From the IMG/VR virus record IMGVR_UViG_3300025098_000052, positions 1 through 56,035 of that record: a stretch of DNA of 56,035 nt. One strand, written 5' to 3'. This DNA is from a virus. Below are positions 1 to 56,035 of this stretch, one piece after another (the stretch's first letter is position 1; each line of letters opens with the position of its first letter). A program made the translations under genes and the position numbers. Under the pieces are notes generated by a model. It searched no databases. It saw nothing but the letters and a program-made list of their open reading frames with translations, and was not told where the DNA came from.

Positions 1-127
1 TCCTTTATTATCCAAATACCATTGCCATAGCAATTGCTTTACCAGTTGTTGCTTTAGCGTCTAATTGGGTTTGTATTGCAGAGGTTACACCGTCTACATA
101 ATTTAATTCAGTAGCAGTCGCTGTAAC
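1..127. repeat. direct repeat, left copy (tail fibre 3' end)
   Basis: Bases 1-127 are identical to 54898-55024 and then diverge. The repeat covers the last 40 or so codons of the tail fibre, the stop codon, and an AAGGA ribosome binding site that on the - strand would serve a next gene lying outside the window. Lower-grade similarity continues between about 400-820 and 55600-56035. Confidence 0.9.
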
Positions 128-2428
128 ACCATCAAGTATATTTAGTTCTGCTGCTGTTGATGTTATTGCTACGCCACCTATTTGTAAAGCAGTTGAAGCA
201 TTTATGGTAGGAGCAGTTAAAGTTCCTGTAAATGTTGGCCCTGCAATAGCAGCTTTTGTATCGATCTGTGTTTGTATTGCTGATGTTACGCCATCAACAT
301 AATTTAACTCAGCAGTTGTAGCTGTTACACCGTCAAGTAAGTTAAGCTCCGTAGCTGTTGAAGTAACACCGTCAAGTATATTAAGTTCTGCTGCTGTAGA
401 GGTTACACCTAAATTAGTAAGGGCTGTTGCGGCACTGGTTAAATCAGATAGGTTATTTGACTCTAGTAGATAACGATCATCAGCTTCTGTTTTAGTATAG
501 TGTGTAGCTAGAGTAAACGTTCCATAAGCTACAATGTCTACAATATCTCCTGCTGTAGCACCTGATGCCAGTACAACTGCTGTACCTGATGTAGCGGTAA
601 AATCTGTACCTAATAAAAGTTTTACACCGTTGAGATAAACATCTACAAAACCTGCGTCATAGGTTATACTAAATGTAGTTTGATTACTTGTGGCTGTATA
701 AGTTTGTCTTGATGTAGTTCCGTTTACTGATGAACCTGCAGCAGTAAAACCAGAGCCACCGTATACCTGCATAGAGTTTGAGGTAGTGTTAAAATAGAGA
801 GTTCCTACCTGAAGAGCATCACCGTCATTGTCTGTGCTAGGAGCAGATGACTTAGCACCAAGGTATCTGTCATCAAACGAATCAAAACTGGCTGCTGCAG
901 AGGTTGCACTAGAAGCTGCTGCTGTTGCACTGTTTGCTGCACCAGTTGCACTTGAGGCAGCGGCTGTAGCACTTGAAGCGGCTGCTGTAGCTGATGTTGC
1001 TGCTGCAGTGCTTGAGCCAACAATACCATCAACGTATGTCTTAGTTGTGAGATCTGAACTTGCGCTTGGTGTATAAGTAGCGGTAATTTTATTACTACCT
1101 GCTGCTACTGCACCTGTTAGAGTGCCACCTGCTAATGGTAAGAATGTATCTGTTGTATACTTTTTAGTTGCTGCATCTTGATTAGCTGTTGGATCACCCA
1201 AGCCTGTAATCTTAGCTGTACCCATAGCTATAGCACCGCTCATTGTACCACCTGCAAGTGGTAGCTTGGCAGCTATACTATTTGTAATTGTTGTACTAAA
1301 ACTTGCATCATCGTTGATAGCTGCAGCTAGTTCGTTGAGTGTGTTTAGAGTTCCAGGTGCTGAGTCTACAAGTGCAGATACTTCTGTATCAACATAATTT
1401 TTAGTCGCAGCATCTTGTGCATTACTAGGATCTGTAACGTTAGCAATTGTTGTACCTGTAACGTCCAGTGTTCCGTTGACTGTTACGTTAGTAAATGTAG
1501 ATGTACCAGAACCTGCAGTTACGTTTCCTGTAAGATCACCTGTTACATCTCCAGTAATATTACCCGACACGTTACCTGTAACATTACCTGTAATATTACC
1601 TGCAAAGTTACTACTTGCTGTAATAGTTGTACCTGTTATAGCAGCAGCACTTGACGCACCGATAATAGTGCCGTCAATATTACCACCGTTAACATCAACG
1701 CTTGCCAATGTAGCTTGTCCAGTTGTCGATACAGTTGTAAAGCTACCTGCTGCAGCACTAGAAGCACCAATAATTGTACCATCTATGTTACCGCCATTTA
1801 TATCTGCAGTTGTTACAGTTGTTGTTCCTGTAGCGGTTAGTGCGGTGAATGTACCTGCTGCTGCTGTAGAAGCACCTATTATAGTGCCGTCAATGTTACC
1901 ACCGTTTACATCTGCTGTAGTTACTGTTGTAGTACCTGTAGCAGTAAGGTCAGTAAAGGTAGCTGCACCTGCAGATGCTGCACCTATCGTTGCACCGTCT
2001 ATTGCACCACCGTTAATGTCTATGTTAGAAAACGTAGCTGCCCCAGTTACTGTAACAGAGTCGATGTAACCTACACCGTCTACATACAGGTCTTTAAATT
2101 TAAGTGAAGAGCTACCAATGTCAATGTCATCATCAGTTACAGGAACAATAGCACCGTCTTGTATACGTACTTGCTCTACTGCAGCCCCACCTACTTCACT
2201 AAAGAAACCTATTCTATTGTTAGTAGTATCTATTACAACTTTGTTTAAGGCATCACTGTCAGCTATTAGAGGTACGTAACCACCTTCAGTAGAGCTACCG
2301 TCATGCTTGTGTCCAGTAGCTAAAGCAAAAGTATCTCTTAGAGCATTGTACTCTGCGTTTACTGGTGCAGCTTTAATAACCGCATTAGCGATAATGTCTG
2401 CTGCTGATTGTCTTGAATAACCTGCCAT
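8..2428 (-). CDS. tail fibre / adhesin shaft protein A (806 aa)
   Basis: Long repetitive structural protein, probably a trimeric side fibre. After a unique N-terminus (about residues 1-130, likely the tail attachment part) come about four repeats of roughly 31 residues around NGGNIDGTIIGAS, a run of four-residue GNVT/GDVT units near residues 275-305, an Ala/Ser/Thr-rich stretch (SATAAAS units, about 470-505), and a C-terminal region of AELNILDGVT repeats with a PTFTG...NASTALQIGG segment, ending GKAIAMAMVFG. Such low-complexity beta-repeat shafts are common in marine phage fibres. It follows the nozzle-like gene by 1 bp. A paralogue at 54905 shares its C-terminal third. Receptor specificity is unknown. 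Confidence 0.85.
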   Translation of the reverse strand: MAGYSRQSAADIIANAVIKAAPVNAEYNALRDTFALATGHKHDGSSTEGGYVPLIADSDALNKVVIDTTNNRIGFFSEVGGAAVEQVRIQDGAIVPVTDDDIDIGSSSLKFKDLYVDGVGYIDSVTVTGAATFSNIDINGGAIDGATIGAASAGAATFTDLTATGTTTVTTADVNGGNIDGTIIGASTAAAGTFTALTATGTTTVTTADINGGNIDGTIIGASSAAAGSFTTVSTTGQATLASVDVNGGNIDGTIIGASSAAAITGTTITASSNFAGNITGNVTGNVSGNITGDVTGDLTGNVTAGSGTSTFTNVTVNGTLDVTGTTIANVTDPSNAQDAATKNYVDTEVSALVDSAPGTLNTLNELAAAINDDASFSTTITNSIAAKLPLAGGTMSGAIAMGTAKITGLGDPTANQDAATKKYTTDTFLPLAGGTLTGAVAAGSNKITATYTPSASSDLTTKTYVDGIVGSSTAAATSATAAASSATAAASSATGAANSATAAASSATSAAASFDSFDDRYLGAKSSAPSTDNDGDALQVGTLYFNTTSNSMQVYGGSGFTAAGSSVNGTTSRQTYTATSNQTTFSITYDAGFVDVYLNGVKLLLGTDFTATSGTAVVLASGATAGDIVDIVAYGTFTLATHYTKTEADDRYLLESNNLSDLTSAATALTNLGVTSTAAELNILDGVTSTATELNLLDGVTATTAELNYVDGVTSAIQTQIDTKAAIAGPTFTGTLTAPTINASTALQIGGVAITSTAAELNILDGVTATATELNYVDGVTSAIQTQLDAKATTGKAIAMAMVFG

Positions 2429-2429
2429 G

Positions 2430-3968
2430 TTACAACCTGTCTCCTACTCCAAATGTAATCACTAGACCTTGGATACTGTGTGATGCACTTGTGTCATTAG
2501 TTACGTATTTTAAAGATGCTGATTTACCTGATCCTGATATATTAGTTCTTTGTACTGGGGATGGATTACCATCAAATATTGCAGTGCTATTATATGTAGC
2601 CTCATTATAGAAAGCTGCAGCACCTGCAGTAGATAAATTAAAGTTAGTTGGGTTTAGTGTCTCTACATCTGCATAGTCATACACAGCCGACATTACGATG
2701 GAGTTGTCACCTTCAGAGCGTAAGTATGTAGCTACAGTGTAAAATACTTTGCGTTGCTCTGGGTCTTGCATATGAAAGAAAGGTGTCTGAAACACACTTA
2801 GTATTGGGTTACCATCAAAGTTATTACCTACTTCTTGTTGTTGTACCTTACCTTCTGAAGTACCATGTAAAACAATTTCATTCTGACCTATGTAACCACT
2901 AGACGCACAAGTAGCTGTGATACCTAGCATTTGGCTATACTCAAACTGTAATCCGTTAGGTGTCTGCCTAAAACCACCTATAATACCTTGAGAGTCTGAA
3001 GCCGCAAAGAAGTACCTGAATTGTGTCTTTTGTCTAATTACTACAGCATTAAGACCATCAAGGTCAATATCAAATACAATATCTGTAAAGATAGATTGAA
3101 TGTCTTTTGATACTGTTTCTAAATTAACGTCACCAATCTTTGCTGTACCTGAGATAGGGCGTAAACCATCTTGAGATAGAAATAGTAAGTCACCACCAAT
3201 CTCTATAACACTATCTGTAGCTAGGCATCCTAAATCATCAGTAACAGTTTGTAGTACAAAGTTAGCTAATGCAGTACCACCTAGCTTTTTGATATTAGTA
3301 GAGCCAAATATAAATAGCTCATTCCTAAAAGATTTAATTGCAACTACAGGAAAACCTACATTTATAACTCCTGCGCCTTGACCTGGAGCAAAGTCTGTTT
3401 CATCTAGTGGTGCACTAAAGAATAGCTTTGTTGGATGAGCAGGGTCACCTGCTAAGAATAAATGATTTTGAAATATTGCAGAGTACTTTGGATCAGTAGG
3501 TGCGTTAGCGTGAGTTAGCTGCGTGTAATTTGTACCATCATACGTAGCTGCAGGGTTTATTCCATCTGTCAGTACAACCTTTGGAGTAGCAAAGTTAAAC
3601 CTTGAAAATCTTACTTTAGTTACCCCTACCATTGTAGGAGAACCTGCAGTCGTTACAGCATCCCAAGCTGAACTAGAGTTATTCCATTTGTGTAGGTAGT
3701 TGTTACCTGATGAAGGTTTTCTACAAGCTAGTACGCCATCATTTATACCGTCAGCTACAGCTACACCTAATACACTTCCTGTACCTGTAACTGTGCCATA
3801 ATTATTAGCAAAGCCACTTATCTTTCTGTAGCCACCAGTAACAGCAGGTTCGTAGTTAAGTAATGATATAGCTGATCCAGGCTGTGTCTCACCTTGAGAA
3901 AGCACATCCCTACTAGTGTTAAGACCTCCTTGACAGAAGACTTTGAAGGAAGCTAGATTATCAGCCAT
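2430..3968 (-). CDS. tail nozzle/hub-like structural protein (512 aa)
   Basis: Probable tail-tip structural protein, placed directly between the tail-tube-A-like protein (1-bp overlap) and the tail fibre, the usual place of T7 gp12-type nozzle or P22 gp10-type stabilisation proteins. The N-terminus (NTSRDVLSQGE, then a Tyr/Arg-Lys-Ile-Ser-Gly stretch near residues 45-52) and the repeated beta-strand pattern with DG and GG turns suggest a propeller-like body. No enzyme motif is visible. The family name is inferred from position and general appearance; a virion role is much more certain than the exact type. Confidence 0.7.
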   Translation of the reverse strand: MADNLASFKVFCQGGLNTSRDVLSQGETQPGSAISLLNYEPAVTGGYRKISGFANNYGTVTGTGSVLGVAVADGINDGVLACRKPSSGNNYLHKWNNSSSAWDAVTTAGSPTMVGVTKVRFSRFNFATPKVVLTDGINPAATYDGTNYTQLTHANAPTDPKYSAIFQNHLFLAGDPAHPTKLFFSAPLDETDFAPGQGAGVINVGFPVVAIKSFRNELFIFGSTNIKKLGGTALANFVLQTVTDDLGCLATDSVIEIGGDLLFLSQDGLRPISGTAKIGDVNLETVSKDIQSIFTDIVFDIDLDGLNAVVIRQKTQFRYFFAASDSQGIIGGFRQTPNGLQFEYSQMLGITATCASSGYIGQNEIVLHGTSEGKVQQQEVGNNFDGNPILSVFQTPFFHMQDPEQRKVFYTVATYLRSEGDNSIVMSAVYDYADVETLNPTNFNLSTAGAAAFYNEATYNSTAIFDGNPSPVQRTNISGSGKSASLKYVTNDTSASHSIQGLVITFGVGDRL

Positions 3969-4693
3969 TATACACCACTAGTAAATGAACTTGTCCTTGA
4001 ATCACCTACAACAGTAGAGCGTACAAATAAAGTATCATCAATTAAAACTCTACGCATTGTCTTGATGCCATCTTCAAAGTTATTCTGATGCATGGCAGCA
4101 CTTTGTTCATTGCTACGGAAACGCATCATAAACATCATAGCACCGTCTATAACTACGTGCTTAAACCTATCTGGTATAATTGATACATCATTAAATGCAG
4201 TTAAGTCTGTAGGAAATTTCCAATACACATACTCTATTTCATATGCTGCATTAGGTATGGGGCTAACACCAAAAGCTGTACCTAGTGTTTGATACACTAG
4301 TGCAGGAGGTCCATCTCCATTTACTTGATCACCTGTATCATCTGATGGACGTACATTCTGTATATACTGCTCATAAGATATTACACTTAATGGCATAGGA
4401 CTGTTGTTTTCGGAGCTTAGTTTCTTAAGATAGAATGTATCCCAGTCTGTACTAGAATAGTCTGCAGGAAAATCATACTGTCTTGTGCCTACAGTAAGAG
4501 CTTGTGTAAAAGTTGTTTTGAGGAAAGGCCACTCCTGACCATCCTGTAGAATAAGTCTAATGCTACTATTTACTGCGTCCTTAGCTAAAGCTTGCACGTT
4601 TCTTACAGAATCAAAGCCATCACCTGCAGTATCAAGTGTGACCTCGTTCATACGTCTTAGCAATTCATTTACTAGTGTGACATAAGTAGCCAT
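3968..4693 (-). CDS. tail tubular protein A-like / head-tail adaptor (241 aa)
   Basis: Short tail component, similar in size and position to T7 gp11 and its marine podovirus relatives. The N-terminus has an LVNELLRRMNEV helix, then an AKDAVNSSIRLIL-QDGQEWPFLK segment that I recognise from such proteins, then a beta-rich middle (TVGTRQYDFPADY). It would form a ring between the portal and the nozzle. The gene sits 69 bp downstream of the major capsid gene, after a strong hairpin, and overlaps the nozzle-like gene by one base. Confidence 0.75.
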   Translation of the reverse strand: MATYVTLVNELLRRMNEVTLDTAGDGFDSVRNVQALAKDAVNSSIRLILQDGQEWPFLKTTFTQALTVGTRQYDFPADYSSTDWDTFYLKKLSSENNSPMPLSVISYEQYIQNVRPSDDTGDQVNGDGPPALVYQTLGTAFGVSPIPNAAYEIEYVYWKFPTDLTAFNDVSIIPDRFKHVVIDGAMMFMMRFRSNEQSAAMHQNNFEDGIKTMRRVLIDDTLFVRSTVVGDSRTSSFTSGV

Positions 4694-4722
4694 AGAGTTA
4701 TCCTACTGTTATATAAGCTGAA

Positions 4723-4746
4723 GGGCAAGCTTGACATAGCTCGCCC
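4723..4746 (-). terminator. hairpin after the capsid gene (leaky terminator candidate)
   Basis: On the - strand GGGCGAGCT, a 6-nt loop, then AGCTTGCCC form a 9-bp stem with one G-T wobble. It lies in the 69-bp gap just after the capsid stop codon. The tail after the stem is only TTC, so it is a poor full terminator. It could attenuate transcription or protect the capsid mRNA 3' end, comparable in position to the T7 terminator after gene 10. Confidence 0.5.
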
Positions 4747-4762
4747 AACAGTATATTTAGTA

Positions 4763-5827
4763 TTAAGCAGCGTTGTAAATAGCTGACACCAATGCTTGTG
4801 GACGGAGAATTTTCCTTCCATATAGGTGCATACCACGTACAATGTCTGCAAATGAGTCTGGATCACGGTAGTTTTCAACTTTGTTGATCTGCTCTGCAGA
4901 AGCAACCGCATCTTCCTGACCTGCCAAGATAACACCGTAATGATCGTCTTGGGCAGTCGCACCTGATGTACCTGCACCTGTACCTTTAGCAGGTAAGTTG
5001 TTAGATACATAAAGTCGGAAGCCGTGTAAGTTGTTTACAGCTAGTCCATTTTGTAGACCTGCTCCACCGTAGTCAGCATTTAATAAACGTGAATCTTCGT
5101 CTTTTAAGATTTCCATGAACACTGGGTCAACTACAAGCCATCTGCCTCGTGAGTCAACATTTGCTGTATCCATCTGACGAGCCATACGTGCAATCACAGT
5201 CAACGGAGATGTCACAGATGTTGACAACGCTGTTGCGCCTGGAAGACGTGCAGCTAGAGGAATGGAGTCACCAGTTGTACCACTTGATGCTGATGTTGTG
5301 ATGTGTCCAATGTCAGACGCATCTAAACGGTTAGCCTTTAGAAATTCACCGTTTATTTCACCTGATGTTGGGTGCTGTGCTGTACCTGAAACGGTAGTAG
5401 TAATTGCACCTGCACCAGAGTGACCTGACATATACTGAAGTAAGTCTGCATCCATTGCGTCAGCCATTTTGTATGCTGCTCTGTCTGCAGCTAGGCTAAC
5501 GAAATCAACTGATGAGAATTGATCTTCGATGTCATCCATTTTAAAAGCAAAGTAGTTAGCTTTGTCAATGGTTAGAGAAAACTCACTGTCATCTAAGTCT
5601 TCTACGGAGATTGCAGTTTTACGCTCCAAAGCGTTGACTGTTACATCAGGCTCTTTCTGGATACGAACTACATCACCTTGGTTTGCAATGTCTCCGAAGT
5701 AGGAGTTGTTAGTGATTGCGTTTGCAACAGATGCTTTTCTTAGAGCAATCTGTGCTTGTTTGGAATAGATAATCGGGCTGAAATTGCCGTCAAATCCGCT
5801 TTTGCCAGAGGCAACTGCTATAGCCAT
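4763..5827 (-). CDS. major capsid protein (354 aa)
   Basis: Shell-forming protein of the icosahedral head, expected HK97 fold; length is close to T7 gp10A (345 aa). Visible features are an N-terminal arm starting MAIAVASGKSGFDGNF, an early SKQAQIALRKASVANAITN helix, a beta stretch GDVVRIQKEPDVTVNALERK, and a C-terminal domain with WLVVDPVFMEILKDEDSRL. It follows the scaffold gene after a 220-bp spacer with hairpins and precedes the tail-tube gene, the usual podovirus order. The ribosome binding site is AAGGAG before ATG. Confidence 0.9.
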   Translation of the reverse strand: MAIAVASGKSGFDGNFSPIIYSKQAQIALRKASVANAITNNSYFGDIANQGDVVRIQKEPDVTVNALERKTAISVEDLDDSEFSLTIDKANYFAFKMDDIEDQFSSVDFVSLAADRAAYKMADAMDADLLQYMSGHSGAGAITTTVSGTAQHPTSGEINGEFLKANRLDASDIGHITTSASSGTTGDSIPLAARLPGATALSTSVTSPLTVIARMARQMDTANVDSRGRWLVVDPVFMEILKDEDSRLLNADYGGAGLQNGLAVNNLHGFRLYVSNNLPAKGTGAGTSGATAQDDHYGVILAGQEDAVASAEQINKVENYRDPDSFADIVRGMHLYGRKILRPQALVSAIYNAA

Positions 5828-6047
5828 AGTTAAATCTCCTTATAGATATGGCGTGAAAATTTACACTACATACCCACTATAAAGAGGCTCTTGGTGTTAG
5901 GGTAGTCAGTTTACAGACTGGTTGGCCTACTAGTCTGGTCTGGGCCTATACTTTGAGGTAAGTCTTTTTGTGGCTAGTGCTTGTTAAAGCATACACACAG
6001 TTATGGTGTATATGCCATAGTTTTACTTATGAAATCAGTTTTGTCAA
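5828..6047 (-). promoter_or_regulatory. capsid leader region with two hairpins
   Basis: A 220-bp gene-free spacer between scaffold and capsid genes. On the - strand it holds one hairpin with 10-bp arms (5989-5998 with 6006-6015, one G-T pair, 7-nt loop) and a second with perfect 6-bp arms (5914-5919 with 5932-5937). A TTGACA box lies at 6042-6047, but I found no good -10 box at a proper distance, so a promoter is unproven. A role in raising capsid expression by a separate promoter or by mRNA processing is inferred. Confidence 0.45.
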
Positions 6048-6998
6048 CTATTTTCTTGACATATCATAAATAAACTTTCCTGAGCGTTGGGCATCCATTA
6101 TTTCGTCCTGACGCTTTTCGTATTCTTTGATAGACATATTAGCAACCTGAGATTCTCTAATATACTTGGACTCTTCATTGTCGCTAGGTATTGTAGTACG
6201 TTTTGTTGTTACAGAGGAAGCTGCTCCTTTATCTTTGACAGGTTTCTTCTCTTTAGTTGTAATACCTTTGTCTGCTTTATATAAGTCTATTACACGAGAT
6301 ACAGACTTAGCATCATCTACATTCTCATACAAAGCATCTTGTACCCACTTAGGCTGTTCCTTAGCCCACTCATGGAATACATCATCAGCACGTATATCAG
6401 TAAAGTCAGGATGAAGTGCTGATAGTTCAGCTTCAGCTTTTTCACGTTTAGCTGTAACTCTTAGCTCTTCAACTTCCTTCAGTCGCTTGTCTATATCTGA
6501 TGAACGCTCTTGTGCTTTCTTGTCAGCTATAGCTTCTACTATACCTGCTACATCAGGATACTTCTTAGACCAAGCTTCTATCTCTTTTTCAGATTTAGGT
6601 AGTACAAGCTCATTCTTAGTTGCAGACTCTAGCTGTGACTCTAGCTTCTCGAACCTGAGTTTCCACTCTTGTTCTTTATCTTTCATATGCCGCCTGATGT
6701 CACCGTAGCGTTGCTTGAAAGTCTTCTCTTCAGCACTTAGGTCTGCATCGTCATCTGCTTCTTGTGCTTCTGCTTTGGGTTCTTCTTTTTGTTTGGTATT
6801 ACTTTCTGCCTGAACTGGTTTAGCTTCAGGCTCTTTGCTATCGGGTTTAGCTTCAGCAGTTTCTTCTTGGGTTTCATCTTCCTGTGTATACCCTGCTTCT
6901 TTTAGTATCTCACGTAGCTCTGCTTCATCCTTATTGATTCTTGCTTGGTTACGTGAATGAGATGCGGAATGCACCTCTACTTGTTCTACTTCAGCCAT
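6048..6998 (-). CDS. scaffolding / capsid assembly protein (316 aa)
   Basis: Predicted internal scaffold that guides procapsid assembly and leaves before or during packaging. It is very charged: a Glu/Ala/Lys-rich N-terminal half (residues about 1-95, disordered), a long coiled-coil region (about 95-185, with EWKLRFEKLESQLESATK), and a basic C-terminal part with KKPVKDKGAASSVTTKR, which in scaffolds usually contacts coat protein. It is directly upstream of the major capsid gene, matching T7 gene 9 in order and size. Confidence 0.8.
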   Translation of the reverse strand: MAEVEQVEVHSASHSRNQARINKDEAELREILKEAGYTQEDETQEETAEAKPDSKEPEAKPVQAESNTKQKEEPKAEAQEADDDADLSAEEKTFKQRYGDIRRHMKDKEQEWKLRFEKLESQLESATKNELVLPKSEKEIEAWSKKYPDVAGIVEAIADKKAQERSSDIDKRLKEVEELRVTAKREKAEAELSALHPDFTDIRADDVFHEWAKEQPKWVQDALYENVDDAKSVSRVIDLYKADKGITTKEKKPVKDKGAASSVTTKRTTIPSDNEESKYIRESQVANMSIKEYEKRQDEIMDAQRSGKFIYDMSRK

Positions 6999-7058
6999 TT
7001 TGTTTTCTCCTTATGTGGGGCCAGTAATTAAACTGGGTAGCCTTATAGTTATATGGAA

Positions 7059-8561
7059 TTACTTTTTATTTTTCTTCTTTTTAGTTTTACTTGCTAGTCC
7101 ACCTTCATTAAATATAGTTCCTGAACTTGTTGTAGAACTTTCTTCTTCACTTGGTGGTGTATCACCTGCAGCCTGTTGTTCTCCTGATACCTCAACTCCT
7201 GTTAATTCTTCAACAGCGTCTGCTCTTTCTTCTACAGTCATATCATCAAATTGTCCAAATTCTGCAGGAGCTTGTGATTCGCCAGTACTACCACTGCTGA
7301 TTCCAGATCCTCCACCGCCAGACTCTTCAGGAGGCTTAGGTTTAGGCTTAGGTTTTGCTCCGTGAAACAGCGTAGCCATAGATGTCAAAATTGACGGTTT
7401 AGTAGATCCATACTTATCTTGTAACTGACTTAGTATTTGATCACCGTCAATGACTTCATCTGGAATAAACTTTAGGAATGTACTTTTTTCAACAACAGAA
7501 TTTATTTGATTGTGTAGTGCTTCAGATAGCTCAGGATTAATATCTTTTATCATATCTGCTAGTGCACGAGAACGTGCAACACCTGTTGCTCTATTTATAC
7601 CTGTAAATGCAGCACCTATCAGGCTTACACCTGCAATGGTTTTATCACCCTCTGTAACTCCTAGCATATCATTTACAGAAGCCTGTACTGCCTCACCATC
7701 TGTAAAGTCTAAACCGTCAGCCCAAGCTGTAGGATCTGGTGGGTCTTCGTCTTCACCACCACCTCCATTATCATTATCAATAACAGGAGGTGTTAGAGTA
7801 TATCCTTCTGCTAGTAGTTTATTGTACTGCTCTAATGTTTTAGCTTCAACTACAGGTTTACCATTATTAGGACCATACATAGTGACAGGAGTAAACTCAG
7901 GTGTTGGGGATGCAGCTTGACTTATTTGTTCTAAATTATCTTGTGCCTGTGGTGAAAAACTAAACCCTGCACCAAACTGTGAGAAGTCTAACTGCGCCTG
8001 AGTATTAGCAGGTACAGGTGTTACTGGAGGAGGTGGGGCAACTGGAGGTGGGGGAGGAGTTACTACACTTGAACTGTTATAACCTCTTACTTGACCACCT
8101 CCATCATAACCTGCGTTACCCATAGCAACAGGTGCACCTTGTCGATACATCATCTGCTGTTGTTGGTACGGATCAGGCTGCGTAGATTGTGTAGGTTGTT
8201 GTGTAGCAAAGCCACCAACAGCCATAGTCATGTTTTCAATCTCAGCCATCTCTTCAGGAGTTAAGTCATCTTGTTGCATTGGCTCTACTGGTTCACCACC
8301 AATACGTCCTTCTGCATCCATACGAGCTAATTCAATCTTAGCTGTTTCTCTTAAGTCTTCAAAAAACTTCATGCCATAAAAACGAAGAACATCAGCAGGT
8401 ACTACATACTCACCTTCACTTAGTTGTGCAGGAATATCATCTCTTACTTCTTCAGGTAAGGAGCCTGGGGGTACTTCATTACCTGACACTGGGTCTACTT
8501 CTACAGGTTGTCGTGTAGATATAAACACTGCTTGCATTTGATCGTCTTCATTTAGAGCCAT
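7059..8561 (-). CDS. conserved virion-module protein (500 aa)
   Basis: Function not assigned. The N-terminal 100 residues contain DDIPAQLSEGEYVVPADVLRFYG, a motif (LSEGEYV-PADV) that recurs in structural proteins of many phages. The middle is rich in Gln and Pro (TQQPTQSTQPDPYQQQQ near residue 120 and PPPPPVAPPPPV near 170), the region about 290-390 is compact, and the end is Ser/Gly-rich and then basic (KTKKKKNKK). It lies between portal and scaffold and overlaps the small upstream gene by 14 bp. A minor head or internal protein is likely; nothing shows an enzyme. Confidence 0.7.
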   Translation of the reverse strand: MALNEDDQMQAVFISTRQPVEVDPVSGNEVPPGSLPEEVRDDIPAQLSEGEYVVPADVLRFYGMKFFEDLRETAKIELARMDAEGRIGGEPVEPMQQDDLTPEEMAEIENMTMAVGGFATQQPTQSTQPDPYQQQQMMYRQGAPVAMGNAGYDGGGQVRGYNSSSVVTPPPPPVAPPPPVTPVPANTQAQLDFSQFGAGFSFSPQAQDNLEQISQAASPTPEFTPVTMYGPNNGKPVVEAKTLEQYNKLLAEGYTLTPPVIDNDNGGGGEDEDPPDPTAWADGLDFTDGEAVQASVNDMLGVTEGDKTIAGVSLIGAAFTGINRATGVARSRALADMIKDINPELSEALHNQINSVVEKSTFLKFIPDEVIDGDQILSQLQDKYGSTKPSILTSMATLFHGAKPKPKPKPPEESGGGGSGISSGSTGESQAPAEFGQFDDMTVEERADAVEELTGVEVSGEQQAAGDTPPSEEESSTTSSGTIFNEGGLASKTKKKKNKK

Positions 8562-8742
8562 TAACTTTATCCCTCAAATATTTTAGTCTTCTAAGTGTAG
8601 AAATGGAACCTTGACAACGGTGTAAGTCTATTGCCACCTCTGATTGCTCTAGTCTTCTTTGTTGCTCAAGAATTAAAATGTCTAGTTCTTCACAGAATGC
8701 ATCCCACTGTGCTTTATTATTTACAAAAGCTTTAAGCGACAT
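8548..8742 (-). CDS. small conserved protein (64 aa)
   Basis: Hypothetical alpha-helical protein: MSLKAFVNNKAQWDAF, then a coiled-coil-like segment (LEILILEQQRRLEQ type heptads) and a basic end. An upstream GTG at 8763 is possible, but the ATG at 8742 overlaps the portal stop by only 11 bp and fits the compact operon better. Its position between portal and the 500-aa protein suggests a head-completion or chaperone role, which is only inference. Confidence 0.7.
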   Translation of the reverse strand: MSLKAFVNNKAQWDAFCEELDILILEQQRRLEQSEVAIDLHRCQGSISTLRRLKYLRDKVNGSK

Positions 8743-10864
8743 TACCACTAAACCCTTGTTCACCTGGAGCAGGAGCTACACCTGTACCTATGTTACCTCC
8801 ACCTGCACCTGTTTGATCTTGTGCGTCTGCACCTGCAGGGGCTTGCTCTGGCTGTGGTGCACCTTCTTCTGTAGGAACAGGTGCTTGAGGTGCTTGAGGC
8901 GGTGGTTGAAATGCTTTCATTATCTCAGCTTGTATTGCTGCATCTGCCATAGAGTTTGTAACTTTATCAGGGTCTAGATCCATGCTCTTAGCGATCTCTC
9001 GTACAATGTAATCCATCTTAGCAAAAGGTGCTAACATTGGGTTAGAAGCTACCTGTAAGAATTGCATCAAGCGTTGGCTACGTACTTCGTTAGCCATGAG
9101 GCTTTCAGTACCGTTAGCTTTTACTTCTAAGTCACCACGTATACCTTCATCAAAGTCAAACTGCATGTTGAATGCAAAGAATGCCCTACCTATAGGAGCA
9201 ATAAGATAATCATCTACGTTCTTTACAACAGTCCTAATACTACCGTTGGCAGCAGACATAAGCATACTAATACCAGAAGCAGTACGGCCCACACCTGTAA
9301 CGCCTGTTTGACCATGAGCGAAAGATGGAAAACCAGTTGATTCATCTGCTAATACCCTTGCCTTATCAAATAGCTGCATGTTTTCACCTGCAACGTTTGG
9401 AAACTTAGTGCCAAAGATAGCTTGACCAGGTGCACCGCCTTGTCTGCGAAAGACTTTGCCAGGATATACTGACATATCTTGACCTGGAACTAGGTTAGTT
9501 TCGTCTATCTCAATAAGAAGATTACCAGATAATACAGCATTGTCAACAGCCATTCGCATGAAACCGTTCATCAATGTTTGTGTATCATCCATATTTTCAG
9601 CAATACCTACACCAAAGAAGCTGTATGGGTTATGCTCATAAGGTACTGCATAGTAAGGTATACGTGCAGGTTTGAATGGATTAAGTACACAACGAATTAC
9701 TTTACCGTTTACTACCCAAAGGTTAGCACTTAATTCATCTAACTCTTTCATATCAGCAGGAATGTTGATACCGTTCTCTTCTAGAATATCTGTATCTACG
9801 TAACCCCAGAACTCTAGAACTTGCCAACGCTCAGTATCTGAAGGAGCAGTATCATCATCCTCCATCTTCATTTCCCAATGCTTACGCACATAGTCTGGTC
9901 CTGAGTCTATTGCATTCTCAATAGCTTCATCAATAAAGTAAGGTCTACCTTTCAATGCACGTAACTGATTACGAGACATCTTGTGTCTTTCAATTACGTA
10001 CTCAGCATCATCCATAGAAGAAGCTACAGGGTCAGGGTAGAAGTTCCACACACTTACATGATTAGTAGATGGTACAGTTTTAATAAGAGGATCATACTCA
10101 CCTTCATCATTCCAATTGGGATACTCTTTATCTACAGCGAATGGTCCTTTCATTACACCTGTGCCTAGCAATGCCATCTCGAATGCCATGCTTCGTAAAT
10201 GTTTAGATGCGCCACTCTCTTGTAACTGATCGTGTATTTTCTTTTCCATCTTTTTAGATGCAATCATTGCAGGATGGAATGTAGCTGTAGCAGGTGTTGT
10301 ACCATCACCTTCGATTATCTTTTCGGATACAGGTGCAACTTTATCTTCAACTGGACCTAGCCTACGTCTAAGCTCAGTCATAGTTTCACCTGGCTTTAAC
10401 TCAGTGTCTGGTCCTATGAGGTAAGGCTTTGTAGTTTCTTTTGTAAAAGAATCACGCAGTATTCCTGTAGCTTGTTCAGCATTGGGATCAATATTAATAT
10501 GAACAGCATCAGCTACCCCATCAGGTAAAACAGATGGGTTGATTGTAAGTGGAAACTTATTGTTACCAAACAATACATCTACAATTTGTCCGTATGCTGC
10601 TAAGGTTTTAGTCTTAGTAACCTTAACAAATACTTTTGACTTTTCAGTAGAAGTAAACTGTACATCTGGTCCGTACACACCACGATAGTTTCTGTAGGCT
10701 CTTAGCCACCGTTCTTCATCAGCGTTACGAGCATCTTCTGCACGTTTGAATCGGTCATTAACAAATGTAACTACATTGCTTACATTATCAAAAAGTGTAT
10801 CTTCTTGCTTCTCTGCAGCAATAACATCATCTGTTTCAAATGCTAGATCATCTATTTCAGCCAT
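8732..10864 (-). CDS. portal protein (710 aa)
   Basis: Dodecameric head-tail connector through which DNA enters and leaves the capsid. The N-terminal 75 residues carry EERWLRAYRNYRGVYG, typical of podovirus portals. The central body contains NHVSVWNFYPDP and VPYEHNPYSFFGVG, followed by a GFMRMAVDNAVLSGN helix near the expected pore region. The last 60 residues are a flexible Pro/Gln/Ala/Gly tail. The length exceeds T7 gp8 (536 aa) but suits the P22-like size range. It starts 4 bp after the large terminase stop. Confidence 0.9.
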   Translation of the reverse strand: MAEIDDLAFETDDVIAAEKQEDTLFDNVSNVVTFVNDRFKRAEDARNADEERWLRAYRNYRGVYGPDVQFTSTEKSKVFVKVTKTKTLAAYGQIVDVLFGNNKFPLTINPSVLPDGVADAVHINIDPNAEQATGILRDSFTKETTKPYLIGPDTELKPGETMTELRRRLGPVEDKVAPVSEKIIEGDGTTPATATFHPAMIASKKMEKKIHDQLQESGASKHLRSMAFEMALLGTGVMKGPFAVDKEYPNWNDEGEYDPLIKTVPSTNHVSVWNFYPDPVASSMDDAEYVIERHKMSRNQLRALKGRPYFIDEAIENAIDSGPDYVRKHWEMKMEDDDTAPSDTERWQVLEFWGYVDTDILEENGINIPADMKELDELSANLWVVNGKVIRCVLNPFKPARIPYYAVPYEHNPYSFFGVGIAENMDDTQTLMNGFMRMAVDNAVLSGNLLIEIDETNLVPGQDMSVYPGKVFRRQGGAPGQAIFGTKFPNVAGENMQLFDKARVLADESTGFPSFAHGQTGVTGVGRTASGISMLMSAANGSIRTVVKNVDDYLIAPIGRAFFAFNMQFDFDEGIRGDLEVKANGTESLMANEVRSQRLMQFLQVASNPMLAPFAKMDYIVREIAKSMDLDPDKVTNSMADAAIQAEIMKAFQPPPQAPQAPVPTEEGAPQPEQAPAGADAQDQTGAGGGNIGTGVAPAPGEQGFSGNVA

Positions 10865-10868
10865 TTAT

Positions 10869-12458
10869 TTAGTATCCAAAAGTTGAGTCTGACATCTGAA
10901 AGCCAGAGCGTTGTGTTGCAGGGTTGTAATCCCATATAGAACTTCTAGGTCTGGTCATTATACCATAACGTAGAGCGTCATACAAGTGATCTTCAGCGTG
11001 GGTGTCTACGTCTTCAGGGTTCTTCTTGTCTAGCGGAATCGCAGGGATTTGCGCTATTGTATTCGTGCAGGTGGAAAAGAACACAAGCCTTGGCTCTTCA
11101 GTGAACTCGTCCACCTGCAACCTACGGTGTATCTCGTTCTTACCTGCAACCCTAGAGCCACGAGAGCGATCTGATGGACGCCAACGGCAACCCTTCATGT
11201 TCATTTGCTCTGCAAGTGATGGGCCAGTATCACCTCTTTTATGCCAGAGGGATGAATCTAGTACACCGTATCTTATAGTACCATCTTCAGCCTCTGCCTC
11301 TAGTATCATATCTGCTAGATCAGTAGCTGTAACTTTAGAACAATATAGCTCTCTGTAAACAACCAGTTGTTCACTTGGTGATACAGCGAACCAGAGTACT
11401 CCAGTGTAGGAACCGTAACCATAGTCGCAAGCTCTAAACTTAGCCCATCCACTAGGTATGTCGATAGGTTCCACAACGTGTATGCTTCTGTTAAATTCAG
11501 GAAATGCTGCCCCTTCGTTAATATCCCAGTTACCTTCTAGTAACTGCTTTCTTTGGTGCTCAGGCAATGATAGTAGCATTGCTTCGTAGTCACCACTGTC
11601 TGCTAGGTATGGATTGTCAAACAAACTAGCAGGTATAAACCTACGCCTAAATAAGGGTTCACCTTCACGGCTATGCCCTTTAGGGAATCTTATAGTGTCA
11701 CCAGTTTCAATGTTCGTTGCCCAAAAAGGATCATTGGCAGGGGCAGGATCAATAAACATTTTCTTGACCCACTGGTGTCCGTTACCTCCAGGGTTAGTAG
11801 TTCCTCGCATATACAAACCTAGCTGAGAACTAAACGCTGAACGAAGTCGTGACCTCATGTAATCCCAAGCGTAAGGTGTAGGCCACTGTGTAAGTTCGTC
11901 AAAGCCAATCCAGTTAAACGCTTGTCCTTGGTATCGTGTAACGTCCATGTCTTTATCTAAGTAAGACATCCACAGTCTACCACCTCTAGGTGCAATCCAC
12001 TGTGACTTACGTTCACTCCACTTGATACCAGGAATAGCTTTAGGGTAAAGTTCTTGACTCTTCTGTATGAGTTCCCTAAGTTCTTCTGTAGTATGTCGGA
12101 CAAGTAGACCACTAAAGTTTGGATCGTTCAAACCGTGAAGTGGGTCAGCAAGCATCGCAAAACTCTTACCACCACCTGCTGCCCCACCATACAAGACTTC
12201 CCTTTCAGATGCGGATAAGAAGCTTGTCTGTGGTCCTGGGTTTGGTTTAAACACTACTTCTTGAGCAATGTCAACGTCAAACTCAGGCGCTTTTACTTCG
12301 GCTGCTACAACTTGTAGTTCAGGCTCTGGCTTCGCTTGACTTGTTTGTGTAGGCTCCAATACATTCTTCTTCGAGCTTTTGGATCTCTTGTAGCGTTTCT
12401 TGGAGCCTTTTGGCAAGCTTGCGTTTAATTGTAGCTGCTTTCTTACGTTTTCGCTCAA
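10869..12458 (-). CDS. terL: terminase large subunit (529 aa)
   Basis: DNA-packaging motor: ATPase plus nuclease. Walker A is GGAAGGGKS (residues 91-99), Walker B is FNWIGFDELT with D187-E188, and the C-terminal RNase H-like nuclease begins at FRACDYGYG (about 345) with further acidic residues near DSSLW and in AEDHLYDALRYG. The start is TTG at 12458, preceded by AAGGG at good distance; the first 85 residues are basic and disordered and overlap the upstream gene by 140 bp in another frame. Family and function are clear; the exact start is less sure. Confidence 0.93.
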   Translation of the reverse strand: MSENVRKQLQLNASLPKGSKKRYKRSKSSKKNVLEPTQTSQAKPEPELQVVAAEVKAPEFDVDIAQEVVFKPNPGPQTSFLSASEREVLYGGAAGGGKSFAMLADPLHGLNDPNFSGLLVRHTTEELRELIQKSQELYPKAIPGIKWSERKSQWIAPRGGRLWMSYLDKDMDVTRYQGQAFNWIGFDELTQWPTPYAWDYMRSRLRSAFSSQLGLYMRGTTNPGGNGHQWVKKMFIDPAPANDPFWATNIETGDTIRFPKGHSREGEPLFRRRFIPASLFDNPYLADSGDYEAMLLSLPEHQRKQLLEGNWDINEGAAFPEFNRSIHVVEPIDIPSGWAKFRACDYGYGSYTGVLWFAVSPSEQLVVYRELYCSKVTATDLADMILEAEAEDGTIRYGVLDSSLWHKRGDTGPSLAEQMNMKGCRWRPSDRSRGSRVAGKNEIHRRLQVDEFTEEPRLVFFSTCTNTIAQIPAIPLDKKNPEDVDTHAEDHLYDALRYGIMTRPRSSIWDYNPATQRSGFQMSDSTFGY

Positions 12459-12744
12459 TGTCTACCCTTTTCTTTAGCCCTGCGTCAGATATGTATCTAC
12501 CTGTTTGTTTTGTTAGCCACAGTGCTACTTCTCTATAAGAGTACTGCATGAGATGTTTCTTTGCAAGTTCTAAGGCTTCTAGCTCTGTAATGATAGGCTG
12601 AAGTATCTTATCGTTGTCTGGGTCAACTTCGTAACCAAACGGTATTGTTCTAGTTACTCTAGCTATTACGTGCCAGTCTCTTTCTGCACCCTTGTGAGGT
12701 CTAGGTAGTTCCCAATATCCAAGGGATTCACGGTTTACACTTAT
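12319..12744 (-). CDS. conserved small protein with apparent AUA start (141 aa)
   Basis: The frame is open from 12759 to the stop at 12319, but the first ATG is only at 12549. The upstream 65 codons read as real protein (GYWELPRPHKGAERDWHVIA, then TRTIPFGYEVDPDNDK), a pattern I associate with this gene in marine podoviruses. The only start-like codon with a ribosome binding site is ATA at 12744, 8 nt after AAGGA, in an ATAA overlap with the small terminase stop. The C-terminal half (YREVALWLTKQTGRYIS...LKKRV) looks like a helix-turn-helix followed by a basic coiled coil. Function unknown; a packaging role is possible from its place between the terminase genes. Confidence 0.65.
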   Translation of the reverse strand: MSVNRESLGYWELPRPHKGAERDWHVIARVTRTIPFGYEVDPDNDKILQPIITELEALELAKKHLMQYSYREVALWLTKQTGRYISDAGLKKRVDIERKRKKAATIKRKLAKRLQETLQEIQKLEEECIGAYTNKSSEARA

Positions 12745-13112
12745 TCGTTTGTTCCTTCTTTAGATGGTAGTATAAATACGCCACCGCTAGATGACGATAC
12801 GTCTACTCTATCTACCTTACCAAGTCCTGCTCTGTCAAGCAAGTCTTTTGCTGCAGACATCTTATCTCGTATGCCTAGCTCTGTTGGATCACTCAATGCA
12901 CCCACCATAGCCATTGCAGCTTTAGGCGCTGTACGTGCAAAGTAGCTACGAGTACGATCACCTATCTCATCTTTCAACGACTCAACAATGGCGGTAGTAC
13001 TAGACTGTTCACCATAGCCTGATAGCCTCTTAGCTTTTACAACATCTCCCCCTGCTTCTTCAAACAAGACTTCAAGGAACTTCTGTTGTTTCTCTGTTAG
13101 GTTTCTAGCCAT
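12741..13112 (-). CDS. terS: terminase small subunit (123 aa)
   Basis: DNA-recognition subunit of the packaging complex. The N-terminal LTEKQQKFLEVLFEEAGGD...AKRLSGYGEQSSTTAIVESL segment forms the helix-turn-helix of this family, followed by the KMSAAKDLLDRAGLGK oligomerisation helices and a short beta C-terminus. Size and position just upstream of the large terminase (with one small gene between) agree. The stop codon TAA overlaps the putative AUA start of the next gene. Confidence 0.8.
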   Translation of the reverse strand: MARNLTEKQQKFLEVLFEEAGGDVVKAKRLSGYGEQSSTTAIVESLKDEIGDRTRSYFARTAPKAAMAMVGALSDPTELGIRDKMSAAKDLLDRAGLGKVDRVDVSSSSGGVFILPSKEGTNE

Positions 13113-13571
13113 TTATGTCACCATGTAAAGTATTAACCCTAGCATACCTGCTCCAGTTAGTATTATTAATATTGAGAGAGTCCAAGTTACAATTGCTTCT
13201 TGTATCTCTGCTTTACGATACTCTTGCTCTTTCTTCTTCTTACGTATCTTACCTTCAGTAGCTACAAGCTCATCCCAAGCAGATGGCCCCATACTAAAAC
13301 TAATCCAGTCTTTTAGCTCTTTTCTCATTGCTTCAGCTTTTCGTTTAGCTGTGAATATCTCTAGAGCTTCTGCTTCAACAGAACCCCCATTCAGTGCTTT
13401 CCACCAAGGAGGGTTCTTGTTTTTCTGTTCAGCGTAGGACAGATCACTCATGCAACCTGCCCATTGGGTCAACTGTCCTGACATATCTTGTAGGTCTTTA
13501 CCTACCTGAAAGCCTTTCTTCAACGCATTGAAAGCTACGGTTGCACCACCGATAATTGTTACTGGATCCAC
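13113..13571 (-). CDS. membrane-anchored conserved protein (152 aa)
   Basis: Hypothetical protein found in marine podoviruses upstream of terminase. Start is GTG at 13571 with GGAGG six bases upstream. The N-terminus is glycine-rich and mildly hydrophobic, the middle is a charged helical domain (NPPWWKALNGGSVEAEALEIF, then a Lys-rich KIRKKKKEQEYRK coiled coil), and the C-terminus is one transmembrane helix (about 128-150: VTWTLSILIILTGAGMLGLI). The layout, cytoplasmic helix then C-terminal anchor, could fit a lysis or membrane-docking function, which is unproven. Confidence 0.65.
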   Translation of the reverse strand: MDPVTIIGGATVAFNALKKGFQVGKDLQDMSGQLTQWAGCMSDLSYAEQKNKNPPWWKALNGGSVEAEALEIFTAKRKAEAMRKELKDWISFSMGPSAWDELVATEGKIRKKKKEQEYRKAEIQEAIVTWTLSILIILTGAGMLGLILYMVT

Positions 13572-13622
13572 GAGCCTCCTCCAAAAGTACTCCTAGTATC
13601 ATTAAAGAACTGATTGTGTTTT

Positions 13623-13787
13623 TCAAAGAGCCTTACCTGATAGTATAGCCCTTTCTATATCACATCTACCAATACCTAAGTCTCGTAGTTCTCTGTCAGT
13701 CATATTGTAAAGTTGCAAACGTGCAATCTTACGTCTAGCTGATTCTGCCCTTGCTTCTACTATTCTGTTAAATAATTGTTTAAACAT
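13623..13787 (-). CDS. DUF1127-family small protein (54 aa)
   Basis: Short basic protein with the DUF1127 core RRKIARLQLYNMTDRELRDL followed by GIGRCDIERAI, the classic motif of this family. DUF1127 proteins are common in Alphaproteobacteria and some bind RNA and influence sRNA processing or turnover (for example CcaF1 of Rhodobacter). The ATG at 13787 has AGGAG seven bases upstream, and a hairpin lies just before it. A phage copy could act on host or phage RNA metabolism, or could be a cellular gene captured recently; both are inference. The family call itself is strong. Confidence 0.82.
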   Translation of the reverse strand: MFKQLFNRIVEARAESARRKIARLQLYNMTDRELRDLGIGRCDIERAILSGKAL

Positions 13788-13804
13788 TTTATGCTCCTAT
13801 GTTA

Positions 13805-13821
13805 ACCCAACCTTTTTGGGT
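13805..13821 (-). promoter_or_regulatory. leader hairpin of the DUF1127 gene
   Basis: Perfect 6-bp stem (ACCCAA and TTGGGT, 5-nt loop) that ends only a few bases before the AGGAG ribosome binding site of the DUF1127 gene. It could control translation or mark an RNA end. No convincing promoter was found in the 89-bp gap. Confidence 0.35.
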
Positions 13822-13876
13822 ATACATAGTTATACATAAATAATGTTAGGTTAGTAGAGACAATACGGAATAGCCG

Positions 13877-14233
13877 TTATGCTTTTCCTTTGACTTTCTT
13901 AACCATCTTAGTAGTCCAAGCTTCATTCTCTGGTGTATCAGGATCATCTTTGATGTAGTGGCCCTTATCGTTACGAGCACGTACCGCTACTTCTTCCATC
14001 TCTTCATCTTGTACAACAGGCGCTGCTTTCTTTGTTGCTTTCTTTTTAGCTGCAGGTTTAGCTTCTTGCTGTCTGCACAACTCAGTTACGTTAGGATCTT
14101 TGCATTGCACATTGCCGTAGGCATCTTCTGCTGCTGCTTGGTTTCCCATAGAGTCACGAACACACCCACTTTCTTCTACAATGTATCCGTTAGCTTCTAA
14201 TACATCTCTGTACTGTTCATAAAATTTTGCCAT
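13877..14233 (-). CDS. hypothetical protein (118 aa)
   Basis: Unrecognised. The first 55 residues form a small domain with three cysteines (C24, C44, C53) and the sequence YRDVLEANGYIVEESGCVRD. A lysine/alanine linker (KPAAKKKATKKAAP) follows, then an acidic stretch and a C-terminal DDPDTPENEAWTTKMVKKVKGK, a pattern seen in small marine phage proteins. It overlaps the next upstream gene by one base (ATG/TAA junction), so the pair is probably translated together. Confidence 0.65.
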   Translation of the reverse strand: MAKFYEQYRDVLEANGYIVEESGCVRDSMGNQAAAEDAYGNVQCKDPNVTELCRQQEAKPAAKKKATKKAAPVVQDEEMEEVAVRARNDKGHYIKDDPDTPENEAWTTKMVKKVKGKA

Positions 14234-14532
14234 TACTTACTCTTTTTAATTGGACGTGCTGCAGGTGCTAAGAAACCACCTCTTGAGTAGCCCTTCTTTT
14301 TCATCATAGCACCGCCATTAGCCATGCCCTTTTTCTTTTTCTTAGGCATACCACCCTTGTTCATCTTACCTTTACCGTCAGCAGCATAGAACGGAACCAT
14401 ACTTCCATCTTTACCTTTGACCATCTTCAAGCCACCTTTAGCCATGCCTTTTTTCTTCATATTAGCACCGCCCATTGAGTAGCCCTTTTTCTTCATGCCG
14501 CCCTTAGCGTAACCCTTCTTCTTCATCTTCAT
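14233..14532 (-). CDS. Lys/Gly/Met repeat protein (99 aa)
   Basis: Low-complexity protein of imperfect MKKKGYAKGG units (about eight copies) and almost no acidic residues, so it is strongly basic. One short non-repeat island is KGKDGSMVPFYAADGKG. Similar KKKG-KGG proteins occur in marine phages and are of unknown role; binding to nucleic acid, or a disordered head-content protein, is conceivable. The repeats should evolve quickly by slippage. Overlaps both neighbours by one base. Confidence 0.7.
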   Translation of the reverse strand: MKMKKKGYAKGGMKKKGYSMGGANMKKKGMAKGGLKMVKGKDGSMVPFYAADGKGKMNKGGMPKKKKKGMANGGAMMKKKGYSRGGFLAPAARPIKKSK

Positions 14533-15209
14533 TATTCTTCCTCACTGTATAAGTTGTTAAACACTCGTTGCGTATCCCATACATAGTCTACGTCTTCTTT
14601 TGAATTATATATGTTTTGGTTTGGTCTAAAGTCTGGTGCACCTTCTCCTGTTTCAAACCATGCAGGGTGAGTTACTCTCACTCTATTATTGGGCAACGCA
14701 ACCATGTTACCTGTGTACTCACCTGCATCTAACAACTCCAGTACGTGTGACTGTTTATGTTGTGCAGGATCATCAGCTACTTCGTTATCTGTGTAGTCTA
14801 CCGTAAAGTAATACTTGGCAGGGTAGAACTCACCATCTACTTTTGCTATCCAAGGAGCAGGACTTGCCCTCTCTAATTTGTAAACTGAATGCGTATGAGA
14901 CATACAATCCCAAGGCTGTGCCATATATGGTGGTAACTCTTGAGGCCACTCATCTAATGGCGTATCAGCTACAAGTGCAGTCAAAGGCATCCTAGCCCAC
15001 ATTGCACCACCGTGTACATTAGCTGAGTCATCAAAATCTGACTCACATCCAGTAAATATAACTTGAAAGCTTAACGTTCTGTTTGGCATGGTGGTTACAC
15101 CTATGACCATACAATGTAAAAACTCTCCGTGATATTCTTCTAAGTTCTTCGTGTATTCTCTACGTACCCACGCTTTGAAGTACGGTATACTGCTAGTAAG
15201 AAACGACAT
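14532..15209 (-). CDS. conserved hypothetical protein (225 aa)
   Basis: No family with a known function recognised. The protein is soluble and mixed alpha/beta, begins with an amphipathic N-terminus (FKAWVRREYTKNLEEYHGEF), has a central GAMWARMPLTALV segment and an HTHSVYKLERASPAPW segment, and ends acidic. The aromatic content and lack of membrane helices suggest a compact enzyme or structural domain. It overlaps both neighbours by one base, in the same operon as the terminase genes. Confidence 0.65.
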   Translation of the reverse strand: MSFLTSSIPYFKAWVRREYTKNLEEYHGEFLHCMVIGVTTMPNRTLSFQVIFTGCESDFDDSANVHGGAMWARMPLTALVADTPLDEWPQELPPYMAQPWDCMSHTHSVYKLERASPAPWIAKVDGEFYPAKYYFTVDYTDNEVADDPAQHKQSHVLELLDAGEYTGNMVALPNNRVRVTHPAWFETGEGAPDFRPNQNIYNSKEDVDYVWDTQRVFNNLYSEEE

Positions 15210-15544
15210 TACTTTCCTTTCGGTTTAACACCTCGCTTCTTCATACTAACAGCTATTGCAGCTTGTTGTCTAGGACTTTTAGCAATACCACCTTTGTTGG
15301 CTCTAAATTGTCTAGTCTTCTCTGCGACTTTCTTAGGTTGAGATACATGCTGCTTACCTGACGCCTTGCCTTTTCGTTTAGCTCTGGTTGTAGCGGCATA
15401 CTCACTGCTGCTAAGAGACTTAATAGCCTTAGAAGGGAGGTAACGTTCACCAGTAGCATTACTGCCTTGCGTAGAGTTTTTACCACTCTTGGTACGCCAC
15501 TTCTGGTCACCCCACTTCTTTAAAGACTTCTGTGGTGCTTTCAT
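15209..15544 (-). CDS. basic DUF5872-like protein (111 aa)
   Basis: Very basic small protein. The segment KKWGDQKWRTKSGKN, followed by GERYLPSKAIKSLSSSEYAATTRAKRKGK, is a pattern I associate with DUF5872 proteins of marine phages, known only by sequence. The C-terminal part (KSPRQQAAIAVSMKKRG) matches another recurrent phage motif. Nucleic-acid binding is plausible from the charge. It lies 5 bp after the Cys-rich microprotein stop. Confidence 0.7.
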   Translation of the reverse strand: MKAPQKSLKKWGDQKWRTKSGKNSTQGSNATGERYLPSKAIKSLSSSEYAATTRAKRKGKASGKQHVSQPKKVAEKTRQFRANKGGIAKSPRQQAAIAVSMKKRGVKPKGK

Positions 15545-15548
15545 CTAC

Positions 15549-15623
15549 TTAACAACAGTCACATTCTGGGTGACACTTACGATTGATAATCGCACACCAC
15601 AATCTTTTTATGTACCTTCTCAT
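15549..15623 (-). CDS. Cys-rich 24-residue microprotein
   Basis: A tiny open reading frame with an excellent ribosome binding site (GGAGG, 9-nt spacing) and an ATGA overlap with the stop of the upstream gene, which together support translation. The peptide starts MRRYIKRLWC and ends HPECDCC, with five cysteines in the last 15 residues (positions 10, 17, 21, 23 and 24) and a basic amphipathic N-terminus. It may bind a metal or be a membrane-active peptide. Similar tiny Cys-rich frames seem to exist in other marine podoviruses, from memory only. Confidence 0.6.
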   Translation of the reverse strand: MRRYIKRLWCAIINRKCHPECDCC

Positions 15624-15805
15624 GCTTTGTATCCTCCACCTTTTGCTTTATATTGTTTGGCAAGCATCTGCGCTTTACGTGCTGACCACTGTCCAGGGCT
15701 TCCACCTTTACCACCCGATTTGATTTGGTTGAATAAGTTCTTACGCATTGTCGGTTTGGTATAATTACCTGCAGCATTAACTTTACTCTTTGCTTTCTTT
15801 ACCAT
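15620..15805 (-). CDS. small basic conserved protein (61 aa)
   Basis: Lys/Gly-rich protein with KVNAAGNYTKPTMRKNLF, then GSPGQWSARKAQMLAKQYKA, a sequence type that recurs in marine and cyanobacterial phages without known function. It overlaps the upstream gene by 7 bp and the downstream microprotein by ATGA, showing translational coupling. Net positive charge suggests a DNA- or RNA-binding or packaged internal protein. Confidence 0.7.
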   Translation of the reverse strand: MVKKAKSKVNAAGNYTKPTMRKNLFNQIKSGGKGGSPGQWSARKAQMLAKQYKAKGGGYKA

Positions 15806-16083
15806 GCCTTACAACTCCAATACCTTGCAGTAAATTTATCTGTAGCTGTATCACAATTGTGTCTAGCCCGAAAGCTTTTGCGTCTTCCAGGCTGATCTTT
15901 CTTGATACTCATATTAGGGTCACCGAAACGAACTACCTTTACTTCGTCACCCTTCTTAGCTAGTACAGCACTCTTCTTAGCTGCACCTGGTGTCTTCTTA
16001 GGTTTGTTGTACCCTGGGTAAGTTTCACCACGGTACTTTAACTTACCACTGGGTAGACGTTCTACATCTTTAGTTGTTGCCAT
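15799..16083 (-). CDS. conserved small protein (94 aa)
   Basis: Basic protein whose C-terminal half, starting MSIKKDQPGRRKSFRARHNC and ending ARYWSCKAW, is a highly recognisable conserved block in marine podo- and myoviruses. Function unknown. The two cysteines and the histidine in that block could bind metal. The N-terminal half has an LPSGKLKYRGETYPGYNKPKK segment rich in Lys and Pro. Confidence 0.75.
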   Translation of the reverse strand: MATTKDVERLPSGKLKYRGETYPGYNKPKKTPGAAKKSAVLAKKGDEVKVVRFGDPNMSIKKDQPGRRKSFRARHNCDTATDKFTARYWSCKAW

Positions 16084-16084
16084 A

Positions 16085-16444
16085 TTACATAGGGTCCATC
16101 ATGTTCATGTGGTCACGGTTCATAAACTTCATAGTGTTCTCTAACAAAGCCAGTCTTTGCTGTAAGGCAGTGATCTTGCTTATCGTAAGAGCCAAGCTTT
16201 CTTGTTCTTCCCATAGCTCTTCTATCTCAGCAAATGCACCATCAATGTAATCCATGTTGTCTAAGACATCACGCTTAAGATTAACACTATCCTCTACAGC
16301 CATCTTACTAGCAAACTGTTCTACTGTCTCTTCAAGGCTCGATATAGTGGCAGCTTGTTGCGATACCCACCATACACCTCCTGCTAGTTGCATACCCATT
16401 GCAGCTACAAGGGCTACTGGTAGTTTTAAGTTATCCATACTCAC
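16085..16444 (-). CDS. membrane-anchored coiled-coil protein (119 aa)
   Basis: One N-terminal transmembrane helix (about residues 8-27, PVALVAAMGMQLAGGVWWVS) followed by a long coiled coil (about 30-105) and a Met-rich tail. This topology resembles inner-membrane spanins or membrane-anchored structural proteins, but no lipoprotein partner is visible beside it, so spanin is only a possibility. It overlaps the first gene of the leftward operon by 14 bp. Confidence 0.65.
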   Translation of the reverse strand: MSMDNLKLPVALVAAMGMQLAGGVWWVSQQAATISSLEETVEQFASKMAVEDSVNLKRDVLDNMDYIDGAFAEIEELWEEQESLALTISKITALQQRLALLENTMKFMNRDHMNMMDPM

Positions 16445-16688
16445 GTTCCCTGTCTGGATCTAGTACTTCATACCTGGTTAACATACCTTCAAGATACATG
16501 GCACGTTCTACATGGTCTAAGGTATACCACTCACCAGTACGGTTATGTATTGCTTCTCTAACGTAAAACACATCCGACTTAGGAATGTGTACCTTCCGTA
16601 TAGCACGAGCATCATTATTAGCTAACGCATCGTAGAAGTCATGTAGTACATCTTCGGATGCGTATAGTTTTACTGGTTTGTTTGGCAT
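16431..16688 (-). CDS. first leftward gene, small hypothetical protein (85 aa)
   Basis: Small soluble protein of unknown function, with an N-terminal ASEDVLHDFYDALANNDARAI helix pair and a central segment DVFYVREAIHNRTGEWYTL. The ATG at 16688 is preferred over the TTG at 16694. No strong ribosome binding site is seen. It is the first gene of the leftward unit, about 165 nt after the predicted start of the promoter at 16861-16890, so it may be an early-late switch or accessory protein. Confidence 0.65.
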   Translation of the reverse strand: MPNKPVKLYASEDVLHDFYDALANNDARAIRKVHIPKSDVFYVREAIHNRTGEWYTLDHVERAMYLEGMLTRYEVLDPDREREYG

Positions 16689-16718
16689 TGTCAAGGAAAA
16701 CTTTAAATAAGTTACAAA

Positions 16719-16816
16719 TACGTGTGTAGACTACCAAGCCTAAGTACAAACTACATAGAGGAGGGAGGAGGAGACACGCTGTGGTTTAACTTACACACAG
16801 ATAATCTACACACGTA
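16719..16816. repeat. 12-bp perfect inverted repeat with outer direct repeats
   Basis: TACGTGTGTAGA (16719-16730) and TCTACACACGTA (16805-16816) are perfect inverted copies 74 bp apart, each next to a GTTACAAA word (16711-16718 and 16817-16824, direct orientation). The space between holds an 18-base polypurine run. A protein-binding pair, an RNA stem in the late leader, or an origin-like structure are all possible. Confidence 0.6.
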
Positions 16817-16860
16817 GTTACAAAAGTTGTATAGTTATTATAATGTTTGTAACTAATGTA

Positions 16861-16890
16861 AGTATAACATTAATGTTTTTACAGTGTCAA
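16861..16890 (-). promoter_or_regulatory. leftward sigma-70-like promoter with internal operator
   Basis: On the - strand a perfect TTGACA (-35, 16885-16890), an 18-bp spacer and TATACT (-10, 16861-16866). The spacer contains the palindrome ACATTAATGT, so a bound regulator would sit between the two promoter boxes. Expected transcript start is near 16854, serving the leftward gene at 16688 and the late unit. Confidence 0.65.
16867..16876. promoter_or_regulatory. operator candidate ACATTAATGT, copy 1
   Basis: Perfect 10-bp palindrome, extended to AACATTAATGTT. It lies in the spacer of the leftward promoter at 16861-16890. Confidence 0.55.
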
Positions 16891-16918
16891 TAGAAATACA
16901 GATAATTATTACTACTTT

Positions 16919-16940
16919 CTTATCGTTACTAGTATAGGGG
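16919..16940. repeat. 22-bp element, copy 1 (inverted relative to 21057)
   Basis: A 22-bp sequence that reads CCCCTATACTAG...GATAAG on the - strand and is repeated exactly on the + strand at 21057-21078. In both places it points toward the genes transcribed next to it. It contains a TATACT word that could be a -10 box. Confidence 0.75.
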
Positions 16941-16959
16941 AGTAGATACTCTATGTATT

Positions 16960-16969
16960 ACATTAATGT
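16960..16969. promoter_or_regulatory. operator candidate ACATTAATGT, copy 2
   Basis: Perfect palindrome 93 bp from copy 1, just upstream (for leftward transcription) of the 22-bp element. Confidence 0.5.
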
Positions 16970-17007
16970 TTAGATGACTTATGTTCAACTACTCTTATAT
17001 TGTTTTA

Positions 17008-17017
17008 ACATTAATGT
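17008..17017. promoter_or_regulatory. operator candidate ACATTAATGT, copy 3
   Basis: Perfect palindrome, extended to AACATTAATGTT, 48 bp from copy 2 and 25 bp downstream of the -10 box of the second leftward promoter. Confidence 0.5.
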
Positions 17018-17041
17018 TTAACATACCCCCTTACCCCCATA

Positions 17042-17069
17042 GTTATAGTCACAGTCAAGGGTCTGTCAA
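17042..17069 (-). promoter_or_regulatory. second leftward sigma-70-like promoter
   Basis: TTGACA (17064-17069), 16-bp spacer, TATAAC (17042-17047) on the - strand. A transcript from here would cross operator copies 1-3 before reaching the first leftward gene, giving a long leader of about 345 nt. Confidence 0.5.
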
Positions 17070-17335
17070 CATATTACGTTACGTCACATTAAATATGTTT
17101 TACATATAGTGTCTTTAACTAAGGATAGTGGTTAATCAGGTGCAAAAAACCTCGTGTGTGTAACTGTACATATACGTATAACGTAGGTTGGTGGGGTGGC
17201 CCATGCCCGTACCCTTTAGCAATCTTGTTAAGTCATTGAAATTACTACATATTTATTAATGGTTAGCTCAAAAGAAATATTTTATTCTAGTTTTAGCCAT
17301 ATAAAACACTAGTAAAGCATTGTTATTGCTGCATT

Positions 17336-17366
17336 TTGCTACTGATATACTTTCACTGGTTATAAT
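17336..17366 (+). promoter_or_regulatory. rightward promoter candidate with operator at the start site
   Basis: Perfect TATAAT (-10) at 17361-17366 with a weak TTGCTA 19 bp upstream. The palindrome GTGATCAC begins at the very next base, covering the expected transcript start, which is a classic repression position. Confidence 0.45.
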
Positions 17367-17374
17367 GTGATCAC
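17367..17374. promoter_or_regulatory. operator candidate GTGATCAC, copy 1
   Basis: Palindrome in the context ATGTGATCACGAAA, directly after TATAAT. Copies 2 and 3 follow 30 and 76 bp to the right. Confidence 0.6.
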
Positions 17375-17396
17375 GAAAAAGCATACCCCTATGGAT

Positions 17397-17404
17397 GTGA
17401 TCAC
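17397..17404. promoter_or_regulatory. operator candidate GTGATCAC, copy 2
   Basis: Same ATGTGATCACGAAA context as copy 1, with a similar CCCTAT/CCTAT word nearby, as if a 30-bp unit had been duplicated. Confidence 0.55.
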
Positions 17405-17442
17405 GAAATACACCTATACGATGCACATACACACATCACAAT

Positions 17443-17450
17443 GTGATCAC
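17443..17450. promoter_or_regulatory. operator candidate GTGATCAC, copy 3
   Basis: Context ATGTGATCACAAAT, 46 bp after copy 2. Confidence 0.55.
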
Positions 17451-17611
17451 AAATACCAACGCACATTCTGCAATGCAGCAAAACGAATCAGTGCAGTGCA
17501 GCATTTGTTATTATGCAGGTGCAGCATTTCCAGGTGTTGCAATTATGTCACACCGCCAGGTTCCTTATTTATATAGCAATTATGCAAAAATAGCCGTCAA
17601 AAAATTAACTG

Positions 17612-17639
17612 TTTACATTCTCAATGTTCGGGTTGTAAG
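17612..17639 (+). promoter_or_regulatory. rightward early promoter candidate
   Basis: TTTACA (17612-17617), 16-bp spacer, TGTAAG (17634-17639). The -10 box is imperfect. A start near 17646 would give a leader of about 27 nt before the first early gene. Confidence 0.35.
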
Positions 17640-17672
17640 ATGATTGCATCAACTCAACAGGAGATTTACCCA

Positions 17673-17873
17673 ATGAACCAGTTAAACATTCACGATATAA
17701 CAAGCATTAAAGTTACTTTACCCGAAGTAAAAACAACAGATTTATCAGGCATAGGAGAGGAAGATACAACGTGGAGTGTAAGATATTTGGAGATAAAAAC
17801 TAAGGAGGGACTTTTTACTATACGTTTATTTGGAGACACTATTGAAGATATTAAAATGCATATGGAATTATAA
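17673..17873 (+). CDS. first early gene, small hypothetical protein (66 aa)
   Basis: Small acidic beta-rich protein: MNQLNIHDITSIKVTLPEV, then WSVRYLEIKTKEGLFTIRLFGDT. An upstream ATG at 17640 is in frame, but the one at 17673 has AGGAG nine bases before it and is preferred. As the first gene after the control region it may be an early host-takeover protein, though nothing in the sequence proves this. Confidence 0.7.
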   Translation: MNQLNIHDITSIKVTLPEVKTTDLSGIGEEDTTWSVRYLEIKTKEGLFTIRLFGDTIEDIKMHMEL

Positions 17874-17890
17874 GGAGGTGTTATTTTATC

Positions 17891-17915
17891 GGTGGCATTC
17901 ATTACGAGTGTCACT
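17891..17915 (+). promoter_or_regulatory. hairpin before the GP88-like gene
   Basis: GTGGCATTC and GAGTGTCAC pair over 9 bp with two G-T wobbles and a 5-nt loop, in the 72-bp gap between the first two early genes. No T-run follows, so a terminator is unlikely; RNA processing or translational control fits better. Confidence 0.35.
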
Positions 17916-17945
17916 GGATAAGGCAACACAAAAGGAGAAGACACA

Positions 17946-18566
17946 ATGCAACAAGTACACATAAGTAAGATGACTGGTAAACTTGACGGTTTCAAAGCTA
18001 TCAGCACCAACACGATTACAAACGACTATTGTAACAAGCAACACGTTAAAGGCAAACAAGATGGAAAGAACATTTGTGGTGATTGTTATTCCCACGCTAT
18101 GCTCAATACGTATCGTAAAAACATGCAAGCATCGTTGCAACGTAACAGTGATTTACTAGCTAGTAGGCCACTTGAACCACAAGAAATACCACGAGTTGTT
18201 GACGCTATGTTTAGGTTCAACGCACATGGTGAACTAATCAATATGCAACACTTTGAAAATCTCATGGCTATTGTTCAAGATAATCCGTGGTGTACGTTTG
18301 CGCTATGGACTAAGCGTGTGGACATTGTGTTTAAATGGTTACGCAACAACGATAAACCTAGCAATTTACAGTTGATCTACAGTAACCCTATGAAGTCTCA
18401 CATTATGAGCAAACCACCTAAGCATTTTGATAAGACGTTCAACAACGTGTTGCAAGATGAGCACACTGACAAACAAAATTGTACTGGTCAAAAATGTAAA
18501 GATTGCAGACTATGTTACACTGTGAATAGTATCACAACTATAGTAGAAAAAGTTAAGAAGTATTAA
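17946..18566 (+). CDS. GP88-like Cys-cluster protein (206 aa)
   Basis: Resembles phage gene-product-88 proteins (first known from mycobacteriophages, function unknown). It starts HISKMTGKLDGFKAISTNTI, has an N-terminal cysteine group C29, C44, C47 (C-x2-C in NICGDCYSH), a central helical part with WTKRVDIVFKWLR, and a C-terminal cysteine group C179, C184, C187, C190. Seven such cysteines suggest a bound metal or an Fe-S cluster. The ribosome binding site is AAGGAG. An early position in the operon argues for a host-directed or regulatory role, but this is inference. Confidence 0.7.
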   Translation: MQQVHISKMTGKLDGFKAISTNTITNDYCNKQHVKGKQDGKNICGDCYSHAMLNTYRKNMQASLQRNSDLLASRPLEPQEIPRVVDAMFRFNAHGELINMQHFENLMAIVQDNPWCTFALWTKRVDIVFKWLRNNDKPSNLQLIYSNPMKSHIMSKPPKHFDKTFNNVLQDEHTDKQNCTGQKCKDCRLCYTVNSITTIVEKVKKY

Positions 18567-18583
18567 TAAGGAGGACAAACACA

Positions 18584-18766
18584 ATGCAATTTAAATGTAA
18601 AATAGATATGGACAATGATGCATTCGCACACGATCCACACTTGGAGTTAGCTAATATCATTAAACAAATATCAAAAGAGGTTGACGCATTTGTATGTGTA
18701 GAACGCACCAAAACAATACGAGATTACAATGGTAATAAAGTAGGTGAGTGGACAATAGGAGATTAA
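18584..18766 (+). CDS. small hypothetical protein (60 aa)
   Basis: Unrecognised small protein with an acidic N-terminal half (DMDNDAFAHDPHLELAN) and a helix IIKQISKEVDAF, ending YNGNKVGEWTIGD. The start has AAGGAGG upstream. Part of the tightly packed early operon. Confidence 0.65.
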   Translation: MQFKCKIDMDNDAFAHDPHLELANIIKQISKEVDAFVCVERTKTIRDYNGNKVGEWTIGD

Positions 18767-18770
18767 GATA

Positions 18771-18989
18771 ATGAGAATAAGAGTAAAAGCAGAGGAGACA
18801 GTCTATAAGGAATACTTTGTAGATGTGCCAAAACATATACTAGATGTCAGTAATTTTTTACTATCAAAGACATATCTAAAGAATGCTATCCATAATTGGG
18901 TAGATGAAAATGAATCGGAGTTTGACTATCAAGACTATGACAGTGTTAAAGAATGGTATGCTTGGGAAGAGGTACAGCACAATGACTGA
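18771..18989 (+). CDS. small acidic hypothetical protein (72 aa)
   Basis: Starts MRIRVKAEETVYKEYFVDV, a beta-strand pair, and ends in a very acidic aromatic region (ENESEFDYQDYDSVKEWYAW). The acidic, aromatic end could mimic nucleic acid, as in some early phage proteins; this is only an idea. It overlaps the next frame by 8 bp. Confidence 0.65.
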   Translation: MRIRVKAEETVYKEYFVDVPKHILDVSNFLLSKTYLKNAIHNWVDENESEFDYQDYDSVKEWYAWEEVQHND

Positions 18990-19092
18990 ACAAGATAGAT
19001 ATACAGAGCTATATGAAACGTGGTGTAGGGTTGATCTAATTAATTTAATAATAAAGCTTGAGCAAGAGAAGAGGAGTAAACACAATGCTTGA
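18982..19092 (+). CDS. small helical protein (36 aa)
   Basis: Short frame MTEQDRYTELYETWCRVDLI... with an 8-bp overlap with the upstream gene and an 8-bp overlap with the next. An in-frame ATG at 18904 exists but would overlap the upstream gene deeply, so the internal ATG is chosen. Charged helix, function unknown. Confidence 0.5.
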   Translation: MTEQDRYTELYETWCRVDLINLIIKLEQEKRSKHNA

Positions 19093-19210
19093 ACAAGAGA
19101 CATACATAATGACGGAACAAGAGATGGAAAACTTAATCAATGACGCATTCGGTGCAACGTTCTGGAAATATCTGGCGTTTGTATGGTCTGGATTAGAAGA
19201 GGACTATTGA
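19085..19210 (+). CDS. small hypothetical protein (41 aa)
   Basis: Starts MLEQETYIMTEQEMENLIND and ends in an aromatic, mildly hydrophobic helix (FWKYLAFVWSGLEEDY) that could touch a membrane. The region before the ATG has AGAGGAG. Both ends overlap or abut neighbours, as usual in this operon. Confidence 0.5.
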   Translation: MLEQETYIMTEQEMENLINDAFGATFWKYLAFVWSGLEEDY

Positions 19211-19211
19211 G

Positions 19212-19397
19212 ATGAAACTACAAGACTTATTCTTTAACAGACATAAGATAGTTAGAGTGGCTTTAAGCTTCAAAAAACTAGAGGTTGATGCAGTCTCTCC
19301 ATTTAACACTGAGGAGGAGAGACATGTAGCAGTAAATAAAATATGTAAAGGTAATATACTTATCAATGAGCTAGAGGAGATACTAGATGCAATATAA
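19212..19397 (+). CDS. small hypothetical protein (61 aa)
   Basis: Mixed-charge protein beginning MKLQDLFFNRHKIVRVALSF and ending NILINELEEILDAI, probably helical. One base after the previous stop; overlaps the following gene by 11 bp. No family recognised. Confidence 0.6.
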   Translation: MKLQDLFFNRHKIVRVALSFKKLEVDAVSPFNTEEERHVAVNKICKGNILINELEEILDAI

Positions 19398-19560
19398 AGA
19401 TATAGTGATAGCAGCGGAAGACTTGGAGTGTCACACAATAGACACAGTAGCCGAAGCAATTAGAGAACACATATTGGATTTAGATCTAGCATCATCTAAA
19501 ACACTTACAGGATTTACTTGGAGGATAGATGTAAGAATGAGGACAGACAATGAAAGTTAG
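19387..19560 (+). CDS. small hypothetical protein (57 aa)
   Basis: Starts MQYKDIVIAAEDLECHTIDT, then AIREHILDLDLASS and a C-terminal TGFTWRIDVRMR strand. The ATG has GAGGAG about 8 nt upstream and the frame is fully open with operon-like overlaps of 11 bp at each end, so it is likely real. Confidence 0.6.
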   Translation: MQYKDIVIAAEDLECHTIDTVAEAIREHILDLDLASSKTLTGFTWRIDVRMRTDNES

Positions 19561-19762
19561 GACATACCATAAGAATGGTAAAGCTGTACAGTTTCTAGGC
19601 TACAGCGACATAGATGCATCCAACGCAGCAAAGGTTGTGATGGGTGAGGTAGGAGATGTCGGATACTTCAAGCCAAGACTAGGCACAGATGAATGGATAT
19701 ACGACTGGATATACAAAAAAGAAATAACTGATGAAGACTTAATGAAAGCTTTAGGAAGGTGA
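19550..19762 (+). CDS. small hypothetical protein (70 aa)
   Basis: Starts MKVRTYHKNGKAVQFLGYSD, then an Ala-rich helix (DASNAAKVVMGEVGD) and an aromatic WIYDWIYKKEI segment. Short alpha/beta fold likely. Overlaps the upstream gene by 11 bp; no family recognised. Confidence 0.65.
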   Translation: MKVRTYHKNGKAVQFLGYSDIDASNAAKVVMGEVGDVGYFKPRLGTDEWIYDWIYKKEITDEDLMKALGR

Positions 19763-19769
19763 CTGTATT

Positions 19770-20102
19770 ATGGCTAGAGTTCATACAGAGAAAGACAGAA
19801 TACGTGACCGTAAAAGGTATGACTATGGGCAATCTGTATTGAAACGTTATAAGCTTATGAAGGGTTGTACTAAATGTGGATACAATGAGAGTCCACACGC
19901 TTTACAGTTCAACCATATTGACCCTAAGCAAAAACGTTTTCTTCTTGCCCAGAAAGCACACAAGATTTTCTTAAGTAAGAACACTAAAGGTAAACAAAAT
20001 ATTAAAGAAGAACTAAGTAGATGCGAGGTTGTGTGTGCTAATTGTCATGCCATCATAACTTACAAAAATAAACACTACGCTATACATAAAAAGGATAGGT
20101 GA
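19770..20102 (+). CDS. HNH endonuclease-like protein (110 aa)
   Basis: Small basic nuclease candidate. It has a first C-x2-C pair (C33, C36 in GCTKCGYNE), the HNH core LQFNHIDPKQK (H49, D51), and a second pair with histidine C89-x2-C92-H93 (CANCHAII), the classic zinc-stabilised betabeta-alpha-metal layout. It may be a homing or host-DNA-directed endonuclease. It stands free in the early operon, with AAGG upstream of the start. Confidence 0.8.
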   Translation: MARVHTEKDRIRDRKRYDYGQSVLKRYKLMKGCTKCGYNESPHALQFNHIDPKQKRFLLAQKAHKIFLSKNTKGKQNIKEELSRCEVVCANCHAIITYKNKHYAIHKKDR

Positions 20103-20105
20103 ACA

Positions 20106-20432
20106 ATGCGACTATACATGAACAAGCAAGGCGATTGGGTAGGCACTCAGGCTGAGGCTAAGAAGATCAGTGCATCTATGGTTGATGTACCTACAGACAA
20201 GCCTAACCTACTCAAGTGGCTTAATACATTCACTGGTGCTATAGATGATGCAGCTAAGGAAGTTATAGACAGCAAGCCTAAGACTAGGACTGTGACACAA
20301 AAAGCACACGCATGGGATACTATTATGCAGTGCGCTAAAAATGCTAGTATAAATGATTTAACTATGGCATTGATCGTGTACATGGATAGAGTGCAAGACA
20401 TTGCAGACAAACAAAAGGAGACACAACAATGA
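20106..20432 (+). CDS. conserved early phage protein (108 aa)
   Basis: Begins MRLYMNKQGDWVGTQAEAKK, a start that I recognise from marine phage hypothetical proteins. The rest is helical (LLKWLNTFTGAIDDAAKEVI; NDLTMALIVYMDRVQDI) with a charged tail. Function unknown. Its stop overlaps the next start as ATGA. Confidence 0.65.
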   Translation: MRLYMNKQGDWVGTQAEAKKISASMVDVPTDKPNLLKWLNTFTGAIDDAAKEVIDSKPKTRTVTQKAHAWDTIMQCAKNASINDLTMALIVYMDRVQDIADKQKETQQ

Positions 20433-20608
20433 GTATTGAGGGTAAGTTAGAATTAGAAGCAAGAGAAGCATTTGATGATGCTAAACTAGCTTTGATGTTT
20501 GACTACATGTACATGGGTACAATGACAGATCAACAACACGGTTATGAGTATCTCTCATTCAAACACATTGAGACTAGAGACTATATCAAAATACCTAAAA
20601 GGAGTTAG
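20429..20608 (+). CDS. small hypothetical protein (59 aa)
   Basis: Starts MSIEGKLELEAREAFDDAKL, then an aromatic and Met-rich middle (MFDYMYMGTMTDQQHG) and FKHIETRDYIKIPKRS at the end. ATGA overlap with the upstream gene and AAGGAG at proper distance support it. Confidence 0.6.
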   Translation: MSIEGKLELEAREAFDDAKLALMFDYMYMGTMTDQQHGYEYLSFKHIETRDYIKIPKRS

Positions 20609-20612
20609 GCTA

Positions 20613-20828
20613 ATGAACTACAAGACATCACAAGGTGTAGAACTATCAGATGATGGGTACACCAAGGTAACAGTTAAAGAAAGTTTAGGGTACGGATGGG
20701 AAGCTACGTTGTACAACAATGACCGACTCGTACTCACACAAGATGCTACAGGAGAGACACTGAGCATACCACCAGAGTCTACGCAAACACTGCGAGACAT
20801 ATTTAAATCTATTAATGAGGAGACATAA
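20613..20828 (+). CDS. small hypothetical protein (71 aa)
   Basis: Beta-rich protein starting MNYKTSQGVELSDDGYTKVT with WEATLYNNDRLVLTQDATGE and a C-terminal helix. The ATG at 20613 (AGGAG upstream) is chosen over one at 20544 that would lie deep in the previous gene. Confidence 0.65.
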   Translation: MNYKTSQGVELSDDGYTKVTVKESLGYGWEATLYNNDRLVLTQDATGETLSIPPESTQTLRDIFKSINEET

Positions 20829-20833
20829 ACACA

Positions 20834-21049
20834 ATGGCTAACAATCAACTTAAAACAATTATTAAACACCTTGAGACAGTAGGTAGTATATCAACTCTAG
20901 AGGCTATCATACAGTACAGTATCATGGCGTTACCTAGACGTATCAAAGACCTTAAGGAACAAGGGTATAACCTCAACAGCATACGCAAGTCACACCCAGT
21001 GACAGGTAAACGCTACACACGTTATGTATTAGTAGAGGATGCAGCGTAA
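20834..21049 (+). CDS. winged-helix DNA-binding protein, HTH_39-like (71 aa)
   Basis: Small helix-turn-helix protein. The layout LKTIIKHLETVGSISTLEAI, then MALPRRIKDLKEQGYNL and a beta wing ending GKRYTRYVLVE is that of the HTH_39 group found in many phages. It is the best candidate in the window for a protein that binds the palindromes of the control region, though targets cannot be told from sequence. It lies directly before copy 2 of the 22-bp element. Confidence 0.75.
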   Translation: MANNQLKTIIKHLETVGSISTLEAIIQYSIMALPRRIKDLKEQGYNLNSIRKSHPVTGKRYTRYVLVEDAA

Positions 21050-21056
21050 CGTATAA

Positions 21057-21078
21057 CCCCTATACTAGTAACGATAAG
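21057..21078. repeat. 22-bp element, copy 2
   Basis: Exact inverted copy of 16919-16940, here reading CCCCTATACTAG...GATAAG on the + strand. It fills most of the 47-bp gap before the next early gene. TATAAC (21052-21057) and TATACT (21061-21066) are possible -10 boxes, but no good -35 box was seen. Confidence 0.75.
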
Positions 21079-21096
21079 GAAAAAGGAGATAACATT

Positions 21097-21270
21097 ATGG
21101 TTTGGGCATTAGTATGGATGCAGTTACTAATCACATCGCAGACAGTGAAATACTTTCACGTTGATACATTCGATAGTAAAGAAGAATGCGTTGCAGCTAT
21201 GAGCCAAGCGGCTGTTCTTGTATCAAACAAGAGTGAGACACTAGCATGTCTAGAGCTACAAGTAGAGTAG
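21097..21270 (+). CDS. small exported-type two-Cys protein (57 aa)
   Basis: N-terminal hydrophobic stretch (MVWALVWMQLLITSQ) that could be a signal peptide or anchor, then FDSKEECVAAMSQ and a second cysteine near the end (LACLELQVE). The aromatic-x4-EC ... C pattern also appears in the protein at 34334, which suggests two related exported disulfide proteins. AAAAGGAG precedes the ATG. Confidence 0.6.
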   Translation: MVWALVWMQLLITSQTVKYFHVDTFDSKEECVAAMSQAAVLVSNKSETLACLELQVE

Positions 21271-21275
21271 TTATC

Positions 21276-21383
21276 ATGCAGCGCAAGAAGAAATGGGTAG
21301 CGTATGATAAGGATGGTTATGTTCTTGTCATATGCACAAACAAAAGAATAGTAGAGAACTTTGTAAAGAACAGGAGGAAGTAA
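21276..21383 (+). CDS. small basic protein (35 aa)
   Basis: MQRKKKWVAYDKDGYVLVIC followed by a basic helix ending KNRRK. Short beta-hairpin plus helix is likely. Little else supports it except position and spacing in the operon. Confidence 0.4.
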   Translation: MQRKKKWVAYDKDGYVLVICTNKRIVENFVKNRRK

Positions 21384-21384
21384 G

Positions 21385-21681
21385 ATGTTAGATGAGAGTA
21401 TGTATAAAACACTTTCAGCAGCGTGTGACATAACACTTGCGTTAGGAAGAAAGCATCACACAGGTGACTACGCTCTTAAGCATTTGGTATGGGATTTAAA
21501 TAGTAAAGGTCATACTCAAGTGGCTTTAGTTAAAGAATCATCAGAGTTGCAGTATATAATAAATAATTCCCACTGGGATGATGTGCCTACAGACATGCAG
21601 CACTTTGCTCTTACTGGCATAGCTAAAATACATAATTTAGATTTAGTTGAATACATAGAGGAGGAAGAACTAAAATGTTAG
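21385..21681 (+). CDS. hypothetical protein (98 aa)
   Basis: Helical acidic protein: MLDESMYKTLSAACDITLAL, GDYALKHLVWDLNSKGH, ending EYIEEEELKC. Ribosome binding site AGGAGG is strong. It overlaps the next gene by 7 bp. No family recognised. Confidence 0.65.
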   Translation: MLDESMYKTLSAACDITLALGRKHHTGDYALKHLVWDLNSKGHTQVALVKESSELQYIINNSHWDDVPTDMQHFALTGIAKIHNLDLVEYIEEEELKC

Positions 21682-21986
21682 AAGACAAGACATATAAAGT
21701 AAAAGTAGGTGAGTGGAACGATGCAGTTATCTACGTATACGAGAGACATCATAAGTGTTTGAACCCTGATGATAAGCCAGAGGATCACAGATATAAACAT
21801 TGGAAAGAAGTAGTTACAGTTATACCTGTGAGCCATGAATTAGATGACTACCAGGATACGTCAGGTATGTTCCATAATAATGTAAGGGCTACAGTGGATG
21901 CACTAGCGGAGCTATACTCTTCAAGTCCTGACTACGAGATGGGTGTTGAGTACGTTATGAATACCCATCAGTATATCAACGTGTAG
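21675..21986 (+). CDS. hypothetical protein (103 aa)
   Basis: Mixed alpha/beta protein with VKVGEWNDAVIYVYERHHKC, then NPDDKPEDHRYKHWKEV and a C-terminal helix (NNVRATVDALAELYSSS). Histidines and one cysteine could bind metal but no known motif is formed. Start has GAGGAGG upstream. Confidence 0.65.
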   Translation: MLEDKTYKVKVGEWNDAVIYVYERHHKCLNPDDKPEDHRYKHWKEVVTVIPVSHELDDYQDTSGMFHNNVRATVDALAELYSSSPDYEMGVEYVMNTHQYINV

Positions 21987-21994
21987 GAGGTAGT

Positions 21995-22204
21995 ATGTAT
22001 TACGCACTAGACATATACAGTAAGACAACAAAGAAGATGTTTGCTTATCATTCAAGCGACAGCCGTAAGGATATATTGAAACTAAAAGAGATGTATGGTA
22101 AGAGTGATTTGATATACATCAAGGAATGTTACGGAGAGACAGATGCAGACAAACAAATATACAGAGAGTCTTCCAAATATGGAGGAACCACAGTTGCCAG
22201 TTAG
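21995..22204 (+). CDS. hypothetical protein (69 aa)
   Basis: Begins MYYALDIYSKTTKKMFAYHS and continues DILKLKEMYGKSDLIYIKEC, a beta-alpha-beta pattern. AGGAGG lies before the ATG. Overlaps the next gene by 26 bp. Unknown function. Confidence 0.65.
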   Translation: MYYALDIYSKTTKKMFAYHSSDSRKDILKLKEMYGKSDLIYIKECYGETDADKQIYRESSKYGGTTVAS

Positions 22205-22349
22205 TATGCTACAGCACATGGAGCAGATGGGTTTACTACCTGTCTCCCATGATGATGATGGAGTAAACAATATAGACTTACCCTGGAGGAGTAATACAAA
22301 TTTTTTCAGGCGAGATGTATTAGATGAGAAAGGAGAGCCGTTGTTCTAA
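22179..22349 (+). CDS. hypothetical protein (56 aa)
   Basis: MEEPQLPVSMLQHMEQMGLL, then an acidic DDDGVNN and NFFRRDVLDEKGEPLF. An in-frame ATG at 22143 would overlap the previous gene by 62 bp; the ATG at 22179 is preferred, but neither has a strong ribosome binding site. It joins the next gene through a TAATG overlap. Confidence 0.5.
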   Translation: MEEPQLPVSMLQHMEQMGLLPVSHDDDGVNNIDLPWRSNTNFFRRDVLDEKGEPLF

Positions 22350-22456
22350 TGTATGTTATACCTATTACGTTGATAATAATATATTTATTAGCTTTTGTTT
22401 GGTTTATATATGACACAGGCAAAGGAGATGATGACGGAAGGAACAGAAGAAGATGA
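22349..22456 (+). CDS. single-helix membrane microprotein (35 aa)
   Basis: MYVIPITLIIIYLLAFVWFI forms one transmembrane helix, followed by a charged tail (DDDGRNRRR). GGAGAG precedes the ATG and the start overlaps the previous stop. Small one-helix proteins in phages are often holin or antiholin parts or inhibit host functions; not decidable here. Confidence 0.55.
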   Translation: MYVIPITLIIIYLLAFVWFIYDTGKGDDDGRNRRR

Positions 22457-22462
22457 CACACG

Positions 22463-22723
22463 ATGATGAAGTTGACCCAAAAGATGACCCACACGATGAC
22501 ATTACTGACAGTCTTGGGAATCTATCTAAAGAGAATACTGACAGCAATGAGCGTCCTGATGAACGTGATACTAGGAGGACAAAACAATCAGACGTTCAGC
22601 GCAAGGAATCACCAGTGGCAGAGAGAGGGAAAGCCTAACGTAGTTTATTTCATTGACATGCTTATCGGCAAAGGTCATTGTGTAGAAGCGTGGGTATATT
22701 GGAAAGTGAGGAGAAAATGGTAG
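22463..22723 (+). CDS. conserved small protein with NQTFSARN motif (86 aa)
   Basis: The C-terminal half (NNQTFSARNHQWQREGKPN, then FIDMLIGKGHCVEAWVYW and a basic end) is a block that I recognise from marine podoviruses, so this frame and not the overlapping one at 22453 is probably real. The N-terminal part has a hydrophobic helix (LLTVLGIYLKRILTAMSVLM) and may be a membrane anchor. The start may instead be the ATG at 22496. Its stop overlaps the recombinase start. Confidence 0.6.
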   Translation: MMKLTQKMTHTMTLLTVLGIYLKRILTAMSVLMNVILGGQNNQTFSARNHQWQREGKPNVVYFIDMLIGKGHCVEAWVYWKVRRKW

Positions 22724-23634
22724 ACATACCTAAACATACATCGAAGCTATCAGCTATTGTAGACTTCTATCTGCACAGTAGTAACTTCTGTAGTCTAAGT
22801 CCTAAGTCACAGAAAGACTATGAGACACACTTGGAAGTAATACTAAAGACTAACGTAGAAGGTAGGCTCTTAGGTAACTACACAGTGCGTAGCATCAAAG
22901 CTAGACACACTAACCTGGCTTACGAGAAGTGGCTTGTGTCTGGTGTACGTACTGCTAACTATCGTAAGGCTATCTTATCTGCTGCATGGAAGTACAGCTT
23001 GAGGTTAGACGTGATGGATAATGACCCAGTACGTTTGATCAAGACGAAGAGCACTAAGCCACGCAAGGTCAAGTGGACTCGTGACCAAGTGTTACTGTTT
23101 CTTGATACAGCATACGGTAACTTCAGGTGGCGCAGCATTGGGTTGATTGTACATATGGCATACGAGTGGGCGCAGCGTGTAGGAGACATGCGTACCTTGA
23201 CTTGGGATAACATTAACTTCAGCGCACAACGTGTTGATTTAACACAAAGTAAACGTGGTGCTGATGTGCACCTACCTATACCTGATGATCTACTATCTAT
23301 GCTTAGACAACAGAGCCAGGACTTTGGATTCCAGAACTACGTAGCACCTAAGACTACACCAGTAGCAGGGGCATATGTACCTTACGCAATTGATCACATC
23401 GATGATGCAATCAACGAAGTCAAGGAAGCTGCAGGACTACCAAAGAAACTAACAGCTATGGATCTACGCAGGACTGCAATCACTGAGATGGTAGAGGCAG
23501 GTGTTGAGACTCTTGAGTTGATGCAAGTGACAGGTCACAGGAATCCTGAGTCAGTCAAGCCATACTTAGTCAACACATTTAGTGGCGCAAGCAATGCGTT
23601 AAACAAAAGGAGGAGCAAGGATGATCAACATTAA
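22717..23634 (+). CDS. int: tyrosine recombinase / integrase-like (305 aa)
   Basis: Site-specific recombinase family. An N-terminal SAM-like core-binding domain (about 8-115) precedes the catalytic domain: box I R154 (EWAQRVGDMRTLTW), box II AMDLRRTAITEM with R251, then H274 (VTGHRNP) and the nucleophile candidate Y283 (KPYLVN). The usual box II histidine of H-x2-R is methionine (M248). The ATG at 22717 is used because GAGGAG lies just before it; an upstream ATG at 22678 is less likely. It could integrate the phage, resolve DNA forms, or be a relic. No attachment site could be identified. Confidence 0.85.
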   Translation: MVDIPKHTSKLSAIVDFYLHSSNFCSLSPKSQKDYETHLEVILKTNVEGRLLGNYTVRSIKARHTNLAYEKWLVSGVRTANYRKAILSAAWKYSLRLDVMDNDPVRLIKTKSTKPRKVKWTRDQVLLFLDTAYGNFRWRSIGLIVHMAYEWAQRVGDMRTLTWDNINFSAQRVDLTQSKRGADVHLPIPDDLLSMLRQQSQDFGFQNYVAPKTTPVAGAYVPYAIDHIDDAINEVKEAAGLPKKLTAMDLRRTAITEMVEAGVETLELMQVTGHRNPESVKPYLVNTFSGASNALNKRRSKDDQH

Positions 23635-24409
23635 GAACTACCTAGAGTCGCTTGATTTAAAAGAAGAATACAGACACAGAGGTGACTGCCCTAAGTGCAA
23701 AGGTAAGAACACATTCACTGCTACACGAGATGGTAGTGCGCTGTTGTACAACTGTTACAAGCTTGACTGTAACACCAAAGGTGTAGTGTCATCAGGTATG
23801 ACAGCAAGAGAGATACAGCGTAAGCTCAAAGGGTATGAAGAACCTGAGTCAGAACACGAGACATTCACTTGGCCTGAGTATGTAGTGACACCTACTGCAG
23901 AACACAGAGATCACGAAAGGTTTATAGGTAGGTGGGGCTTGTATGGTGAGGACTTGATGTACGATGTAATGGATGGACGTGTAGTGTTTCCTATCTATGA
24001 CAGAGGTAAATTAGTTGGAGCTATAGGTAGATGTACATCTTACTCAGGGCAAGTTAAGTGGAAGCGTTACGATAGGACACCTACTGTATTCACTCGTGTC
24101 GTAGGTAAACCTAGTGGTGTCGTAATGATAGTAGAGGATGTTATTAGTGCAACTGTAGCAGCTAAACTATTCCCTGGCTTAACAGGTCTAGCTATACTAG
24201 GTACATCATTTAGTGTGTCTAATATGCAACACTTAGATAATTTCTACAAAGTTATAGTAGCATTAGACCCAGATGCTGCACATAAAACATTAGAGTACAA
24301 GAGAGAGATAGAGGCTTGCACAGGGTTAGAGACTATAGCGTTAAGACTCTATGATGATATTAAATATAAAGTAGAAGCAGACATTAAAAAACTAGAGGAG
24401 ATAGTTTAA
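23621..24409 (+). CDS. DNA primase, T7 gp4A-type without helicase (262 aa)
   Basis: Makes RNA primers for lagging-strand synthesis. An N-terminal zinc-binding domain uses C23, C26, C45 and C50 (GDCPKCKGKN...LYNCYKLDC). The TOPRIM domain has VVFPIYD (about 121-127), the catalytic glutamate E172 in VVMIVEDVISA, and the DPD acid cluster (216-218) in VALDPDAAHK. Unlike T7 gp4 the helicase is a separate gene (25142). Overlaps the recombinase by 14 bp and the next gene by one base. Confidence 0.9.
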   Translation: MINIKNYLESLDLKEEYRHRGDCPKCKGKNTFTATRDGSALLYNCYKLDCNTKGVVSSGMTAREIQRKLKGYEEPESEHETFTWPEYVVTPTAEHRDHERFIGRWGLYGEDLMYDVMDGRVVFPIYDRGKLVGAIGRCTSYSGQVKWKRYDRTPTVFTRVVGKPSGVVMIVEDVISATVAAKLFPGLTGLAILGTSFSVSNMQHLDNFYKVIVALDPDAAHKTLEYKREIEACTGLETIALRLYDDIKYKVEADIKKLEEIV

Positions 24410-24603
24410 TGACACCAAGAGAAGAAGCAGAGTTAGAAGCAAAGATAACACACGAAGCATTTATTAAGTGGGTAAAGGTTACCTTCTACTGGATAATGGC
24501 AATGCTATTAGTACTAGCGTACTTTAACTTCGGAGTAGATAACAAAACAGGTAGCCAGTACAACGGTGCAGTATACGCACCCAAAAATATAGGAGACAAG
24601 TAA
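24409..24603 (+). CDS. single-helix membrane protein (64 aa)
   Basis: Acidic N-terminus (MTPREEAELEAKITHEAFIK), one transmembrane helix (about 22-42, VKVTFYWIMAMLLVLAYFNF), then a polar tail of about 20 residues. Located between primase and helicase genes, so it might tie replication to the membrane; this is inference. Confidence 0.65.
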   Translation: MTPREEAELEAKITHEAFIKWVKVTFYWIMAMLLVLAYFNFGVDNKTGSQYNGAVYAPKNIGDK

Positions 24604-24818
24604 TGCAACCAAAGAATGTACCATGTCATATCCGTATCAAGGTAGAGCCAACGCAGCAGCAGAAAGGTAGAGCCTGTCGCTTACACGGTAAAGACTTCAA
24701 GAGTATAGCTGACGCAGCGAGACACTGGAATGTGAACTACTCGTGGGCAGCAGAACAAGTTAGTAAAGGATGGAACAAAGAAGGTTTCCCTCAAAAGTAT
24801 AGGAAGAGTTATGTCTGA
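24603..24818 (+). CDS. small putative DNA-binding protein (71 aa)
   Basis: Basic protein. The segment GKDFKSIADAARHWNVNYSW followed by AAEQVSKGW resembles the NUMOD-type helix-turn-helix found in homing endonucleases and phage regulators, but no nuclease domain is present. One base overlap with the upstream gene; overlaps the next by 8 bp. Confidence 0.6.
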   Translation: MQPKNVPCHIRIKVEPTQQQKGRACRLHGKDFKSIADAARHWNVNYSWAAEQVSKGWNKEGFPQKYRKSYV

Positions 24819-24960
24819 ACAATACTGTACAACAAAAGGTTTAGGGTGGGCATTCTTAACGTGTGCATTTCTTATAGTAGGTGTGCCTGTACTGATGTGG
24901 TTAGCCTTAGAGGGCAGCAGTTGGTATGAAACATTTAGCATGATGAATCCAATGTGGTGA
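24811..24960 (+). CDS. small membrane protein (49 aa)
   Basis: MSEQYCTTKGLGWAFLTCAF continues into a transmembrane helix LIVGVPVLMWLAL (about 11-33), then a Met-rich tail. Overlaps the upstream gene by 8 bp with GGAAGAG before the ATG. Unknown role. Confidence 0.55.
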   Translation: MSEQYCTTKGLGWAFLTCAFLIVGVPVLMWLALEGSSWYETFSMMNPMW

Positions 24961-24964
24961 TGGC

Positions 24965-25126
24965 ATGAAAAAGACAGCAATAATAGATGAACGTGTACCG
25001 TTAGGAAAAGTATACGTTGACTTGACAGTAGATGAAGTGTTAGAGGCGTGTAAGAGATACGCATCAGACAAAGCATTTGATGAGGAGTTAGATAAGATAT
25101 ACAACAAGGAGACAAGTTTTGATTAG
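24965..25126 (+). CDS. small hypothetical protein (53 aa)
   Basis: MKKTAIIDERVPLGKVYVDL then a helix TVDEVLEACKRYASDKAFDE and a charged end. Lies in the gap before the helicase gene; its frame is fully open and in phase with operon spacing. Confidence 0.55.
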   Translation: MKKTAIIDERVPLGKVYVDLTVDEVLEACKRYASDKAFDEELDKIYNKETSFD

Positions 25127-25141
25127 AGAGAGGAGATACAC

Positions 25142-26371
25142 ATGATGGAACTAGCATTAATCCGTACTATGTTGGACAAAGAGTTCTACGATAATCACAA
25201 GGGTATACGTTGTCCAGATAAGATATTTAGTAAAGATGCACGTAAGATTAAGCAGACGCTTGACTACGCTATGGATACATACGGTAAGAACATTACACCT
25301 ACAGAGTTAGAGTCTCTGTTCTTTGTTAACAATACCAGTATGACTACAGCTAACAAGTTAGTCTTTAATGAGTTGTTTCAAAAGGTTGCACGAGAGAAGC
25401 CACTATCTACAGAGATAGCTGATGATGTATTGTCTAAGTTATTTCAACAGGTAGTAGGTGAAGAGATTGCTAACCTTGGTTTTGATTACGTCAACGGATC
25501 ACAGTCTAGCCTCGAACCCTTGAGAAACATACTGAGTAATTACCAAGATGATTTCCTACCCAACCTCAAGGTAGAGTGGGATGATACAAGTATTGATACA
25601 CTACTAAAAGCCAACGACATACAGTCACAATGGAAGTGGAACATACCTACGCTTAGGCGTAAGACAGAGGGCATCAGCGCAGGACACCTGGTTGTTGTAG
25701 GTGCTAGACCTAACACAGGTAAGACTAGCTTTCATGCTAGTACAATAGCTGCGCCTGATGGCTTTGCTTCACAGGGTGCTAAGTGTATGGTTCTGTGTAA
25801 CGAAGAAAGTTATGAACGTGTAGGTGCAAGATACCTTAGTGCCGCTACAAGTATGAGCATGGATGAAGTTAAGACTAACATGGCGGTGGCTGCATTACGT
25901 TACGATCCAGTAGAAAAGAACGTCTTTATCAAAGACAGCACAGGTAAAGACATGGCATGGGTTGAGGCTATCATCAAAGCATACGAGCCTGACATTGTAG
26001 TGCTTGATATGGGTGACAAGTTTGCATCGAAGACAAGTGATAAGTCGGACATCTATCTTAAGGAAGCAGCCATACATGCACGTAACATATCTAAGGAACA
26101 CAAGTGTGCAATCATATGGATGTCACAGTTGAGTGCAGCAGCAGAAGGTTTGGTACATCCTGATCAATCTATGCTTGAAGGTAGCCGTACTGGTAAAGCA
26201 GCGGAAGCTGACTTGATGATTCTTATTTCAAAGAACAAGGTGGTTGAAGGACAAGATGAAGAAGAAAGTAACCAACGGCATCTTTGTATAGCCAAGAACA
26301 AACTCAAGGGTGGATGGCATGGTACTATTCACTGTGAGTTAGATGGAGATAGGAGTCAGTACTTAGCATGA
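25142..26371 (+). CDS. replicative DNA helicase, DnaB/gp4-type RecA fold (409 aa)
   Basis: Hexameric 5'-3' helicase that unwinds DNA ahead of the polymerase. Residues about 1-150 form a helical N-terminal domain; the motor domain has Walker A GARPNTGKT (187-195), the catalytic glutamate after beta-2 (LCNEES, E221), Walker B IVVLDMGDK (D289), the H3-like WMSQLS, and the arginine-finger region near SRTGKAAEADLMILIS. ATG codons at 25142 and 25145 are both possible. It overlaps the DNA polymerase gene by 4 bp. Confidence 0.9.
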   Translation: MMELALIRTMLDKEFYDNHKGIRCPDKIFSKDARKIKQTLDYAMDTYGKNITPTELESLFFVNNTSMTTANKLVFNELFQKVAREKPLSTEIADDVLSKLFQQVVGEEIANLGFDYVNGSQSSLEPLRNILSNYQDDFLPNLKVEWDDTSIDTLLKANDIQSQWKWNIPTLRRKTEGISAGHLVVVGARPNTGKTSFHASTIAAPDGFASQGAKCMVLCNEESYERVGARYLSAATSMSMDEVKTNMAVAALRYDPVEKNVFIKDSTGKDMAWVEAIIKAYEPDIVVLDMGDKFASKTSDKSDIYLKEAAIHARNISKEHKCAIIWMSQLSAAAEGLVHPDQSMLEGSRTGKAAEADLMILISKNKVVEGQDEEESNQRHLCIAKNKLKGGWHGTIHCELDGDRSQYLA

Positions 26372-28416
26372 GACTTGTAGTTGATGTAGAAAACACAATC
26401 ACCAAACGAGAGAAGAAGAACATCCTTGATCCGTTTGAACCTGGGCTTGAGCTTGTGCAAGTAGGTATGCAGAATGTAGACAACACTGACGAGACATACC
26501 TATTCACACTTAACCATAAAGAAGATCAAGATGTTGGTGGCTCAAGGGCTATGAACATTCAGCTTATACTGGATAACACAACGCTCTTGATCATGCACAA
26601 TGCACAACATGACTTGATGTGGCTGTGGGAATCAGGCTTCAAGTATGACGGTGACATCTATGACACGATGTTAGCTGAGTATTTGTTACAGCGTGGTCAG
26701 AAAGAACCTATAAGTTTAGAAGTTTGCGCTGAACGTAGGAATCTAAACTATCAGAAGCAAGACACTCTCAAGGAGTATTACAAGAAAGGATACAACACCA
26801 ATGAGATACCTTTACAAGAGCTTCTTTTTTATCTTAGGAGTGACCTCGACATTACTCGTGAGTTGTACTTTGCCTTGGAACAAGACTACGCACAGCCAGA
26901 AGCAGAGTCCTTACATAGAGTTAAAGACATTACCTTCCGCACCTGTAAAGCCCTCACCAGAATGTATATGTCAGGAATCCGTGTGGACAGAACCGCCCTT
27001 CAGCAGGTCCGACTAGAGTTTGAGAAAGAGAAAGCTGAGATAGAGGATAGGCTACAACGTAAGACTCGTAAGCTTATGGGTGACACACCTGTTAATCTCA
27101 ATAGCCCTGAGCAAGTATCTCAAGTTATCTTTAGCAGACGTGTGCACAACAAAAAAGAATGGGCTGACTTGTTTGACTACACTGAGACACAGCAAGAGTT
27201 TAGAGAAGCAATAGAAGCAAATAGTTCTATCGTTAGAAAAACTAAAGCTAGTACTTGTCCTGAATGTAATGGGCGTGGCTTAGTACACAAGCTGCGTAAG
27301 GATGGTACACTCTACAAGCTACCAACTAAATGTAAGCCATGTGACAGTAGAGGTTATCTACTAACTAAAACTAAAGAGGTGGCAGGTTTATGTTTCTCTG
27401 CACCAAGTAAGAAATGGATAAGTGCAAATGGTTTCAGTACTAGTAAGGGCAACCTTGAAAGTCTTATGGCTACCGCTACAAGCAACGGCATGGAGTCTGC
27501 TCTTGATTTTCTTACTGACCTTAAGCGCCTCTCTGCTATTAGCAGTTACCTTAGTAGCTTCGTGGATGGTATCGACATATATACCAAGCCAGACGGATTC
27601 TTACACGTTAACCTTACCCAAAGTGTTACCAGTACAGGTAGATTTTCTGGACGAAATCCCAACATGCAAAACATGCCAAGAGGAGGAACATTCCCAGTGA
27701 AGCGTGTATTCATATCACGATGGGAGGGTGGACAGATAATGGAATGTGACTTTGCTCAATTGGAGTTTCGAGTTGCTGCATTCCTCTCACAGGACAGCAC
27801 AGCCATGCAGGAGATAGATACAGGGTTTGATGTGCACTCCTACACGGCTAAGGTTATCAGTGATGCAGGGCAGCCTACAGCCAGGCAAGCAGCAAAGGAA
27901 CATACATTTGCCCCACTCTTCGGGGCTACAGGGTATGGTAGATCAAAGGCTGTAGCCGCCTACTACAAACACTTTAATGAGAAATACAAAGGTGTAGCTA
28001 AGTGGCATAAGAAGTTAGGTGATGAAGCCATGAGGTTTCTCAAGATAACTAACGTAAGCGGTAGACAGTATGCGTTTCCTGATGTTACTCGTAGGAGTAA
28101 TGGTAACGTATCACACTTCACTATGATTAAGAACTACCCTGTCCAAGGATTTGCTACAGGTGACATCGTGCCTGTTGTACTACTAGAGTTTGAGCGATTG
28201 CTTGAACCTTTACATTCATGCCTAGTCAATACGGTACACGATTCAATGGTGATAGATGTACACCCTGATGAAGTAAAAAAAGTTTTGACTATAGTGGATA
28301 CTATTAACTCTAATCTAAACTGTGTTATAAAAGACGCATACGATGTAGAAATGAATGTGCCTTTATTATTAGAAGCTAAAATAGGAAAGAATTGGCTTGA
28401 CACAGTTGATGTTTAG
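26368..28416 (+). CDS. family A DNA polymerase with zinc-finger insert (682 aa)
   Basis: Replicative polymerase. The 3'-5' exonuclease has D6/E8 (VVDVEN), N78...D82 and Y155-x3-D159. A DnaJ-type zinc finger, CPECNGRG (C297, C300) and CKPCDSRG (C322, C325), sits between exonuclease and polymerase, the hallmark first reported in phage HMO-2011. Polymerase motif A is DFAQLEFR (D461), the O-helix is RQAAKEHTFAPLFG (R506, K510, F514, F518), and motif C is VHDS (D625). F514 corresponds to E. coli F762, and F518 to Y766. The overlap with the helicase gene suggests coupled expression. Confidence 0.95.
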   Translation: MRLVVDVENTITKREKKNILDPFEPGLELVQVGMQNVDNTDETYLFTLNHKEDQDVGGSRAMNIQLILDNTTLLIMHNAQHDLMWLWESGFKYDGDIYDTMLAEYLLQRGQKEPISLEVCAERRNLNYQKQDTLKEYYKKGYNTNEIPLQELLFYLRSDLDITRELYFALEQDYAQPEAESLHRVKDITFRTCKALTRMYMSGIRVDRTALQQVRLEFEKEKAEIEDRLQRKTRKLMGDTPVNLNSPEQVSQVIFSRRVHNKKEWADLFDYTETQQEFREAIEANSSIVRKTKASTCPECNGRGLVHKLRKDGTLYKLPTKCKPCDSRGYLLTKTKEVAGLCFSAPSKKWISANGFSTSKGNLESLMATATSNGMESALDFLTDLKRLSAISSYLSSFVDGIDIYTKPDGFLHVNLTQSVTSTGRFSGRNPNMQNMPRGGTFPVKRVFISRWEGGQIMECDFAQLEFRVAAFLSQDSTAMQEIDTGFDVHSYTAKVISDAGQPTARQAAKEHTFAPLFGATGYGRSKAVAAYYKHFNEKYKGVAKWHKKLGDEAMRFLKITNVSGRQYAFPDVTRRSNGNVSHFTMIKNYPVQGFATGDIVPVVLLEFERLLEPLHSCLVNTVHDSMVIDVHPDEVKKVLTIVDTINSNLNCVIKDAYDVEMNVPLLLEAKIGKNWLDTVDV

Positions 28417-28424
28417 GGTATAAC
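28397..28424 (+). promoter_or_regulatory. internal sigma-70-like promoter
   Basis: TTGACA (28397-28402), 16-bp spacer, TATAAC (28419-28424), overlapping the end of the polymerase gene. Expected start near 28431, about 30 nt before the next gene. It has the same boxes and spacer as the leftward promoter at 17042-17069. Confidence 0.55.
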
Positions 28425-28460
28425 TAACCATCTTTAACTTTAAAAGGAAGTAAGTAAAAC

Positions 28461-29330
28461 ATGAATACAGAACTAGCTATACAAAACGATTTAGGTATGT
28501 CTCTTGCAGAGGCAGTAGGTGTAACTCCTCAAAGTGGTGGCGAAAGAAAGACTGCTGCTTTACCTAGAGTAAACCTCATGCACACTGGTATCATGGGTGA
28601 GATTGACGTTAACGGAAAGTCTATCAAGACTGAAGTTGTACCATCAGGATCATACAAGATTACAAGAGGTGAGGGAGATGTTGTCTACGCAACTAGTCCT
28701 ACTGTACGTATCTTTGCAATCCGACAGCAGTGGTCTAAGTGGGATGCCAAAGAAGAGATGATGATGAAAACAGTCATGTCTAGCGATCTAAAGGGTGACC
28801 TTAAAGATAACGTTGGTACATTTAATCTAGGTAGACCATCAGGCTACATTGAAGATTGGGATAGCGTACCTGAAAAGACTAAGGATTTGATTCGCAGTAT
28901 CAAGCGCAAGAAGATTCTCTTTGGTGAGTTATCCGCAACAGGTGTCACTGATGAAGCAGGTAATGTAGTGGATGCAATCACTAATATACCTTTCTCTTTT
29001 GAAGTACCACCTTCAAGCATTAAGTCTTTAGACTCTGCAGTAAATGCATTGGGCCGTAAGAACATACTACCTATACAGTGTACACTTAAGCTTGGTGCTA
29101 ATTTAGTTAACTCAAATACAGGTAATAGTTTTGCCGTTATGACTTTAGATACAGGTGATAAGGTAGAGTTAAAACCTGATGATCAGGAAACCTTGCACAA
29201 CTTCTTAGCTTACATAACTACTCAAAACGAATACATCTTAAATGAGTGGGCTGATAAGAACAAGGACACTATCTCTGATGATGATGCTGCAATAGTGGCA
29301 GAGTTTGTTAACGTAGAAGAGGCAGACTAA
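28461..29330 (+). CDS. conserved replication-module protein, ssDNA-binding candidate (289 aa)
   Basis: Not clearly assigned. Position between polymerase and exonuclease matches that of T7 gp2.5 and related single-stranded DNA-binding proteins. It has a beta-rich body (VPSGSYKITRGEGDVVYATS, then FAIRQQWSKWD) and an acidic C-terminus ending FVNVEEAD after a DDDAA run, as in many SSBs. There is no standard OB-fold signature that I can name. It has its own predicted promoter, which fits a product needed in quantity. Confidence 0.55.
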   Translation: MNTELAIQNDLGMSLAEAVGVTPQSGGERKTAALPRVNLMHTGIMGEIDVNGKSIKTEVVPSGSYKITRGEGDVVYATSPTVRIFAIRQQWSKWDAKEEMMMKTVMSSDLKGDLKDNVGTFNLGRPSGYIEDWDSVPEKTKDLIRSIKRKKILFGELSATGVTDEAGNVVDAITNIPFSFEVPPSSIKSLDSAVNALGRKNILPIQCTLKLGANLVNSNTGNSFAVMTLDTGDKVELKPDDQETLHNFLAYITTQNEYILNEWADKNKDTISDDDAAIVAEFVNVEEAD

Positions 29331-30199
29331 TGAATCACCCTGCTGAACTAGCTGTCTTTGAATACCTTGGCAAAGCTGTTAATGGTGAGACAAGTATGGC
29401 TGAAGACATTCGTAAGCAAGTTGCTTCTGATGTTGAGGCTGCATTAGAGAAGCAGTTCAGCAGTGGGCCTCGTGACAAGTTTAGACTAAGGATGTCCAAC
29501 ATTGGGCGTCCTACTTGTCAGCTATGGTTTGAGAAGAATGACCCTGAAGATAAGACACCACTACCACCACACTTCTTGATTAACATGATCATAGGAGACA
29601 TTGTGGAAGCAGTGTTCAAGGGGCTTCTTCGTGCTGCTGAAGTAGACTTCAAAGATAATGATAGCGTAACTTTAAAACTAGGAGATGGTACTGAAATAAA
29701 AGGTGAGTACGACATGGTACTTGATGGTAGGGTAGATGACGTTAAGTCAGCTTCTCCCTGGTCATACAAGAACAAGTTTGTAAACCTCGAAAGTCTAGCT
29801 AAGAGTGATAGCTTCGGGTATATATCTCAGCTTGTTGGATACGCTAAGGCTGCTGAGTTAGACGTTGGTGGTTGGTGGGTAGTCAACAAGGCTAACGGTG
29901 AGTTCAAATATGTGGATGCAAGCTCCGTAGACGAGCCTACAGTTATGCAAGAGATTGAAGAGACAGTAGAGTACATCAATGAGGATAAACCTTTTGAGCG
30001 TTGCTTTGAGGCGATCCCTGAGACACACTTCCGTAAGCTTACTGGTAATCTAAAGCTTGGACCTGAGTGTGGATTCTGTTCATTCAAACATAAGTGTTGG
30101 CCTAATCTACAAACTCGTACTGCTGTAATGTCTAAAGCAAAGACACCACCAATGGTAGACTACGTACTGTTGAGTCCTGAGTATGCGGAAGCACATTAA
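29330..30199 (+). CDS. Cas4/RecB-like PD-(D/E)XK exonuclease with Fe-S cysteines (289 aa)
   Basis: Predicted 5'-3' DNA exonuclease for host DNA breakdown or recombination. Nuclease motifs: GD...E (D90, E93), GEYDMVLDG (D128), DDVK (D137, K139) and Q167 in SQLVGY. Four cysteines fit an iron-sulfur cluster of the Cas4/AddB type: C63 in RPTCQLW, then C247-x2-C250-x5-C256 (ECGFCSFKHKC). The gene joins the upstream one by one base and overlaps endonuclease I by 17 bp, suggesting that the two nucleases act together. Confidence 0.82.
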   Translation: MNHPAELAVFEYLGKAVNGETSMAEDIRKQVASDVEAALEKQFSSGPRDKFRLRMSNIGRPTCQLWFEKNDPEDKTPLPPHFLINMIIGDIVEAVFKGLLRAAEVDFKDNDSVTLKLGDGTEIKGEYDMVLDGRVDDVKSASPWSYKNKFVNLESLAKSDSFGYISQLVGYAKAAELDVGGWWVVNKANGEFKYVDASSVDEPTVMQEIEETVEYINEDKPFERCFEAIPETHFRKLTGNLKLGPECGFCSFKHKCWPNLQTRTAVMSKAKTPPMVDYVLLSPEYAEAH

Positions 30200-30614
30200 A
30201 GGTAGGTATCGCAGTGGCCTGGAGAAAGAGGTTGCTGCGTACTTACGTAAGACACAAAAGAAAGTCAGATACGAAGTACTGAAAGTAGAGTGGGAGGATT
30301 TACGTTACCGCACCTACACACCAGACTTCGTGTTAGACAACGGTATTATCATTGAGACAAAAGGTATATTTGATAGTGAGGATAGACGTAAGCATCGTGA
30401 GATACAGAGACAGCATCCTGAGTTAGACATACGGTTTGTCTTTAGTAATGCAAAAGCTAAGTTGTACAAGGGTGCAAAGTCTAGATACTTTAACTGGTGT
30501 GATCAACATAAGTTTCAGTGGGCTAATCGTGTGATACCTGAAGATTGGTTAAAAGAAAAAGGTAAAGAGATTACATTTAAGAAGATAGAATTAAAAACAA
30601 AAAGGAAATGCTGA
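30183..30614 (+). CDS. T7 endonuclease I-like Holliday junction resolvase (143 aa)
   Basis: Resolves branched DNA during replication and packaging, and helps degrade host DNA in T7. Catalytic residues in the PD-(D/E)XK pattern are E14 (RSGLEKE), D48 (YTPDFVL), E58 and K60 (IIETKG), matching T7 gp3 E20, D55, E65 and K67. Length is close to the 149 aa of T7 gp3. The C-terminus is basic. It overlaps the exonuclease by 17 bp. Confidence 0.9.
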   Translation: MRKHIKGRYRSGLEKEVAAYLRKTQKKVRYEVLKVEWEDLRYRTYTPDFVLDNGIIIETKGIFDSEDRRKHREIQRQHPELDIRFVFSNAKAKLYKGAKSRYFNWCDQHKFQWANRVIPEDWLKEKGKEITFKKIELKTKRKC

Positions 30615-30949
30615 TGGGTCATAGTTTAGATAATGATGAGATAGCAATAGTTATAAGTCCAGTAGAATACACAGATGATGGTAAATGGGATGGTGATACA
30701 AATGTGTCAATAGCAATATCACCTGAACACAACTTACCTGAACCTATTATTAATGGGATAGTAGATGTAGCAACTATGATGTCAGCATTCTTAGATATAG
30801 CAAATGAACACCCTGACATATATGAACTAGTAAGGGATCATAGAAATTATTTAATGACTTTGGAAGATGAAGAAGACAAACCTGTTGTAACTAAAGACGG
30901 TAACGTGTATACACTTAACAAGTGGTCAAAAACAAAAGGGAGTGCATGA
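30614..30949 (+). CDS. small acidic hypothetical protein (111 aa)
   Basis: Begins MGHSLDNDEIAIVISPVEYT, continues with a beta-rich part (TNVSIAISPEHNLPE), a helix (GIVDVATMMSAFLDIANEHP) and ends with KPVVTKDGNVYTLNKWSKT. The ATG at 30614 has AAGGAA upstream and touches the previous stop; the ATG at 30608 is less likely. Function unknown. Confidence 0.65.
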   Translation: MGHSLDNDEIAIVISPVEYTDDGKWDGDTNVSIAISPEHNLPEPIINGIVDVATMMSAFLDIANEHPDIYELVRDHRNYLMTLEDEEDKPVVTKDGNVYTLNKWSKTKGSA

Positions 30950-31216
30950 ATGGAACCTACAATAACATTAACTGGTGATACAACTTTTAATCACGATCAA
31001 GTAAACAATCCAGTACACTACAATCATAGCGGTATAGAATGCATTGAAGCTATAGAAGCAATGACAGAAAACATGGCAGGATCTACAGCGCCACACGCTG
31101 CTAACGTACTTAAGTATTTGTGGAGACATGAATACAAGAATGGCCTAGAAGATATTAACAAAGCTATTTGGTATCTCAATAGGTTAAAGGATCGTTACAA
31201 GGAGCTACATAAATGA
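30950..31216 (+). CDS. DUF3310 protein (88 aa)
   Basis: Small protein of the DUF3310 (SaV-like) family, often annotated as a nucleotide kinase though this activity is poorly supported. The consensus is clear: NNPVHYNHSGIECIEAIEAM (19-38), then NVLKYLWRHEYKNGLEDINK (52-71) and AIWYLNRLKDRY. It precedes MazG with a 4-bp overlap, a common pairing in phages that suggests a nucleotide-metabolism role. Confidence 0.85.
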   Translation: MEPTITLTGDTTFNHDQVNNPVHYNHSGIECIEAIEAMTENMAGSTAPHAANVLKYLWRHEYKNGLEDINKAIWYLNRLKDRYKELHK

Positions 31217-31569
31217 TAACAGCAGAAGATATAAATGCATGGAAAGACATGTATGAAATGACATTCGGTGACTATCAGATAGAAGCAAGAAAGACTGCTA
31301 TCTATCCTGAAGAACACAAGATAGTTTACCCTGCGTTAGGACTCGCAGGTGAAGCAGGTGAAGTAGCCAACAAAGTAAAGAAGATGTTAAGGGATGGGAA
31401 GTTTGACAGAGAAGATGTAGCTGCAGAAATAGGTGACTGCCTGTGGTACATATCAGCTTTGTGCCGTGACTTAAACTTCGACATGGGATACATAGCTAGA
31501 TGTAATTTAGATAAGCTTCACAGTCGTATGGAGAGAGGAACCATTAAAGGCAGTGGCGATAAGAGATGA
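31213..31569 (+). CDS. mazG: MazG-like nucleotide pyrophosphohydrolase (118 aa)
   Basis: All-helical pyrophosphohydrolase that hydrolyses NTPs or (p)ppGpp-type substrates to monophosphates. Metal-binding residues are in LGLAGEAGEVANKVKK (E47, E50) and AAEIGDCLWYIS (E72, D75), the E-x2-E...E-x2-D pattern of the family. Length suits single-domain phage MazG. It may support dNTP supply or alter host stress signalling in slow marine hosts; the substrate is not known. Confidence 0.88.
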   Translation: MITAEDINAWKDMYEMTFGDYQIEARKTAIYPEEHKIVYPALGLAGEAGEVANKVKKMLRDGKFDREDVAAEIGDCLWYISALCRDLNFDMGYIARCNLDKLHSRMERGTIKGSGDKR

Positions 31570-31730
31570 AGTTCAACATTAAACTAACAATTGAGATAGA
31601 CGAGGAAGAACGAATACTACCTATAGTAGCAGACATGCACGAGGAGGCAGTTACTGAGTTATTCCAAGATATTATTTATGATATTGATGGTGCAGTAATT
31701 AGAAAGATAGAGGTTAAAAAATATGAATAA
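31566..31730 (+). CDS. small hypothetical protein (54 aa)
   Basis: MKFNIKLTIEIDEEERILPI, then acidic helices and a C-terminal KIEVKKYE strand. It overlaps MazG by 4 bp (ATGA) and the reductase start by 8 bp. Compact acidic alpha/beta protein, unknown function. Confidence 0.55.
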   Translation: MKFNIKLTIEIDEEERILPIVADMHEEAVTELFQDIIYDIDGAVIRKIEVKKYE

Positions 31731-33621
31731 CTACTTACCAACAGACTACCAAAGTTTTATACACAAGTCACGTTACGCTAAGTACATTGATGGCAAAGGC
31801 AGAGAGTCTTGGTCTGAGACAGTTGATCGCTACATAGAAAACGTTGTAGGAAATAAAGTAGATACAGATACTAAAGATGAAATAATGTTTGCTATACTTA
31901 ACCTGGAGATCATGCCTAGCATGAGAGCTATGATGACATCTGGTATAGCTTTAGATAGAGATAACACAGCAGGTTATAACTGTAGTTACTTACCTATAGA
32001 TGACCCAAAGTCCTTCGATGAGGCTATGTTCATCCTTCTCTGTGGTACTGGTGTCGGCTTCAGTGTCGAGAGACAGTTCATTAGCAAGCTTCCCGAAGTG
32101 CCTGAATTGTTCGAGAGTGATACTACCGTTGTGGTAAAGGACAGCAAGGAGGGGTGGGCTAAGGCGTTTAGACAAGTGTTAGCTCTCTTGTGGGCAGGTG
32201 AGATTCCTCAGTGGGATGTTAGCAGAATACGCCCTGCAGGTGCAAGACTAAAAACATTTGGTGGTAGAGCTAGTGGCCCTGCACCTTTAGTTGAGTTGTT
32301 TAACTTTACAGTTAAGACATTCAAGGATGCCCAAGGACGTAGGCTATCTAGCTTAGAGTGCCATGACCTAATGTGTTTCATTGGTCAGATAGTTGTAGTT
32401 GGTGGTGTTAGACGTAGTGCTATGATTAGTTTGTCTAATCTCAGTGATGATCGTATGCGTCACGCTAAGTCAGGGCAGTGGTGGAACGAAGCTGCACACA
32501 GAGCATTAGCTAATAACTCAGTATGTTACTCAGAGAAGCCAGACTCAGAAACGTTCATGCGTGAATGGTTGTCATTAGTAGAAAGTAAATCAGGAGAACG
32601 TGGTGTATTCAATCGTCAGGCAAGTAAAAACCAAGCTGCTAAGTATGGTAGACGTGATCCTAACTTTGAGTTCGGAACTAATCCTTGTAGTGAGATTATC
32701 TTACGCCCATACCAGTTCTGCAATCTTACGGAAGTTGTGGTACGAGCCACGGACACGGTGGAAGACTTGGCTAGAAAAGTCAGACTCGCCACAATACTTG
32801 GGACAATCCAAAGCACGTACACAAAGTTTCCATACTTGCGTAAGGTGTGGACAACGAACACGGAAGAAGAACGATTGTTGGGGGTGTCGTTAAGCGGTAT
32901 CCAAGACAATCCCCTTATGACATCAGCAAACAAAGGATTGGAGAAGACTCTTGAACATCTACGAGAAACTGCTGTGCATACTAATATTACTTGGGCTGAC
33001 CGCCTTGGCATTCCACAATCATCATCAATTTCAACAGTCAAACCTAGTGGGACTGTATCCCAGTTAGTAGACTGTGCAAGTGGTATACATGCTCGTCATA
33101 ATGACTACTATATCAGGACAGTACGTGGTGATAACAAAGACCCACTAACACAGATGATGCAAGATCAAGGTATACCTAGTGAGCCGTGTGTTATGAAGCC
33201 AGAGACAACTACAGTATTTAGCTTCCCACAGAAGTCACCCAATAAAGCTGTAACTCGAAACGACATGACAGCCATTGAACAACTGGAGACATGGTTAACT
33301 TACCAACGACATTGGTGCGAGCATAAACCAAGTATAACCTGCACTGTGAAGCCTGATGAGTGGATGGAAGTAGGTGCATTTGTTTATAAACACTTTGATG
33401 AAATGAGTGGTGTGTCTTTTCTGCCACACTCTGATCATACTTATCAGCAAGCACCCTATCAGGATTGCACTAAAGAAGAGTATGAAGAATTACTAGCTAA
33501 GATGCCAAAAAGTATTGACTGGTCTAAGCTTAGTGAGTATGAACAAGAAGATAACACAGTTGGTATGCAAACTATGGCTTGTACTGGTGACGTGTGTGAA
33601 GTAGTAGATATAGGAGCATAA
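31723..33621 (+). CDS. nrdJ: class II (B12-dependent) ribonucleotide reductase (632 aa)
   Basis: Converts ribonucleotides to deoxyribonucleotides for phage DNA synthesis, probably with adenosylcobalamin, as in the single-chain enzyme of Lactobacillus leichmannii and many marine phages. The active site is NPCSEI (N320, C322, E324) with C333 (FCNLTE); the redox partner is C87 (YNCSYLP), and a C-terminal pair C620/C625 (ACTGDVC) recharges it. No separate small subunit or activase is present, which supports class II. A requirement for host-supplied B12 follows. Confidence 0.93.
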   Translation: MNNYLPTDYQSFIHKSRYAKYIDGKGRESWSETVDRYIENVVGNKVDTDTKDEIMFAILNLEIMPSMRAMMTSGIALDRDNTAGYNCSYLPIDDPKSFDEAMFILLCGTGVGFSVERQFISKLPEVPELFESDTTVVVKDSKEGWAKAFRQVLALLWAGEIPQWDVSRIRPAGARLKTFGGRASGPAPLVELFNFTVKTFKDAQGRRLSSLECHDLMCFIGQIVVVGGVRRSAMISLSNLSDDRMRHAKSGQWWNEAAHRALANNSVCYSEKPDSETFMREWLSLVESKSGERGVFNRQASKNQAAKYGRRDPNFEFGTNPCSEIILRPYQFCNLTEVVVRATDTVEDLARKVRLATILGTIQSTYTKFPYLRKVWTTNTEEERLLGVSLSGIQDNPLMTSANKGLEKTLEHLRETAVHTNITWADRLGIPQSSSISTVKPSGTVSQLVDCASGIHARHNDYYIRTVRGDNKDPLTQMMQDQGIPSEPCVMKPETTTVFSFPQKSPNKAVTRNDMTAIEQLETWLTYQRHWCEHKPSITCTVKPDEWMEVGAFVYKHFDEMSGVSFLPHSDHTYQQAPYQDCTKEEYEELLAKMPKSIDWSKLSEYEQEDNTVGMQTMACTGDVCEVVDIGA

Positions 33622-33633
33622 AGGATAAACATA

Positions 33634-34107
33634 ATGTTAGAACCAATTAAAGGATCATACTATAGAAAGTTTGAACCTCAGTCTTATAAAGAAAATGATA
33701 GTAAGGCTAAGGTAGTAATAACAAAGTACCTAGAACGTAATGGACACACCATTCTTGACACAGAGGAGGACTACTCTTTTGATATAAAGAGTGAAAAGAA
33801 TGGTGATAAATATTATAGTGAGGTAGAAATGAAAAACCAATGGAAAGGTAATTGGAATCCTAGTTGGACAGAGATACGTATCCCATATCGAAAGTATAAA
33901 CTTATTAATAAGTACAAACAAATGCAGGGCGTTAAGACTTTTTGCAACTTTTATATTATACGTAATGACTGTGGTAAAGCTTGGAAAATAAAAGATTTTC
34001 AACTTACTAAAGAATGTTCAAAAGAAGTATGGTTAAATAATGCTAGACGTTATGAATACTTTTTTCATATACCATACCAAGAAGCAGAATTAGTAGACAT
34101 AGTTTAA
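33634..34107 (+). CDS. putative PD-(D/E)XK nuclease-like protein (157 aa)
   Basis: Unassigned, but the segment EEDYSFDIKSEKNGD, then KYYSEVEMKNQW (about residues 44-70) reads like a D...E-x-K nuclease core, followed by WTEIRIPYRKYKL. A restriction-type endonuclease or related fold is likely. It is strongly basic and aromatic. It follows the reductase by 12 bp and ends before a predicted promoter. Confidence 0.5.
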   Translation: MLEPIKGSYYRKFEPQSYKENDSKAKVVITKYLERNGHTILDTEEDYSFDIKSEKNGDKYYSEVEMKNQWKGNWNPSWTEIRIPYRKYKLINKYKQMQGVKTFCNFYIIRNDCGKAWKIKDFQLTKECSKEVWLNNARRYEYFFHIPYQEAELVDIV

Positions 34108-34122
34108 ATACTGTGATACAAT
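34094..34122 (+). promoter_or_regulatory. internal sigma-70-like promoter
   Basis: TAGACA (34094-34099), 17-bp spacer, TACAAT (34117-34122), each one base off consensus, in the 41-bp gap before the small membrane gene at 34149. Confidence 0.5.
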
Positions 34123-34148
34123 TACAACAACAATAAAAGGAGTTAATC

Positions 34149-34334
34149 ATGTTGTTATTTAATATCTTAGTACCTATCGTTTTTCTTTTAACGGCCTATG
34201 GTTCTTACAATGATGTAGTCAAACCTGCAGCTAAGGCATCCTGGGAAACAGGTGTAGAGGTTTACGAAAAAGGTGCAGACATTATTAAAGATGTAACTAC
34301 TGATGATGTAGTCGTTACAGAAGAGTCAGAATAA
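34149..34334 (+). CDS. small membrane protein (61 aa)
   Basis: N-terminal transmembrane helix or signal (MLLFNILVPIVFLLTAYGSY) followed by a charged helical domain and an acidic end. AAGGAG lies before the ATG; one base overlap with the next gene. Function unknown. Confidence 0.65.
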   Translation: MLLFNILVPIVFLLTAYGSYNDVVKPAAKASWETGVEVYEKGADIIKDVTTDDVVVTEESE

Positions 34335-34525
34335 TGTATGTCTTAGTACTCATACTTTCTATTGGTAGTGGCTATGCCCAAGTACAAGCTGTCAATACAG
34401 TCTACCCTACTATTGAAGATTGTAAACGAAGTGCGGTAACTATTCGCAATGAACTTATGAGTACTAAGCCATCACCTAACTCTAATGTGTTTGCATACTG
34501 TACAGAAATACCACAGGAGGTTTAA
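34334..34525 (+). CDS. small exported two-Cys protein (63 aa)
   Basis: Signal-peptide-like N-terminus (MYVLVLILSIGSGYAQVQA, possible cleavage after YAQ or QA) and two cysteines (YPTIEDCKRSA and AYCTEIPQ) that may form a disulfide in the periplasm. The same aromatic-x4-EC/DC ... C layout is found in the protein at 21097. It could be a superinfection-exclusion or lysis-timing factor, which is inference only. Confidence 0.65.
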   Translation: MYVLVLILSIGSGYAQVQAVNTVYPTIEDCKRSAVTIRNELMSTKPSPNSNVFAYCTEIPQEV

Positions 34526-34528
34526 AAT

Positions 34529-35086
34529 TTGATACGCCATTGTTGTGGTTGCAGCATAGAACTAAATGAGACTAACTGGACTGAGGGTGTACGGAAGCGA
34601 GGTGTTCCCCTTTGTAAGTTTTGCAATAGGTCACGAGCACTTAAAGCCTGTAAAAAAAGTAATCCTGATAGAATGTATGTAAATAGTAAATACATTTCAA
34701 AGAATCATCCTTTACATAAACCAGGACGTTATAAAACTTTTAATGATGCAGCTTTTGATGGCACGTATAAGTTAGATAATATCAAAGAAGGTTATGTTTA
34801 TGTTATAACTAACCCTGCATGGATTGGGTGGGTAAAGATAGGCATGGCTATTGATGCTGATGATAGATGTAATAGCTATCAAACTAGTAGCCCACATCGT
34901 GACTATGAATTAAAGTATGACATTGAGACAGACGATAGACGAGCACTAGAGCAAGCTGCACATAAAGAAGCCATAAAGGTAGCTAGTGAGTATAAAGGTG
35001 AGTGGTTTAAACTTGATGTTGAAACAGCCATAGAAATACTTAACAACTTAAAGGAACAAGATGAGCCTAGAAAAAGAAGCGCATGA
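34529..35086 (+). CDS. T5orf172-like GIY-YIG protein with zinc ribbon (185 aa)
   Basis: N-terminal zinc-binding module with CCGC (C5, C8) and CKFC (C29, C32), then a GIY-YIG superfamily domain of the T5orf172/MUG113 type: GYVYVITNPAWIGWVKIG (88-105) with the following AIDADDR (R113) and QTSSPHRDY. Such proteins are putative nucleases. The start codon is TTG at 34529, supported by CAGGAGG upstream. The C-terminus overlaps the last early gene by 26 bp. Confidence 0.75.
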   Translation: MIRHCCGCSIELNETNWTEGVRKRGVPLCKFCNRSRALKACKKSNPDRMYVNSKYISKNHPLHKPGRYKTFNDAAFDGTYKLDNIKEGYVYVITNPAWIGWVKIGMAIDADDRCNSYQTSSPHRDYELKYDIETDDRRALEQAAHKEAIKVASEYKGEWFKLDVETAIEILNNLKEQDEPRKRSA

Positions 35087-35267
35087 CTTTATATCTAGGA
35101 GACACGATCATTTCAGAGAGGGTGTGCAAAAACGTAGTGAAGCACTGGAAAAGTTTATTTCAGATAACTTATATCACAGTACAGAAACGCATGAAGCATT
35201 AAAGAATTTAATTGCAGTACAAATGTGGGCAGAACGTGCATCAAAAATGTATGGTATAAAAAAGTAA
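35061..35267 (+). CDS. small helical-hairpin protein, last rightward gene (68 aa)
   Basis: Two long helices: HDHFREGVQKRSEALEKFI and ETHEALKNLIAVQMWAERAS, ending KMYGIKK. The final helix ending in a MWA-x-RA pattern recalls the C-terminal helix of Acb2/Tad1-type cyclic-nucleotide sponge proteins, but the rest does not clearly match, so this is only a lead. Its stop codon abuts the shared terminator. Confidence 0.6.
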   Translation: MSLEKEAHDFISRRHDHFREGVQKRSEALEKFISDNLYHSTETHEALKNLIAVQMWAERASKMYGIKK

Positions 35268-35284
35268 GGGCGCTAAATGCGCCC
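35268..35284. terminator. bidirectional rho-independent terminator
   Basis: Perfect GC-rich stem GGGCGC/GCGCCC with TAAAT loop, placed in the 21 bp between the rightward stop codon (ends 35267) and the leftward stop codon (starts 35289). The + strand is followed by CTATTTATT and the - strand by TTACTTTTTT, so it is better for leftward transcripts but can stop both. Confidence 0.85.
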
Positions 35285-35288
35285 CTAT

Positions 35289-38200
35289 TTATTCGTATAT
35301 ATCTTTTAGATAATCGATGTAGTCCATGAAGTATTGAAGCTCCGAATACCCCATGTCATCTACGCTACCAGTAAAATTAAATCTTTCACGCATGACTTTG
35401 AATGCTTTAGTTCGTAGTTCTTTGTTACCATGCGAACTAGCCTTACGTTTTATGGCAAGTATTCTTTTCTCTGGAGGGCTATACTTCTTTAAAGAGTTTC
35501 TAACCTTACCCTTAACATCTGACAAGGTACTCTTTAACATAGCACGTTTACCAATTAGATCAGCATTTATAAAGTCAGGATCACGTAATAGTTTATCTGT
35601 TGCAGTTTCTAACACAGGAGCTAGTGTCTCGTTAAACACTGTATCGTAAGCAGCTATCTGTGACCTCTCACTGGCTGTCCAAGGTTGCATCTGAGCCATA
35701 GAGTATACTTTCTCTGTGGATGTACGACCAGGTTTTACAGTTATACCAAATAACTTTGCCATAGGATTAGCATCTTGTATCTTACCATCACGACTAGCTA
35801 CACGTAGCTCTTCACCTGTGATAGTTTCAGCTTTATCTGTAAATGCTTCTATTACATTGTCAAAGTATTTAGTAGCGTTTTGACTAAACAATTCTACACC
35901 GTAATCACCACCTGCCCTACGTTTATCCTTAGCTGCATCAGTGTCTGTAATAAAACCTGTTAGTTTATTTACGGCATCTAAAGGTCTTGTAAAACCTGCT
36001 ACATAATTACCTGAGAATTTAGCTATGGCATCAATACTTTTCTTTCTTGTTTCTACGTCTTGATTAAAGATTGTGTCAAGTATAGCAGTAATATCATTAC
36101 CAAACTGAGCATCACTAGCTAATTGACCTACCGCAATCTGTTCTCCAAATTCTTTTATAACTTCTTTTGGTACTTCTTCGCCTTGTACTAGACCTAAATT
36201 AAGAGCACGTCCTGCTGCTAACCAAAGTGAGAATGGATAGGTGTTACGTGCATCAACTATTGTACCGCCACCTGTGTCTATTTCAAATGTACCTAATTGT
36301 TTTTGTCTTCGCTCTTCATCATACCTCATAGCTGCACCTAGAGCAGTAACACCAACAAGACTTCTTGAGAAAGCTTCAACAGTTTCTATGTTTCTCTTTT
36401 CTTTTTTGGCTATAGCAGATGCTAATTGAACACCACCACCCACACTCCATTGATAAGATGTAGCTACGACATTATTAAAGAATCTACCAAAGGGTAAAAT
36501 TGTACCAAAGAAAGGTAGGTTTGAAATGTTCTCTGTAAACTTAGCAGCTAGTTTTAAATGTTGATCATCAGTGGTGTAATTCTTTGAAAATACAGATTTT
36601 AAAGTTGTGTCTAATGCACTACCTACAACGCTGTCATCTATTAAATCTATACTACCATCATTGAGAACTTCTTTTAGGCTCTTCTGCTTCTTAACTCTTA
36701 GAAATTTATCTAGCTCAGTCATAAACATCTGAGACTTAGTAAACGTATCTTGTACACGAACACCTGTCAAACGATTGGCTGCATTAGTAACAGCTTCTGT
36801 GTTTTTAAACCAAGCATTATTAGGATCTAGGTTAAACCTTTTACCAGATCTTTCTATACCACCAGTAATTGTTTCAAACAAAGTTTTTTCTACTTCTTTG
36901 TTCTGCGACAAGAAATCAATGTATGCGTCATGTGTAGTGTATGGGTCCATCAAGTTACGCATCTTCTGTGCCTGTATGTCTTTATACACATTAGCAACAC
37001 GTAATGCTTCTCGCCCACGCTTACTAAAATTACCACCCAACGCTAGTCCATAAGTTAAATTAAGTGATCCAGTAAATACATCAGCCATAGTTTGACCAAG
37101 ATAAAATTGAGAGAAACCTGCTACGTTGAGTGCAGTTGTTGCAGGTGAGGACACAAGCAACCTACGCCATACTGATTGGGTATAGCTGAATGGTCTTGCA
37201 GGTTTTGATTTACCTGTAGCTTTTGCTACCTCTTCCTCTATAGCATCTTTAGCTTGTGGGTTACGGACTAAATTAGCCATAGCGTTTTGACCATGTACAA
37301 CACCTGCGTCAATAGTCTTGCGAGTCTGTGACATTACATTACCAAGCTGCATACCATTACGCACCTTAGATGCAATCAAGTCACCTAGCTCCTGTGCTAT
37401 AGTTGTTGTGTCACCTAATGTATAACCTACTAAAGGTTGCATACGTTTAGATATAGACTGTAACTCAGCTTGGGGCATCTGCTTTAACACATTAGTCATA
37501 ACATCTGTGACACGTAGCTTCTTGTTTAGCTTCATACCATTGTCAGCAAACACTTTAGCTAGTCCACCCTTACCGTCTGGTCCTAACATAATGTCGTGAA
37601 GTAGTTCAGATGGCATCATCTGTGTTTGAAATAGATTATCGCCACGCTTCCACTTAGATTCCCAACTATCGAGTGTCTTATTAATGTGACTAGCTACACG
37701 TTTTACCTCACCTTTAGGTAGAGCAACGAGTGAGGCTGCTTCTATCTCAGCATCTAACTCAGCATTTCTTTTTGCTTTACGTAGCTGTAGATCTACATCT
37801 GATAAACCACTAGCTCCTTTAAACTTACCACCAACAAGCTGTGCACCACCGCCTACTGCACCAAGTAAAGAACTAAACCCAGTTTGTAATAAGCTGTACT
37901 CTTCCTGAGCACCTACATCTAACATTACGTTTTGTATTTGGTAATCATTAAGTACAGCAAAGGATGCGTCTAGTGCTGTGGTAGCATATAAAGATTTACG
38001 TATCCCTTCTTTACCAAGATCTGTTATAAACTCTTTCTGTGCTTGCTTCTTAGCGTTGTACAAGAAGTTTTCTTTTTCACGTAAAGCTACACGCTCTTTC
38101 AGCTTCTTAGCTGCACTACCCTTCACACCTTTTTCTACAAGGCGTTGAGCCATACGTTCTGCAGCTTCTTGAGATGCCTTTTGTGCTGCTTCTCTGGTAG

Positions 38201-38816
38201 CTCCTGACTTTATAGCTTTCTGTCCTGCCTCTATTGCAGTACGTTTAACTAATTGTTTTGCTCCTTCGTTTAAACCAAGAGCAGATGCTTTCCCAAGACC
38301 ACCTGTAAGTAAACCAAGATAGTTAGTAGGATCTGCAACTGCAGCACCTATGTAATCAAATACACCATCGACTGCACCAAGCAAACCATCATTTACAAAC
38401 ACATTACCTAGCTGATCGTACAACTTATAGGCATCACCTGCTATACGCTTATCATCCTCTGATGCATTTGTGATATGTCTAACTTCACCACTAGTACTAA
38501 TAATATTAGTATTGAACCTACGCATATGATTTACAAAGTCTTCTACTACATCTTTATCTGATGCGGTTTTGTAGTCTACACCTTTGCGAGAGATCATGTA
38601 GTTGCGAAGCTTTGACAAATTCTGTGGTTTATAGAAGTCTTTCTTTTTGAGAGTGCCACCCATATCTACTACGGTGTCTTCCTCTAGTGCTTCTTTTTTC
38701 TTGGCAACAGAATGCTTATTAAGAAACTCATTTGCATCTAAAAACTTAGGTTTATTATCAAATACTTCTTGGTTTTGCTTTAATGCATCATACATTTCTT
38801 GTGCTGTACTACTCAT
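35289..38816 (-). CDS. large internal virion / DNA ejection protein (1175 aa)
   Basis: Last gene of the leftward unit. Size and helical, Ala/Lys-rich composition fit the large inner-core ejection proteins of podoviruses (compare T7 gp16). It has a basic coiled-coil region (about 180-300, with AIEAGQKAIKSGATREAAQK), several amphipathic stretches, and FFGTILPFGRFFNN near residue 790. No lytic transglycosylase motif is evident. It overlaps the upstream gene by 4 bp. Confidence 0.7.
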   Translation of the reverse strand: MSSTAQEMYDALKQNQEVFDNKPKFLDANEFLNKHSVAKKKEALEEDTVVDMGGTLKKKDFYKPQNLSKLRNYMISRKGVDYKTASDKDVVEDFVNHMRRFNTNIISTSGEVRHITNASEDDKRIAGDAYKLYDQLGNVFVNDGLLGAVDGVFDYIGAAVADPTNYLGLLTGGLGKASALGLNEGAKQLVKRTAIEAGQKAIKSGATREAAQKASQEAAERMAQRLVEKGVKGSAAKKLKERVALREKENFLYNAKKQAQKEFITDLGKEGIRKSLYATTALDASFAVLNDYQIQNVMLDVGAQEEYSLLQTGFSSLLGAVGGGAQLVGGKFKGASGLSDVDLQLRKAKRNAELDAEIEAASLVALPKGEVKRVASHINKTLDSWESKWKRGDNLFQTQMMPSELLHDIMLGPDGKGGLAKVFADNGMKLNKKLRVTDVMTNVLKQMPQAELQSISKRMQPLVGYTLGDTTTIAQELGDLIASKVRNGMQLGNVMSQTRKTIDAGVVHGQNAMANLVRNPQAKDAIEEEVAKATGKSKPARPFSYTQSVWRRLLVSSPATTALNVAGFSQFYLGQTMADVFTGSLNLTYGLALGGNFSKRGREALRVANVYKDIQAQKMRNLMDPYTTHDAYIDFLSQNKEVEKTLFETITGGIERSGKRFNLDPNNAWFKNTEAVTNAANRLTGVRVQDTFTKSQMFMTELDKFLRVKKQKSLKEVLNDGSIDLIDDSVVGSALDTTLKSVFSKNYTTDDQHLKLAAKFTENISNLPFFGTILPFGRFFNNVVATSYQWSVGGGVQLASAIAKKEKRNIETVEAFSRSLVGVTALGAAMRYDEERRQKQLGTFEIDTGGGTIVDARNTYPFSLWLAAGRALNLGLVQGEEVPKEVIKEFGEQIAVGQLASDAQFGNDITAILDTIFNQDVETRKKSIDAIAKFSGNYVAGFTRPLDAVNKLTGFITDTDAAKDKRRAGGDYGVELFSQNATKYFDNVIEAFTDKAETITGEELRVASRDGKIQDANPMAKLFGITVKPGRTSTEKVYSMAQMQPWTASERSQIAAYDTVFNETLAPVLETATDKLLRDPDFINADLIGKRAMLKSTLSDVKGKVRNSLKKYSPPEKRILAIKRKASSHGNKELRTKAFKVMRERFNFTGSVDDMGYSELQYFMDYIDYLKDIYE

Positions 38817-40708
38817 TCTGCTAATCCCTTTTTCATCATAAAGATCAAGAAGTTCATATTAAATGGTAGCACCTTATTGTTTTCATCTGCCCATCTAGAA
38901 AGCTGATAATACAACTGCATATCATCAAGAGGTTCACTACCTGCATTCTCTACGATGTATTCAAAGATGTCATCACCACTCTCGTTTAGAAGCTGTAAGT
39001 CTAATTCTGTTATGCTTCCTGTGTCCATACCCTCTTCTATATCTTCTTGGGTAACACCAAAGCGTTCCATTGTTTTCTGTCGTAAGCTTAACTTAGGGCG
39101 TGGCTTAGGACGCTTACTCATTAAACCTGAAGGTTCTTCATCTTCACTTTCTTCTTCCTGTGCTGAACCTATTGCTGCACTATCAAAACCTGACGGTGGT
39201 AATGCGCTGTCTACTGGCCCTTCAAAGTTAGGCTCTTGATCTTGTCCTTTTTCTACTGGCTTAACTTCTTCAAGCCTCTTACCTGTTTCAGGATCATGGG
39301 TAGCACCAAATAGTTCATCCCACTCATCAACCCTCAATGGGTTCCTACCTGTAGGTATAGCCATCTCACCATTCTTTATTTTTTCTCTTGTCTCAGCGTC
39401 TAGTGAGAAACCTTGCAACCTGCTTCTAATAGCATTTGGCCTTTTAGGTACACCATAAATTGTTTTACCATCTACTACGTAGTAAGTTTTTTCAGTACCT
39501 ACTACCTCTTCCTTAATTACTTCAGGTACATAAGACTCAAAGCTATTATATACCGTCTGTGCACCTTCTGCATCAAATTCACCTGCATCTGTAGTAGCCC
39601 CAGTTATAATACCGTTTTCGTCTAACTGAAAAGTAACTTCTACAGCATTGCCGTCTGCATCATCTATAACGTTTTTGTTAGATATAGTAACCGTATTACC
39701 ACTCTTAACTACTTTACTACCTTTCATATCAACTTCAGTATCATCTAATAAAGCACTTGTTTGTTCAGTGATTGCAGTAGATACATCACTTGATAGACTA
39801 TTGTAGTAGTCATCTCCCATATGTACTCGCATTAAATCTTCTAAGCCTGTAATAGCTTTAGTGCCATATGTAGTAATAGCTTGATCAAAGATAGAGCCGA
39901 AGTTTTGTGCGTGTTTATCTTTAACTATTTTTAGAGCAGCATTACGCTCCCTTATCTCATCTTTAAGTGGTGTAGTAGGTGAAATATCTTCTAATGTCTT
40001 ACGTGCTGAAGCATAAGCAGAATCACTTTCTTCTAATACTTTTATCTTTGTAAGGATGTCAGATTCAACACTCATACGTGCATCATTATCAAAGCGTTTA
40101 AAGTCTGCAAATGTAGCAAAGGTAGAAGGTATTACAGCTTTGTAGTCAGTTAATGCAGCCAATTCATTTATGTCAGCAGCAGTGTATCCTTCGTATATAG
40201 CACTACTATCTAGTTTACCCTTGGTTCTAATCATTGCTGCATCACCAGTTAGACGATCCCAGAATCCTATCTCAGGTGTTTCAGATACACCTTTGTTTGG
40301 TGAGTATAAACCATAGGATCTACGTACATACTCATCCAACTCCATGTTTACAGGAGAGAAGTTTTCAGGCATACGTATAATGCTCTCTACATCTGTGCTT
40401 GTTAGAGGTTTACCGTCCTGTGCGTCTACAGCTTCTTTTACTTTTACAGCTAGTTCAGATATAGCGTTAGGACCAGAGGCAATAGCAGCCTGTATCTGAT
40501 CATTAGATACACCGTTATCACTAAGCATCTGAGTCAAACCCATAACTTTATTTACTGTAGCATTACGTTCAGATATTTTTAGAAGATTACGCTTGGCTAG
40601 GTCATCTTGTTCTAAACCGTAGGCACGAGCCTCTGCTTTCTTTTCTTTTATGTTTGCTGCAGTCTCTTCCATAAAGCCTTCAGCGAAAGCCATCCAATCG
40701 AATCCCAT
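38813..40708 (-). CDS. internal virion protein candidate (631 aa)
   Basis: Helical N-terminus (GFDWMAFAEGFMEETAANIK, then KAEARAYGLEQDDLAKRN), a beta-rich middle (SGNTVTISNKNVIDDADGNA) and an acidic, Pro-rich C-terminal third. Placed between the 184-aa and 1175-aa proteins in the block that usually encodes the inner core. A structural role is inferred from position; there is no family that I can name. Confidence 0.65.
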   Translation of the reverse strand: MGFDWMAFAEGFMEETAANIKEKKAEARAYGLEQDDLAKRNLLKISERNATVNKVMGLTQMLSDNGVSNDQIQAAIASGPNAISELAVKVKEAVDAQDGKPLTSTDVESIIRMPENFSPVNMELDEYVRRSYGLYSPNKGVSETPEIGFWDRLTGDAAMIRTKGKLDSSAIYEGYTAADINELAALTDYKAVIPSTFATFADFKRFDNDARMSVESDILTKIKVLEESDSAYASARKTLEDISPTTPLKDEIRERNAALKIVKDKHAQNFGSIFDQAITTYGTKAITGLEDLMRVHMGDDYYNSLSSDVSTAITEQTSALLDDTEVDMKGSKVVKSGNTVTISNKNVIDDADGNAVEVTFQLDENGIITGATTDAGEFDAEGAQTVYNSFESYVPEVIKEEVVGTEKTYYVVDGKTIYGVPKRPNAIRSRLQGFSLDAETREKIKNGEMAIPTGRNPLRVDEWDELFGATHDPETGKRLEEVKPVEKGQDQEPNFEGPVDSALPPSGFDSAAIGSAQEEESEDEEPSGLMSKRPKPRPKLSLRQKTMERFGVTQEDIEEGMDTGSITELDLQLLNESGDDIFEYIVENAGSEPLDDMQLYYQLSRWADENNKVLPFNMNFLIFMMKKGLAE

Positions 40709-40709
40709 C

Positions 40710-41264
40710 TTAAAGCTCCTTCGCCATTAAACCTTTGGGTTCAGCAGGTTCGCTTACTTCCATACCTTCATCTGCAACTGCTTCTACACTCTCATCATTT
40801 AGCGTTGTTTGAATCTCTTGTAGTAACGCTACACCAGGGTCTTCAGCTTCTTTATCTGTGTCAGCCATTGCTAACTCTATTGCAGTCTGTAGCCTCTGCT
40901 TCTCTTTTTCTTTTATCTCTTCTTCTGGGCTAACAATATCATCACGAACCTTAATGCCGTAGCTTGTCATTGCAGCTTTTATAAATGCGTGAACTACTGG
41001 TGCAACAATAATACTTACATCAATAGAGTGCCTACCGTTCATAACACCTGTAGTAAGTAGTGTTTTTACGAAAGGTGCTACAGGCATACCGCCACCAAAT
41101 AGTACGGATAGATCATCCATAACATCATCGTCAGCTAATTTGTTTATGTAAAAACGTGTAGCATCCTCAGTGTCTGCCATCTCAGGAGGATTCTCCCAAG
41201 GCCAGTTCTTAGGTTGATCAGTTAATGACTGACCTGGTATCGGTGCTTCAAGAAATGATGCCAT
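40710..41264 (-). CDS. conserved virion-module protein (184 aa)
   Basis: The N-terminus FLEAPIPGQSLTDQPKNWPW is a recognisable start shared by marine podovirus proteins of this genome region. It has a central hydrophobic part with VLFGGGMPVAPFVKTLLTTG and VSIIVAPVVHAFIKAAM, then a coiled, acidic C-terminus. Likely an inner virion or core protein. Function is not established. Confidence 0.65.
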   Translation of the reverse strand: MASFLEAPIPGQSLTDQPKNWPWENPPEMADTEDATRFYINKLADDDVMDDLSVLFGGGMPVAPFVKTLLTTGVMNGRHSIDVSIIVAPVVHAFIKAAMTSYGIKVRDDIVSPEEEIKEKEKQRLQTAIELAMADTDKEAEDPGVALLQEIQTTLNDESVEAVADEGMEVSEPAEPKGLMAKEL

Positions 41265-41275
41265 ATTATATTATC

Positions 41276-41719
41276 CTATTTAGTAAAACCTGCGCCAAAG
41301 TATAGTCCTACTATGGCTGATACAATGTGTGTGTCTAGTGGTGTGATTACAAAACCTTGTGCCATCTTCCACTGTATAGCTTCATCTGGTCCAAACAACC
41401 AGTTCATAAAACCACCAGTTGCTTCAGTATATCCTACATATACGCTAACTTCAGGATACCATACAGCGACTAGCTTTGGCAATACAATTATAGAGAACAC
41501 AGCAGATAAAGCTATAAGCCTACGTGTCCATGCAAAGTGTGAATCATTCTTACCTGCGTCACGAGCATCCTTAACTGCAGACCTCCTGAAGTTAGCACGT
41601 TCCATGAGCATGTCATTCTGTGCTTGCTTAGACTTTATTGACTGACCCCATATAGACATTACTCCACCAAGTATGGTAGAGAAAAGCATGGTGATTAGTT
41701 CTAGTGGTAATCCAAACAT
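41276..41719 (-). CDS. three-helix membrane protein, holin candidate (147 aa)
   Basis: Three predicted transmembrane helices: about 6-25 (LELITMLFSTILGGVMSIWG), about 66-88 (RLIALSAVFSIIVLPKLVAV) and about 125-145 (ITPLDTHIVSAIVGLYFGAG), with a basic loop after the first. This fits a class of marine phage holin-like proteins. It lies next to the lysozyme-domain gene (2-bp spacing), supporting a lysis pair, but an ejection-related membrane protein is also possible. Confidence 0.6.
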   Translation of the reverse strand: MFGLPLELITMLFSTILGGVMSIWGQSIKSKQAQNDMLMERANFRRSAVKDARDAGKNDSHFAWTRRLIALSAVFSIIVLPKLVAVWYPEVSVYVGYTEATGGFMNWLFGPDEAIQWKMAQGFVITPLDTHIVSAIVGLYFGAGFTK

Positions 41720-41720
41720 T

Positions 41721-42869
41721 TTATAAAATTATCTCTTCATCTAAGGTGTCTGTTTGATTTGGTTTATTAGGTATATTTCCAGAATGTAAACTTCTATCTG
41801 AAGTATAAGTCTCTACAATCTCACCTGATTCTGTTTGCCATTCAAATGTAGGACTAGCTCTAGTTCCTGAAACTACTACTTTATGTATAGGCGTCCAATC
41901 ATCTAGATTTTCACCTATCATGTTAGCTTCTTTAGCTCTTCTCATTGAAAGACCAGAAGAAGAGTTGCCTTGTGTATGTATAGCATCTCTCATTTCAGAT
42001 ATAAATTCTTCCATATCGTTTTCTTCTAGAGCCTCTTTCTGCCTTGGCCCAAATACTCCTGTATTCCACAAGTAGCTCATTAGAGCTATGTGATGCTTTT
42101 CATCTACAGCAGAAAATACTTCTCTATTAGCAGCTTTCTTTTCTTTTACATATTTATCTGAAAATGCAATAGCAAAATCTTCCATAGTTTCAAACTGAGA
42201 AGGCTCTAAATTATACTCATCTGCCTTTTCCTCTGTAATTCCATAACTATAAGTAGGAATGTCAGTTAAAGTATCACCTCCTAAACCCTCTAAAACTCTT
42301 AAATCATCTACTAATTTTTTATTAAACTCATCATTATATTTTATAGCTTCGTCAATCGGGCTAAAACCTGGTTCTCTTATAGGACTACCTAGACCACCTG
42401 TAGGTACATCATCTAAGTTAGGCTGATTGTCTTGGGCTTCCCCAACAGTATCATCATCAGTACTACTATCAGTATCTTCTCCATCTGTAGTCTCCTCCTC
42501 TGTATCATCAAATGTTTTAGTCGGTATCTCTAGTAGTTTAGAATCACCTAATATCTTATCTACCTCTACATCAACTGCTTCTCGACTTAACATACCTGTC
42601 AAACCATAAGGTTTCATAACATCAGCATAAGACTTTAGTACTTCAGTAGATATACCATCTCTGTCTGTCTCTTCAGGTATAAGAACTTTAGCAGCCTCTT
42701 CGTCACTAGAAAAATACTTAGACAAAGACTCAAATATATTTTGGTAGAAATCGTCATCTGTATCTTCGTCTATCTTAGAAGCAATACTTTTATTTTGTTT
42801 CTTTGTTAGACTATCACGTAGTTCCTTTGCTTGAGGAACCCAGTTCATTTTATACTTTATGTCTACCAT
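41721..42869 (-). CDS. lysozyme-domain protein, GH24-like (382 aa)
   Basis: Peptidoglycan hydrolase candidate. After an acidic, disordered N-terminal half (about 1-170, many Asp/Glu/Thr), a muramidase-like domain starts: VLEGLGGD with E194 as likely catalytic acid, D203 and YSYGIT (207-212) matching the T4-lysozyme active-site order, then ALMSYLWNTGVF and GLSMRRAKEANM (306-317), the RR-x2-E segment of the family. The long N-terminal part and location among core proteins suggest a virion-borne enzyme for entry or an endolysin with unusual extension. Confidence 0.72.
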   Translation of the reverse strand: MVDIKYKMNWVPQAKELRDSLTKKQNKSIASKIDEDTDDDFYQNIFESLSKYFSSDEEAAKVLIPEETDRDGISTEVLKSYADVMKPYGLTGMLSREAVDVEVDKILGDSKLLEIPTKTFDDTEEETTDGEDTDSSTDDDTVGEAQDNQPNLDDVPTGGLGSPIREPGFSPIDEAIKYNDEFNKKLVDDLRVLEGLGGDTLTDIPTYSYGITEEKADEYNLEPSQFETMEDFAIAFSDKYVKEKKAANREVFSAVDEKHHIALMSYLWNTGVFGPRQKEALEENDMEEFISEMRDAIHTQGNSSSGLSMRRAKEANMIGENLDDWTPIHKVVVSGTRASPTFEWQTESGEIVETYTSDRSLHSGNIPNKPNQTDTLDEEIIL

Positions 42870-42870
42870 A

Positions 42871-45800
42871 TTAACTTCCTACTATTGCGCCAATAATTGT
42901 ACCTGCTGCTTTAGCAAATGATGCACTCTTTGCAGCAGCGGCTGTGTCTTTATCTGCTTCATTCTGCAAGTTTTGTACTGCTATGCTAGTGGCACGATCA
43001 GCGTTATTGTTAGCTGTTTGAAATGCAAAGCTCATAATATCACGCTCACGTTGCCATATCTGACCCATGTTTGTTTCTGTAAGTCCGTTGATAGTACGAG
43101 CATATGTTGCATTACTTTCATTCAATGCTGCAGTGTTCATAGTAGCAATGTTTTGTCTCCACTGTGCATTAGACTGAGCAATTACAAGACCGTTCTGTGC
43201 ATTGAATAAGTCACGCTGTTGTTGTAACTCCGAATTAAACTCACGCAATGCATTAACACTATTGACGTTAAATTGATCCATAGCATTCTGTTGAGTAGAG
43301 TTAAACTGAGATACCTGTGAAGTAAGAGATGAAAAGAATTGCTTAGTTTGATTATCACTTGTAGCGTTAAACTGTGCAGCCGCATTACCTGCAGCAACAT
43401 CTGTAAGTATAGCGTTAACGTTTTGCTGTGTCTTAAACATTGCAGTCTGTTGCTCATTGGATAAGTTAGTCATGTCCATTTGCAAGAAGTTCTGTGCATT
43501 CTGTACAGCAGCTTGTTGTCTATTGTTGAGGTTAGCCATATCAAGTTGTGATAATGCAGCAGCCTCAGCCATTACCATAGCTTGAGAGTTAGTCAAGTTA
43601 GATAGAGACATTGTGTTAGATGCACGAGCATTCTCTAAAGCTATTTGTTGATCAGCATTAAAGTTCATGTTTGCTATATCACCAATGCGTGAAGCGTTAG
43701 CTACACGAGCTTGGAATGCTTGGTCAAACTCTTGCCCTATAAATGATGCACGTTGTTGTGCAGCAAGCATAGCACGTTGCTGTCTGTTAGACAAGTTCTG
43801 TCCTTCAAACTGCGCCTGTACCTGAGCATCCATTTGAGCAATAGGTAGTGCAGCTTCCATTGCAGCTTGAACCACAGCTTGACCTGCAAGACTAGACGCA
43901 CCAAGACCACGAGCAGAGAGTGTAGCCATTGCGGTACGCATAGATCCTGCAGCCCAAGCAGGTGTCTCACCACCCTCAAAGTCAGCCATTAAATCTTCTA
44001 GCTGACCTGCAACTGTAGCTTTCTTAGTTGGTGTAGCTGTAGCTGCATCTATCTGTTCTGCAAACTTAGAAGCAGTTTCTGCATTAGCTGCACCTGATAT
44101 TATTTCACCATCCTGTATCTGTCTTTGTACAGGATTGTTTATCATGGTAGCTGTACCTTGAGCGGCTTCTATGCCTGACACAGATGTTTGTAATTGTTGT
44201 GCAGCATCTATCTGAGCCTGTTCAGATACTTCACCTTCTACAGCTTGTAATTCACCAGTTTGAGCTTGCACCTGTGGGGATGAAGCACCTGAAACCATAA
44301 AAGTAGCAGGTCTAGTCATAGGCATACCTGCCTGTGCAGTAGATGGTACTGTAGCAGATTGTGCAAAAGGTGCTATAGGATATGCTTGCCCTGCACCAGT
44401 AGGTGTAAAGTCAGCAGCTTGTGGTACTAACATCTGCACGTTAGACTGTAGCGGCTGCATAGTTTGTTGTATAGCACCACGCTGCATTGCAGCTAACTTT
44501 TGTTGATAAGGATCACCAGGAGCACTTAGTCCAGACACCCCTGATAGCTGATTTGCAGCATCTACAAACGTACCTGACTGAGCAAACACTGTACCCTTCT
44601 GTGTCATCTTGTTACGCAAAGCTGTACGGTACTTACCCATCTTAGCTGCAGCAGCAGGGTTAGACTCTAAGAACTTCTCTAAATCAGTACCCTTAAAGCC
44701 AAGGAACTTAGCTGCCATAGTCTTCTCAGCTTCTACTAAGCCACCTGACTCATATCCTTGGATGTATGCACCCTGTGCAGCAGATGTAACTTTCTGGAAT
44801 CCTGGAGGAATAACACCAATAGGACTACCGTTTATTTCGGTCATCCGTAATTGTTGATCAGTTAACGGATTTTGATATACAACTTGCTGTACCCCACCTA
44901 CGCCTTGAGAAGGGCTAGTAAGGTTAGCCATATTTGTACCAGTGTAATCTGTCTGTGTAGTAATTGTCTGTGGAACAGCAGAAAGATTTGCAGTCTGTGA
45001 TGGTAAGTTAAAGGTTCCAGATACAGCGGCTTGAGGGGATGTTCCTGTGCTTGAAGAACCTAAAGCAGGTAGAGCAGTATCAAACGTTTGTTGTACTTGT
45101 TGTGTATCATACGTTACAGGGGCAGACCCTGATGTACTAAACGTTTGTGCAGTTCCTACACCACTGTTTAGACCTGAGTAATCAACTGATTGATCAAGCC
45201 CTGTAAAATCTTGTGCACCCATCCCCCCTGAGCCAGGTGCAGCATCTAACCCCGATGTATTTGTAATTATTTTATCTTCAAGAGGTTTCATATTTAAGAA
45301 ATCGTAGTTGTTTAAAAACTCAAACCCTTTACGGTAATCATTATAGTACTTTTGGTAATTAGAAAATACATCACCTTGTACAATACCTTGTATTTGAGTA
45401 GGGTCTACAAACAACGAAGAAAGGGTTTGTCCAGTTAAGCTACTAGTATTACCTGCAATACCTGTCATTATGGGTTGCCCATTGACCATACTAAATTTTA
45501 CAGCACCTCTAGCATAACCTTGAAATGCACCTGACTCTGCATCCCAATTAGGCTGTCCTACTTGATAGCTTTGTATGTTAGCAACACCAACAGCATTTAC
45601 AAAAGCATCTGAGCTATGTGCAGACACCGCAAGCAACATACCGAAGTTTCTATTGTCTTGTATACCACCAATTGCGCCTAATAAATTATTAGCTGTAGCT
45701 TCACGAGCTTGATCCCAAGACTCTACGCCATACTGTAAAGCAAAGGAGTTTTTTAATGCTTGACTACTCTTGTCTAAGATACCTAGCATGGTATCCTTAC

Positions 45801-46518
45801 TCATAACGTAATTACCTGTACGCATCAAGAATGCTTCAGCTTCGTTGGCAGCGCCTATAGGTAGCCCAGTTTCTGAGTCTATAAAACCGCCACCATCGTC
45901 TTGTCCTGTTTGTACATAATGATTGTAAGACTGTATATAAGTAGCTATCTGTGCCTCAGTATTATTATCAGCAATTGCTCCTATATTACCATATATAGAA
46001 TCCCAAGCTGATATAGCAGCATTACGTTCCTCTATATATATCTCAGCTTTCTTTATTGCGTCAGCTATTTCACTAGCTGTATTCCCAACCTTAGAGTATA
46101 TTTTAGTACCATCAGATAGTACAACATAACTAGCTTTATCTCCTTTTAAACCTAAGAAACCACTCCTGCCATGACCTACAGCAGAGTCTGGATCAAATGT
46201 AAGTTCATCAGGGCGATCTGGTGTAAAGCCAGTTTCAGAACTGTCAGAATAAGAGGCTGCTTGCTGCGATCCAAAACCTTGCTGACCTGAATCATTTAGT
46301 TGAGATATTTGATCAGCATATGCTATTTGATGCGAACCAATTATATCCATACCAATACGATCAGATTGAATAGTAGCTATGTTGTACCTATCTGATATTG
46401 AGTTAGTTATCTGTTCTACAGTACCTGTTTGAACTGACCCATCAGAATACTTAACTATGTTCATACCATCAGATGTTTGGATGATATGTGCTGTAGGTTT
46501 ATTATTATTTTCTACCAT
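42871..46518 (-). CDS. large Gln/Asn/Ala-rich internal virion protein (1215 aa)
   Basis: Very large structural protein. The N-terminal third is mixed (WDSIYGNIGAIADNN...), the middle is Gln/Thr/Ser-rich and disordered, and residues about 860-1190 form a long helical, Gln/Asn/Ala-rich repeat with recurring MANLNNRQQAA and MTNLSNEQQTA units. It ends in a glycine/hydrophobic tail (AAGTIIGAIVGS). Such composition is seen in inner core or ejected proteins. It is preceded by the holin-like gene and followed by the lysozyme-domain gene. Confidence 0.65.
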   Translation of the reverse strand: MVENNNKPTAHIIQTSDGMNIVKYSDGSVQTGTVEQITNSISDRYNIATIQSDRIGMDIIGSHQIAYADQISQLNDSGQQGFGSQQAASYSDSSETGFTPDRPDELTFDPDSAVGHGRSGFLGLKGDKASYVVLSDGTKIYSKVGNTASEIADAIKKAEIYIEERNAAISAWDSIYGNIGAIADNNTEAQIATYIQSYNHYVQTGQDDGGGFIDSETGLPIGAANEAEAFLMRTGNYVMSKDTMLGILDKSSQALKNSFALQYGVESWDQAREATANNLLGAIGGIQDNRNFGMLLAVSAHSSDAFVNAVGVANIQSYQVGQPNWDAESGAFQGYARGAVKFSMVNGQPIMTGIAGNTSSLTGQTLSSLFVDPTQIQGIVQGDVFSNYQKYYNDYRKGFEFLNNYDFLNMKPLEDKIITNTSGLDAAPGSGGMGAQDFTGLDQSVDYSGLNSGVGTAQTFSTSGSAPVTYDTQQVQQTFDTALPALGSSSTGTSPQAAVSGTFNLPSQTANLSAVPQTITTQTDYTGTNMANLTSPSQGVGGVQQVVYQNPLTDQQLRMTEINGSPIGVIPPGFQKVTSAAQGAYIQGYESGGLVEAEKTMAAKFLGFKGTDLEKFLESNPAAAAKMGKYRTALRNKMTQKGTVFAQSGTFVDAANQLSGVSGLSAPGDPYQQKLAAMQRGAIQQTMQPLQSNVQMLVPQAADFTPTGAGQAYPIAPFAQSATVPSTAQAGMPMTRPATFMVSGASSPQVQAQTGELQAVEGEVSEQAQIDAAQQLQTSVSGIEAAQGTATMINNPVQRQIQDGEIISGAANAETASKFAEQIDAATATPTKKATVAGQLEDLMADFEGGETPAWAAGSMRTAMATLSARGLGASSLAGQAVVQAAMEAALPIAQMDAQVQAQFEGQNLSNRQQRAMLAAQQRASFIGQEFDQAFQARVANASRIGDIANMNFNADQQIALENARASNTMSLSNLTNSQAMVMAEAAALSQLDMANLNNRQQAAVQNAQNFLQMDMTNLSNEQQTAMFKTQQNVNAILTDVAAGNAAAQFNATSDNQTKQFFSSLTSQVSQFNSTQQNAMDQFNVNSVNALREFNSELQQQRDLFNAQNGLVIAQSNAQWRQNIATMNTAALNESNATYARTINGLTETNMGQIWQRERDIMSFAFQTANNNADRATSIAVQNLQNEADKDTAAAAKSASFAKAAGTIIGAIVGS

Positions 46519-46528
46519 ACTCTATTCC

Positions 46529-46783
46529 TTATTTACCCATTGTCATCCATACCGCACCTGCAATAAATGTCAGGACTCCAACGGTAGATACTTTTACTAA
46601 TGTTGACCATATTGATCTACGTGTATCACGCCACGCTTCTATTAAGTTACGCATCTCTAGTATATCTTTTTGTGCATCATCGTCAAGTAGACCGATAGAA
46701 CGCAGTGCCTCTTTAGCACCACGCCTAGCTGCGTTGTCTAGCATTGTCTCTATCTCTTCTGGGGTAAGCTTGATGTCACTCAC
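46529..46783 (-). CDS. small C-terminal-anchor protein, holin-like DUF6127 type candidate (84 aa)
   Basis: Helical domain (LTPEEIETMLDNAARRGAKE, ALRSIGLLDDDAQKDI) followed by one C-terminal transmembrane helix (about 63-82, TVGVLTFIAGAVWMTMG). This topology is common in phage holin-like proteins. The GTG at 46783, just after the upstream stop and with AGGGAG nearby, is preferred over the more distal GTG at 46846. Role in lysis is inferred. Confidence 0.6.
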   Translation of the reverse strand: MSDIKLTPEEIETMLDNAARRGAKEALRSIGLLDDDAQKDILEMRNLIEAWRDTRRSIWSTLVKVSTVGVLTFIAGAVWMTMGK

Positions 46784-46784
46784 G

Positions 46785-48755
46785 TTATGATACACTCCCT
46801 TGAGTAATGAGTAACTTGGTAGCTGATAATGCTTTGCCAACCTCACGTCCTGAGACTGCTGTTGTGCTTAATGCAGCCGCATCAGTTAAGTAATAAGTTT
46901 GACCAACTGAAAGACTAGATTGACTTTCATTAATACCACCTAAAACATTAATCGTTCCAGTAGCTGAGTTAGATATTGCTGATGAAGCAAAACCTATCCA
47001 CTTAAAAAAGTTATCAACTCCTGTCGGTTGAGCCATACGTGCCATTCCTTTGGCACTATTACCTTCATCTCTGTAAGTAATTAAAATTTGATTACTGTCT
47101 GAATCAAATGCCAAAGCTATTCCAGAAAGATTTGCGTCATTAAAAGAAACACCAGTACCAAAAGTAATAGACGTACCACTTATCTCTCCAGAAGCTATTA
47201 AACCGTTGTTATAGGTGGCACTACTACTCTTATTGTCTTTATATGCAGCAAAAACTTTATTCAGGTTGGGGTCAAATATTAAAGCAGGAGAATTAAAAAA
47301 CTTATCAAAAATAGTAGTTGTTGATCCAAAACTGATAGACGTACCACTTACAGTGCCAACAACGGCATTAAATACGCTACCATCAGTTGTATCGTTAAAT
47401 CCAATAACAGCTTTATTAGCATTACTGTCAAATACTATACTTGCTGTTCCACCATTTCCAGTAGTATACTTAACGGCTGTTCCAAAACTAATTGATGTAC
47501 CACTGACCGTACCAACAATTGCTTTTCCGTCATCGTCATCGTTATCATCTTTAAAAATAACTATGACTTTATTATTACTGCTATCGAATGTTATACCAGC
47601 AGGTTCAGATTGATTATTTACAACTATTGTTTCCGAACCAAAGCTGATACTTGTACCAGAAACAGTTCCTACTTTAGCTCTCGTTTTAACACCACCATCA
47701 CTTAATTTGTACGTAAGTACAACTTTATTACTGTTGCTATCAAATGTAAGGTGATTGTTATTGTAACCAGTTCCACCACTGTGAACTTGAACAAGACTTC
47801 CAAAACTAATAGACGTGCCGCTGACCGTACCCACAACAGCCTTTATTTTATCATCACTGTTATCTTTAAATGCTGCTACAACTTTATTACTATTGCTGTC
47901 AAAAGTTGCAGTATAGCCTGTCATATTATTAGTACTTATTTGTGTCGGAGTTCCAAAACTAATTGATGTACCACTGACCGTACCCACAACTCCAAAAGGT
48001 CTACTTGAATTACCAGAAGATAAATAAATAATTACAATTTTATTGGAGTTGGTATCGTACACAGGAGCAAATTCGTCACACGTGCTACCATCTATTTCTG
48101 CTTCTGCCCCTACAAAGCCAGAAGTTACACTAACAGTTCCGTCTGAATTAAGAGACACAAGAGCACCATTAGCAATAGCACCAGAAGCTACAGCATCAAA
48201 TTGACCACCACCTCCTGCAGGGTCTGCAAAGCTAACTGCACCAGAACCATTAGTAGTAAGTATCTGACCTGAAGATCCATCTGAAGTAGGATAAGTAGCA
48301 CCACCTATTGTTACAGTTCCAGTAAATGTTGGTCCTGATGTAGGAGCTTTTGTTGTTACAGAGTTTATGTCAGATGCACTGACCGTTACACCGTCCATCT
48401 TGTTTAACTCTGCAGCCGTAGCTGTTACTGCTACACCACCTATCTGTAGGGCTGTAGAGGCATTGACAGTAGGAGCAGTAGCAGTACCAGTAAACGTTGG
48501 GCTTGCTACAGGAGCTTTGGTATCCATCTGTGTCTGCACATTAGATGTAACACCATCAACATAGTTAAGCTCTGCAGTGGTAGCAGTGACGCCATCCATC
48601 AGGTTTAACTCTGCTGCAGTTGCAGTTACTCCATCTAGTATGTTTAGTTCTGCTGCTGTAGCATTAACACCTGTCAATTCAGCAGGAGCTACTGCACCGT
48701 CAGCAAGTATATTTCCAGTAGCAACTACGTTTGCTAAATCTCTAGGTTTACCCAT
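46785..48755 (-). CDS. fibre shaft plus seven-repeat propeller protein (656 aa)
   Basis: Chimeric adhesin. The first 200 residues carry fibre-shaft repeats (AELNILDGVT, AELNYVDGVT, PTFTGT, ASTALQIGG) like those in the tail fibres. From about 205 a propeller domain begins with VASGAIANGALVSLNSDGTV and has seven FDS-x-NKVV repeats separated by VGTVSGTSISFG strands (about 55 residues each). It ends with a cap like those of the neighbours (SLSVGQTYYLTDAAALS...SATKLLI). It may bind host glycans or proteins; the ligand is unknown. Confidence 0.75.
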   Translation of the reverse strand: MGKPRDLANVVATGNILADGAVAPAELTGVNATAAELNILDGVTATAAELNLMDGVTATTAELNYVDGVTSNVQTQMDTKAPVASPTFTGTATAPTVNASTALQIGGVAVTATAAELNKMDGVTVSASDINSVTTKAPTSGPTFTGTVTIGGATYPTSDGSSGQILTTNGSGAVSFADPAGGGGQFDAVASGAIANGALVSLNSDGTVSVTSGFVGAEAEIDGSTCDEFAPVYDTNSNKIVIIYLSSGNSSRPFGVVGTVSGTSISFGTPTQISTNNMTGYTATFDSNSNKVVAAFKDNSDDKIKAVVGTVSGTSISFGSLVQVHSGGTGYNNNHLTFDSNSNKVVLTYKLSDGGVKTRAKVGTVSGTSISFGSETIVVNNQSEPAGITFDSSNNKVIVIFKDDNDDDDGKAIVGTVSGTSISFGTAVKYTTGNGGTASIVFDSNANKAVIGFNDTTDGSVFNAVVGTVSGTSISFGSTTTIFDKFFNSPALIFDPNLNKVFAAYKDNKSSSATYNNGLIASGEISGTSITFGTGVSFNDANLSGIALAFDSDSNQILITYRDEGNSAKGMARMAQPTGVDNFFKWIGFASSAISNSATGTINVLGGINESQSSLSVGQTYYLTDAAALSTTAVSGREVGKALSATKLLITQGSVS

Positions 48756-48781
48756 AATTATATATCCTTTACTTTAACTTA

Positions 48782-51343
48782 TCAAGTCTTAACTAGTAAC
48801 TCTGTTGCAGAGATAGCAGTCCCTGCCAGTACACTTGGCGTTGCAGCCGTTGTGCCTATCGTTCCGTTTGTTTGTACGAAATATTGTTGTCCTGGAGTTA
48901 GACCAATCTGGTTATCTGACACAGAGCCTATGATGTCCATTGATGCAGCTTGACCACTAGCTACTTCGGCTCTGGTGGTCTGTAAATAACTTGGTCTGTA
49001 AGTTATAGCTGTGCCGTAACTGCTATTACCTTCGTCTTTATAAAAAGCAACTGCTCTCCCATCGTTGCTGTCATAAACTGCACTTATAAAATTAACTGCT
49101 GCATTTTCAAACTCAGCACCAGTTGTAAAACTTACAGAAGTTCCTGATATAGTACCTACTACATACTCACCATTCTGTGAATTATTAATGTCCTCATAGA
49201 AAACTACAACCTTGTCAGCAGCAGAGTGATACACAGAAGAAACATTTGCAACATCATTACTTTCAAAAACGACAGAAGAACCAAAGGAAATAGACGTTCC
49301 ACTTATTGTTCCTACAATACCTTCACCGTCTCTTGAACCTGCACTACCCCCTTTTTTATAGCCAATAAAAACTTTGCTTGAACCTATATAATTTATAGAA
49401 CTTATAGCAGAGGTGCTTTCATATACTACAGGTGTTCCAAAAGAAATACTTGTACCAGAAATAGTTCCAACAACAGCAGTATTATAGCTAGAGTTTCCTC
49501 CATCCCCATAGGCAATAATTACTTTACCATTATCTGCGTCAAAAGTTGAGCTTGCATAATTAGCTTCACCATCAAAAGAGACACGACTTCCATAACTAAT
49601 ACTAGTTCCTGATATTGTACCTACTTTAACATATCCATAAGAACCTATACTGTATACAACAGCTACTTTATTATTAGTGCTGTCAAAAGTTATTGATGTA
49701 TGTGATCCTGAGCCAGTTGTATCTACGGCTGCTTCACTACCAAAGCTAATACTAGTTCCTGATACAGTACCTACTTTTGAGTATATTTTACTATCTGAAC
49801 CTTTTCTGTAAGCCACAACAAATTTCTGGTTAGAGCTATCGTATGCTGAAGATATATACTCTATTGAACCTGAATGAACTACCACTGCACTACCAAAAGA
49901 AATAGATCCGTTAGATACAGTTCCCACAATGGCTTCTAATTGTGAGGTAAGATAGAAAGCATTATGATAAAAAATTACTACTTTATTATTTGTGCTGTCA
50001 AAACTAGCACTAGATTCTCCCATTTCACTAGAATGAAATACAGTAGCTGATCCTAATGCTTCTGAGATACTTTCTTGAACAGCCACACCCCTAGATATAC
50101 CAATGTAGTTTTCTAAGGTGATGTTAGGCCCACTTGTTGTTATGACAGCAGAAGTGCCTTTTGAACCATTTGATCCATCTTGATAAGAAGTAACAACTTT
50201 TTCTTGGTCTGGATCATATACAACCCCACCATGCAAAAAGGCTGTACCTCCGCTCTCAAAAACAACAGGCGCACTAAAAGAAATACTAGTACCACTTACT
50301 GTTCCTGCAACCGCAGTACCTGCGCTTGAATTACCTCCATCATTATATACTAATACAATCTTTTGAACACCTGAGTCATACGTCATACCTGTACGAGCAG
50401 CTTCAGCTTCTAAAAAAACTACAGCAGTTCCAAAACTTATACTCGTACCTGACACTGTACCCACAATTGCAGTACCATAGTCAGAGTTACCATTGTCTAA
50501 ATATGCAATAACTACCTTTTGAGCATTTGAATCATATGCGGTAGATATTTGTTGAGTATTTCCAGCCTCAAACTCAGCAATACTTCCAAAGCTTATTGAC
50601 GTCCCACTTACTGTGCCTACAATAGCTTTGCCTTTATTGCTATCACCACTATCTTGATAAGCTATTACAACTTTATTGTTAGTGCTATCAAATGCTGCTG
50701 ATATGTAATTAGTTTCTCCACTTTCAAATGCAGTCTCTGAGCCAAACGAAATGCTTGTCCCACTAACAGTTCCAACTATCGCAGTACCTGCGCTTGAATT
50801 GCCAACATCTCTGTAAGCAATAACTACCTTTTGAGCATTTGAATCATAAACAACTGAAGTATAAATAGTATATGCACTATTAAAAACTACAGGCGTACCA
50901 AAGCTAATGCTTGTTCCGCTTACAGTTCCTACCACAGCCGTACCATAATCAGAATTACTTTGGTCATGGTAGGCTATTACAACTTTTCCAGAGTTGGCAT
51001 CAAAAGCCATTTGAAAATAGTCACTATTTCCACTTTCAAATGCAGCCTCACTACCAAAACTTATTGATGTGCCACTTACTGTGCCAACAACCGCATAACC
51101 TGTGCTAGTACGCATATAGGCTATGACAACTTTATTATTGGTAGTATCATAAACAGAAGCTACATAGCTACTATCAGAGTCTCTAAAAAGAACAGGAGTA
51201 CCTGCGCTTGGTGCGCCACCAGTAGAAGCAACAACACTCACAGTTCCATCAGCATTAACTACCACTGGCTTACCGCTTGGCAGTGTGCCACTGGCTACCG
51301 CTTTGAACTCACCACTCTCTTCAGCACCTATACGTTTTAGCAT
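48782..51343 (-). CDS. double seven-repeat propeller protein (853 aa)
   Basis: Fusion of two propeller modules. Repeats of the form (F/Y)D-x-K-VVIAY-x-D-x-GNS followed by VGTVSGTSISFG occur seven times, then a linker NITLENYIGISRG that looks like a propeller end in a sister protein, then seven more. The N-terminal cap (VASGTLPSGKPVVVNADGTV) and C-terminal cap (GLTPGQQYFVQTNGTIGTTA...SATELLVK) match the neighbours. Likely receptor-binding or structural decoration at the tail. Confidence 0.75.
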   Translation of the reverse strand: MLKRIGAEESGEFKAVASGTLPSGKPVVVNADGTVSVVASTGGAPSAGTPVLFRDSDSSYVASVYDTTNNKVVIAYMRTSTGYAVVGTVSGTSISFGSEAAFESGNSDYFQMAFDANSGKVVIAYHDQSNSDYGTAVVGTVSGTSISFGTPVVFNSAYTIYTSVVYDSNAQKVVIAYRDVGNSSAGTAIVGTVSGTSISFGSETAFESGETNYISAAFDSTNNKVVIAYQDSGDSNKGKAIVGTVSGTSISFGSIAEFEAGNTQQISTAYDSNAQKVVIAYLDNGNSDYGTAIVGTVSGTSISFGTAVVFLEAEAARTGMTYDSGVQKIVLVYNDGGNSSAGTAVAGTVSGTSISFSAPVVFESGGTAFLHGGVVYDPDQEKVVTSYQDGSNGSKGTSAVITTSGPNITLENYIGISRGVAVQESISEALGSATVFHSSEMGESSASFDSTNNKVVIFYHNAFYLTSQLEAIVGTVSNGSISFGSAVVVHSGSIEYISSAYDSSNQKFVVAYRKGSDSKIYSKVGTVSGTSISFGSEAAVDTTGSGSHTSITFDSTNNKVAVVYSIGSYGYVKVGTISGTSISYGSRVSFDGEANYASSTFDADNGKVIIAYGDGGNSSYNTAVVGTISGTSISFGTPVVYESTSAISSINYIGSSKVFIGYKKGGSAGSRDGEGIVGTISGTSISFGSSVVFESNDVANVSSVYHSAADKVVVFYEDINNSQNGEYVVGTISGTSVSFTTGAEFENAAVNFISAVYDSNDGRAVAFYKDEGNSSYGTAITYRPSYLQTTRAEVASGQAASMDIIGSVSDNQIGLTPGQQYFVQTNGTIGTTAATPSVLAGTAISATELLVKT

Positions 51344-51345
51344 AG

Positions 51346-52827
51346 TTACCCTTTCACTATTAATTTAGTTGCTGACACAGCCGTACCTGCGAATACGCTA
51401 GGACTAGCAGCCGTTGTACCTAGTGTGCCATCAGTCTGAACGTAGTAGCTTTGCCCTGGTGTCAGCCCTGATAGGTTGTCAGCTATCGCACCTTGCGTGT
51501 CTATGATAGCACCTGCACCATCTGCTGCACCGCTACGAGCTATGCCGATATAGTTTTCTGAGGTGAGGTTTTGTGCTGTACCTGCAATAGTAAAGACAGT
51601 AACATATCCAATTTCGCCATTAGACTGATCATCATATGCTATAACAACTCTTTTTGATCCAGAGTCGTACACTGTAGTATGCTTACTAGCCGATGCATCA
51701 TTTGGCCCAAAGTCATCCTCTGTATTAAAACTTATAGACGTACCACTAACTGTTCCTATAATAAATTTACGAAGGTTTGTTCCACTAACGTTTGCTTTGT
51801 AAGATATAAAAACTTTACCTACGTTTTCATCAAACACTACACCCATATCAGCAGATACAGACTCACCATCAAAATTTACAGCAGTGCCTGTAGATATGGA
51901 TGTACCACTTACTGTACCTACAACAGCGTGAGATCCATCACCACTTTCATTCCATGTAAAAATCATCTTATCATTTTTTGTATCATATGCAGATCTTCCG
52001 TAATTTGGAATTTCATTTGCTGCACTAGAAGTTGGGCTTATTTGGTTAGCTGATCCGAATGAAACAGATGTACCACTAATTGTTGCTATTCTCGCCTCTG
52101 TTTGTGAAGAAGGATAACTGCCACTAGCTTTATAGTATACACAAAACTTACCTGCTGTTGTTATATAAGATACTGATACGTTTCCTGCACTTGAAGAGTA
52201 TTCTACATAACTTCCAAAGCTAATACTTGTCCCAGACACAGTTGCGACATTTGCTCTACCTGATGATCCTGTTCTATAGGTAATTAAAAGTTTTTCATCT
52301 GTAGGGCTGTATGTGGCTGTGTTGCTTACAACATTGGTTGCAGATGAATACACAACAGGAGTACCAAAAGATATAGACGTACCGCTGATTGTTCCGACTA
52401 CGGCTGTTCCGTAATTACTATTACCTTCATCTTTGTAAGCAATAACTATTTTATTATTTGCAACGTCATGCGCTATACTACCGTGTTTAACTTTAACACC
52501 TGCTGATTCAAAAACTGCAGTAGATCCAAATGAGACTGAGTTATTGCTAGGGTCTATTGTACCAACTTTAGCACTACCATATTTACTGTTACTTTCATCT
52601 GCCCACGCAACAACAATCTTGTTATTTGTACTATCATAGCCAACGCCACCATCAAATTGTGATGAGAAGTTTACTGCTGTTCCCTCTAGAAAACTTACAC
52701 TTCCTGCTGAAGGACCAACTGTACCATCAGTATTTACAACAACAGGAGCACCATTAGTTATAGCACCACTAGCTACAGCGTGTTCCTGTCTTGGTAAATT
52801 CTGATCGTTGCCTATGACACGCAGCAT
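51346..52827 (-). CDS. seven-repeat propeller protein (493 aa)
   Basis: Single propeller module with exactly seven (Y/F)D-x-NK-(I/V)V repeats, N-terminal cap VASGAITNGAPVVVNTDGTV and C-terminal cap SENYIGIAR...GLTPGQSYYVQTDGTLGTTA, ending SATKLIVKG. Repeats are more diverged than in the 853-aa protein. No catalytic motif. The start is ATG at 52827, 5 bp after the upstream gene's stop. A tail adhesin is likely from position near fibres. Confidence 0.75.
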   Translation of the reverse strand: MLRVIGNDQNLPRQEHAVASGAITNGAPVVVNTDGTVGPSAGSVSFLEGTAVNFSSQFDGGVGYDSTNNKIVVAWADESNSKYGSAKVGTIDPSNNSVSFGSTAVFESAGVKVKHGSIAHDVANNKIVIAYKDEGNSNYGTAVVGTISGTSISFGTPVVYSSATNVVSNTATYSPTDEKLLITYRTGSSGRANVATVSGTSISFGSYVEYSSSAGNVSVSYITTAGKFCVYYKASGSYPSSQTEARIATISGTSVSFGSANQISPTSSAANEIPNYGRSAYDTKNDKMIFTWNESGDGSHAVVGTVSGTSISTGTAVNFDGESVSADMGVVFDENVGKVFISYKANVSGTNLRKFIIGTVSGTSISFNTEDDFGPNDASASKHTTVYDSGSKRVVIAYDDQSNGEIGYVTVFTIAGTAQNLTSENYIGIARSGAADGAGAIIDTQGAIADNLSGLTPGQSYYVQTDGTLGTTAASPSVFAGTAVSATKLIVKG

Positions 52828-52832
52828 TATGT

Positions 52833-53096
52833 TTACTCTCCGTCATCCTTTGAAGGGTCTACCCAATCAGGATTATCTGACCAAGTTGTGCCATCTAACT
52901 TATACTTGTTACCTGTCCAATCGCTTGGTGCGTTGGTTACGTTCTCAGTAATAGTCGTGTTGCCACTGTTGAGATCAGCGATAATAAACTGGGCAGGATC
53001 TCCTACTGTGATATTATCTGATGTTGCTGTAATTTTTACGTCATCTGCAATTAGATACTTACATAATTTAGTTGATGTTTCTACGATAGTTTTCAT
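52833..53096 (-). CDS. small conserved tail-region protein (87 aa)
   Basis: Compact beta-sandwich-like protein: ETSTKLCKYLIADDVKITAT, then NITVGDPAQFIIADLNSGNT and a WTGNKYKLDGTTWSDNPDW end. I recognise this type from tail regions of marine phages, where it accompanies fibre genes. It sits between two propeller genes with 3-bp and 5-bp gaps. It may be a fibre tip, chaperone or connector; unproven. Confidence 0.65.
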   Translation of the reverse strand: MKTIVETSTKLCKYLIADDVKITATSDNITVGDPAQFIIADLNSGNTTITENVTNAPSDWTGNKYKLDGTTWSDNPDWVDPSKDDGE

Positions 53097-53099
53097 TCT

Positions 53100-54527
53100 T
53101 TAACCTTTCACTATTAGTTCCGTAGCTGATATAGCAGTCCCTGCTGTTACTGAGGGACTCCCTGCTGATGTTCCAAGTGTGCCATTAGCTTGCACAAAAT
53201 ATGTTTGACCTGCTGTAAGGCCGCTTTGGTTTCTGTCTATTGTGTTAGTTGTGTTTATTGCGGCACTTTGAGTGGTTGCAAATGCACCGTCTGAGAAACC
53301 TAAAAAGTTTTCTGAGGTGAGGTTGGTTGAGCTAGGTGCAAACAAAGCTGCTTTTGATGAAAAGGGATCGGAGCTTTCTCGATAAGAAATAATAACCTGA
53401 TTTGTATCGCTATCGTAAGCCATATACTGTTCGTCAGAAGTGGAATCAGATACATCAATCTGACTACCAAAAGTAAAAGTTGTTCCACTTAAAGTTGCCG
53501 TTTTTATTTTAGTTTTATATCCATCTGTTTGATCGTGATATAAAACTGCGTGTTTTCCTGCTGTAGAAGCATATACTGCCCAATCTAATCGTGCCTCAAA
53601 ATCTGCAAATATTTGCTCTGAACCATAACTTAGATCAGTCCCACTTATAGTTGCTGCAATTACGGTTCCTTTTTGGGAGTTAGCCGCATCTTGGTAAAAC
53701 ACTGCAATTTTATTCTCAACAGAATCATAGGACGCTGAAATATAAGCAGTAGTAGAATTAAAAGTATACCAACTCCCTTGACTCCAAGTTGTGCCACTAA
53801 TAGTTATAACAACCCCACGACCTTGATTGCCATTTGCTGAATCCCTAAAAAACAAACCAATTTTTCCAGCAACAGGGTCATATGCCCCTGCAGGATAAGG
53901 AGCGCCTCCCGAACTCCAAGTACCATAGCCAGTATACGTTATAGATGTTCCACTTACAGTGGCTACATACCCTGTGCCTGTGTATGCGTTTGATCCATCC
54001 CTGTAGAAAACAAAAAACTTATCATTTCCACTATCGTAAACAACTCGATTGTTTATGGATAAACCTGAGTTATACACGACTTCTGTGCCAAAACTTATAG
54101 AGGTTCCACTTACGGTTCCAACAACCCCTGTTCCGTAACTAGAATTTCCCTCGTCTTCATAGACAATAAATATTTTACCGTTGCCAAAAGCTATACCAAG
54201 GTGATCAGATCCACCCCCATTAAATTGAACAGGTGTCCCAAAAGAAATTGTTGACCCACTAACTGTGCCGACTACAGCATAACCTAAACCATCAACATTG
54301 TTGCCATAAGCTATAACTACTTTATTGTTTGTTGTGTCATAGGCTACAGCAGGTCTATCTGAAGAGTCAACGTCAACTGTTACAGCAGAACCTAAACTAT
54401 CTGAACCTAATGCAACAACACTCACAGTCCCATCAGCGTTCACAACAACAGCCGAACCATCAGTTAAATTACCAGAAGCTACTGCCCTGACTTGACCATC
54501 TTTAGCAATGTTACCAAAAGATTTCAT
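53100..54527 (-). CDS. seven-repeat propeller protein (475 aa)
   Basis: Propeller module with seven repeats: YDTTNNKVVIAY, FGNGKIFIVYEDEGNS, YDSGNDKFFVFYRD, YDPVAGKIGLFFRD, YDSVENKIAVFYQD, YASTAGKHAVLYHD and YDSDTNQVIISYRE. Caps match the sisters: VASGNLTDGSAVVVNADGTV at the start and GLTAGQTYFVQANGTLGTSA...SATELIVKG at the end. The starts of the repeats differ greatly between sisters, while caps are nearly constant. One base overlap with the upstream small structural gene. Confidence 0.75.
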   Translation of the reverse strand: MKSFGNIAKDGQVRAVASGNLTDGSAVVVNADGTVSVVALGSDSLGSAVTVDVDSSDRPAVAYDTTNNKVVIAYGNNVDGLGYAVVGTVSGSTISFGTPVQFNGGGSDHLGIAFGNGKIFIVYEDEGNSSYGTGVVGTVSGTSISFGTEVVYNSGLSINNRVVYDSGNDKFFVFYRDGSNAYTGTGYVATVSGTSITYTGYGTWSSGGAPYPAGAYDPVAGKIGLFFRDSANGNQGRGVVITISGTTWSQGSWYTFNSTTAYISASYDSVENKIAVFYQDAANSQKGTVIAATISGTDLSYGSEQIFADFEARLDWAVYASTAGKHAVLYHDQTDGYKTKIKTATLSGTTFTFGSQIDVSDSTSDEQYMAYDSDTNQVIISYRESSDPFSSKAALFAPSSTNLTSENFLGFSDGAFATTQSAAINTTNTIDRNQSGLTAGQTYFVQANGTLGTSAGSPSVTAGTAISATELIVKG

Positions 54528-54889
54528 TAAGCGTCATCAATCTCTTCATATGAAAGAACAGCAGACAAATCCCCTGCTGCACTAGCTTGTATCTTAAGTA
54601 TGTCACCCTCATTTAAATACAGCCCCATGTTCTTATCTATGGGTAGCAATGTGCTATCAGCCGATACTGTGATTGTTTTAGCTATGTAGTAATCTACACT
54701 TGATCGTGTAATCCACACAGATATATCAGCAGAGTTAGTGCCATCTATATTAGCTATAATTAACGAATTAATTTTACATAGTTTATCTGATGCACACGTT
54801 AATAAACTAACTGCGCTTGCAGCAACATCAGCATCTAGAACTGTTTGAGCTGAGATACTGCTTACTGCGACTACATTTGGATTTGCCAT
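54527..54889 (-). CDS. small structural protein beside the fibre (120 aa)
   Basis: Beta-rich protein: VAVSSISAQTVLDADVAASA, SLLTCASDKLCKINSLIIAN, then DISVWITRS and PIDKNMGLYLNEGDILKIQA, a pattern like jelly-roll virion accessory proteins in marine phages. Strong ribosome binding site AAGGAG after the fibre stop. Likely a fibre accessory or tail-tip protein. Confidence 0.65.
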   Translation of the reverse strand: MANPNVVAVSSISAQTVLDADVAASAVSLLTCASDKLCKINSLIIANIDGTNSADISVWITRSSVDYYIAKTITVSADSTLLPIDKNMGLYLNEGDILKIQASAAGDLSAVLSYEEIDDA

Positions 54890-54897
54890 TAAAAAAC

Positions 54898-55024
54898 TCC
54901 TTTATTATCCAAATACCATTGCCATAGCAATTGCTTTACCAGTTGTTGCTTTAGCGTCTAATTGGGTTTGTATTGCAGAGGTTACACCGTCTACATAATT
55001 TAATTCAGTAGCAGTCGCTGTAAC
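54898..55024. repeat. direct repeat, right copy (tail fibre 3' end)
   Basis: Exact 127-bp match to bases 1-127; see the left copy. It contains the shared C-terminal coding part and ribosome binding site for the next leftward gene. Confidence 0.9.
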
Positions 55025-56035
55025 TCCATCAAGAATATTAAGCTCTGCTGCTGTAGATGTAACCCCATCTAAAATATTTAACTCAGCAGTTGTAGCTGTA
55101 ACACCATCCATAATGTTTAGCTCAGAAGCTGTAGCAGTTACACTAAGATCACTTAAACTTGAGACAGTAGCTCTTACGTCAATCTCTCCACCCATGCCAC
55201 TGTGGTTTGTACAATAGTAGTACAATGTATCTGGGGCATCTTGTTCTAGTTTAACTTCTGTGTAAGCTCCTGCAGAACCTGGAGTACCTACCGCTGTTAC
55301 ACCTGTAGTAAATGCACTACCACCACCATGAGTACCGTTTGAAGTTGTACTTAAACGTAGTGGGTGTCCTGAGTTAGAACTGTCTGACTGATCAAACCTA
55401 TATGTTACTGAAGGTGTAAGTAAAGCTAATTGTTGAATAGAACCGTCAAGAGCATATTTATTACCACCAGAGTTTACAACGGTAACTGCAATTGTTGCAT
55501 AAGGTTGTTTAGCATCTATCTGAGTTTGTACATTTGATGTTACTCCATCAACATAATTTAGTTCAGCAGTTGATGCAGTCACACCGTCAAGTAAATTAAG
55601 TTCAGCAGCGGTAGAGGTAACACCTAAATTAGTAAGGGCTGTAGCGGCACTTGTTAAATCAGATAAGTTATTTGACTCTAGTAGATAACGATCATCGGCT
55701 TCTGTTTTAGTATAGTGTGTAGCTAGAGTAAACGTTCCATAAGCTACAATATCTACAATATCTCCTGCTGTAGCACCTGATGCCAGTACAACTGCTGTAC
55801 CTGATGTAGCGGTAAAATCTGTACCTAATAAAAGTTTTACACCGTTGAGGTAAACATCTACAAAACCTGCGTCATAGGTTATACTAAATGTAGTTTGATT
55901 ACTTGTGGCTGTATAAGTTTGTCTTGATGTAGTTCCGTTTACTGATGAACCTGCAGCAGTAAAACCAGAACCACCATATACCTGCATAGAGTTTGAGGTA
56001 GTATTAAAGTAGAGAGTTCCTACTTGAAGAGCATC
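54905..56035 (-). CDS. tail fibre B with cupredoxin-like insert, 5' end missing
   Basis: Partial gene: the frame stays open through the window end (upstream codons read DALQVGTLYFNTTSNS, as in fibre A), so the ATG at 55987 is not the true start. Counting from that ATG, residues 1-160 match fibre A closely, residues 162-273 are a foreign domain with H208 (SNSGHPLRL) and C259-x2-H262-x2-M265 (YYYCTNHSGMGG), the order of ligands of type-1 copper sites, and the rest returns to the AELNILDGVT repeats and the GKAIAMAMVFG end of fibre A. Confidence 0.85.
   Translation of the reverse strand, partial: DALQVGTLYFNTTSNSMQVYGGSGFTAAGSSVNGTTSRQTYTATSNQTTFSITYDAGFVDVYLNGVKLLLGTDFTATSGTAVVLASGATAGDIVDIVAYGTFTLATHYTKTEADDRYLLESNNLSDLTSAATALTNLGVTSTAAELNLLDGVTASTAELNYVDGVTSNVQTQIDAKQPYATIAVTVVNSGGNKYALDGSIQQLALLTPSVTYRFDQSDSSNSGHPLRLSTTSNGTHGGGSAFTTGVTAVGTPGSAGAYTEVKLEQDAPDTLYYYCTNHSGMGGEIDVRATVSSLSDLSVTATASELNIMDGVTATTAELNILDGVTSTAAELNILDGVTATATELNYVDGVTSAIQTQLDAKATTGKAIAMAMVFG

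Follow-up and report, generated by a model that had tools for sequence, protein, structure and literature searches.

The junction and its phage

Which proteins, of the phage or of its host, read the two sets of palindromes that lie between the divergent early and late genes of a marine phage? The question is raised by the virus record IMGVR_UViG_3300025098_000052, whose 56,035 bases are the window analysed here. A sequence-only reading of this DNA had described two unrelated triple operator sets, one for each direction of transcription, and had likened them to the two-regulator switch of lambda OL/OR, but without a recognisable repressor gene.

The terminase of the window phage shares 90% identity with the terminases of Roseobacter phages CRP-603 and CRP-2, and 73% with its counterpart in Puniceispirillum phage HMO-2011, and on these identities we assign the phage to the HMO-2011-type roseophages. 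Besides TerL homology, the window has divergent gene blocks and a PolA with the DnaJ-like CXXCXGXG motif, a trait of HMO-2011-type phages (PMC6918029). The host of the contig was inferred from these relatives. The early gene block runs rightward from about 17.6 to 35.3 kb. The late genes are oriented leftward, one run starting from 16.7 kb and another from 38.8 kb downward. The early and late blocks diverge from a non-coding junction of about 950 bases, inside which both palindrome sets lie (Table 1). We found no mention of a repressor or a promoter in the literature searched on HMO-2011-type phages.

Table 1. Features in and around the early/late junction, in window coordinates.
Feature	Position	Strand	Remark
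First late gene, 87 aa	16431..16694	-	conserved marker of the late side of the junction
Long hairpin in the late 5' leader, CU-rich loop	16719..16816	-	folding in about 20 relatives
Late promoter P2, TTGACA-18-TATACT, extended -10 (TG)	16861..16890	-	11 of 12 consensus matches
Late operator a, ACATTAATGT	16867..16876	.	within the P2 -35/-10 spacer
Late operator b, ACATTAATGT	16960..16969	.	between the two leftward promoters; also in L006
Late operator c, ACATTAATGT	17008..17017	.	about +18 to +27 of P1; kept in L006 and CRP-2, degenerate in CRP-603
Promoter-like P1, TTGACA-16-TATAAC (CRP-2: TTGACA-16-TATAAT)	17042..17069	-	read from sequence
TATAAT, candidate -10, abutting early operator 1	17361..17366	+
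Early operator 1, GTGATCAC; extended ATGTGATCACGAA	17367..17374	.	exact match; same place in L004, L006 and CRP-603
Early operator 2, GTGATCAC	17397..17404	.	30 bp after operator 1
Early operator 3, GTGATCAC; ATGTGATCACAAAT	17443..17450	.	46 bp after operator 2
First early ORF, 77 aa	17640..17873	+	no family match
Early gene matching Pfam GP88	17946..18566	+
HTH_39 winged-helix protein	20834-21049
Tyrosine integrase	22678-23634

Two palindromes confined to the junction

Both palindromes have exactly three copies in the whole window, all of them in the junction, ACATTAATGT on the late side and GTGATCAC on the early side. The rest of the 56,035 bases holds no further copy, even when one mismatch is allowed for ACATTAATGT. 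No other palindrome of 8 or 10 bases in the window has three identical copies inside 300 bp, apart from the 8-mer CATTAATG, which is the core of the 10-mer ACATTAATGT. When the whole window was dinucleotide-shuffled 100 times, a three-copy cluster of this sort was never seen for any 10-base palindrome (0 of 100), and was seen twice for any 8-base palindrome.

The earlier description of the locus was thus borne out in its layout: there are two different triple sets of unrelated sequence, one on each side of the divergent junction, and a genome-wide count leaves no copies outside it. Both sets are also kept in relatives, the late one in a close subclade only. One ACATTAATGT had been placed inside the spacer of a near-consensus leftward promoter, and it is indeed there, between TTGACA and TATACT on the minus strand with an 18-base spacer. 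The first GTGATCAC does immediately follow a TATAAT, as had been noted, although this hexamer is not conserved and L006 reads TTATGGT at its place.

Between the two sets, at 17145-17214, lies a block of the form CTCGTGTGTGTA..TGTACATATACGTATAACGTA..GGCCC.TGCCC, one of the best conserved parts of the junction.

The late-side set and the leftward promoters

A four-way alignment of the window, L006, CRP-603 and CRP-2 showed that operators a and c and both leftward promoters are conserved, with degenerate operators in CRP-603; the TGTCAA and TTATA of P1 are invariant. The position of operator a is kept in L004, L102, L006, L014 and CRP-2 and, in degenerate form, in CRP-603. Most of the HMO-2011-type phages examined have a P2-like promoter some 170-230 bases upstream of their first late gene. 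The ACATTAATGT operator was found only in a close subclade (L004, L102, L006, L014, L106, CRP-2 and CRP-603). A viral scan with a 17-base late-side word gave 40 scattered matches, few of them in the HMO-2011-type group; the late set is therefore not widespread. These data suggest that it is a separate, subclade-specific set of putative operators, placed for repression of two tandem sigma-70-type promoters. The geometry suggests that P1 would be repressed through operator c and P2 through operator a in its spacer.

We found no sign of a host reader for this set: AACATTAATGTT occurs 0-2 times in each of eight roseobacter genomes, with no notable excess over the control. The reader could be encoded by the phage. 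A candidate is the HTH_39 protein, which would bind the ACATTAATGT set and repress the leftward promoters early in infection. The named phages that encode it besides the window phage (CRP-603, CRP-2 and CRP-207) are those whose late promoter region has AACATTAATGTT-like sites, either exact or degenerate, operator a lies in the spacer of P2, and the ACATTAATGT word is rare in the host genomes tried. However, L014 has the operator in P2 although its early region, over the 5.6 kb examined, encodes no HTH_39, L115, L104, L145 and L157 have HTH_39 and lack the operator, and weak AACATTAATGTT-like matches also occur in phages without HTH_39. We consider this protein a weak candidate, less likely than not to be the reader of the late set.

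Two other features of the late side are recorded here. In P1 (17042-17069) TTGAC is repeated at 11 bp, most clearly in CRP-2, in a layout resembling that of a PhoB box. Downstream, the hairpin of the late leader retains its pairing among about 20 relatives while its stem sequence is fully turned over. Its loop, UGUCUCCUCCUC, contains CCUCC, like the anti-Shine-Dalgarno of 16S rRNA, and the hairpin at 16719-16816 matches no Rfam family.

The early-side set in the window and its relatives

The distances between the three GTGATCAC sites of the window (Table 1) correspond to 2.9 and 4.4 helical turns. The sites are retained in relatives though the flanking sequence has wholly changed. Their symmetric T/A-rich flanks match those of host sites (T at -5 in about 95%, a weak comparison since the host sample was partly selected on flanks). 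In a set of 58 oriented arrays, TATAAT was overrepresented to either side, which does not separate activation from repression.

In CRP-2 (L086, 6670-6790) all GTGATCAC sites but the last are replaced, at corresponding places, by GTGCATATATGCAC-like palindromes. We read this change as an operator swap between close relatives, as expected if operators are swappable.

Other operators of similar layout occur elsewhere. In L064 a related early gene (at 2760) is preceded, some 680-745 bases upstream, by three copies of GAGTACTC at exactly 30-bp spacing, i.e., the layout of the GTGATCAC array with a different operator. Repeats of the GTTTAAYRTTAAAC form are found in the junctions of other HMO-2011-type or related phages (L093 4420-4570, which is CRP-9, and L005, L012, L100 and L148), and are possibly the operators of another regulator. 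Between the array and the first early gene (17460-17640; 7230-7420 in L085), relatives have long imperfect inverted repeats, of the form ACATTCCGGGAAT..CATATTC..CCCGGAATGTTAG in CRP-603 and CRP-2. These are possibly a structured early leader.

Phased arrays in several kinds of phages

We scanned the viral collection for two TGTGATCAC sites 27-57 bp apart. Such paired arrays were present in at least 120 viral stretches, vs 18 for a control palindrome, GTCATGAC, in the same layout (L216-L233). Since 7 of the 18 control loci had three or more copies, 18 is an upper bound on the background; in some other phages the control palindrome may well function as an operator. The phage arrays have 2-4 copies of GTGATCAC, are intergenic, and occur in several unrelated phage types. 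Among the matches listed, about 44 of the 78 array loci examined are of HMO-2011-type, and the gene content of the remainder places them in three or more further kinds. One of these kinds has Roseobacter phage CRP-6 as its nearest named relative (terminase 83%), and another has an early gene nearest to that of Roseobacter phage CRP-5 (66%); CRP-6 and CRP-5 themselves have no GTGATCAC array site. The terminase of a further array-bearing contig, L151, is nearest to an unassigned phage record and to a Pelagibacter phage (62% each).

Among the matches listed, 191 of 197 array sites fall outside ORFs of at least 90 aa. The 69 spacings left among these matches after removal of near-duplicates cluster near 31, 43 and 53 bp, 30-33 bp being the commonest. 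Their phase coherence at 10.5 bp is 0.54, a value that none of 20,000 uniform draws matched (p < 5e-5). With spacings of whole turns, bound dimers would line up on the same side of the helix, a layout suggestive of cooperative binding.

Among named phages of Rhodobacteraceae, at least two junction sites were found in CRP-603, CRP-1, CRP-345 and CRP-13, and one in CRP-2. There was no array in CRP-207, CRP-9, CRP-3, CRP-235, CRP-212, CRP-738, CRP-4, CRP-5 and CRP-6. With so many Rhodobacteraceae phages lacking the array, the sites are optional and the host alone does not predict them. Named relatives infecting other hosts lack the sites, which is the expected direction in numbers too small for a test.

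The same word in host genomes

Operators of the FadR subfamily of GntR regulators are GT-N4-AC palindromes read by a GntR/FCD dimer. GTGATCAC is reported as a motif among the binding sites of AkgR of Rhodobacter sphaeroides (PMC6365646). Paired TTGTGATCACAA sites were found at only 22 loci in 84,980 bacterial genomes, many of them in Rhodobacteraceae and Planktomarina; the pairs lie at mdh-sucC, by sdhC, or next to genes for GntR/FCD regulators. The roseobacter genomes that we read have sites between mdh and sucC and upstream of sdhC, as well as single sites directly upstream of a GntR/FCD gene beside lpd within the suc cluster, which is the usual position for autoregulation. The product of such a gene (PF00392 and PF07729) is the candidate host reader.

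Of 150 Rhodobacteraceae genomes, 127 have tandem TGTGATCAC pairs (none with the reversed control), compared with 4 of 190 genomes of Alphaproteobacteria drawn class-wide. An ortholog of the regulator was found in 135 of the 150 genomes. The tandem pair is present in 125 of these 135 vs 2 of the 15 without the ortholog (Fisher p=6e-11, uncorrected for relatedness within the family). Motif, family and genomic place suggest that the ortholog is AkgR itself. Other GntR/FCD regulators outside the Rhodobacteraceae use GTGATCAC too. The pairs differ in spacing, mostly 21 bp in hosts and 30-54 bp in phages. A literature search for the literal TTGTGATCACAA, or for TGTGATCACA with 'phage', returned nothing relevant.

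A host regulator as the probable reader of the early set

We propose, with a probability of about 0.74, that a host GntR/FCD dimer of the AkgR type reads the early set and tunes early transcription, the late set being separate. This dimer, the controller of TCA-cycle operons in Rhodobacteraceae, would bind the three early-side sites, and since its DNA binding would follow the central-carbon state of the host, it would set early transcription in the infected cell accordingly. It might either activate, AkgR being described as an activator, or repress, as the first site abuts TATAAT. The early genes of the phage would probably be wired to a metabolic regulator of the host and not to a repressor of their own. 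What the computation establishes is the sites with their conservation and phasing, their identity with the AkgR motif, the tandem sites at host TCA operons, their co-occurrence with the regulator and the lack of a phage GntR; binding to phage DNA, tuning of early transcription and metabolic sensing there are inferred. We give roughly even odds to the broader proposition that several unrelated roseophage lineages independently gained phased arrays for the TCA regulator, placed where the main early/late or terminase genes are controlled. Central carbon would then gate the phage programme, much as PhoBR serves cyanophages, but at the heart of the infection.

The main competitor is a phage repressor or activator of unrecognised fold that binds GTGATCAC, which would then be an operator of immunity or lysis timing, its match to AkgR a coincidence or convergence. 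Such a protein would suit a phage that has a tyrosine integrase (CRP-3, of another subgroup, integrates into tRNA-Met; PMC6918029), and the replacement of operators in CRP-2 resembles a turnover of immunity specificity. The gene content argues otherwise. The window encodes no GntR domain, and among the early proteins scanned no HTH family scored over the cut-off except HTH_39, which we rejected as the reader of GTGATCAC because it is absent from the array-bearing CRP-1, CRP-345 and CRP-13. CRP-603, CRP-1, CRP-345 and CRP-13 have only three early proteins in common, an exonuclease-like protein, an endonuclease and ribonucleotide reductase, and all three are also in HMO-2011, which has no array. 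By tblastn, which a small or highly diverged reader could escape, no early protein was specific to the array-bearing named phages. Arrays and integrases also come apart: CRP-1, CRP-345 and CRP-603 have both, CRP-13 has sites and no annotated integrase, and CRP-207 and CRP-3 have an integrase and no array. Moreover, the same array recurs across several different phage types. We regard a phage-encoded reader of the early set as improbable.

These results bear directly on the two regulatory claims of the sequence-only reading. It had seen no recognisable phage repressor gene, and this stands: GntR is lacking, and the one clear HTH protein is missing from other array phages. The lambda-like two-regulator switch does not, given the evidence on integrases and readers: the early set matches a host-regulator motif in a phage without GntR, the arrays are independent of integrase, and the late set is restricted to one subclade.

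It is much less probable still that the repeats are iterons read by a replication protein, the junction being a replication origin. The cumulative GC skew does reach its minimum at the junction, in a region that is A+T-rich, non-coding and repeat-bearing, but the change of coding strand explains the skew equally well. The spacing is irregular (30 and 46 bp in the window, phased but variable elsewhere), unlike that of regular iterons, GTGATCAC marks metabolic promoters in hosts, and relatives without the sites have kept the replication genes. Finally, that the palindromes are chance words of an A+T-rich non-coding region can be dismissed because they are conserved: three GTGATCAC anywhere in the window are not very rare (8 of 100 whole-window shuffles), but the clustering, the conserved positions, the recurrence in at least 120 contigs and the helical phasing all contradict it.

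Meaning and comparison with known systems

If a host AkgR-type regulator does read the early set, the growth state of an abundant group of ocean bacteria would be linked to phage expression through a named host protein, and this would explain how a phage without a recognisable repressor tunes its early region. Phased GTGATCAC arrays may also help, as a sequence mark, in linking uncultured viral contigs from the sea with Rhodobacteraceae.

Lambda OL/OR with CI and Cro shares with this junction the triple palindromic operators beside divergent promoters and the likely cooperative binding. Here, however, the operators of the two sides are unrelated, no CI- or Cro-like gene was recognised, the reader of the early set is probably the host's, and there is no tie to the presence of an integrase. 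The operators of FadR-subfamily GntR regulators have the same GT-N4-AC palindrome; the phage array and its wide spread in roseophage-like viruses set the present case apart. The AkgR regulon of R. sphaeroides and other Rhodobacteraceae has the palindrome GTGATCAC itself (PMC6365646), and likewise multiple sites on one helical face in intergenic regions upstream of operons. It differs in that host pairs are mostly two turns apart, whereas the phage arrays of 2-4 sites are mostly spaced by 3-5 turns.

Cyanophages, which make use of the PhoBR system of their host, offer the closest precedent, and gel shifts have shown that host PhoB binds to their promoters (PMC10976474). There a marine phage drives its genes through a nutrient regulator of its host, and the phage described here is predicted to do likewise. 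The Pho boxes serve particular genes under phosphate limitation, whereas the GTGATCAC array would place the main early/late junction under the influence of central carbon.
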